From the IMG/VR virus record IMGVR_UViG_3300049856_000152, positions 1 through 27,852 of that record: a stretch of DNA of 27,852 nt. One strand, 5' to 3'. Below the pieces are notes generated by a model, which was not told where the DNA came from, searched no databases, and saw only the letters and a list, made by a program, of their open reading frames with translations. Shown in pieces: positions 1-27,852 of the stretch. The stretch is from a virus. The number at the start of each line of letters is the position of its first letter. Within the stretch, counting starts at the first letter, position 1. The position numbers were made by a program, and so were the translations under genes.

Positions 1-637
1 CTGACGCAGTGGGAACTACCGATAACGCTGCGTTGGTCCCGGCAGTAACTCCAAGATTAAGTCGGTTAAGCGGATCGCGAAGGTCTTTGCCTTGATCCTG
101 CATCTGTACGGCTTTGTTAGTCGTATCGCCCAACGCAGCGGTAAGGCCTGTAACAGGGGTGGAGTACGCAAGTAGATTTGAACCTGCTGCGCTAAAAGGA
201 TCCATCCCCGCTTCTTGGGTTTGAACGCTTTGCGCCTGCTGCTGTAAGCGTTGAGCTAAGGCATCACGATACTCGGGCGAGATAACTGGGATGTTATCGC
301 CACCGTAAGGATTAGGAACGCGGGCGGCGTTAAGTAAGCTGCCTACCGCAGCGTTAGCGCCAAGCGCAATCTTTTTACCCGCAAGTCCAAAAGTGTCCGC
401 TACTTCGGAGCCGTACTGCGATACAAGACTCGGCCCTTCATTCTTAGTTGATGCCCCCACCGCTTTCAAAGCCGAACGGTTGATGTCCCCCATTGCGGCA
501 AGACGATTGTAATCTACGCCTTTTGTTTTTGCATGGTCACGCAGTACACGATCTGCTACGCTTGATATTGTCCGTGCATCCGCATCAGGCATCTTCTGCC
601 GAACGTAGTTTACAATATCTTCAACGGGCGATGGCAT
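1..637 (-). CDS. Probable internal virion/ejection protein, N-terminal 212 residues (partial)
   Basis: The frame is open from an ATG at 637 to the left edge with no stop, so only the first 212 residues are present. It begins MPSPVEDIVNYVRQKMPDAD and goes on with Ala/Gln-rich and Gly-rich stretches (around residue 110 a GANAAVGSLLNAARVPNPYGG-type segment, near 140-150 a QQQAQ run). No catalytic motif is visible in this part. It follows the stop of the upstream gene by 8 nt with a weak GGA before the ATG. Its place at the end of the late operon, after three Gln-rich proteins, matches the large DNA-ejection protein that ends such blocks in P22- and T7-like phages; some of those carry a transglycosylase domain. 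The role is inferred from position and composition. Another virion protein is possible. Confidence 0.6.
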   Translation of the reverse strand, partial: MPSPVEDIVNYVRQKMPDADARTISSVADRVLRDHAKTKGVDYNRLAAMGDINRSALKAVGASTKNEGPSLVSQYGSEVADTFGLAGKKIALGANAAVGSLLNAARVPNPYGGDNIPVISPEYRDALAQRLQQQAQSVQTQEAGMDPFSAAGSNLLAYSTPVTGLTAALGDTTNKAVQMQDQGKDLRDPLNRLNLGVTAGTNAALSVVPTAS

Positions 638-645
638 GCGAGTCC

Positions 646-1518
646 TTAGCGACGATACAGATTAATGGCGGCGTCAATGGCGTCTTGCGGCACTCCTCCA
701 ATTGTCGCGCTTTGTGTGGGTTGCGCAACAGGCGCAACCGGACCGGCTTTCGGATCAGTCGGCGGCGGATTGTTCGATTCCCACGCCGCGATCTCTTCTG
801 GCGATGGCGCACCCTGTAAAAAGGAAGCACGCATTTTCTTCCATGCCGTCTGTGCTTTAACGTATGATGCCGCTGCCGCCACGTCATTCTTACGGGTATC
901 GGCCTCTTCTTTATTCTTTGCAATAAGTCCGTACTTTGCTTCCAACTCCGCAATACGTTGTTCGGGCGTCAGATGCATGTTCGAGCGCTCGGCAGCTAGT
1001 GTTTGCCGTGCGGACAACCCTTGCTGCGAGGGCGAAGGAATAAACGGCCCTTGTTCGCCCTGCGGTCCGGTATTTTGTATATCGCGAGGGTCGACGTACC
1101 CTTGCGTCGCATCCTTGAACTGCGAGGCGTTCAGTTTACTTTGCGCATATTGGGCAAGTGCAGGATCTGAGCCGTTCGTATACGCACGAGGATTGGTTTC
1201 TGCGAGTCGGTAGTTACCGAGCTGTTGTGCTAAAGCCGCTGATGCGCTACGTTGCCCGGCGACTTGCTGTTGCGATGCGTAGTTACGGCTATCCATGAGG
1301 GCCTGCCGCGCATCTTGCTGCTGGAGTCGATCTTGCTGTTGCGCATACCGCTGCTGTTCTAAAGCCATACGGGCCGATTCGCGGTTGTTGACAATATCCT
1401 GCTGGGCCTGCGCGGCTTTTTGGTTATTGTAATCCGCATACGCCTGCGCGACCCCGCTCAAGCTGCGCCCTAACTGATCAGCAATACCGCCTGGAGTAAG
1501 AATAGCTTCAGCGTTCAT
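646..1518 (-). CDS. Gln/Ala-rich probable internal virion (ejection) protein
   Basis: A 290-residue protein. The first ~110 residues are strongly helical, rich in Gln and Ala (YNNQKAAQAQQD, QQRYAQQQDRLQQQDARQ) and probably form a coiled coil. The middle (about 150-170) is Gly/Pro-rich, a second helical segment around 185-225 (TPEQRIAELEAKYGLIAKNK) follows, and the tail is Pro-rich. Its ATG overlaps the upstream stop as TAATG, so translation is probably coupled. Composition and position among three similar genes suggest a protein packed in the capsid and ejected with DNA, as for P22 gp7/gp20/gp16. No sequence family was recognised, so the function is an inference from composition and order. 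Confidence 0.6.
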   Translation of the reverse strand: MNAEAILTPGGIADQLGRSLSGVAQAYADYNNQKAAQAQQDIVNNRESARMALEQQRYAQQQDRLQQQDARQALMDSRNYASQQQVAGQRSASAALAQQLGNYRLAETNPRAYTNGSDPALAQYAQSKLNASQFKDATQGYVDPRDIQNTGPQGEQGPFIPSPSQQGLSARQTLAAERSNMHLTPEQRIAELEAKYGLIAKNKEEADTRKNDVAAAASYVKAQTAWKKMRASFLQGAPSPEEIAAWESNNPPPTDPKAGPVAPVAQPTQSATIGGVPQDAIDAAINLYRR

Positions 1519-2342
1519 TAGCCCATCCGATACGAGTTTTGGTTCGGAACGCGAGAATAATAGCCGTTCATCGCATCGCTAAGCGATACCCCCGAATTGG
1601 GGATGCTCTGATACATCGGCGGGTTTGCTGGCGCTGGCTGCGGTTGGTGCCCTCTAGCATAAGACCCGGCCATTGAAGCGCCGGTATTCAAGCCCTGTTG
1701 CAACAGCGCACCATACAACATCTGCTCACTCCCCGCTTGCTGTGCGCGTTGGCGATCAATACCGTATGCCGCATCTGCTTTAGCCATATCAGAAGCTGAT
1801 TGACCACCGAACACACCCAAGGCTTGGTCGTTATACGCCGCTTGTGGCTGCAATGCTGCTTGGTTATTTTGGTAATTACGATCGTTAGCGACAAAGGCTT
1901 GGCCCTGTTGGTCAGCGGCATATCCGCCCGCCATTGGCGCTAAGGCGGTACTGGTACGCTGTGCTGCTTCCTGGGCGTATTGCGCGCCAAGCGGTCCTGA
2001 CAACGCAGCTTGATCGGGTAATGGTGCAGCCTGTAATGCCGCCATTTGATTCTGCGCATCCTGTTGATAGCTGGCAGTTTGATCGCCGGGCATCCCCGCC
2101 ATGCGCGCATTTTGATTCTGCTGCGAAGCACCACTTAACGCCATGAGATTGTCACGCTGTGCAACCCCAATACGCCGTAAGTTTTCGTTGTGCTGCTGCA
2201 ACGCCGCCATGTATCGATTGCGTGCCTCTTCTAAAGCGCGATTGCGCTTGCTTGCGCCACGGGCAGAAAGCCCGCCAGCAAGTGCGCCAACGACGCCCCC
2301 TGTGGCAAAACCCGTAAGCGCTGGCGTTGTTTCAGAACTCAT
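1518..2342 (-). CDS. Probable internal virion (ejection) protein with N-terminal glycine zipper
   Basis: A 274-residue protein. Near the N-terminus (about residues 11-29) is a small-residue, membrane-compatible stretch, GFATGGVVGALAGGLSARG, a glycine-zipper pattern. It is followed by a charged helix (KRNRALEEARNRYMAALQQH) and a long Gln/Ala/Met-rich region. Start and stop both overlap the neighbours as TAATG. The upstream gene has the same architecture (glycine zipper, then Gln-rich helices), so the two may be related or may co-assemble. Ejection proteins that form a transenvelope channel often combine amphipathic helices with Gly/Ala-rich segments. That link is an inference, and no catalytic motif is visible. 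Confidence 0.6.
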   Translation of the reverse strand: MSSETTPALTGFATGGVVGALAGGLSARGASKRNRALEEARNRYMAALQQHNENLRRIGVAQRDNLMALSGASQQNQNARMAGMPGDQTASYQQDAQNQMAALQAAPLPDQAALSGPLGAQYAQEAAQRTSTALAPMAGGYAADQQGQAFVANDRNYQNNQAALQPQAAYNDQALGVFGGQSASDMAKADAAYGIDRQRAQQAGSEQMLYGALLQQGLNTGASMAGSYARGHQPQPAPANPPMYQSIPNSGVSLSDAMNGYYSRVPNQNSYRMG

Positions 2343-3154
2343 TAGAGCATTCCTATTCCGGCTGAGGCGAAGTTTCCAAGCGTGCCGATTTGCCCACCAT
2401 AGATTTGACTCATGTTGTTTTGGTACGCCTGCTGGTCCTGTAGTGCCTGCATCTGCATAGCTGCTTGGTTCTTATACGCCTGGGACTGATTTCCTTGCTG
2501 CTGTAAAAGTGACTCGTAATACTTTTGGATATAGGGATCTGGAGCATACGCTTGTTGGCGAAGCTGCTGCGCCTGCTGTTGGTCATTTTGACGAAGCCCC
2601 TGTACGTAGTTTTGCGCTTGCTGTGCGTTCTGTGCTTGCTGTTGTGCAAGCTGCGAATTCAGCAAAGACTTGTTGTACTCCGATTGACTGCCACCAAGCG
2701 TACCCCGTGCGGCGGACTGCAACTGCATACGCTTTAACGAATCCGCGTAGCTTTGCTGCGATTGCTTATTTTGATCGCCCTGCATCTGCTGGTATAGCGA
2801 CGCGTAGTAGGGATTACGCGATTGTTCCCATGCCGATACGTTCGACAGATTCTTGTTGCGGTTTTGATCCGAGGCGTATTGCGCTTGTGCTAGCCCGTAT
2901 TGGTCTTTAGTCCACCCTTGTCCGGTTGCGTTACGGTACGAGTTTTCCTGGTTATAGTACCAATCTTTATTTGGGTTTGCGCCGTACTCTGATTGCGCGG
3001 TCCATGGTGCAGGAGCGGCCGCTGATGCGCTGCCTCCGCCCGAGTGATTCTTATCGTACAGACTACCAACAAGCGCACCGACACCGCCACCGGTGACGCC
3101 GCCTAACGCTCCGCCCGTGGCTGCTCCTATCGCGGTACCTAGTCCAAAGCCCAT
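2342..3154 (-). CDS. Probable internal virion (ejection) protein, glycine zipper plus Gln-rich
   Basis: A 270-residue protein from the ATG at 3154. The frame could begin at a TTG at 3166, but the ATG has a GAGG Shine-Dalgarno six bases upstream and gives the expected hydrophobic N-terminus. Residues 1-31 are a Gly/Ala zipper (GFGLGTAIGAATGGALGGVT, then GGGVGALVGSLYD). The rest is very rich in Gln, Asn and Tyr, with several QQQAQ and QAQN runs and a likely long helix around 165-250. It is the first of three adjacent low-complexity genes just after the tail fibre. Composition and order suggest a DNA-ejection protein, and no family assignment is possible by eye. Confidence 0.6.
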   Translation of the reverse strand: MGFGLGTAIGAATGGALGGVTGGGVGALVGSLYDKNHSGGGSASAAAPAPWTAQSEYGANPNKDWYYNQENSYRNATGQGWTKDQYGLAQAQYASDQNRNKNLSNVSAWEQSRNPYYASLYQQMQGDQNKQSQQSYADSLKRMQLQSAARGTLGGSQSEYNKSLLNSQLAQQQAQNAQQAQNYVQGLRQNDQQQAQQLRQQAYAPDPYIQKYYESLLQQQGNQSQAYKNQAAMQMQALQDQQAYQNNMSQIYGGQIGTLGNFASAGIGML

Positions 3155-3162
3155 GGTATTCC

Positions 3163-4554
3163 TCAATACTTAATGATGAAGTTAAAGACGAGTCCTGGCT
3201 GTACAACGTTAAAAGGGGTGGTGCTTCCTGCGCTATCCGTGGGGGTGGAGAAGCGTATATCACTAGCGGACCAAGGTGCATCAGTTCCTGGGCCATTTGT
3301 TGCGCTGCCGCCATTACGCTGCCCCCAGCGGTACACATGGGTATGCGCAACCAACTCACTGGCGGTCATGGTGTGTGTTTCTTCACCAAACCACTGTCCT
3401 GCCGCCCGTGCAGTAAGCGCCGTTCCGGTGGGTCTCCCCGATCCAGACGCGTTATTTCCTAAGCCAGACCCCGCGCCAAGCACTGTACGACCTGCTGGAT
3501 TAGGCAAATCAAACGTAGTAGACCCATCGCCTGCGCCGTAGGTTGTACCGATAAGCGCAAAAAGCGCCGAGTGGGTGGTACGATTACCAGTAGTTGTACC
3601 GTTACAGATAAGCCAACCAGCAGGCGCTGAACTGCCCGCAAAGGGCAACACGGCCCCAACGGGAGTAGACTGCGTAAGAAGGTTATCTACGTACAGTTTC
3701 GTTGCGGCATCGGTACTTAGCGTCGGCGTGCCAAGATTGATGCCGCGCTGCGTACCGAAATTAAGCTGCCCCGTCATGGCGTTGGTGCCGTCCTTTTTCA
3801 AGAACGAATTCGCCAAGGTAGTAAGGGTCTGATTAACGGCAGAAAGTTGTGCGTAAGTTGCCGCGTCTTGTGCTGATGCGCCATCAACAAGGTTCGTCAA
3901 CTTGTGCGAACCCATCGAGATATCAGCGGTAGCAGCGTTGGTACCGTCACGTCGCCAGAGCGATGCAATCGTACCGAGACTTGCGGCCAAGGCGTTTGCG
4001 GTCGTAACGATTTCCGCAATCGCGCCTTCGACCGTAGTTGCTGCAACCAATGCGCCGGTATCCTGCAAGCCGACCATATTAGCGCCATTAGCACCCGAAG
4101 CGGTATCGGCCAAACGCGTTGCTAAACCCGAACCAGATTCAAACGCTTCCACCAACACAACGGTCAAAGCCGCCTGCGCAGGGATAGTAACTTGTAAAAA
4201 ACCACCGTTATTTGCGACGGAAACCGTTGTGGGGTCTAGGACCAGTCCTGCCGAGAAAACGCGTACGTTTAAATTGGTAAATGCCGCAACGTACGCGATG
4301 GTCGTGATAAAAACGGTTTGACTTGCCGTTGCAGAAAACGCTTGACTTCCGGCTAGCGCTTGTGCGGTTGCGCTTGATAGGTTTTTAAGAGCGCCAGACG
4401 ATGTAGTTACGCCACGAACGAACGTGTTGAGCTGATCGACAATTTCAACCGTGTCGTTCATTTCCGCATCAAGCATCGCGGGGCTGATGCTATTACCGGC
4501 ATTAGCCTGTTGCTGGTAGCTCGTACGGCGAGATGGGCGCGGAGGATAGGGCAT
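3163..4554 (-). CDS. Tail fibre with C-terminal phage tail-collar domain
   Basis: A 463-residue protein. Two fibre-type repeats are visible near residues 202-236 and 254-290, each beginning with a DGTNA(A/M) motif and ending in DAAT-x-x-Y(A/V); repeats of this kind are common in phage fibre shafts. Residues 298-360 match the tail-collar domain (also seen in microcystin-dependent proteins): PVGAVLPFAG, APAGWLICNG, ALIGTTYGAGDGSTTFDLPN and GRTVLGAG. The C-terminus (PFNVVQPGLVFNFIIKY) is the usual closing strand of that family. The protein probably takes part in host recognition as a trimeric fibre. The ATG at 4554 has no clear Shine-Dalgarno and lies 49 nt after the upstream stop, the largest spacing in this part of the operon. 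Confidence 0.9.
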   Translation of the reverse strand: MPYPPRPSRRTSYQQQANAGNSISPAMLDAEMNDTVEIVDQLNTFVRGVTTSSGALKNLSSATAQALAGSQAFSATASQTVFITTIAYVAAFTNLNVRVFSAGLVLDPTTVSVANNGGFLQVTIPAQAALTVVLVEAFESGSGLATRLADTASGANGANMVGLQDTGALVAATTVEGAIAEIVTTANALAASLGTIASLWRRDGTNAATADISMGSHKLTNLVDGASAQDAATYAQLSAVNQTLTTLANSFLKKDGTNAMTGQLNFGTQRGINLGTPTLSTDAATKLYVDNLLTQSTPVGAVLPFAGSSAPAGWLICNGTTTGNRTTHSALFALIGTTYGAGDGSTTFDLPNPAGRTVLGAGSGLGNNASGSGRPTGTALTARAAGQWFGEETHTMTASELVAHTHVYRWGQRNGGSATNGPGTDAPWSASDIRFSTPTDSAGSTTPFNVVQPGLVFNFIIKY

Positions 4555-4603
4555 AGCGGTGCTTTTAGTGTGCGCTCGTTTATTTTGGAATCAAGCGCGG
4601 GGC

Positions 4604-5731
4604 CTATTCAAAAACACCGGCGTAGCTATACAACGCAGAACCCCCTTTGGCGGCGCTCCACCCTACTTCTGGAGTGTAACCATACACAAGTCCGGTTGAA
4701 TTAACGTACCATCCCTCAACGCCTACCGTTCCAATAAGCCGAACTATTGTACCCGTTGGCGGAGCCGGAACGGCAACCCAGGTACTTCCGTTACTAGAGT
4801 AATAGCTCGTGTCATTGCTGACGTAGACAAAAAAGTGTGTAGCGGACGCAAAAAGGGTACTGACGTTTCCTAAAGTATCGTGCGGCGCACTAGCATTCGC
4901 CCACGTAATACCACCATCTGTTGAATAGTGCAACCGGAGCGTACTTGAATAGACCCCGGCTACTACTGCAACATTTCCGATCGCAACGACGTACCCAACT
5001 TGTCCGCCCAGTCCCGTATCGGGTACGGTGCGTGCTGTCCATGTAACGCTATCGGTAGAAGTCCGTATCTGAACATCCGCAGCTACAAGGGTTCCGACAA
5101 TAATAAAATTGGTAGTAGTTGCCGCTAACCCCGTGGCGTAATTGAATCCGCTACCTATTGCAAACGGCCCGGCAAAAGACCCCCACGTCGTGCCAATATC
5201 TAGACTTCGCGCCATAGGGTTAGAATTGTAGCCGTTTAGCCACATAGCGACTATAGTGTTACCCACTCGGGCTATGCCCCGCTGCGTAGTATGCGCCGTT
5301 TGAGCACTTACTTCGCTATATGCTACCGCAGTAGACCGCCCTATATTTCCAGTATTACGCGGGAAATAAACGGCCCCTTGTTCTGGGATGTAGAGCGGCG
5401 GACGGTCTGTTTCACTACCCGTTGCTGTTATGAAGTACCGATCGGCAAGCGTCGGGTTATCTTTGACACTGTATGGAGAAAATCCATAGGACAAAATATA
5501 ACTATCGTATATCGGATAGCCCGGCCCTACCACTGTTTTCCCACTATAACTGAAGACCTGCTGCCCCGCACGCCCGACGGTGTTTATCTCACCCACGATT
5601 TGCCCGTTGACAAATTTTGTCAACCGCCGCCGCCCTTTATTACTCAACCACCACGTACTACCCGAACTGCCTTGCAGCCCCGCATGTCCAGGGTCTAGGA
5701 TGCGCTCATCACGGCGGCGTAAGTAGGTCAT
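4604..5731 (-). CDS. Asp-box (BNR-like) repeat virion protein, possible tail spike or depolymerase
   Basis: A 375-residue protein with four Asp-box-like motifs of the S-x-D-x-G-x-T-W type: SLDIGTTW (176-183), STDSVTW (225-231), STDGGITW (270-277) and SSNGSTW (312-318). Such motifs sit on beta-propeller blades in sialidases and other BNR-repeat proteins, and the spacing of ~40-50 residues suits consecutive blades. The N-terminus (MTYLRRRDERILDPGHAG) may anchor it to the tail. The ATG overlaps the upstream stop as ATGA. A propeller fold is well supported by the repeats. An enzymatic (glycan-cleaving) role is only possible, because no catalytic site was identified; the propeller could equally be a receptor-binding head. 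Confidence 0.7.
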   Translation of the reverse strand: MTYLRRRDERILDPGHAGLQGSSGSTWWLSNKGRRRLTKFVNGQIVGEINTVGRAGQQVFSYSGKTVVGPGYPIYDSYILSYGFSPYSVKDNPTLADRYFITATGSETDRPPLYIPEQGAVYFPRNTGNIGRSTAVAYSEVSAQTAHTTQRGIARVGNTIVAMWLNGYNSNPMARSLDIGTTWGSFAGPFAIGSGFNYATGLAATTTNFIIVGTLVAADVQIRTSTDSVTWTARTVPDTGLGGQVGYVVAIGNVAVVAGVYSSTLRLHYSTDGGITWANASAPHDTLGNVSTLFASATHFFVYVSNDTSYYSSNGSTWVAVPAPPTGTIVRLIGTVGVEGWYVNSTGLVYGYTPEVGWSAAKGGSALYSYAGVFE

Positions 5732-6354
5732 GAAACCTCAACAATTGCGCCATTTGCCAAAAAGTATTTGGTGCCACCCGACGCGATACCGCCAAAGAGG
5801 TTAAGGCTTATATTGCCTCCAAGAGCTTGCGCGTTATTGAGCTTCTTCGTAACCGTCGTCGCATCAACAACGCCCGTCAATCCATCATCAAGGTAATGAA
5901 CTGCCGCCCCTTGTACCGGGGTATCGGGATCGGTAAGGCTGAAAGATTGTAACGCTGAACGGTTTTCACATGCCACGTAAAGCGTTGCTCCTACGATGAT
6001 AGCATTAAGGGGGTTGACGACATGGTTGGCGGTAAAGCGCTCGCCGCATGAGATATTACCCGTTGCGGTAACATTCATCACTCGCCCCGTATTTACGCCG
6101 TCAAAACAGTAGACCCGCCCACTATCGCCACCGACAGCCCAGGCAATGCGATTGAACACCCAGCGGCGTTGCTTCTCGACACCCAAACCATCAAGCACTA
6201 CCATGCTGCCTGTTGGCCCTGGCGCTACCATGAGGAAATTTGTAGCGGTAAGCCACGGTTCCGCTGCCGCAATATCGACGGTAATCAATATGGACGTGCC
6301 ATCTGTCTTATATAGTTTCCCATCATCGCATACAGCCCAGCAGTACGTAGCCAT
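5728..6354 (-). CDS. Hypothetical virion protein, possible beta-propeller
   Basis: A 208-residue protein from the ATG at 6354 (MATYCWAVCDDGKLYKTDGT). The frame extends five codons upstream to a TTG inside the previous gene, but the ATG one base after that gene's TAA is simpler. Short beta-rich units with G-x-x-Y motifs (DDGKLYKTDG, GDSGRVYCFDG, GATLYVACENRS) look like propeller or YVTN-type blades. The gene overlaps the Asp-box protein by ATGA and follows another predicted beta-rich protein, so it belongs to the tail-tip/fibre module. No specific family was recognised. Confidence 0.6.
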   Translation of the reverse strand: MATYCWAVCDDGKLYKTDGTSILITVDIAAAEPWLTATNFLMVAPGPTGSMVVLDGLGVEKQRRWVFNRIAWAVGGDSGRVYCFDGVNTGRVMNVTATGNISCGERFTANHVVNPLNAIIVGATLYVACENRSALQSFSLTDPDTPVQGAAVHYLDDGLTGVVDATTVTKKLNNAQALGGNISLNLFGGIASGGTKYFLANGAIVEVS

Positions 6355-6355
6355 C

Positions 6356-7189
6356 TTAGGTATACGCAATACTTACAGCGACTTGGCCTGCGGCAACAGC
6401 AGTAGCGTCCGTCACAGCCATTCCGCCTGTGATAGCATATGCTAGTCCGGTAGCGTGGCGAACCCACCCGGTATCATCAATAACCACTGTGCCATTAACA
6501 GGGACTAAGATAGTCGCTACTGGAGTGTCTGAAGCCAAAACCGGCGCGGAAGCCTTGTTGTACATTTTAAAATATGCCACCGCAGCTCCGTTATTTGAAA
6601 CGGTAATGCGCGCAAGCTGCGCATTCGTAGCTTTAACAGACGTCAAATTTGTAGTTGCAGCACTGATTAGATGATGAAAAGTGCTCGCCCCGTCGGCCAC
6701 ATTTATTGCTGGGCGAACCTGCGCAGTAATAGTTCCGGTGACAACTGCGTTTACCCCGAGGCTGCTAATAGGCGATGCTTTCGGCGCTGCACGAATAATT
6801 AGCGATCCCGCCGTCAACGTTGCCACGTTAAGGCTCATGAGATACAAATCGAGTCCCGCAACGTCAACTTCAATTACCGCTTGCCCGCTGATATTACCGA
6901 CGTTACCGACGGCAAGTACGCTCGTTGCTACGGCATCAACACGGCGGTATACAAGATTGGCCCACGTTGTACCGCCATCCGTTGAGTATTGCGGATTTAA
7001 ATTACAGTTGGTAGCACCAACACCGTATACCAAAATTACTCGTTGCGTGCCTTCTGGAATGATCCATGAGCTGGTACGTCCTATAGCTGAGATCGTCCAT
7101 GAGTTGTAGGTATCAACGTTAAACCCATTCGGTAACGAGTTTACCGTTTGAAGAACATCATTTCCATCACGAATAAGGGTGGTTGGCAT
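6356..7189 (-). CDS. Hypothetical virion protein with one Asp-box and a beta-rich C-terminal domain
   Basis: A 277-residue protein. It carries one Asp-box-like motif, STDGGTTW, at residues 69-76, almost identical to the one in the propeller gene two positions downstream. Residues ~165-277 form a beta-rich segment (TFHHLISAATTNLTSVKATN, then YFKMYNKAS and VAVSIAYT) of a type often seen in phage structural proteins of unknown role. It starts at the ATG at 7189, six bases after the upstream stop. It is probably a tail or fibre-associated component. Function is inferred from motif and context only. Confidence 0.6.
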   Translation of the reverse strand: MPTTLIRDGNDVLQTVNSLPNGFNVDTYNSWTISAIGRTSSWIIPEGTQRVILVYGVGATNCNLNPQYSTDGGTTWANLVYRRVDAVATSVLAVGNVGNISGQAVIEVDVAGLDLYLMSLNVATLTAGSLIIRAAPKASPISSLGVNAVVTGTITAQVRPAINVADGASTFHHLISAATTNLTSVKATNAQLARITVSNNGAAVAYFKMYNKASAPVLASDTPVATILVPVNGTVVIDDTGWVRHATGLAYAITGGMAVTDATAVAAGQVAVSIAYT

Positions 7190-7195
7190 ATCGGA

Positions 7196-7450
7196 TCACA
7201 GTGCTAAAACGGGTACGTACTGGCTGTTTTTCTTGGCGCTAAAACGGGCGGAAAGTAATCCTTGCCCTACACGAGTTCCCGAGTTTGCAACGACCATACC
7301 GCGTGGTGTTGCGGGTAAAGCAATAGCGGCATCGAGAACACCGTTGCTCTGGCGATAGAGAACATCTGTGCCGCCATACCACACAACGCGAGGCGTATCT
7401 ACCGCAATAGCGGTCGTAGAAAATGCACTACGGCGCCGGATAAAGATCAT
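7196..7450 (-). CDS. Small hypothetical virion-module protein (84 aa)
   Basis: An 84-residue basic protein starting MIFIRRRSAFSTTAIAVDTP. It appears beta-rich and has no recognisable motif, signal peptide or membrane segment. The ATG overlaps the stop of the large nozzle-like gene upstream (ATGA), so it is translationally coupled to it. Its position between the nozzle-like gene and the Asp-box proteins suggests a small tail component or chaperone. I do not recognise the family. Confidence 0.55.
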   Translation of the reverse strand: MIFIRRRSAFSTTAIAVDTPRVVWYGGTDVLYRQSNGVLDAAIALPATPRGMVVANSGTRVGQGLLSARFSAKKNSQYVPVLAL

Positions 7451-8925
7451 GCATTACCTACCTTAACACGGAAAGAAAAGCTGTCCATTTGCCAAGCTCC
7501 GGTTCCCGTCATCTTGGGACTTATGGCATCGGATACAATACGAATCGGAATATGGTTAATACCGATGGTGCTGCCAGCGACAGTTGGCCCTTTGTGCGTT
7601 ACGGTCTCGTCGCGTACTTTAGGATACAGCGTCAAGGCATGTGTGCCGGATTGTGCAACCTCGTAAGAGATCCACTGCTTTTTATTTCCCGTAGCCCCCG
7701 CATACAAATATGGGAAACGTGCCGTCCAGGAATATCCGATTTCGCCCGTGTAGGTATCGTCGAAGACATAAACCGAAGTACCGCTACGCACGTACACCTT
7801 GGCGTTTAGTTCGACCATATCGGTGACGTTGAAACCCGTCGGCAGAATGTACTTAGTCCACCCCTGCAAAGGCTGACCGTCCGGTCCCTGGCGGCTGCTT
7901 GTAAAAACGTACATCAAGTTGCCGATTGCGCACAAATACTGCGAACGTGACGGCGACCAGAGCGATACCAACCGTTTACCAGTAAGGACAAGCTGCTTAG
8001 TTTCTGCTTGTATTGCCGCCCCGATGTCGCCGTCTTGTGACTGCCCGGACGCTACGACAATGGACAGGCTACGAAATCCTCCCGAAGCAAAGTAGATCGA
8101 GTCCCCCATGATGTTGGCAATCGAGCCCGATTGTTCAGTTCCTGCGCCACCGACGATATCTGACAATTCGTTGTCCGCAGGGTCCGGGAAAAACGACCAA
8201 AGCTGTGTGGTATCAAAGAAAAATACCGCAAGCTTGTTGCCGAAATAAGAAAACCCACGTACCTCGGGATCCCCGTTGACGTGCTGTGTCACCGGCAAAA
8301 ACCCGGCGTCGCCTGAGTTTGTCCAGTCAGTTGGGCCGTTGATCGTTGACGAAAACCACACGTTTGAGGTCGTAATATCGTTTGCGATAATCTTACGCGA
8401 CATCGCAAACAAGTGCGGACCAGGAGTAAAAGGAAGCGTTACCTGGGTTTTACCGATAGCGGCGATAGTGAACACGTCCGCTTCTGGGACATAGTGGTGC
8501 TCGTATTGCGTACCTAACGCGGTGTTTGACGGGTCAAGATATTTTTCAATACAGATATACGGCGTGCGGTTCCATACTTGCGCGCCGGTAAGTCGCAACA
8601 GCGTGCCGGTATTTCCGCCTGTAACGTTGTTGCTAAAGAAGTCGTATCGGAAACCGGGTGGGCTATCTGGAAACACCCCGCTCGCTGGTACAGGTACTGC
8701 ACAACGCAAGAACCCGTTACACTTGTAAAGCCCCAATGACGTAGAATCGACAGTCGCTACGAGACGTAACTGGGCGCGTGATTTAACACCGCCGCCAATG
8801 GTGAAATCGAGGTTATCCGCTTGCCGTAATGTGTTAGGAGCGCTGGCGTCCACACCACGACGTAAGTCAAGGCCGAGAAAACCCGACACTTCAAGAAGCG
8901 GCGGTTCCTTTACCACGGGGACCAA
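7447..8925 (-). CDS. Large beta-rich tail protein, candidate tail nozzle (gp10/tubular-B-like)
   Basis: About 492 residues, rich in beta-structure and aromatic residues, with propeller-like phrases such as TTQLWSFFPDPADNE, SIYFASGGFRSLSIV and SRSQYLCAIGNLMYVFTS. It directly follows the gp4/gp11-like adaptor, the position of P22 gp10 or T7 gp12, which build the tail nozzle. That role is inferred from order, size and fold character. The start is uncertain: the frame opens with TTG at 8925, overlapping the adaptor gene by 16 bases, and GTG codons occur at 8916 and further in. The segment starting FLGLDLRRGVDASAPNTLRQ is the first that looks conserved. The stop overlaps the next ATG (ATGA). Confidence 0.65.
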   Translation of the reverse strand: MVPVVKEPPLLEVSGFLGLDLRRGVDASAPNTLRQADNLDFTIGGGVKSRAQLRLVATVDSTSLGLYKCNGFLRCAVPVPASGVFPDSPPGFRYDFFSNNVTGGNTGTLLRLTGAQVWNRTPYICIEKYLDPSNTALGTQYEHHYVPEADVFTIAAIGKTQVTLPFTPGPHLFAMSRKIIANDITTSNVWFSSTINGPTDWTNSGDAGFLPVTQHVNGDPEVRGFSYFGNKLAVFFFDTTQLWSFFPDPADNELSDIVGGAGTEQSGSIANIMGDSIYFASGGFRSLSIVVASGQSQDGDIGAAIQAETKQLVLTGKRLVSLWSPSRSQYLCAIGNLMYVFTSSRQGPDGQPLQGWTKYILPTGFNVTDMVELNAKVYVRSGTSVYVFDDTYTGEIGYSWTARFPYLYAGATGNKKQWISYEVAQSGTHALTLYPKVRDETVTHKGPTVAGSTIGINHIPIRIVSDAISPKMTGTGAWQMDSFSFRVKVGNA

Positions 8926-9608
8926 TCATCCCGCCATGCGATATTTCTACGACGAAAACTAGCTGGTGCGATGGGTACGCGCCCTATCATGGATATGCTG
9001 CCGATTTCGCCTTGCTCGCGTGCCGTCAATGCGAGGTACCGCATGTGGTCTTGCATGTCCGCATTCCAATCGCCGCCTAGCCCAGTAGCGCGTTTTACAA
9101 GATATGCAGCCCGTTGAATAAGCGCTTCGCCATCGACATTAGGCCGGTCCGTTTCACCCAATAGCGCAGCCGGGCCTGCATAGTATTCGATGACCAATGT
9201 TACCCAATCGTCGTTTGGCGAAGGGTGCAACAGCAACGCGTTTTCCGTTATCTCATAATACCGAGGCTGCGCGCTCGTCTTAGTAGCATTACGAACCTGC
9301 GCGCCTGATCGTGCAATGAGATCGTATTCGTTGCCAGCTTGGTTGATGACGGCCACCCGACCAATACGACTCATCTGCGCATCATCGGGCGTGTCATAAA
9401 CGGATTCGCCCGTAGTCAGCGCATACTCCGCCCGGCTACGTTGCGTCAACCACGGTGCTTCGCGATGCAGCTCGTTTTGCGCTTTACGAATCATCTCATC
9501 AGCAAGCGGGTACATGTCCGCTGCTTGATCGCCAACGATGGTGTAACCTGCTCGCACCAACACCGAGTTGCGAATTTCAACTAGCGTAGGCGCGAGCGGT
9601 TGCGGCAT
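8910..9608 (-). CDS. Head-tail adaptor (gp4/gp11-like)
   Basis: A 232-residue protein. The N-terminal helical part (LVEIRNSVLVRAGYTIVGDQ, then ADMYPLADEMIRKAQNELHR) followed by a short beta-insertion (YALTTGESVYDTPDDAQMSR, QPRYYEITENALLLHPSPND) and C-terminal helices (ALIQRAAYLVKRATGLGG) is typical of podoviral head-tail adaptors, known as tail tubular protein A in T7-like phages and gp4 in P22. It forms a ring under the portal. It sits two genes after the coat and just before a large nozzle-like protein, the expected order. It starts at an ATG 2 nt after the upstream stop. The assignment rests on pattern and order rather than on an alignment. Confidence 0.7.
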   Translation of the reverse strand: MPQPLAPTLVEIRNSVLVRAGYTIVGDQAADMYPLADEMIRKAQNELHREAPWLTQRSRAEYALTTGESVYDTPDDAQMSRIGRVAVINQAGNEYDLIARSGAQVRNATKTSAQPRYYEITENALLLHPSPNDDWVTLVIEYYAGPAALLGETDRPNVDGEALIQRAAYLVKRATGLGGDWNADMQDHMRYLALTAREQGEIGSISMIGRVPIAPASFRRRNIAWRDDWSPW

Positions 9609-9610
9609 GC

Positions 9611-10171
9611 TTACTTCTTAACTTCTGGCTTAGGATCTGCAACGGATAAGCGTTGTGCTACATCCAAAGTAATGCCCAAAACACTCGACAAATCAATAAG
9701 CGATTGGTCAAGGCACGCAGAGCGATCGGTAAAACCTGCTGACTGAAGAGCGCGTGCTTGATCTTCGGTAAGGCCAAACGCAATAAACGAAGGGTGCGCC
9801 GCAATAAGTGGCTTGATACGGGTAGCTTCCCGCAAACGCAACGCTTCTGCTAAAAGAAGTTTTTCAATCTCTTTACGTAGCGTGTCTTCAGGCCACGCAA
9901 GATCGGCAAAATAAGCACCGTTTGATCCGCCATAGCGCCGACGTAGCCGTGCCAGTTCTTGCTCGACTCCTGAAATGTCGCTATAGCGCGTTTCAATGTA
10001 CCCATCTTCGGGATACGGCGTAATCTCAATGCCCATTCCTGGCGCAGTTGGATCGAGCTTACCCGCAAAGACGCGACGCAAGACCGCTGCCGTGTAGGCA
10101 GGCGCAATGATCGGGCCGATGCCGGTGCCGTTGTGGCAACGTAGGTGAATGATGACGTTCGGGATTTGCAT
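9611..10171 (-). CDS. Hypothetical protein after the coat gene, with HhH-like C-terminus
   Basis: A 186-residue protein. The middle has a charged helical stretch (SGVEQELARLRRRYGG, then RKEIEKLLLAEALRLREATR). The C-terminal part (about 132-178: GLTEDQARALQSAGFTDRSA followed by DLSSVLGITLDVAQRL) has the two-helix L-x-x-A-G rhythm of helix-hairpin-helix modules found in many DNA-associated proteins. It is the first gene after the terminator-like structure behind the coat gene and has GGAG 11 bases before its ATG. In many phages this position holds a head-completion protein. That role and the HhH reading are both tentative. Confidence 0.6.
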   Translation of the reverse strand: MQIPNVIIHLRCHNGTGIGPIIAPAYTAAVLRRVFAGKLDPTAPGMGIEITPYPEDGYIETRYSDISGVEQELARLRRRYGGSNGAYFADLAWPEDTLRKEIEKLLLAEALRLREATRIKPLIAAHPSFIAFGLTEDQARALQSAGFTDRSACLDQSLIDLSSVLGITLDVAQRLSVADPKPEVKK

Positions 10172-10194
10172 ATAGGTGTGCTCCGTCGTTTACC

Positions 10195-10231
10195 CTAATA
10201 CAAAACTCCCTGATGGCAAGCCACCAGGGAG
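10195..10231 (-). terminator. Intrinsic-type terminator downstream of the coat gene
   Basis: Read on the minus strand, CTCCCTGGTGG, loop CTTG and CCATCAGGGAG form an 11-bp stem with a single G-U wobble, followed by TTTTGTATT. The stem lies about 80 nt past the coat stop (10308). On the plus strand the same stem would have an A-C mismatch, so the structure favours the minus-strand transcript. The T tract is interrupted, so readthrough is plausible. This would raise coat mRNA relative to downstream genes. Confidence 0.75.
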
Positions 10232-10267
10232 AACCTGTCGGGAGCAACGACGGGGTTTTTAATTTGC

Positions 10268-10301
10268 AATAGACAAACGCACGCGGCTCGTTTTGTCTAT
10301 T
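10268..10301 (-). other. Stem-loop immediately after the coat stop codon
   Basis: Perfect 10-bp arms, AATAGACAAA and TTTGTCTATT, enclose a 14-nt loop whose ends can add a CG/CG pair with one bulged base. It begins 7 nt after the coat stop and lacks a T tract, so it is not a standard terminator. It may protect the 3' end of the coat message or pause polymerase before the terminator at 10195-10231. Confidence 0.6.
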
Positions 10302-10307
10302 AATGAC

Positions 10308-11444
10308 CTAGGAAGCCAATGTGCAAACGGCGTTTGCGTTAATCGCCTTAGGCAGCAAGACGAGCTTACTATCCAGGGAAACACGCGACAGACGCACATC
10401 GTCCTTATCAGGTGGGAAGCTGAGGATCTTCTTCTTGCCAGGAGCATAGCTCATCTGCCAAGTTTTAGAATTCAGCAGGTACATCCGGCGAGTCCACGGC
10501 GAGGTGGGAGCCAGAAGGCTGTCCAGGGTTTCAAACGTGGGGTTGTGAATAATGGGGATGCCTTCAAACGACAGGCCGGTATCAGGAATCCCGATGTCTG
10601 CCATACGTTGCTTATCGGCCAACGTGGTGGTGAACTGGATGTTATTGGTCGTTGCGTAGTTCACGTAACGATCGATAGCGCCAGCACCAGCCATGATGAA
10701 GTCGATACCGTCGGTGCCCATTTCCAGGCCGCGAAGCGACAGGTTAGCCTGACGACGAGCACGAGTAAGGCCAGCACGCAAGGTGCCGCCAGCGCCGTAG
10801 GTCAAACCAACTTCGGCGTAGTGCTGCAAGACCGGGCTAGCTGCACGCAGTTTCGTGCCGAGCGAGCCGGTAGTAACCAATCCGGTAGTCGCAGGAACTG
10901 ACATCAGCGCATCCAACCCCTGAGGCAGTTTCGGATTGCTGGTGTTGTCAGTCAGGAGGGTCTGATCAACATCGATGTCGAACTTGTCATCCATCGCGTC
11001 GAGCTTAGCCGCCCAATAGTCAACCAGGATCTGCGCTTGTGAAGCGCTGTCGAACTTACCGATACGCGAGCTGCGCATCTGGTTAGGAACGATAGTAATA
11101 CCGCAAGCGGCTTCGAGGTCTTCATGAACAAACTCTTGACCCATGTGGACATTGGCCCACTGGAACTGGGTTTCGAGTTCAATTGGAGCTTCGGAGAAAG
11201 CGAGAACGTCACGACGTTCAAAGCCCTGAATCGCAAGGTCAGAAGTGACCTGATATTTCAGAATAGGGCCATTGATGTTGGTAGCGCCAAGGCCAGCAAC
11301 AGGAGCAGTGCCTTCATTGGTAGCGAGAAACTTTAGCCATGGCATCTGTTTGCGGTCGGCTTTGATCTGCGCTTTCTTGTTAAGAACGGGGGCATACGCA
11401 GCATATGCGATACCCTGGATTGCTTCGGGAGTAAAAATGGCCAT
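10308..11444 (-). CDS. Major capsid protein (HK97-type coat)
   Basis: A 378-residue protein beginning MAIFTPEAIQGIAYAAYAPV. Size, order (portal, scaffold, then this gene) and sequence style fit a coat protein: an N-terminal arm, a long central helical part (EDLEAACGITIVPNQMRSSR, FDSASQAQILVDYWAAKLDA), a segment GIDFIMAGAGAIDRYVNY and a C-terminal beta-rich part with GIPIIHNPTF and MYLLNSKTWQMSYAPGKKK. It is expected to form the icosahedral shell. It starts 23 nt after the scaffold stop. Two stem-loops follow its stop, one of them terminator-like. The identification rests on context and general fold pattern, without a searched alignment. Confidence 0.8.
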   Translation of the reverse strand: MAIFTPEAIQGIAYAAYAPVLNKKAQIKADRKQMPWLKFLATNEGTAPVAGLGATNINGPILKYQVTSDLAIQGFERRDVLAFSEAPIELETQFQWANVHMGQEFVHEDLEAACGITIVPNQMRSSRIGKFDSASQAQILVDYWAAKLDAMDDKFDIDVDQTLLTDNTSNPKLPQGLDALMSVPATTGLVTTGSLGTKLRAASPVLQHYAEVGLTYGAGGTLRAGLTRARRQANLSLRGLEMGTDGIDFIMAGAGAIDRYVNYATTNNIQFTTTLADKQRMADIGIPDTGLSFEGIPIIHNPTFETLDSLLAPTSPWTRRMYLLNSKTWQMSYAPGKKKILSFPPDKDDVRLSRVSLDSKLVLLPKAINANAVCTLAS

Positions 11445-11467
11445 GTGTCATCCGTGCCGATTAGGCA

Positions 11468-12562
11468 TTAGTTGTTTTTGAAAAACTTACCTGAGACAAG
11501 ATCAGCAACGAGCTGCGCTTTGTCGTCCTTAGGTGCTGCAACAGGAGCTGTTACCGCACTTGATCGTAGCTGTGTACCCGCTACCGGTTTTATGCTTGCT
11601 TTGACTGCGGCGGGCGGCGTGCTTTTACGCACCTCATCGCGCACAATCTCCTGGTACCCAGCAACCCACATAATTGGGTCGGCCTTTCCGTATTCGTCCG
11701 TTAACCGCTGTGTCACACGATTGGCGATCTTGTCGTAGTTAGGTACTGTCGCCTTGTACTCCGACTCCATACGATCAATCATGCTCAACGAATGCTGGAC
11801 GATTGGATTTACCGTCTGCTGTGGTACTTGCTGGCGTGATTCTGGAGTTGGCGCTACCGCCTTGACCCGTTCTTCTGCCAGCTTACGCGCATACTTTTTA
11901 GCCGTCGCTTCGCTAATGGCTAAGTCTTCAACTTCGGCAGCGAACTCTTTGCGAAAGATTTCATCTGCAACGTCGTCGACAGTTGCGCGTTTTTCTACAG
12001 TTGGTTCAACGTACCCGAATGCTTTGGCGGTTTCCACCAACCGCTGCACCGCCGCTTTGTCTCCACTTTTCAGGCTTGCCGCAAGGCCAACCCAGTCTGC
12101 AAGATCAGGCGGAGAAATTTGGGCTTTACTGGCAACGTTTGTGAGCAAGTCACCAAACGCCGCAAGCTGCTTCAACTCCTTGTTTTCGTTACGAAGAGCG
12201 ACAACTGTTTTTCGCGTTCGTTCGCCAAGGCGCTTATCGTCCAGAATATCCGGTTCTGCCGCTGGGGGCGTTTCCGTTTCTTCTTTCTTTTCAGCTACTT
12301 CCGGGGCTTCCGGTTCCGCGTCCTCTTCGGGAATATCGACTTTAGCTTCGTCAACTTCTGGCTCCGCGTCTTCGACGACGCTAGCTTGCATCAGTTGCTT
12401 AACTAAGTCCTCTTTGGTCTGAGGCGCATCTTGTGCGGACGTATCGCTTGTTCCGCTGGCAGTGGCGGGTGATTCTGCCTGAACCTGAGACGTAGGGTTC
12501 TGATCTTTAACGTCCGCATCCTCTTGCGAGGTGATCTGATCTTGACTCATACTGTTTTGCAT
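11468..12562 (-). CDS. Capsid scaffolding protein
   Basis: A 364-residue, highly acidic, Gln/Glu/Ala/Pro-rich protein lying between portal and coat, the classical scaffold position. The first ~110 residues are low-complexity and acidic (DVKDQNPTSQVQAESPATAS, KVDIPEEDAEPEAPEVAEKK). Predicted helices follow (TRKTVVALRNENKELKQLAA, AISEATAKKYARKLAEERVK), and the short tail ends in KFFKNN, a basic end of the kind that contacts coat protein in other phages. The start is uncertain: a GGAG lies only 2 bases before the ATG at 12562 and 14 before a second in-frame ATG. No protease domain is visible. Confidence 0.8.
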   Translation of the reverse strand: MQNSMSQDQITSQEDADVKDQNPTSQVQAESPATASGTSDTSAQDAPQTKEDLVKQLMQASVVEDAEPEVDEAKVDIPEEDAEPEAPEVAEKKEETETPPAAEPDILDDKRLGERTRKTVVALRNENKELKQLAAFGDLLTNVASKAQISPPDLADWVGLAASLKSGDKAAVQRLVETAKAFGYVEPTVEKRATVDDVADEIFRKEFAAEVEDLAISEATAKKYARKLAEERVKAVAPTPESRQQVPQQTVNPIVQHSLSMIDRMESEYKATVPNYDKIANRVTQRLTDEYGKADPIMWVAGYQEIVRDEVRKSTPPAAVKASIKPVAGTQLRSSAVTAPVAAPKDDKAQLVADLVSGKFFKNN

Positions 12563-12576
12563 TGCTCCTGCAAGGT

Positions 12577-14661
12577 TTATTTTTCTCCCAAACGAGTGTT
12601 CGGGTTATTAGGAAGGTTAGAGGCTTGCGGTGGGGCCGTCATGGGTGGCGCTCCACCTTGTGCGCCTTGTGGTCCTTGCGCTTCTGGACTCTGGCCAGCA
12701 GGCGGCCCCATCGGTGGCATGCCCATAGGCGGTTGCCCTGGCGTCCAGATATTACGTAGGTCGGTCGTGATGCCGCCCATACGCATCAGCTCTTGCATGA
12801 CTACTGGAACATTCAACCCTGGAACGTTCATCAGCTTCATAAGAATATCCGGCAATGCCGTATAGAACTGCATCTTGCTGGCAAAATCTGGTGGGCCATT
12901 GACCGACGCTTTAATGTCAATCTGAAAATTGACCGTCAACTGTTCAGCCGACAACGCCATCCACATAGCGTTAGGCCCGCAAATCGCCTTAATGTTTTCA
13001 GCAGGAAACACCTTAACCGCTACTTGTGCAATCCACTCCATGATGTCAGTAAATGTACGGTTCACCGACATCAGACGCCGCGAGTTCGCTTTCTGCATCC
13101 CCGCATTAGCCAACGTCAGATCCGTAGCTACGCGGCCTTCGCCTTGCACGCCCTGGCCAGTGAGCGGTACATTAGCGACCGCCTGCATATCGGTGGTGAC
13201 TCGCGAAGTGTCGTAAAGTCCTGGATTGTACGGTGCTCCGTTAATGTCTTTGAAGTATTTGTTGATATCGTCAGCTTTTTTAAGCATAACTGCTTGAAAC
13301 GGCTCACGATTACGTAGCGCCTCAAGGTCTTCTTTGTCGGCAGCGCCTGCGGCAACAATGCTGTACGGATAGCTGGCGCGTCGCCCTTCGCGGTCGTGCG
13401 TACGTAAGAGATTGTATTCATCTTGCAAATCACGCTGCAACGCCGTATCCGACAACGGCAGTGACCGACCCGTAACGCGATTGAAGTAGATGGGGAACAA
13501 ACTAAAGGGGTTAGCCCCTACCGCCTGGAATGCTTCATTGACCAAGAACTTACTTAGGCCATCAACCCAACAATACCGCCGTCCGAGGATACGATTCTCT
13601 AAAGTCCAGACGGCGCATCGGTCATTGATCTGCGCGGTTTCGATGTTCTGCCGTTCATCTGGCCCGTAAAAGCCAAAGCGGCGATCGACCTTTTTACGGT
13701 CCGACGAATACACTTGCACTTTGCCACAGTCTTCTTGCGAAAGAGCAAACTTTCCACAAATGTCCTCCTGTGAGAAATACATTCGATATGCCATCCATGC
13801 ACCGCGCCGGATATCTTCCGGACGCGTCACTGACCAATCGTATCGCACATCCTCAGGGATGATCTGATCAACTGAAAAGCCAAGGTAGCGCTCAAGTTCA
13901 GGACATCCGAGCACGTCGATGCTCGTACCGTTGATGATCGCTTGCTTGCGCTCTGTGCGTGGGTCTGAAGCGTCTGGTACCATTTGCATTACGATCGCCC
14001 CCGTCATCGGGTCGACGCTTTGCAAGGGTACCAACGGCGGTTGCGCCGCAACTTTTTCTGCCATCCACACTTTCAGCGTGTTTTGCAGATCGACCATGCG
14101 CTGATAATCGGCGCTATCGTCGGTGAATTTCTTGGCGTCAAACGCCTCTTGTAAACGTTGAAACTCAGCAACGTTTTCCTGCTGATCATTGAAACGGTTT
14201 TGGCCAACAGGGTCTTTAAAGAAGTCTTCTTGCAATGCCACACGTAGCCATGCGATACCGTTCGTTTGCGCATCTTGCACCGCGCCCTCAAGCAATTCGG
14301 CAAGGCGGGTCTGCTTGATCGTATGGTTTAAGAACAGCTCGCACGTCTCTGCCATGTTAGCAATAGCAGGATCAATCTGGCCGCCGACTTGGGGCATTGG
14401 CGAACATGTGGCTTGAGGATCTTCAAGACCGAGATGCGCAATAACGGTTTGCTGATTCTTAAGAACTTGGTTGACCGTTACGGCGTTCTGATCTTTAGCC
14501 GCCATCACTCCTTCAGCGATGTATGCACGCTCCTCTTGCATCAGCTCGAAAGCGTCGCGCAAATACTCTGGCGTTTCGACAAGCGTTTTAAACTCCGCGA
14601 TAAGCGCTTTCTCTGACGCAGAGTCAACACTCTCCGAAACAGATACAGAAGTTTCATTCAT
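12577..14661 (-). CDS. Portal protein
   Basis: A 694-residue protein, similar in size to P22-type portals (about 700 residues). Features: an acidic helical N-terminus (to ~100), a central region with DWSVTRPEDIRRGAWMAYRM and GRRYCWVDGLSKFLVNEAFQ, a helix starting LPLSDTALQRDLQDEYNLLR typical of portal stem/wing segments, and a disordered Pro/Gly/Met-rich C-terminus (about 625-694, GQPPMGMPPMGPPAGQ). The portal is the ring at one vertex through which DNA is packaged and ejected. It overlaps the preceding 78-residue ORF by ATGA and is followed by scaffold and coat. Assignment is by size, order and style of sequence. Confidence 0.8.
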   Translation of the reverse strand: MNETSVSVSESVDSASEKALIAEFKTLVETPEYLRDAFELMQEERAYIAEGVMAAKDQNAVTVNQVLKNQQTVIAHLGLEDPQATCSPMPQVGGQIDPAIANMAETCELFLNHTIKQTRLAELLEGAVQDAQTNGIAWLRVALQEDFFKDPVGQNRFNDQQENVAEFQRLQEAFDAKKFTDDSADYQRMVDLQNTLKVWMAEKVAAQPPLVPLQSVDPMTGAIVMQMVPDASDPRTERKQAIINGTSIDVLGCPELERYLGFSVDQIIPEDVRYDWSVTRPEDIRRGAWMAYRMYFSQEDICGKFALSQEDCGKVQVYSSDRKKVDRRFGFYGPDERQNIETAQINDRCAVWTLENRILGRRYCWVDGLSKFLVNEAFQAVGANPFSLFPIYFNRVTGRSLPLSDTALQRDLQDEYNLLRTHDREGRRASYPYSIVAAGAADKEDLEALRNREPFQAVMLKKADDINKYFKDINGAPYNPGLYDTSRVTTDMQAVANVPLTGQGVQGEGRVATDLTLANAGMQKANSRRLMSVNRTFTDIMEWIAQVAVKVFPAENIKAICGPNAMWMALSAEQLTVNFQIDIKASVNGPPDFASKMQFYTALPDILMKLMNVPGLNVPVVMQELMRMGGITTDLRNIWTPGQPPMGMPPMGPPAGQSPEAQGPQGAQGGAPPMTAPPQASNLPNNPNTRLGEK

Positions 14662-14894
14662 GCTGGAGTCCAGTCGCTTGGCAAAGCATCAATCACCAAC
14701 AATTGCTGGTCCGGGGTAAGCGCAACACCGCCATCGTGTACAACAACGGCCCATTGCGCAGTCGTCGGGTGCGGCTGAATTGCATACCAATACTTGGTCG
14801 TATCAATAGGCTCACCCGTACCTTTTCGTAGCGCAGAATGCGCGCTAATAGCTTCTGCTTCGTTTTGTGATCCACAAATGAGGTATTGCATCAT
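14658..14894 (-). CDS. Small hypothetical protein upstream of portal (78 aa)
   Basis: A 78-residue protein (MMQYLICGSQNEAEAISAHS at its start) with the phrases TTKYWYAIQPHPTTAQWAVV and ALTPDQQLLVIDALPSDW. It looks like a compact alpha/beta domain. There is no membrane segment. It overlaps both neighbours by ATGA, so it is coupled to the LamG-like protein upstream and the portal downstream. Small ORFs of this kind often follow tail-spike genes in phages. I do not recognise its function. Confidence 0.6.
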   Translation of the reverse strand: MMQYLICGSQNEAEAISAHSALRKGTGEPIDTTKYWYAIQPHPTTAQWAVVVHDGGVALTPDQQLLVIDALPSDWTPA

Positions 14895-16582
14895 GCCACC
14901 GTTATCCCGTAGAAGGGGCCTTGGCTGCGTTCAAGGGCTTGACGATCCGCAGTTGATAGCGCCGAGGTGAAGACCGTTACTCCAGACAGTGTTCCATTTA
15001 GCGCAAGTAGCCCGTTCCTATTTCCGATGTTACACGCTACATCGTTGATTGGTAAAACGCTTGCGTTTACGTTTGACAAAACGTTTGTACCATTCCGCCA
15101 AGCGTTTGCCGATGCGCCAGACACGCGGACAACCGTCGTTATTTGATTAGTCGAGTTTACTGAACCCGTGAGAGAAAGTGCTCCGCCGCCGTAGAGCACC
15201 TGCATATTGTCTGCCACGCCTTGCCGACGAAGTTCTAGTACTCCGGTTGTTCCGACTGCGTCGCTCTGCGTAAATACCATTTCATTACTGTCTGCCGTTT
15301 CAATATTAAAAATAGCGTTTACCGAAAGATCAAGTGCGCCTGTAAGTGGTCGATTAGCAACCAGCAATCCTTGTCCGCTCCCGCCAAGAAAGCGTACGGT
15401 TGGTTTACCACCAAGTGTTTCAATAGCGCCGACATTGACTATACGGGGTTGGTTTGCTGTGGTGGCTTGCGCACCGTCTCGCGTATTTCCGCTCTGGTCA
15501 TACCACGTAGTAACAAAAGCGCTTGGCTGCGATGTCGCTGCAACTGTTATGCCATAATAGATGCTTTGGCTCGCTTCAATACTTTGCTGATTCGTAGTCG
15601 ATAGTGCTGCTGGGTAAAACAACATTTCATGGACATAGCCATCCCATCCGCGTGTACTTAAAATAGTGTCATACAATAAAACCAATCCATCAGCAACCGG
15701 CGTAGACCTAGTAACAGATAGAATATGTGGATTTGTATCGATTGCGACACCGATGGTAAAATCGTTAAAATTTACAAGACTGGGTACGGTTGCGCCATCA
15801 ACAAAACCGCCAAGTGTGGCTACGCCATTACCACCAATAGTTCCAACGGGTTGCGCTTGCCCAAGTAAGTGGTTAGCTCTTGTTGTACTGCCACATGATA
15901 AAGCCCGAAAGGTGCTAGGACCGCTTGGCACGGGGTCACTAAAAACGTAGTGGTAAGATCCTACCGTGATAGATGCTGTGCTAAGGCGAGTCTGTGAAGC
16001 ATTAAGACCGCGAATCGCTGGTTTACCGTTTTGCGTTTCTACAACACCGGCATTTACGATACGCGGTTGATTCGCTGCCGTCGCTTGCGTTGCGTTGACA
16101 CTTCCAGCTTGGTCGTACCACGTCGTCACAAAGCCGCTTCCGCTTCCCACAAACGTTAAAAGCGTCGAGGTATCTAAACCCCCTGTATTGGTAAAACCAA
16201 TGTCCTGTTCCGCATTGTCCGAACTACGCCGAACGCGAATAGCCGCACCTGCGTAAGCCGCTCGCAGTTTTCGTAATGCGTACGCAGCGGAGGCTCCAGT
16301 TACTACATCAAGCGGGCTAGTTACGTTTGTAAAATTTAATAGCGCAGCGCTATCGAGGTTTCCTGAAGCGGTAAAACCAATATCTTGTTCCACATTGTCG
16401 GAACTGCGACGTACACGGATCGCCGAACCGACATACGCCGTACGAAGTTTTCGTAAAGAATATGCTGCAACAGCGGATACACTAAGCGTATCTAATACTG
16501 GGCTTTCTACGCCACCGCCCATTACGTGCAAAAGGGTAGAAACTATGGGTCGAATTGCTGGCGCAAAGAACCGTCGGATCAC
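14891..16582 (-). CDS. LamG/arabinofuranosidase-B-like virion protein with internal duplications
   Basis: A 563-residue protein starting at a GTG that overlaps the upstream stop (GTGA). Segments such as YSLRKLRTAYVGSAIRVRRS and FVTTWYDQ(A/S)G...NQPRIVN resemble the phage proteins usually annotated as alpha-L-arabinofuranosidase B catalytic-like, which have a concanavalin/LamG fold. The module 39-84 is repeated at 99-144 (RKLR-x-AY-x-G-x-AIRVRRSSDN-x-EQDIGF in both). A larger unit, 150-348, is repeated at 355-563, and both copies end in (Y/F)YGITVA. It probably binds or degrades surface glycans as part of the tail or particle surface. Catalysis is unproven, since no active-site residues can be assigned by eye. 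Confidence 0.7.
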   Translation of the reverse strand: MIRRFFAPAIRPIVSTLLHVMGGGVESPVLDTLSVSAVAAYSLRKLRTAYVGSAIRVRRSSDNVEQDIGFTASGNLDSAALLNFTNVTSPLDVVTGASAAYALRKLRAAYAGAAIRVRRSSDNAEQDIGFTNTGGLDTSTLLTFVGSGSGFVTTWYDQAGSVNATQATAANQPRIVNAGVVETQNGKPAIRGLNASQTRLSTASITVGSYHYVFSDPVPSGPSTFRALSCGSTTRANHLLGQAQPVGTIGGNGVATLGGFVDGATVPSLVNFNDFTIGVAIDTNPHILSVTRSTPVADGLVLLYDTILSTRGWDGYVHEMLFYPAALSTTNQQSIEASQSIYYGITVAATSQPSAFVTTWYDQSGNTRDGAQATTANQPRIVNVGAIETLGGKPTVRFLGGSGQGLLVANRPLTGALDLSVNAIFNIETADSNEMVFTQSDAVGTTGVLELRRQGVADNMQVLYGGGALSLTGSVNSTNQITTVVRVSGASANAWRNGTNVLSNVNASVLPINDVACNIGNRNGLLALNGTLSGVTVFTSALSTADRQALERSQGPFYGITVA

Positions 16583-16893
16583 AGAATATCTACTTGCAGA
16601 CTAGCGGGGAAAGTTGAGAAATCGCTTGACCGGATACGGACAAAAGCACCTGCGGGAATCGATACACTAAACGCGCCGATTTTTGAAATACCAATGTAAG
16701 GCAGGCCGTCGAGCATGCCTAGAACCGCAGGCGAATACCGTACGTTCGTATCCGATGCAGCAACCTCAACGTACAAATTACCGCCTAAAAGACCGGTTGC
16801 TGCGGTTCCCGACACAATGATGACAGACGCCGCAGCCGTTACCGCTTGCCCTGCCGAGGTGGTGTTGCTGGCGATAGAAAACGTGTTGGCCAT
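16579..16893 (-). CDS. Small beta-rich virion protein (104 aa)
   Basis: A 104-residue protein (MANTFSIASNTTSAGQAVTA at its start) rich in Ser, Thr, Ala and Val, with GLPYIGISKIGAFSVSIPAG near the end. It appears all-beta and has no charged catalytic clusters or membrane segment. Composition suits a small decoration or tail-associated protein. An AAGG lies about 10 bases before the ATG, and the stop overlaps the GTG of the LamG-like gene. The family is not recognised. Confidence 0.6.
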   Translation of the reverse strand: MANTFSIASNTTSAGQAVTAAASVIIVSGTAATGLLGGNLYVEVAASDTNVRYSPAVLGMLDGLPYIGISKIGAFSVSIPAGAFVRIRSSDFSTFPASLQVDIL

Positions 16894-16930
16894 GGTGTCA
16901 GTACCTTAATAAGTGAGCGTTTACTTGCAA

Positions 16931-17440
16931 TCAAGTTTTAGGAGGGAGCTGTCGGGCATATTCTTCGGCCCGCTGGGCGTTCGCCTGAGCCATTCGATAC
17001 CCCTCTTCGGCATCTTGCTTGTGGTATTCCGCTGCGTCCTTTGCGGCTTTAATAGCCGGTCCGCGTGCGAGCCATGCTGTGGCGGTCGATACTGCTAGCG
17101 CAGCGCCAGCGCCAAGAATCTGTCCCAATCCTGTACCTCCGGCAGCCATACCGACCATCTGTGCTACGGGACGAAGCTGATCATAATCCGGGCTTGTTTT
17201 AACGGTCGACGTCGTGGTTTCATCCTCGCTGATGCGGGTTGTTTCACGAACAGGTATCACTTGTGCGGGCGTTTCCGCCGAAGCAGGAATTACGACATAG
17301 GTATCTTTAACCTCTACGCGTGAAAGCCCACGTGTTCCTGATCCGAGGCTTGCGCACCCCGTACATAAAACGACGGCCAAAAAAGCCACTAACGCAGAAA
17401 AAAGGATTGTCCACCATTGGTCGTGCGTAAAGTTTTTCAT
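16931..17440 (-). CDS. Probable lipoprotein, candidate outer-membrane lysis (o-spanin-like) component
   Basis: A 169-residue protein from the ATG at 17440, which overlaps the upstream stop as ATGA; the longer in-frame extension inside the previous gene is unlikely. The N-terminus has a hydrophobic signal (TILFSALVAFLAVVLCTGC) ending in a cysteine with Gly at -1 and Thr at -2, an imperfect lipobox. A Pro/Thr-rich linker follows, then a Gly/Ala-rich hydrophobic segment (about 115-140, GLGQILGAGAALAVSTATAW), then a charged helix (AEYHKQDAEEGYRMAQANAQ). The order TM/coiled-coil protein followed by overlapping lipoprotein is the Rz/Rz1 pattern. The second hydrophobic stretch is unusual for an o-spanin, so another membrane role is possible. 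Confidence 0.5.
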   Translation of the reverse strand: MKNFTHDQWWTILFSALVAFLAVVLCTGCASLGSGTRGLSRVEVKDTYVVIPASAETPAQVIPVRETTRISEDETTTSTVKTSPDYDQLRPVAQMVGMAAGGTGLGQILGAGAALAVSTATAWLARGPAIKAAKDAAEYHKQDAEEGYRMAQANAQRAEEYARQLPPKT

Positions 17441-17745
17441 GGTGTTTTCACCCCTCGCGTAGCATTTAACGACACCGATGCTTGTCCGGCCAACATCCAT
17501 TTAATTTGCGCAATGTCGGTTTTTACCGATGATAACTGCTCTCTAATCTCATCGATCTTTTTATCTTTTTCAGTATCGTTTTTCTTGAGTGTTTGTACGT
17601 CCAAGTACACCACGGTCCCCCATATCGCAGCCAGTGCGATAGCGCAAGCCAGCGCCCATAAGAGATGCAAGGGCATCTTGACTTTGGTGTTTGGGCTGAG
17701 TGCGGCAACAGCATCGGTTTCCGCTTTCGATGGGTCGTATTTCAC
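17437..17745 (-). CDS. Single-TM, coiled-coil membrane protein (candidate i-spanin or holin-like)
   Basis: A 102-residue protein starting at GTG 17745, two bases after the upstream stop. Residues ~25-50 form one strong transmembrane helix (LHLLWALACAIALAAIWGTV). A charged coiled coil follows (LKKNDTEKDKKIDEIREQLS, then VKTDIAQIKWMLAGQ). The end resembles XhlA-type and other small phage lysis-associated proteins with a V-K-x-D-I-A-x-I-K motif. It is coupled by ATGA to a lipoprotein gene. An i-spanin or a holin-associated protein fits best. The N-terminus would face the cytoplasm if the coiled coil is periplasmic. No endolysin is adjacent. Confidence 0.5.
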   Translation of the reverse strand: MKYDPSKAETDAVAALSPNTKVKMPLHLLWALACAIALAAIWGTVVYLDVQTLKKNDTEKDKKIDEIREQLSSVKTDIAQIKWMLAGQASVSLNATRGVKTP

Positions 17746-17747
17746 AA

Positions 17748-18077
17748 TTATGCTTCTGACGTAGAGGTTGGTTCAACCAGAAGCGGTTTGAGATCACCAC
17801 GCGCCATACGAATCGTCACATCTCGTAGAAGCGCATAGAGCTGCAACACCGTTGGGTCAAAAGCCAAGTCCTTTAGCTCATAGCCAATGGGCGGAACGTT
17901 TTCTATAATAGGCTGTTTGCCCACACGTTCGATAAGATTGGCCAGGGTCATGTCTAACCGCCAACCCGGTGTGCCTTCTGCGTCAGGCGTGCCGCGTCGC
18001 GAAATGACGATATTATCGATTAGCGTGGTGGTGGTAATTTCAACGGTGTCAGTTGAAACAATGTCGGGTTCGGTCAT
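17748..18077 (-). CDS. Hypothetical protein downstream of fibre gene (109 aa)
   Basis: A 109-residue acidic protein (MTEPDIVSTDTVEITTTTLI at its start) with a Thr-rich beta N-terminus, then IDNIVISRRGTPDAEGTPGW and a helical end (LDMTLANLIERVGKQ, VLQLYALLRDVTIRMARGDL). There are no membrane or catalytic motifs. Its ATG overlaps the fibre gene's stop (ATGA), and the TM/coiled-coil gene begins 2 nt after its own stop. It could be a fibre chaperone or a small tail protein. Neither is supported by a recognisable motif. Confidence 0.55.
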   Translation of the reverse strand: MTEPDIVSTDTVEITTTTLIDNIVISRRGTPDAEGTPGWRLDMTLANLIERVGKQPIIENVPPIGYELKDLAFDPTVLQLYALLRDVTIRMARGDLKPLLVEPTSTSEA

Positions 18078-19894
18078 CGTATTCTCGTTGCTATAATGGT
18101 GCCTGCGGCAGTTGGCGAACCTGCGGCATACGTACCTTGTGTAATCAAGTAAAACGTGGTTGTCGTAGAGATGTTTATCGCGCCGGTGGTTGGTACTGTC
18201 AACGTGTGAAACGCCGAAGGGATAAGCGCCGCAATGGTCTGCATGGCGGTGTTTAACCCCGTTGTCCCCAACGTAGCGCTAACCGTATTGATAGCGCAAT
18301 AAATATTAGTACTATTCGTAAATCCCGTTGCGCCGCTGCTGAGAACAACAAAACCTTTCATATCCCAAGCGCCGGGGGGAACTAAAAGAGACGTTACGTT
18401 AGTCGTTACCCCCGTGCCGCCTAGCGCCGTGGCGGAAACCGTACTAACAAGCTGTTCACCGACTTGCCCGCTTACCGATGCGGTTCCGTTTTGAACGCCA
18501 GCAATCACGTTCCCTGAGAACGTACTGCCAATGGTGCCAAGTTTGCAAACACCCTGAACTTGTAGATTATTAGCGCCTGGGCTTGTCGGTGAGGATCCAA
18601 CGTACCATCCACCATCTGCATAAATTTTTCCGACGGATCCCAAGAAAGTACCAGGGTTAGCTTCCGTCACAAAACCAAAATTTATAAAACCAACAGATGC
18701 TGGCCCCGCAGCGCCAAATATCGTAAATTCATAAAATCCGCCTCCTACGTCAGTGCCAAGGCCCATGTGGGAGGTATTTGATTGATATAATTCAATTTTG
18801 CGGCCCGGGTTTGCGGAAAACGTTAGCGAGCCAGTCGCCATTCCCGGATTTGTCGCGACTGAGGTTCGCAGTGCCGGACAAGAAAGGTATCCGCCAACGT
18901 TTAAATCACCGCCTGCCCCAATACCTCCGGTGACGACCAGAGCGCCGGTGGTTGGACTCGTCGAGCTGGTAGTATCTGCAAGGGACGTAACGCCCCCTAC
19001 GTTTAACGTTCCAGAAGTCTTTACCGCCCCCGCGACGTTAAGCGCTCCGCTAACGCCAACACCACCGGCAACGATCAAAGCACCATTGGAAGGAAGCGTA
19101 CTTGCTGTGGCATTTGGTAAGGTGACCACACCTTGCATAGTAACACCAGAAATACTCAACCCAGACCGCGTAAAAATTAATCCTGCTCCAACCGACGAGT
19201 TTGTGTCATCTAAAAGGCGCAAACTGAAAGTGGTTCCTGTACAGAACCAATCCCACGTCTTATTGTTTACCGCTGCGCTCGTGGCGGTTAAGCCAAGTGA
19301 AACGTTTCCACTACCCGTTAAAACTACTGCGGAATTTGTGCCGACTCCGGTAGCTGAAAAGTTTTGCGATACCGTAAACGTTTGTGCGATTTGCAATCCC
19401 GCGACGGTTATGGTAGCGTCGGGGAAGGTTGCCGTTCTTGGGGCGGTAAGCGTTCCCGAAAAAGAAAGCGGGCCCCCGGATACCGTTTCTTGTAATTGGC
19501 TACTGCCGAGGAGCGACGGCGAAACCCATTTTGTCAAGCGTGCGGCAGTTCCGGTTCCGTTAAGAAAACTTATCTTTGGGTCTAGTAAATCCGCATTTCC
19601 ACCAGGAATTACCGTTGTTTGACAAACGGGTACGCTATTTTGTAATAGCGTTACCGTGTGCGAAACGGTGTCCAGATTAGCGAAGTAGACGTTTTTTACA
19701 ACGCGACGTGGCCCTACTCCGGGGGAGGACGCGACAACAACAGGGGCGGTACCATTACAAGCAACTTCGTTGCCGCCTTCGATAATGGTCGTGTCTGTGA
19801 CATCCGCGTAAGAAACCACGAGCGTCGGCTGTGTCGTCGTTGCCGCTGCGGCCAATACGGCAGTTAGGGTCTTCGGATCTATAAGGACGATCAC
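18074..19894 (-). CDS. Fibre-like virion protein with GALVVxGGxGxxGxLNVxG repeats
   Basis: About 606 residues from the GTG at 19894, chosen because it forms a GTGA overlap with the upstream stop and has GGAG nine bases before it; the frame could also begin at TTG 19909. Repeats of the type GALIVAGGVGVSGALNVAG and GALVVTGGIGAGGDLNVGG are visible mid-protein. This motif recurs in fibre-like structural proteins of many phages. The rest is Thr/Ser/Gly/Val-rich with little charge, typical of beta-helical fibres. It is probably a trimeric fibre or head fibre. No chaperone or collar domain is visible at the C-terminus, which ends in AAGTIIATRIR. Confidence 0.7.
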   Translation of the reverse strand: MIVLIDPKTLTAVLAAAATTTQPTLVVSYADVTDTTIIEGGNEVACNGTAPVVVASSPGVGPRRVVKNVYFANLDTVSHTVTLLQNSVPVCQTTVIPGGNADLLDPKISFLNGTGTAARLTKWVSPSLLGSSQLQETVSGGPLSFSGTLTAPRTATFPDATITVAGLQIAQTFTVSQNFSATGVGTNSAVVLTGSGNVSLGLTATSAAVNNKTWDWFCTGTTFSLRLLDDTNSSVGAGLIFTRSGLSISGVTMQGVVTLPNATASTLPSNGALIVAGGVGVSGALNVAGAVKTSGTLNVGGVTSLADTTSSTSPTTGALVVTGGIGAGGDLNVGGYLSCPALRTSVATNPGMATGSLTFSANPGRKIELYQSNTSHMGLGTDVGGGFYEFTIFGAAGPASVGFINFGFVTEANPGTFLGSVGKIYADGGWYVGSSPTSPGANNLQVQGVCKLGTIGSTFSGNVIAGVQNGTASVSGQVGEQLVSTVSATALGGTGVTTNVTSLLVPPGAWDMKGFVVLSSGATGFTNSTNIYCAINTVSATLGTTGLNTAMQTIAALIPSAFHTLTVPTTGAINISTTTTFYLITQGTYAAGSPTAAGTIIATRIR

Positions 19895-20406
19895 GAGGCC
19901 ACGCTCCAAGCATAGGCACGAGATTGCGCCCGTATGTTTGTAAGCGATGACATACTTACTGTCAAGGCGTCGATCTGCGTTTGTTGCGTAGCGTCAACAG
20001 CGAGATTGGCAAGGTTGTTCGATGCGACAACCGCAGTAAGCGTTGTTAAATCGGTTTGAATCTGGTACAGCGTTGACGTATTTGACGTGTCACTTGCACC
20101 TCCGGCAAAAGACGGGGTGTTGACTAAGAGAGACGTCGTTGAGGTGGCTTTACCAACCAGCGGTGTGCCATTTACGATAAGATCGCCGGTAGGGCCTACA
20201 CCATAAAGCGCGCCCGCCGTAAGGGCTACGAGTCCGTCGATCTCCCCGGCAGTTGCAACCGTAAACGTATCAAGTCCCGTAACTCGCGAAATGACGCCGT
20301 GGGCTTGCTCCCCCGCACGGCATCGTCTCCACAAGCCCCCGTCAGTGACAACTGCCGTTAGCTTTGCAAAGCCATGGGCCGTCTGTGCCTGACGGGTTTC
20401 AGTCAT
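19891..20406 (-). CDS. Structural protein with coiled-coil C-terminus (171 aa)
   Basis: A 171-residue protein (MTETRQAQTAHGFAKLTAVV at its start). The N-terminal two-thirds are beta-rich and uncharged (TFTVATAGEIDGLVALTAGA, GDLIVNGTPLVGK). The C-terminus (about 110-160: LYQIQTDLTTLTAVVASNNL, AVDATQQTQIDALTVSMSSL) has heptad-like hydrophobics and may form a trimeric stalk. It starts by TAATG overlap with the upstream gene and ends by GTGA overlap with the fibre gene. It is probably a base or adaptor for the fibre that follows. The family is not recognised. Confidence 0.6.
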   Translation of the reverse strand: MTETRQAQTAHGFAKLTAVVTDGGLWRRCRAGEQAHGVISRVTGLDTFTVATAGEIDGLVALTAGALYGVGPTGDLIVNGTPLVGKATSTTSLLVNTPSFAGGASDTSNTSTLYQIQTDLTTLTAVVASNNLANLAVDATQQTQIDALTVSMSSLTNIRAQSRAYAWSVAS

Positions 20407-20996
20407 TACCGTTCGCCAGCAGGAATCAGCGTAACCGCAGCGACACCGGCAGTACTGAAATCGCGACAGGTAATCAGCGTCGGGGTATTAGCCGTCAACG
20501 CAGCGCCAGGGATCTGGACGATGGTGGCTGGATCAGGCACGATAACTTCAACGACTTGACCAGCGGTTGGAGCCGTACCAAAGGTGACAGTCGTGCCGTT
20601 GATCTTCCACTGCGTACCCGTAGGGGTAGCGTCCGAACCCATGCGCTGGCGGGTAACGCCATTCGACTGGTATTGCGGAGGGAAAGTAAGCGCGATTGCT
20701 TCCAGGTAGTTGATGACCGTCAGCGACGCGGCCACCGTGGTCGGATACGTCACGCCGGTAGCGGCGGTCGGCAGTGTGAAAGCAACCGCAGCACCGTCAC
20801 CGACAAAACGGAAAACGCGAGCGGCGGTTTGCGTACCAGGATGGTTGACACCGTAGAAAGTGCCCGCACCCGTCGAGGTAGCGATAGCTGGTTGGCCCGC
20901 ACAGATCGACGCCATACGGCGTGACCAGACTGGCGCATTTGCGGAGAAAAGGCCAATCGTGGTTACGATATTGGCAAGAGGAGCATTCAAGGGCAT
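20406..20996 (-). CDS. Structural protein, first gene after the promoter-like gap (196 aa)
   Basis: A 196-residue protein with a short N-terminal segment (MPLNAPLANIVTTIGLFSAN) and a beta-rich, low-charge body (FRFVGDGAAVAFTLPTAATG, QWKINGTTVTFGTAPTAGQV). It is likely a virion surface or fibre-base protein. It is the first gene after a 77-nt gap that holds promoter-like hexamers, and it has a GGA about 10 bases before the ATG. Its stop is TAATG-coupled to the next gene. I cannot assign a family. Confidence 0.6.
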   Translation of the reverse strand: MPLNAPLANIVTTIGLFSANAPVWSRRMASICAGQPAIATSTGAGTFYGVNHPGTQTAARVFRFVGDGAAVAFTLPTAATGVTYPTTVAASLTVINYLEAIALTFPPQYQSNGVTRQRMGSDATPTGTQWKINGTTVTFGTAPTAGQVVEVIVPDPATIVQIPGAALTANTPTLITCRDFSTAGVAAVTLIPAGER

Positions 20997-21013
20997 GGTG
21001 GTTTTCCGTGCTT

Positions 21014-21048
21014 GGGTGAAGCTGCACTATAACGAAAAAAAAATGTTT
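21014..21048 (-). promoter_or_regulatory. Candidate sigma70-type promoter for the structural genes
   Basis: On the minus strand, TTGTTG, a 17-nt spacer containing a run of nine T, and TATAGT lie in the 77-nt gap between the terminase and the next gene. The -10 matches the consensus at four of six positions and the spacer is optimal, but the -35 is weak. It is one of the few non-coding gaps in the late operon, which supports a regulatory role. Confidence 0.4.
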
Positions 21049-21073
21049 CAACAACTTTTTTATAACGTATACG

Positions 21074-22609
21074 CTACCAGCTATTTGACCGCAATCCGGG
21101 TACGTTTTTGCCAGAAGAGCGGCGTGATTTGAAAACGTCGTCCATGTACACTTCGCCTTTTTTCTTCCAAGAGGGAATGACGACGGAAGGAGGAAGCGGG
21201 CGACCGATGTTTTCAATACACAACGCCCCAAGTGCAAGTGCGTCGACGGCATCGTCATCGCCGGTTGTCTCGTCGCTGAACGAAAGCATGTTCGGTATCA
21301 GCTCTTCGTGTACCGTGGGCTGGTCGGGGAAATAGAACTTACCCGCTTCCATCAAGCCGCGTAATGCATGCGCAACCACCATTTTGGAGGAGCGCCGGGC
21401 CGTACGGTCGATGGTCAAATAGAAATCTTCTTCCGCCATTTCGCGATCAAAGAGCGGATTCAGCGCACCTTGAATAGGGCCTTTCTCGGTGGCTAAGACA
21501 CGCGCATTATGCTTCTTAGCTAACGCGATGGTAAGCCGCACGATTTCTAAGGATCCCCAGCGCCCCCAGTGAAACGTATCCATGACGTAAACGCTTCCTT
21601 GGTGATCAACACCGAGGCAGAAGATCGCTGTCTTATCGCCACGATTTGATTCCGTTACCGCATAGTCAGCGCAGATGAGGTAGGTCAAATCTTCGGGAAA
21701 TTCTTTCCAGTATTTTAAATGGTCTTTCTTAAAGAAGGCCCCGCCCTCGACAATAGGTGTTTGCTGATACATGGCAAACCAATCGCGGCTTCTCCCATTA
21801 GATACAAGATCCGCTTTAATGCGGATCAACGATTCGCGTGGCCAACGCGATGGCACCAACGCTTCGCCTTTTTTGCGTTTAAGCGGATCAGCATCGTCCT
21901 CTTCGGCTAAGGCGGGATAAGAAAGCACCGTCCACTTAGAAGCGTTTGGATCTTTCTTTGATGCCGATATGAGCCGTGCCGCTAAATCGTCGGGGTGCCA
22001 ACGTTGGTGCATAAGCAAAATGCCTCCGCCTGGGGCTAACCGAGATTGCAGATTAGCCATGTACCAACTGAATAACGCCTCGCGCTCGACTTCCGATAAC
22101 GCTTGTTGAATCCCAGCCACTGGATCGTCAACAATCCCGATGGTACAACCTTTTCCTACGACCTGCGTGCCGACGCCGAGTGCGACATATCCGCCGTTCT
22201 TGGTCGTACGGATATTCATCGTCGAATTACGCGATGGGTCCGGTGAAAATCCTTGGAACGTATCCTGGTACATTGGTGCGTTCAGCCGATTACTGACCCA
22301 AAGACCGAAGTCCTTAGCAAGTCCGTCGGTTGCGGAAGCGGCAATGATCTCCCAATCGGGATGCTTACCAATAACGTACGTTGGAAAGTTTCGTGATACC
22401 ACCTCGGATTTGCCCGATCTCGGGGGTGCAAAGATCATCAAGCGCGGACTTTTCTTTTCTTCACACGCTTGCAAGAATGCATCTAGGTAGTCGCATAGTT
22501 GCGTTTGAAACGGGTCAAAGATAAATTGATCATCCATACGACGAATGTACCCGGCCAGTGACCGGGTAGCTAATTCACGCCGCACAAGCTCGTGCCGAAT
22601 GGCGTTCAT
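21074..22609 (-). CDS. terL: Terminase large subunit (packaging ATPase/nuclease)
   Basis: A 511-residue protein with both terminase domains. ATPase: Walker A APPRSGKS (61-68), Walker B TIGIVDDP (156-163) and coupling motif GILLMHQRWH (196-205). Nuclease (RNase H-like): first acidic residue in LICADYAVTE (D315), second in VLATEKGP (E375) and third in the GDDDAVDALALG cluster (450-461). It cuts concatemeric DNA and drives it through the portal. It overlaps the 54-residue ORF upstream by ATGA. The length is normal and all key residues are present. A putative small subunit lies three genes upstream. The portal is unusually distant, about 6.4 kb further on. Confidence 0.95.
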   Translation of the reverse strand: MNAIRHELVRRELATRSLAGYIRRMDDQFIFDPFQTQLCDYLDAFLQACEEKKSPRLMIFAPPRSGKSEVVSRNFPTYVIGKHPDWEIIAASATDGLAKDFGLWVSNRLNAPMYQDTFQGFSPDPSRNSTMNIRTTKNGGYVALGVGTQVVGKGCTIGIVDDPVAGIQQALSEVEREALFSWYMANLQSRLAPGGGILLMHQRWHPDDLAARLISASKKDPNASKWTVLSYPALAEEDDADPLKRKKGEALVPSRWPRESLIRIKADLVSNGRSRDWFAMYQQTPIVEGGAFFKKDHLKYWKEFPEDLTYLICADYAVTESNRGDKTAIFCLGVDHQGSVYVMDTFHWGRWGSLEIVRLTIALAKKHNARVLATEKGPIQGALNPLFDREMAEEDFYLTIDRTARRSSKMVVAHALRGLMEAGKFYFPDQPTVHEELIPNMLSFSDETTGDDDAVDALALGALCIENIGRPLPPSVVIPSWKKKGEVYMDDVFKSRRSSGKNVPGLRSNSW

Positions 22610-22770
22610 GCGCGATCATCACAAGCGCCAAGCACCGCCGACGCTACTTTCAACCACATCTCCCGCGTAGCCGGGGTAATGGCATTCCAATCAACCGACG
22701 AGCCAAGAAACGCTTCCAAAGCAATCTGCGCGTGGGTCTTATTCGCAATCCGGTATTGATCAGGAATCAT
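22606..22770 (-). CDS. Small ORF directly upstream of terminase (54 aa)
   Basis: Encodes 54 residues beginning MIPDQYRIANKTHAQIALEA and ending VLGACDDRA. It is probably helical with a Trp-rich middle (VDWNAITPATREMWLKVASA). It overlaps both neighbours by ATGA, which argues that it is translated. The length and the phrase T-x-E-M-W resemble short phage proteins found next to terminase genes, but I know no defined function. It might assist the small terminase or be a remnant of it. Confidence 0.6.
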   Translation of the reverse strand: MIPDQYRIANKTHAQIALEAFLGSSVDWNAITPATREMWLKVASAVLGACDDRA

Positions 22771-23198
22771 GCTTTTGCTTTCTTAGTTGGTGCTTTGCGC
22801 TTCTTTGGTGCTTTGCGCTTCTTTGGCGCCCCTTTGGTTTTGCTATCGACGATATTAACACGGTTTTCAATACCCGACAAGCGGTCTTTAAGCCAGCCGT
22901 ATTCGCGCATAATAAACTTTTCAGATTCCCCGAATAAGGAAGCGCGACGATGCGCGTCCGCAGCTACGGCATTAATTTCCGGTATTTGAATTTTAAGCGC
23001 ATCAATGCGGGCGTTTATATCTTCTTGTAACGTTTGAATTTCTTTTGTGTGATCTCCCTTTATTTGTTTTTGCAGTTCGTGGTGGCGCATGTCAACTTGA
23101 GCAAAGCGTTGTTCTAGTTCTGTAATCTTAGCGAGGTGTTGCTGTTGTTGATTGGCGAGAGCGCGTTCAAGCGCTTCGATGCGAGATTTATAAAACAT
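22767..23198 (-). CDS. Coiled-coil protein with Lys-rich repeat tail (143 aa)
   Basis: A 143-residue protein, almost all helical. Residues 1-75 form a coiled coil (KSRIEALERALANQQQQHLA, KITELEQRFAQVDMRHHELQ), a second helical segment spans about 85-120, and the last ~20 residues are a strongly basic repeat, KKRKAP-KKRKAP-TKKAKA. The repeat arises from two exact 18-bp tandem copies at 22789-22824. A basic tail of this kind suits DNA or RNA binding. It has a good Shine-Dalgarno (CAGGAG, 6-7 nt before the ATG). Its position between the possible small terminase and TerL makes a packaging accessory conceivable, though this is untested. Confidence 0.65.
   Translation of the reverse strand: MFYKSRIEALERALANQQQQHLAKITELEQRFAQVDMRHHELQKQIKGDHTKEIQTLQEDINARIDALKIQIPEINAVAADAHRRASLFGESEKFIMREYGWLKDRLSGIENRVNIVDSKTKGAPKKRKAPKKRKAPTKKAKA
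22789..22824 (-). repeat. Two tandem 18-bp copies encoding KKRKAP
   Basis: GGTGCTTTGCGCTTCTTT occurs twice back to back (plus-strand reading) with no mismatch, followed by a partial third copy beginning GGCGCC. It lies in the 3' part of the coiled-coil gene and encodes a basic tail. Identical copies suggest recent slippage, so copy number may vary between related phages. Confidence 0.9.
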
Positions 23199-23225
23199 GG
23201 GGTTGCTCCTGATTTATAGTATACG

Positions 23226-23810
23226 TCAAGGTTCTAAAAGGTCGAGGAGTTCGGCGTGTGTCAACTCCTTTAACTGATCGGGACCGTATTCGGAAGCCTT
23301 GCGCCGTCCGCGGTCCACACGCTGCACGACATCCTGGTAGTCCGTAGCTTTTGCATCCGGAAGCGCCTTATTGGCCAGGAATTTAATCAGATCAATCTTA
23401 TCCCGCGAGTTCAACGGAGTGCCGGTCAAATCTCCGGTCGCAATTGCCCGCGCCGCCAATGAGAACAGGGCGCGTACATCGATCGACGCCCGTGCTACCT
23501 CGGCTTGATTGGATTGTTCTGCTAAGGAGGTGAGTCTTTCGGGTGTCAGCACCAATTCCGTGGTGCCGGTGTCAAAAGGCCGATTCTGCGAAAACGCCGC
23601 AATAGCTTCCCGCGTGTGCGGATCAATGCGATCAAATAGGTCCATCTCCGTCAGCTCAACCAACGCTTGCGGTAGGCACTGCCGCAGCTTGTTGATCTCC
23701 AGCTTGGTAACGTCGACCTCCCGCCATGCGGGCCACGGCTCAATGATATTGGATTCGAGGCTGTGTGGCCACTTAGTACGGTCAGCCGGTCGGCGGATGT
23801 ACTCCTTCAT
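23226..23810 (-). CDS. Possible terminase small subunit
   Basis: A 194-residue protein. The N-terminal part (MKEYIRRPADRTKWPHSLES, then DVTKLEINKLRQCLPQALVE) and a helical C-terminal half (RALFSLAARAIATGDLTGTP, RDKIDLIKFLANKALPDAKA) are of the size expected for a small terminase. The latter phrase resembles the L-x-A-I-x-x-L-x-x-K-A-L-P pattern common near the end of such proteins. It lies in the first operon position that could hold terS. The ATG overlaps the upstream ORF's stop (ATGA) with no Shine-Dalgarno of its own. No helix-turn-helix is obvious, so the assignment is tentative. Confidence 0.4.
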   Translation of the reverse strand: MKEYIRRPADRTKWPHSLESNIIEPWPAWREVDVTKLEINKLRQCLPQALVELTEMDLFDRIDPHTREAIAAFSQNRPFDTGTTELVLTPERLTSLAEQSNQAEVARASIDVRALFSLAARAIATGDLTGTPLNSRDKIDLIKFLANKALPDAKATDYQDVVQRVDRGRRKASEYGPDQLKELTHAELLDLLEP

Positions 23811-23989
23811 CAGGGCATCAGCTCAGGAATATGAAAAGTAATATTGCTAACAGAAACGTTTCCATGCGTCCTCCCTTCAAGTTGTAGGATAAGCCGCCGT
23901 ACGTGTTCTTTGATGGTTGCCTTATGCGCTTCTGGAACCCGCATCGTGAGTACAACCAGCGTATCTTGATAATGGCGTGCTCTTCCCAT
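23810..23989 (-). CDS. First ORF of the late operon (59 aa, hypothetical)
   Basis: A 59-residue frame starting MGRARHYQDTLVVLTMRVPE and ending NITFHIPELMP, whose TGA overlaps the next ATG. No Shine-Dalgarno precedes the ATG at 23989. Promoter-like hexamers upstream would start transcription almost at that ATG, so it may be leaderless, or start at an internal ATG (23944). The central stretch TIKEHVRRLILQLEG is a plausible amphipathic helix. A second small frame with a strong ribosome-binding site lies inside it (23818-23865). The function is unknown. Confidence 0.45.
   Translation of the reverse strand: MGRARHYQDTLVVLTMRVPEAHKATIKEHVRRLILQLEGRTHGNVSVSNITFHIPELMP
23818..23865 (-). CDS. Nested 15-residue hydrophobic ORF with strong RBS
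   Basis: In a different frame from the 59-residue ORF, an ATG preceded by GGGAGG at 5-6 nt opens METFLLAILLFIFLS, then TGA. The peptide is almost entirely hydrophobic and would span a membrane. The Shine-Dalgarno is among the best in the operon, while the overlapping frame and the next gene lack one. It may be a leader or coupling peptide, a membrane micro-protein, or chance. The peptide is too short for sequence-based proof. Confidence 0.3.
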   Translation of the reverse strand: METFLLAILLFIFLS

Positions 23990-23993
23990 GTTG

Positions 23994-24025
23994 GTATGGT
24001 ATACCTTATTTTGTGTGGGTCAATA
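23994..24025 (-). promoter_or_regulatory. Candidate late-operon promoter
   Basis: On the minus strand TTGACC, a 16-nt spacer and TACCAT precede the first late ORF. The -35 matches consensus at five of six positions and the -10 at four of six. The predicted start is within 1-3 bases of the ATG at 23989, which would make that message leaderless. A late activator or other sigma could use a different site. Confidence 0.35.
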
Positions 24026-24193
24026 GCGTTTTGTGTGCTTTATATTGTATACTTTATTATTTGGGATGGGGGTGTATTTTGTATGCGCATGTCAACATGT
24101 ACGTAAACCAAATCACAAATAACCCTCCCGGCACACCCCACACCACCCAACACAAGCCATTATTCCATATCAACCCCTATTTATATTGACCCA
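24016..24193. repeat. Inverted pair TATTGACCCA flanking the divergent region
   Basis: TATTGACCCA occurs on the plus strand at 24184-24193 and on the minus strand at 24025-24016. Both copies continue with (T)CACA, giving about 14 matching positions with one inserted base. Each contains a TTGACC -35-like element pointing outward. Between them lies CATGTCAACATG (24088-24099), with 5-bp inverted arms. The arrangement suggests a shared operator or a pair of divergent promoters. Confidence 0.5.
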
Positions 24194-24294
24194 TCACACG
24201 CATATTTTGTACGCTAGTAGCATAGTTTATCCGCACATGTGTTTGTATGAACCTAATAAACCTGGTTTAAGAATCGATTTATTTGCTACTATCG

Positions 24295-24384
24295 CAACAG
24301 TTAGACTAACGGTTGAACTTTTACTATCGGTTTAAACCTCTGTGTAACAATGGTTTATAGACCGTTAGTACCGTTAACCGTTAG
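24295..24384. repeat. Left iteron block
   Basis: Copies of AAC(C/A)G(T/A)TAG: CAACAGTTAG (24295, +), CTAACGGTT (24307, -), ACTATCGGTT (24322, -), ACCGTTAGT (24361, +), a partial ACCGTTAA (24370, +) and AACCGTTAG (24376, +). The first four have the same orientation series as the mirrored right block. Confidence 0.7.
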
Positions 24385-24463
24385 ATTTTATTTATGTAGA
24401 TATCGAAACAGGGGTAAGTAGGAGGGTAAAGAAATATTGACATACCGAAAGAGAGAGGTAATT

Positions 24464-24516
24464 AGGTATTAGAATATATAGTCATTTATACCCTTATTAT
24501 TATATATCTAATACCT
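24464..24516. repeat. Long imperfect hairpin in the AT-rich core
   Basis: AGGTATTAG plus ATATATA on the left and TATATAT plus CTAATACCT on the right form 16-bp arms with one bulged A at 24473 and a 20-nt loop. Nearly all pairs are A-T, so the element could melt or extrude easily. It lies between the two iteron blocks, as an unwinding element would. Confidence 0.65.
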
Positions 24517-24524
24517 ATTTAAAT

Positions 24525-24777
24525 ACTTAGTATTCCATGACTTATAACTTGAGTGTCAACTTTTCTTGCAAGCTCAATTTCTTGCTCTATCTATGATATC
24601 GAAACTTTTTACTAACTGTTGGGCTAATAGTCGTCATAACCCTATGAGACAAATAAACTTACAACCGATAGTAACCGTTAGTAAGTTAGTCTAACTGTTG
24701 TAGTAGTTAGTAAACCGGCATAGCGTTTGTTTAAACCCGTATAAAACGCTACTTAGTATAACCAATGACTTATGACT
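24525..24777. repeat. Direct repeats flanking the right iteron block
   Basis: ACTTAGTAT...ATGACTTAT(A/G)ACT occurs at 24525-24549 and 24751-24777, differing by two extra bases in the middle of the second copy. A separate 11-bp direct repeat, GATATCGAAAC, occurs at 24399-24409 and 24595-24605, just inside the iteron blocks. Confidence 0.6.
24611..24700. repeat. Right iteron block (mirror of left block)
   Basis: ACTAACTGTT (24611, -), AACCGATAGT (24663, +), AACCGTTAGT (24673, +) and CTAACTGTTG (24691, -). Read on the minus strand this gives +, -, -, +, the same order and nearly the same sequences as the first four sites of the left block. A 16-bp segment, CAACAGTTAGACTAAC at 24295, is an exact inverse of 24685-24700. 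Confidence 0.7.
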
Positions 24778-24829
24778 ACGTAAAGTACCGTAATACAAAA
24801 AATATTGCAAACCCATCTATTGGGGGTAC

Positions 24830-24841
24830 CCTGTAGACAGG
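24830..24841 (+). promoter_or_regulatory. Palindrome covering the HNH gene's Shine-Dalgarno
   Basis: CCTGTAGACAGG is a 12-bp interrupted palindrome whose right arm contains the first part of the CAGGAG Shine-Dalgarno of the HNH gene. A weaker CCCA/TGGG stem lies just upstream (24812-24824). Either an operator or a translation-limiting hairpin would fit. Confidence 0.4.
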
Positions 24842-24851
24842 AGATAATACG

Positions 24852-25307
24852 ATGAAGAACCCCTACGCTGTAATGCTAGGCTCCATAAAAAGCCCAGCGA
24901 AAGCTGCCGCAGCACGATTAAACGGCTTGAAAGGTGGCCGACCAAACACCAGCTACAAGCCGCTGACGCCCATTCCGCCATTTCCCGAAGAGGGCTACCG
25001 CGGCCATCCGGTATGGCCCCAGATAGCGGCCAATGACCAGGGCGTGGTGATTATCTGGCAGGCGAGCGCCCGTGAGCCTTATTGGAGAGCGTGCGCGCCA
25101 TCTCGGGTGACTTCGGGCAATCGCATACATTGGACCGCCAAGGGGCCGTTACACCACCTTGTTTACGAATGCGCTCATCAGCAGACCTACAAATGGTCTA
25201 AAACCGCACCCGATGGTTTCACCCTATACCACATCAATGGCATCAAGAACGACAACCGTGTTGCAAACCTACGGCTTATCTCCACTGCCAACAACTTACC
25301 AAACTAG
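24852..25307 (+). CDS. HNH endonuclease (HNH_3-like)
   Basis: A 151-residue protein. The N-terminus has SPAKAAAARLNGLKGGRPNT, a basic segment found in many small phage and plasmid proteins. The C-terminal half carries the HNH nuclease signature: HHLVYECAH (about 101-109), then FTLYHINGIKNDNRVANLRL and a final NN (146-147), where the H-I-N-G and D-N-R motifs bind metal and DNA. Enzymes of this kind are usually homing or nicking endonucleases carried between phage genes. An AGGAG lies about 10 bases before the ATG. It is the first gene of the rightward cluster and stands alone, followed by a 400-bp non-coding stretch, which suits a mobile gene. Confidence 0.9.
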   Translation: MKNPYAVMLGSIKSPAKAAAARLNGLKGGRPNTSYKPLTPIPPFPEEGYRGHPVWPQIAANDQGVVIIWQASAREPYWRACAPSRVTSGNRIHWTAKGPLHHLVYECAHQQTYKWSKTAPDGFTLYHINGIKNDNRVANLRLISTANNLPN

Positions 25308-25317
25308 TGTGACACAC
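25307..25317. repeat. Palindrome GTGTGACACAC at the end of the HNH gene
   Basis: Five-base arms around a central A begin at the last base of the HNH stop codon. It could be a small operator or the first element of the hairpin-rich stretch that follows. No T tract follows, so it is not a terminator. Confidence 0.4.
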
Positions 25318-25366
25318 CAATCGTCAAAACACCTCTGGACCACTACCGCATGCCGCCCCCATCGCG

Positions 25367-25372
25367 TATAAT
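25367..25372 (+). promoter_or_regulatory. Consensus -10 hexamer TATAAT
   Basis: A perfect TATAAT lies upstream of the hairpin-rich stretch. No good -35 is found at 16-18 nt (ACCGCA, TACCGC or CTACCG), so it would need an activator or be fortuitous. If used, transcription would begin near 25379, just before the first hairpin at 25403. Confidence 0.35.
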
Positions 25373-25402
25373 TCGTGAGCCAAGCAAGATCACCCCGAAA
25401 GC

Positions 25403-25698
25403 CTCACACTAGTGATCTGCGGATCCAGTGAGCGATGCGGGTGGTCTGCCTAGCAACTAACCAGACGCCCATAGCGGCCATTTGACAACACCATACCGTA
25501 GAATCACAGCCGACTAGCCCATGGCTCCTAATAATGGCTAGAAACGCCTCCTAGAGGCAACACCGAGACAATCTAGCGTCACGATAGGTGCTAGATCGAG
25601 ATAGCTGCATATCACGTCAGGCATGCAGCCAGGATAGTCCCACTGACCTACGGGACACCATATAGACCTAGTACAAACCCCTAATAAGCGCACTGCGC
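25403..25698 (+). ncRNA. Candidate structured RNA: array of local hairpins
   Basis: No credible gene occupies 25308-25709. Eight hairpins are visible in order: 25403-25432 (CTCAC/GTGAG outer, GATC-TGCG-GATC inner), 25444-25466 (GTCTG/CAGAC), 25514-25541 (CTAGCC-C-AT/ATGGCTAG), 25546-25558 (GCCTC-CTA-GAGGC), 25571-25596 (ATCTAGC/GCTAGAT), 25604-25629 (GCTGCAT/ATGCAGC), 25637-25656 (GTCCC/GGGAC) and 25688-25698 (GCGCACTGCGC). The 25571 and 25604 hairpins have 7-bp stems, 12-nt loops and the shared loop motif TCACGNNAGG, 33 nt apart. It could be a small RNA, a long leader of the next gene, or a set of operators. Not matched to any known RNA family. Confidence 0.35.
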
Positions 25699-25709
25699 AG
25701 GAGCAAGAA

Positions 25710-25976
25710 ATGAGCAAAGTCATCACCATCAAATGGGACGAGCAGGACAAATCCAACAAGGGCTGGGCCTATGATGTCGCTGGCGGAGAATCTGGCGAAA
25801 TCAATGGGCAGGCAGCCGATGCCATCGATCGCATCTGCGAAAATATCGCAGCGATCGAAGGCGATGGCGCGGCGATCATAGAGGCCACTGGGGCCGAGGG
25901 TGGAGACCAGCTCTGGCTTGATCTGACCGGCAATAGCCAGATCGATCTGGCAGCCCTCATCGGGCTGGACGCATAA
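25710..25976 (+). CDS. Small acidic hypothetical protein (88 aa)
   Basis: An 88-residue acidic protein (MSKVITIKWDEQDKSNKGWA at its start) rich in Ala, Gly, Asp and Ile, with a probable central helix (ADAIDRICENIAAIEGDGAA). It contains no membrane or catalytic motif. An AGGAG lies 7 bases before the ATG, next to a GCGCACTGCGC hairpin that could affect access to it. The gene's base composition is more GC-rich than its surroundings and it has at least six GATC sites, two of them in a perfect 16-bp palindrome (25936-25951). These traits hint at an acquired gene. The function is unknown. Confidence 0.6.
   Translation: MSKVITIKWDEQDKSNKGWAYDVAGGESGEINGQAADAIDRICENIAAIEGDGAAIIEATGAEGGDQLWLDLTGNSQIDLAALIGLDA
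25936..25951. repeat. Perfect 16-bp palindrome inside the 88-aa gene
   Basis: GCCAGATCGATCTGGC is its own reverse complement and carries two GATC sites. It lies near the 3' end of the gene, where it encodes part of NSQIDLAA. A perfect palindrome of this length suggests a dimeric protein-binding site or an RNA hairpin. Confidence 0.6.
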
Positions 25977-25985
25977 TCTGTAATC

Positions 25986-26008
25986 GCCCCGCCGCCAGTG
26001 GGAGGGGC
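25986..26008 (+). promoter_or_regulatory. Hairpin covering the RBS of the 30-aa ORF
   Basis: GCCCC and GGGGC arms (5 bp) lie 10 nt after the 88-aa stop. The right arm overlaps the strong GGAGGGG Shine-Dalgarno of the small ORF at 26014. Without a T tract this is more likely a translational control element than a terminator. Confidence 0.35.
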
Positions 26009-26013
26009 ACCCT

Positions 26014-26106
26014 ATGGACCTAAAGCAGAAAGCCTACCAATGGACCGCCTCACACTACGCCAAGCCCGACTCGCCACCAGTATACGGACAGAGACATTCT
26101 CGCTGA
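26014..26106 (+). CDS. Small ORF (30 aa), possibly the front part of a frameshifted gene
   Basis: Encodes MDLKQKAYQWTASHYAKPDS followed by ten more residues. A strong GGAGGGG precedes the ATG by about 6 nt. The stop at 26104 interrupts what may be a longer product, because the +1 frame stays open to 26164 and ends in a protein-like stretch (DRDILADLDLESDLRRAFGL) but has no start codon of its own. Either a short peptide, or a gene broken by one indel or joined by a +1 frameshift. Confidence 0.4.
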   Translation: MDLKQKAYQWTASHYAKPDSPPVYGQRHSR

Positions 26107-26175
26107 TCTAGACCTTGAGAGCGACCTGCGTCGCGCATTCGGTCTTCAATGCTATTACGAATAAGGAAGCCCCTT

Positions 26176-26508
26176 GTGAAACCCATCACCATCTCAAAAA
26201 CCAAACCCTTCACAGGCTACATGCTGACACAGGGCCAGCAGATTGATATTGTCGTTCAGAGGAAAAGGATCTCGTATATAGTATACAACTCCTTCCTTTA
26301 CGCGCCCGACAACCCGAATCGAGCGGCCCTCACAAAGCTAGGTATGACAGACGCATACGGTGACTTTACGCCGGAAGCACAAGCAAGAATAAAAGCGGCC
26401 GGACTCGATCCAGAGGGTGGTTGGTGGCCGGTCGGTCCGCTCAAAGCTCAAGCTACATTTCTTCGCAGCCTCTTCTCGGCACCGACCGCTAAGCGATTAG
26501 AGAGTTAA
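26176..26508 (+). CDS. Hypothetical protein (110 aa)
   Basis: About 110 residues from a GTG at 26176 with AGGA eight bases upstream; the in-frame ATG at 26149 lacks any Shine-Dalgarno and overlaps the previous frame. The protein begins KPITISKTKPFTGYMLTQGQ after the start and has a beta-strand-rich first half (IDIVVQRKRISYIVYN), then FTPEAQARIKAAGLDPEGGW, a small helical segment with a Gly-Gly-Trp-Trp turn. It resembles small phage early proteins in size and context. No family was recognised. Confidence 0.6.
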   Translation: MKPITISKTKPFTGYMLTQGQQIDIVVQRKRISYIVYNSFLYAPDNPNRAALTKLGMTDAYGDFTPEAQARIKAAGLDPEGGWWPVGPLKAQATFLRSLFSAPTAKRLES

Positions 26509-26553
26509 CCACAAACCGCCACATACGGCAAATCCCTAGAAAAGACGTTTATC

Positions 26554-26799
26554 ATGTACGCACGCCAAGCCATTCAAACCACGTTTATCCAACCTACCAA
26601 CACTCGCCCGAGTCGCGTTAAGGCATTCTGCGAAGCCCGGGCCATCGTCCGGAGTTGGGACGATTCGCTTAATGTCTGCGAGAATCACCACGCTGTCGCT
26701 CTGGAACTCGCCAAGCTCCTAGGCTGGTCAACTAAAGGCTGCGGATTCGGTGCGTTGCCGAAGGCAGGTTATGCCCTTGTGTTTCCGGTGACCCCATGA
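26554..26799 (+). CDS. Conserved-type small phage protein (81 aa)
   Basis: An 81-residue protein. It has the layout of a group of short phage proteins that combine an N-terminal strand with F-I-x-P-T-N-(T/S)-R-x-S-R-x-K-A (here TTFIQPTNTRPSRVKAFCEA) and a helix N-H-x-A-V-A-L-E-L-A-K-L-L-G-W ending in a Gly-rich turn and A-G-Y-x-x-V. Its role is unknown. The Shine-Dalgarno is weak, and the stop overlaps the next start (ATGA). The family resemblance is from memory and not checked. Confidence 0.65.
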   Translation: MYARQAIQTTFIQPTNTRPSRVKAFCEARAIVRSWDDSLNVCENHHAVALELAKLLGWSTKGCGFGALPKAGYALVFPVTP

Positions 26800-27014
26800 A
26801 TTACCTTGTACCCTTCGGAGTGGATGTAAGCGTCCGCATAACCAGATTTACAGAACGGGACGAAGCGCGGGTACAAGTAATTGCTCCTCTCTACATGCGA
26901 AAGGAGTGGGACATGTCGCACTCCTACAAGTCATCGGAATTTACTGACCAAGAAATAATGCGCGATGGCGACTTTCTTCGAGTACTGAGCAAAGCCTACG
27001 AGATGGAAGCATGA
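26796..27014 (+). CDS. Hypothetical protein (72 aa)
   Basis: A 72-residue protein (MNYLVPFGVDVSVRITRFTE at its start) with a beta-strand-rich first half and a charged helical end (QEIMRDGDFLRVLSKAYEME). It overlaps its neighbours by ATGA on both sides, forming a coupled chain with the 81-aa gene before it and the 108-aa gene after. No motif was identified. Confidence 0.6.
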   Translation: MNYLVPFGVDVSVRITRFTERDEARVQVIAPLYMRKEWDMSHSYKSSEFTDQEIMRDGDFLRVLSKAYEMEA

Positions 27015-27337
27015 TTACCGATCAACCTATGCCAGAAGCAATGACCGCTTTCGAGGTAGCTTATCGCCGTTTTGACTTCCAGGATAAACCCTGGGCCGAA
27101 GGACAGTCTGATCGTCAACTAGACTGGGTGCTAGTTTGCGTTGGATCATATCGCAGTCGCTATTGGACAGGTGAAGACTGGGCCCGCGATGAACTCACTG
27201 CCAAGCGAATGAGCAAACAAGATGCTGCAAGCGCAATGTGCATGCACGAAAACGCGGAAAAGTGGCGCTTCATGCGTCTTGTACCGCAACCGATAGAGTT
27301 TTTTGATCTTCCTACTATGAACGGACGACTCCTATGA
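27011..27337 (+). CDS. Hypothetical protein (108 aa)
   Basis: A 108-residue protein (MITDQPMPEAMTAFEVAYRR at its start). It is rich in Trp, Arg and Asp (RYWTGEDWARDELTAKRMSK), with no membrane segment. The charged, Trp-rich middle resembles small phage proteins of unknown function. It starts by ATGA overlap and ends by ATGA overlap with the small membrane protein, so the set from 26554 to 27423 is one coupled unit. Confidence 0.6.
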   Translation: MITDQPMPEAMTAFEVAYRRFDFQDKPWAEGQSDRQLDWVLVCVGSYRSRYWTGEDWARDELTAKRMSKQDAASAMCMHENAEKWRFMRLVPQPIEFFDLPTMNGRLL

Positions 27338-27423
27338 ACCTCCGCCAATTCCTCATCGATATGTCCATCGTCGCTATAGTCGTACTTCTGGCTATCTGGC
27401 TCCTGTCGATGGTGCCGATATAA
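27334..27423 (+). CDS. Small single-TM membrane protein (29 aa)
   Basis: MNLRQFLIDM followed by a hydrophobic run (SIVAIVVLLAIWLLSMVPI). It is almost entirely one transmembrane helix with a positive N-terminus, so the N-terminus probably stays in the cytoplasm. The ATG overlaps the preceding stop (ATGA), which argues for translation. Small phage membrane peptides include lysis inhibitors, exclusion and anti-defence factors. There is no specific evidence for one of these. Confidence 0.55.
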   Translation: MNLRQFLIDMSIVAIVVLLAIWLLSMVPI

Positions 27424-27445
27424 CTTTGAACCGTAAGGGCAAACC

Positions 27446-27655
27446 ATGAACTATGCAGACGCCATACAGTTTATATTACTCTCCTATGCCGCTATTTTCA
27501 GCCTTGCTTTTTTAGCGTTTTTTATTTATAGCGTGCGCGAGCTAGTTCTTTTTCGTCGGCATCGCAAGTTGTGGGAGTGCCGTGCATCCCGCGCAGAATC
27601 GGAAAACGAACGCGAGCTGTGCTTACGTATTGCTAAAAAAGGACCAACACCGTGA
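27446..27655 (+). CDS. Small membrane protein with basic tail (69 aa)
   Basis: A 69-residue protein with a transmembrane helix at about residues 8-31 (IQFILLSYAAIFSLAFLAFF), followed by a basic, charged C-terminus (RELVLFRRHRKLWECRASRA). The positive-inside rule puts the tail in the cytoplasm. An AGGG lies about 8 bases before the ATG. Its stop overlaps the GTG of the pentapeptide-repeat gene (GTGA). It forms a pair with the 29-aa membrane protein upstream. The function is unknown. Confidence 0.6.
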   Translation: MNYADAIQFILLSYAAIFSLAFLAFFIYSVRELVLFRRHRKLWECRASRAESENERELCLRIAKKGPTP

Positions 27656-27852
27656 CAGACACGCCACAATCACTACCAATCGAGATCCGTAATCGGTGGA
27701 GCGATAAGGTAATTTACACCGGTCGTCCCGGTGAATCGCTCAGGCAGACGGTAGAGCGGGCAGTTGCGTACGGTGCGCGCCTGGACGGTGCGAACCTGTC
27801 CGGTGCGAACCTGTCCGGTGCGCGCCTGGACGGTGCGTACCTGGACGGTGCG
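27652..27852 (+). CDS. Pentapeptide-repeat protein (partial, N-terminal 67 residues)
   Basis: Starts at a GTG overlapping the previous stop (GTGA), with AAGGA eight bases upstream, and runs off the right edge. A leader of about 45 residues (TDTPQSLPIEIRNRWSDKVI, then LRQTVERAVAYG) is followed by A-(R/N/Y)-L-(D/S)-G repeats. Such repeats fold as a quadrilateral beta-helix, and DNA-mimic inhibitors of gyrase use this fold. Many phages carry similar short versions of unknown function. Five repeats are visible before the edge. Confidence 0.85.
   Translation, partial: MTDTPQSLPIEIRNRWSDKVIYTGRPGESLRQTVERAVAYGARLDGANLSGANLSGARLDGAYLDGA

Follow-up and report, generated by a model that had tools for sequence, protein, structure and literature searches.

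To begin with, the stretch analysed here (the window) was the entire IMG/VR record IMGVR_UViG_3300049856_000152, which is 27,852 b long, is classed as linear and may be a fragment. Its late block (tail, capsid, portal and terminase genes) occupied the minus strand up to approximately position 23,989, and its early block was formed by small plus-strand genes starting at position 24,852. Both blocks were separated by a non-coding gap of 860 bp, in which a module of short repeats (iterons) was found. The features of this region were as follows.

21074 to 22609, minus strand: terminase large subunit (TerL) of the late module (phrog_38, 1.8e-86)
23226 to 23810, minus strand: TerS-like ORF, named for its position upstream of terL only, with no significant family matches
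24269 to 24745, no strand: whole origin-like module, its probable limits in the window taken from motifs common with relatives
24269 to 24280, plus strand: left boundary motif AAGAATCGATTT, also found at L044 5251 and, as AAGAATCGAT, in G011
24296 to 24304, plus strand: iteron AACAGTTAG, left arm, outermost
24306 to 24314, minus strand: iteron AACCGTTAG, left arm
24324 to 24332, minus strand: iteron AACCGATAG, left arm
24360 to 24368, plus strand: near-iteron GACCGTTAG, left arm, equal to the class A iteron of the relatives (see below)
24369: further near-site TACCGTTAA
24376 to 24384, plus strand: iteron AACCGTTAG, left arm, innermost
24449 to 24456, plus strand: purine tract AAGAGAGA, 49 nt left of the axis
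24463 to 24517, no strand: AT-rich core with a hairpin (axis at 24498; DNA z-score of −2.5)
24612 to 24620, minus strand: iteron AACAGTTAG, right arm, innermost
24663 to 24671, plus strand: iteron AACCGATAG, right arm
24673 to 24681, plus strand: iteron AACCGTTAG, right arm
24691 to 24699, minus strand: iteron AACAGTTAG, right arm, outermost
24852 to 25307, plus strand: HNH endonuclease, first gene of the early strand

An earlier note on this DNA had described about ten copies of the nonamer AACMGWTAG, all of them confined to this region. The clustering was confirmed, although the number of exact local copies was eight (24296–24699) and two others appeared at positions 15713 and 27288, which correspond to the chance level, since dinucleotide shuffles of the whole window gave a mean of 0.7 copies. 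The nonamer was thus not frequent in the rest of the window; frequent copies elsewhere had been set beforehand as a result that would speak against an origin. Moreover, shuffles of the local 477 nt gave an expectation of only 0.03 copies against the eight observed. A word search free of any predefined motif recovered CTAACGGTT nine times with at most one mismatch, a number reached by none of 100 shuffles (maximum of 5).

The four sites per arm proposed earlier, with mirrored order and orientation, were recovered as well, the left arm reading + − − + (24296, 24306, 24324 and 24376) and the reverse-complemented right arm also reading + − − + (24691, 24673, 24663 and 24612). Sites 1 to 3 of both arms were identical variants in identical order, while site 4 was unlike (AACCGTTAG on the left vs. 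AACAGTTAG on the right) and two spacings were swapped between the arms (10/18 vs. 18/10). The two words said to be shared between the arms, CAACAGTTAGACTAAC and ACTATCGGTT, were indeed exact in both. When one arm was aligned to the reverse complement of the other, the score of 49 was the maximum of the window, followed by a centre with a score of 25, and it was reached by none of 1,000 shuffles (maximum of 33). The symmetry axis (24498) coincided with the AT-richest point, with an AT content of 0.84 in 50 nt and the arms lying about 200 nt away. The AT-rich core with a hairpin was found where it had been described, and it is probably an unwinding element. An Rfam search gave no match.

Relatives of the window phage were found by searching with alignments of the portal, capsid, TerS-like and TerL proteins, which resulted in a group of viral contigs whose portal and capsid proteins were 67–78% identical. 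Four of them (G006, G008, G010 and G011) spanned the same divergent junction between the late and early genes, and all four presented a mirror-symmetric, AT-centred module at that junction. These modules fell into two classes. Class A (G006, G008 and G010) had the site GACCGTTAG, with the module at L044 5312–5752 and a left arm of the form GACCGTTAGCCTTTTAGCGACCGTTAG...TTGCTAAGGGTTG mirrored by the right arm, and class B (G011) had the site GTCTCATTTCA within an imperfect inverted repeat of 500 nt. In the four sequences scanned (the window, G008, G010 and G011), the top mirror centre was the module itself. Thus, the arm symmetry was present in the relatives, though its sequence was not conserved: by BLASTN, the window module matched neither class significantly, nor did the class A and class B modules match each other. 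Such preservation of the architecture despite a changed recognition word is what would be expected if selection acts on the geometry of a module to which a protein binds. The limits of the module, AAGAATCGAT on the left and a CGCTACTT(A/G)GTATA-like motif on the right, matched those of the block that was swapped between G008/G010 and G011.

Furthermore, an AT peak of 0.82–0.90 was located exactly on the axis in all three distinct modules (window, class A and class B). An on-axis motif, TTATATAT, was common to the three of them (24500–24507 in the window), and the 8-mer AAGAGAGA appeared at −63 and −59 in the other two modules, on the same strand throughout. None of 300 shuffled module triples shared any 7- or 8-mer with three or more G/C at matching positions.

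Outside this group, a DNA search of the phage collection with the window module and both modules of the relatives gave no match, genome contigs queried with the TerS-like protein and the C-terminus of Prim-Pol yielded no relatives, and no comparable AT-peaked module emerged when other Prim-Pol/DUF3987 phages, as well as distant TerL relatives, were scanned for mirror symmetry. The AT-richest candidate of that mirror scan (W04 at 8441) was rejected for being an A/T-tract match, and a nonamer scan of viral contigs produced 25 hits, nearly all of them chance pairs. Many palindromic repeats of CTAACNGTTAG were found in two unrelated contigs, L007 (39 copies in 13 kb) and L016, with an architecture unlike that of the module.

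No initiator was recognised in the window, as the earlier note had remarked, and this is explained by the contig stopping 3 kb into the early genes, so that the replication genes are missing. The window is an incomplete virus record. G008 represents a whole genome, since a 1.44-kb overlap (93% identity) between its contig ends closes it into a circle of about 46 kb. In G008 and the partial relatives the early strand ran into replication genes and converged with the late strand, from which it follows that the window lacks the replication half. The relatives encoded a Prim-Pol fused to DUF3987, PolA, an SF2 helicase, a Sak4-like protein and ssDNA-binding proteins. No early ORF of the window had a detectable counterpart in G008. 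A candidate for the initiator gene that the earlier note had suggested looking for nearby was present in G008, G010 and G011, where a Prim-Pol/DUF3987 protein is encoded some 8 kb rightward of the module.

The early region was then compared over 12 kb between the classes (G008 and G010 for class A vs. G011 for class B). Among the blocks that class A genomes had in common but that were not retained in class B, the two largest were the module (some 640 nt) and a stretch of approximately 1.27 kb for the Prim-Pol C-terminus, while the intervening 8 kb or so were mostly homologous across classes. A Cys-rich ORF of 68 aa and a membrane ORF of 84 aa were likewise specific to class A, and the segment from 5.2 to 7.0 kb, made of small repeat-rich ORFs, was variable, much of it within class A too. 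The N-terminal 285 residues or so of Prim-Pol were 96–100% identical in the five genomes compared, with a minimum of 94% in single 50-residue windows of G001. In contrast, the C-terminal 440 residues or so showed identities of 24–60% across classes vs. 88–100% within them, and the last domain was 28% identical across classes. Both C-terminal alleles matched phrog_3022 (DNA primase) to the end of the profile, as well as Pfam DUF3987. The predicted helix-helix-helix-strand-strand order hints at a winged helix at the C-terminus, for which the structural models had low confidence (pLDDT of 32 and 51) and no significant fold matches.

Three other proteins did not follow the module classes. The TerS-like protein was 92% identical between G008 and G011, across classes, and 87% within class A; the TerL types cut across the module class; and the SF2 helicase grouped G010 apart from G008. 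It should be noted that the covariation of module and Prim-Pol amounts to one bipartition, because a single class B genome has both loci on one contig and class A comprises two near lineages, G006 and G010 being nearly identical. Further class B Prim-Pol contigs were found, none of which extended to the module.

Taken together, these results make it likely that the phage starts its replication at the module (24269–24745), that this origin is recognised by the C-terminal part of a primase-helicase which the phage itself encodes, and that it operates like those of PICIs and SaPIs. The origin is favoured because the clustering and mirror symmetry of the sites far exceed those of shuffles, because the symmetry outlasts sequence change in the relatives, and because the AT peak and the positional 8-mers lie on or near the axis in all three modules. 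The Prim-Pol C-terminus is proposed as the binder because, among sizeable blocks, it alone shares its class specificity with the module, the TerS-like protein, TerL and SF2 helicase being discordant. A candidate origin whose two arms are bound by an initiator, as first suggested in the earlier note, would thus be the best reading of these sequences.

Other explanations were weighed against the same data. That the origin is bound by another, unrecognised early protein, the Prim-Pol swap being coincidental, appears unlikely: the single bipartition, the two small class-specific ORFs and several early ORFs without a family would allow it, but those two ORFs look Cys-rich and membrane-spanning, and no other coding block specific to a class is as large as the swapped part of Prim-Pol, which probably finishes with the type of domain that binds origins in SaPI/SCC/P4-type proteins. 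A regulatory region, with the nonamers as operators of a transcription factor for divergent early and late promoters, would fit the location, as the promoters of both blocks must be in this intergenic region. However, the gene-adjacent sequence just outside the module was conserved between classes and the module itself was swapped, promoters were not in excess within the module, the best covarying protein was a primase-helicase rather than a repressor, and co-operators have no need of an AT-peaked symmetric core 400–500 nt wide, all of which makes this explanation quite improbable.

Packaging sites (pac/cos) are located near terS in many phages, and here the TerS-like ORF and terL directly adjoin the module on the late strand, so that the repeats might be bound by the terminase small subunit encoded alongside. 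Nevertheless, the TerS-like protein failed to covary with the repeats, being closer between G008 and G011, despite their unrelated repeats, than within class A; the TerL type was discordant with the module class; the window, G006 and G008 contigs ran through the module and no contig ended there; and one would not expect a terminase site to have an AT-peaked core with mirror symmetry. A packaging start is accordingly given little credence. Least plausible of all, to the point of being barely credible, is a centromere-like parS site of a phage-plasmid. Short inverted-repeat arrays do occur in parS and other centromere sites, and a partition protein had been considered in the earlier note, but ParA/ParB-like, integrase and plasmid maintenance domains were absent among the ORFs scanned in the relatives, the genes present are those of a replisome, and the genome is organised like that of a virus. 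For the ParA/ParB-like domains, the scan (Pfam or PHROGs) covered 22 replication and early ORFs of the relatives, a subset of their ORFs, the window being an incomplete fragment. The GC skew of G008 showed no turn at the module, but skew is confounded by gene orientation and speaks neither for nor against an origin.

If the module is an origin read by the Prim-Pol C-terminus, the iterons would be bound by the DUF3987 helicase and the probable winged helix, and each arm would assemble its own oligomer (probably hexameric), the two having opposite polarities. Between the arms, the AT core would melt beside the fixed AAGAGAGA purine tract, and two helicases might be loaded head to head for a bidirectional start, with synthesis carried out by the phage's own primase and PolA. 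The iteron sequence and the initiator C-terminus would then behave as a single exchangeable specificity cassette. Given the near-site GACCGTTAG at 24360 and the core ACCGTTAG, which the window module has in common with class A, the initiator of the window phage is predicted to be class A-like.

Among known systems, the P4 alpha protein combines a primase, a helicase and a C-terminal winged-helix origin-binding domain and recognises iterons (ori/crr), in all of which the proposed initiator would resemble it. However, P4 is a satellite with a bacterial TOPRIM primase, and its ori and crr are two separate sites several kb apart. In lambda-type origins, the iterons bound by the O protein also adjoin an AT-rich region, but they form a single array on one side of it, inside gene O, while the module found here has two mirrored sets and is non-coding.

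PICI origins always present two iteron sets around an AT-rich region directly 3′ of rep, a plan that, according to its authors in 2018, occurs in no other known bacterial replicon (PMC6092414), and SaPI Rep and SCC Cch2 bind their own iterons by the C-terminal domain (PMC7581432). Likewise, two iteron sets flanked an AT-rich region, in PICIs the melting one, in the window, G008, G010 and G011, and PICIs and SaPIs have as initiator a helicase, in some cases joined to a primase, with C-terminal iteron recognition, to which the Prim-Pol/DUF3987 protein of the relatives would correspond (PMC6092414, PMC7581432). In contrast to PICIs, the arms are here mirror-imaged, the helicase is of DUF3987 type, the module is at a divergent junction about 8 kb upstream of the initiator gene instead of immediately 3′ of it, and it belongs to a tailed phage: capsid, portal, terminase and tail genes were present in the window, unlike in a satellite without late genes of its own. 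The module would therefore work like a PICI origin without being one. In the RepA-ori system of PLE, the ICP1 satellite, the origin and the DNA-binding part of the initiator are also swapped together, the rest being conserved (PMC8263062, PMC7145576), and swap experiments showed that only cognate pairs replicate (PMC8263062). However, its initiator is of the RepA_N type, with an N-terminal DNA-binding domain and no helicase, and it has three semi-palindromic iterons of about 30 bp. On the other hand, pRN1 ORF904 and phage BIP-1 combine a Prim-pol, a helicase and a winged helix, as the relatives' protein probably does, and have an origin structure that outlasts sequence (PMC4234260), but theirs is an iteron-free long stem-loop directly 3′ of the replication gene, while in G008 the stop of Prim-Pol lies within the following ORF and there is no 3′ gap.

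It is possible, although we lean somewhat against it, that this lineage swaps origin cassettes, the mirrored PICI-like origin and the distant half of the initiator being replaced together while position and architecture are kept and the code word is fully changed. Such an exchange, if true, would mean that a self-sufficient phage has an origin built on the PICI plan, and the driving force could be the exploitation of the origin, or attacks on it, by satellites, by co-infecting phages or by defences that target origins. Selection for a new origin identity would be suggested, of the sort documented for PLE satellites, which a phage nuclease attacks, and an origin of this kind in a capsid-making phage is relevant to the question of how satellite replicons arose. 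The two allelic cassettes would constitute a natural experiment, predicting which domain reads which iteron. DUF3987 fused to Prim-Pol has been predicted to be a helicase for mobile-element replication, the domains being described as experimentally uncharacterised (PMC5862659); the cassettes offer an origin for these primase-helicases, which was named nowhere in the literature searched.

Additional variation was observed in this group of phages. The SF2 helicase had two alleles (L044:12261–13916 and L073:8132–9787), with identities of 36–76% in the middle and a conserved C-terminal third. Two TerL types, 74% and 42% identical to that of the window, were found (L044:708–2246 vs. L048:925–2430 and L046) in contigs whose late regions were otherwise 92–98% identical in DNA, which was read as allelic replacement of the terminase. 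The TerL of G006 (L046:1920–4289, minus strand) was a 789-aa ORF with an in-frame insert after residue 444 or so, probably an intein, which matched the Intein_splicing and Hint domains below the Pfam cut-offs. Moreover, in G006 and G010 alone the TerS-like gene was separated from the module by an extra gene that matched RNA ligase (PF09414; L046:5591–6199, minus strand). Some early ORFs consisted of in-frame repeats whose copy number varied between relatives (L044:9878–10630 and L072, G011 segment 5904–6167), with pentapeptide-like ANLxGANL units in G008 and GDGNGxG units in G011. Finally, the virion structural protein phrog_10356 of the window (14891–16582, minus strand) contained a stretch matching the alpha-L-arabinofuranosidase B catalytic family (PF09206, 7e-12).
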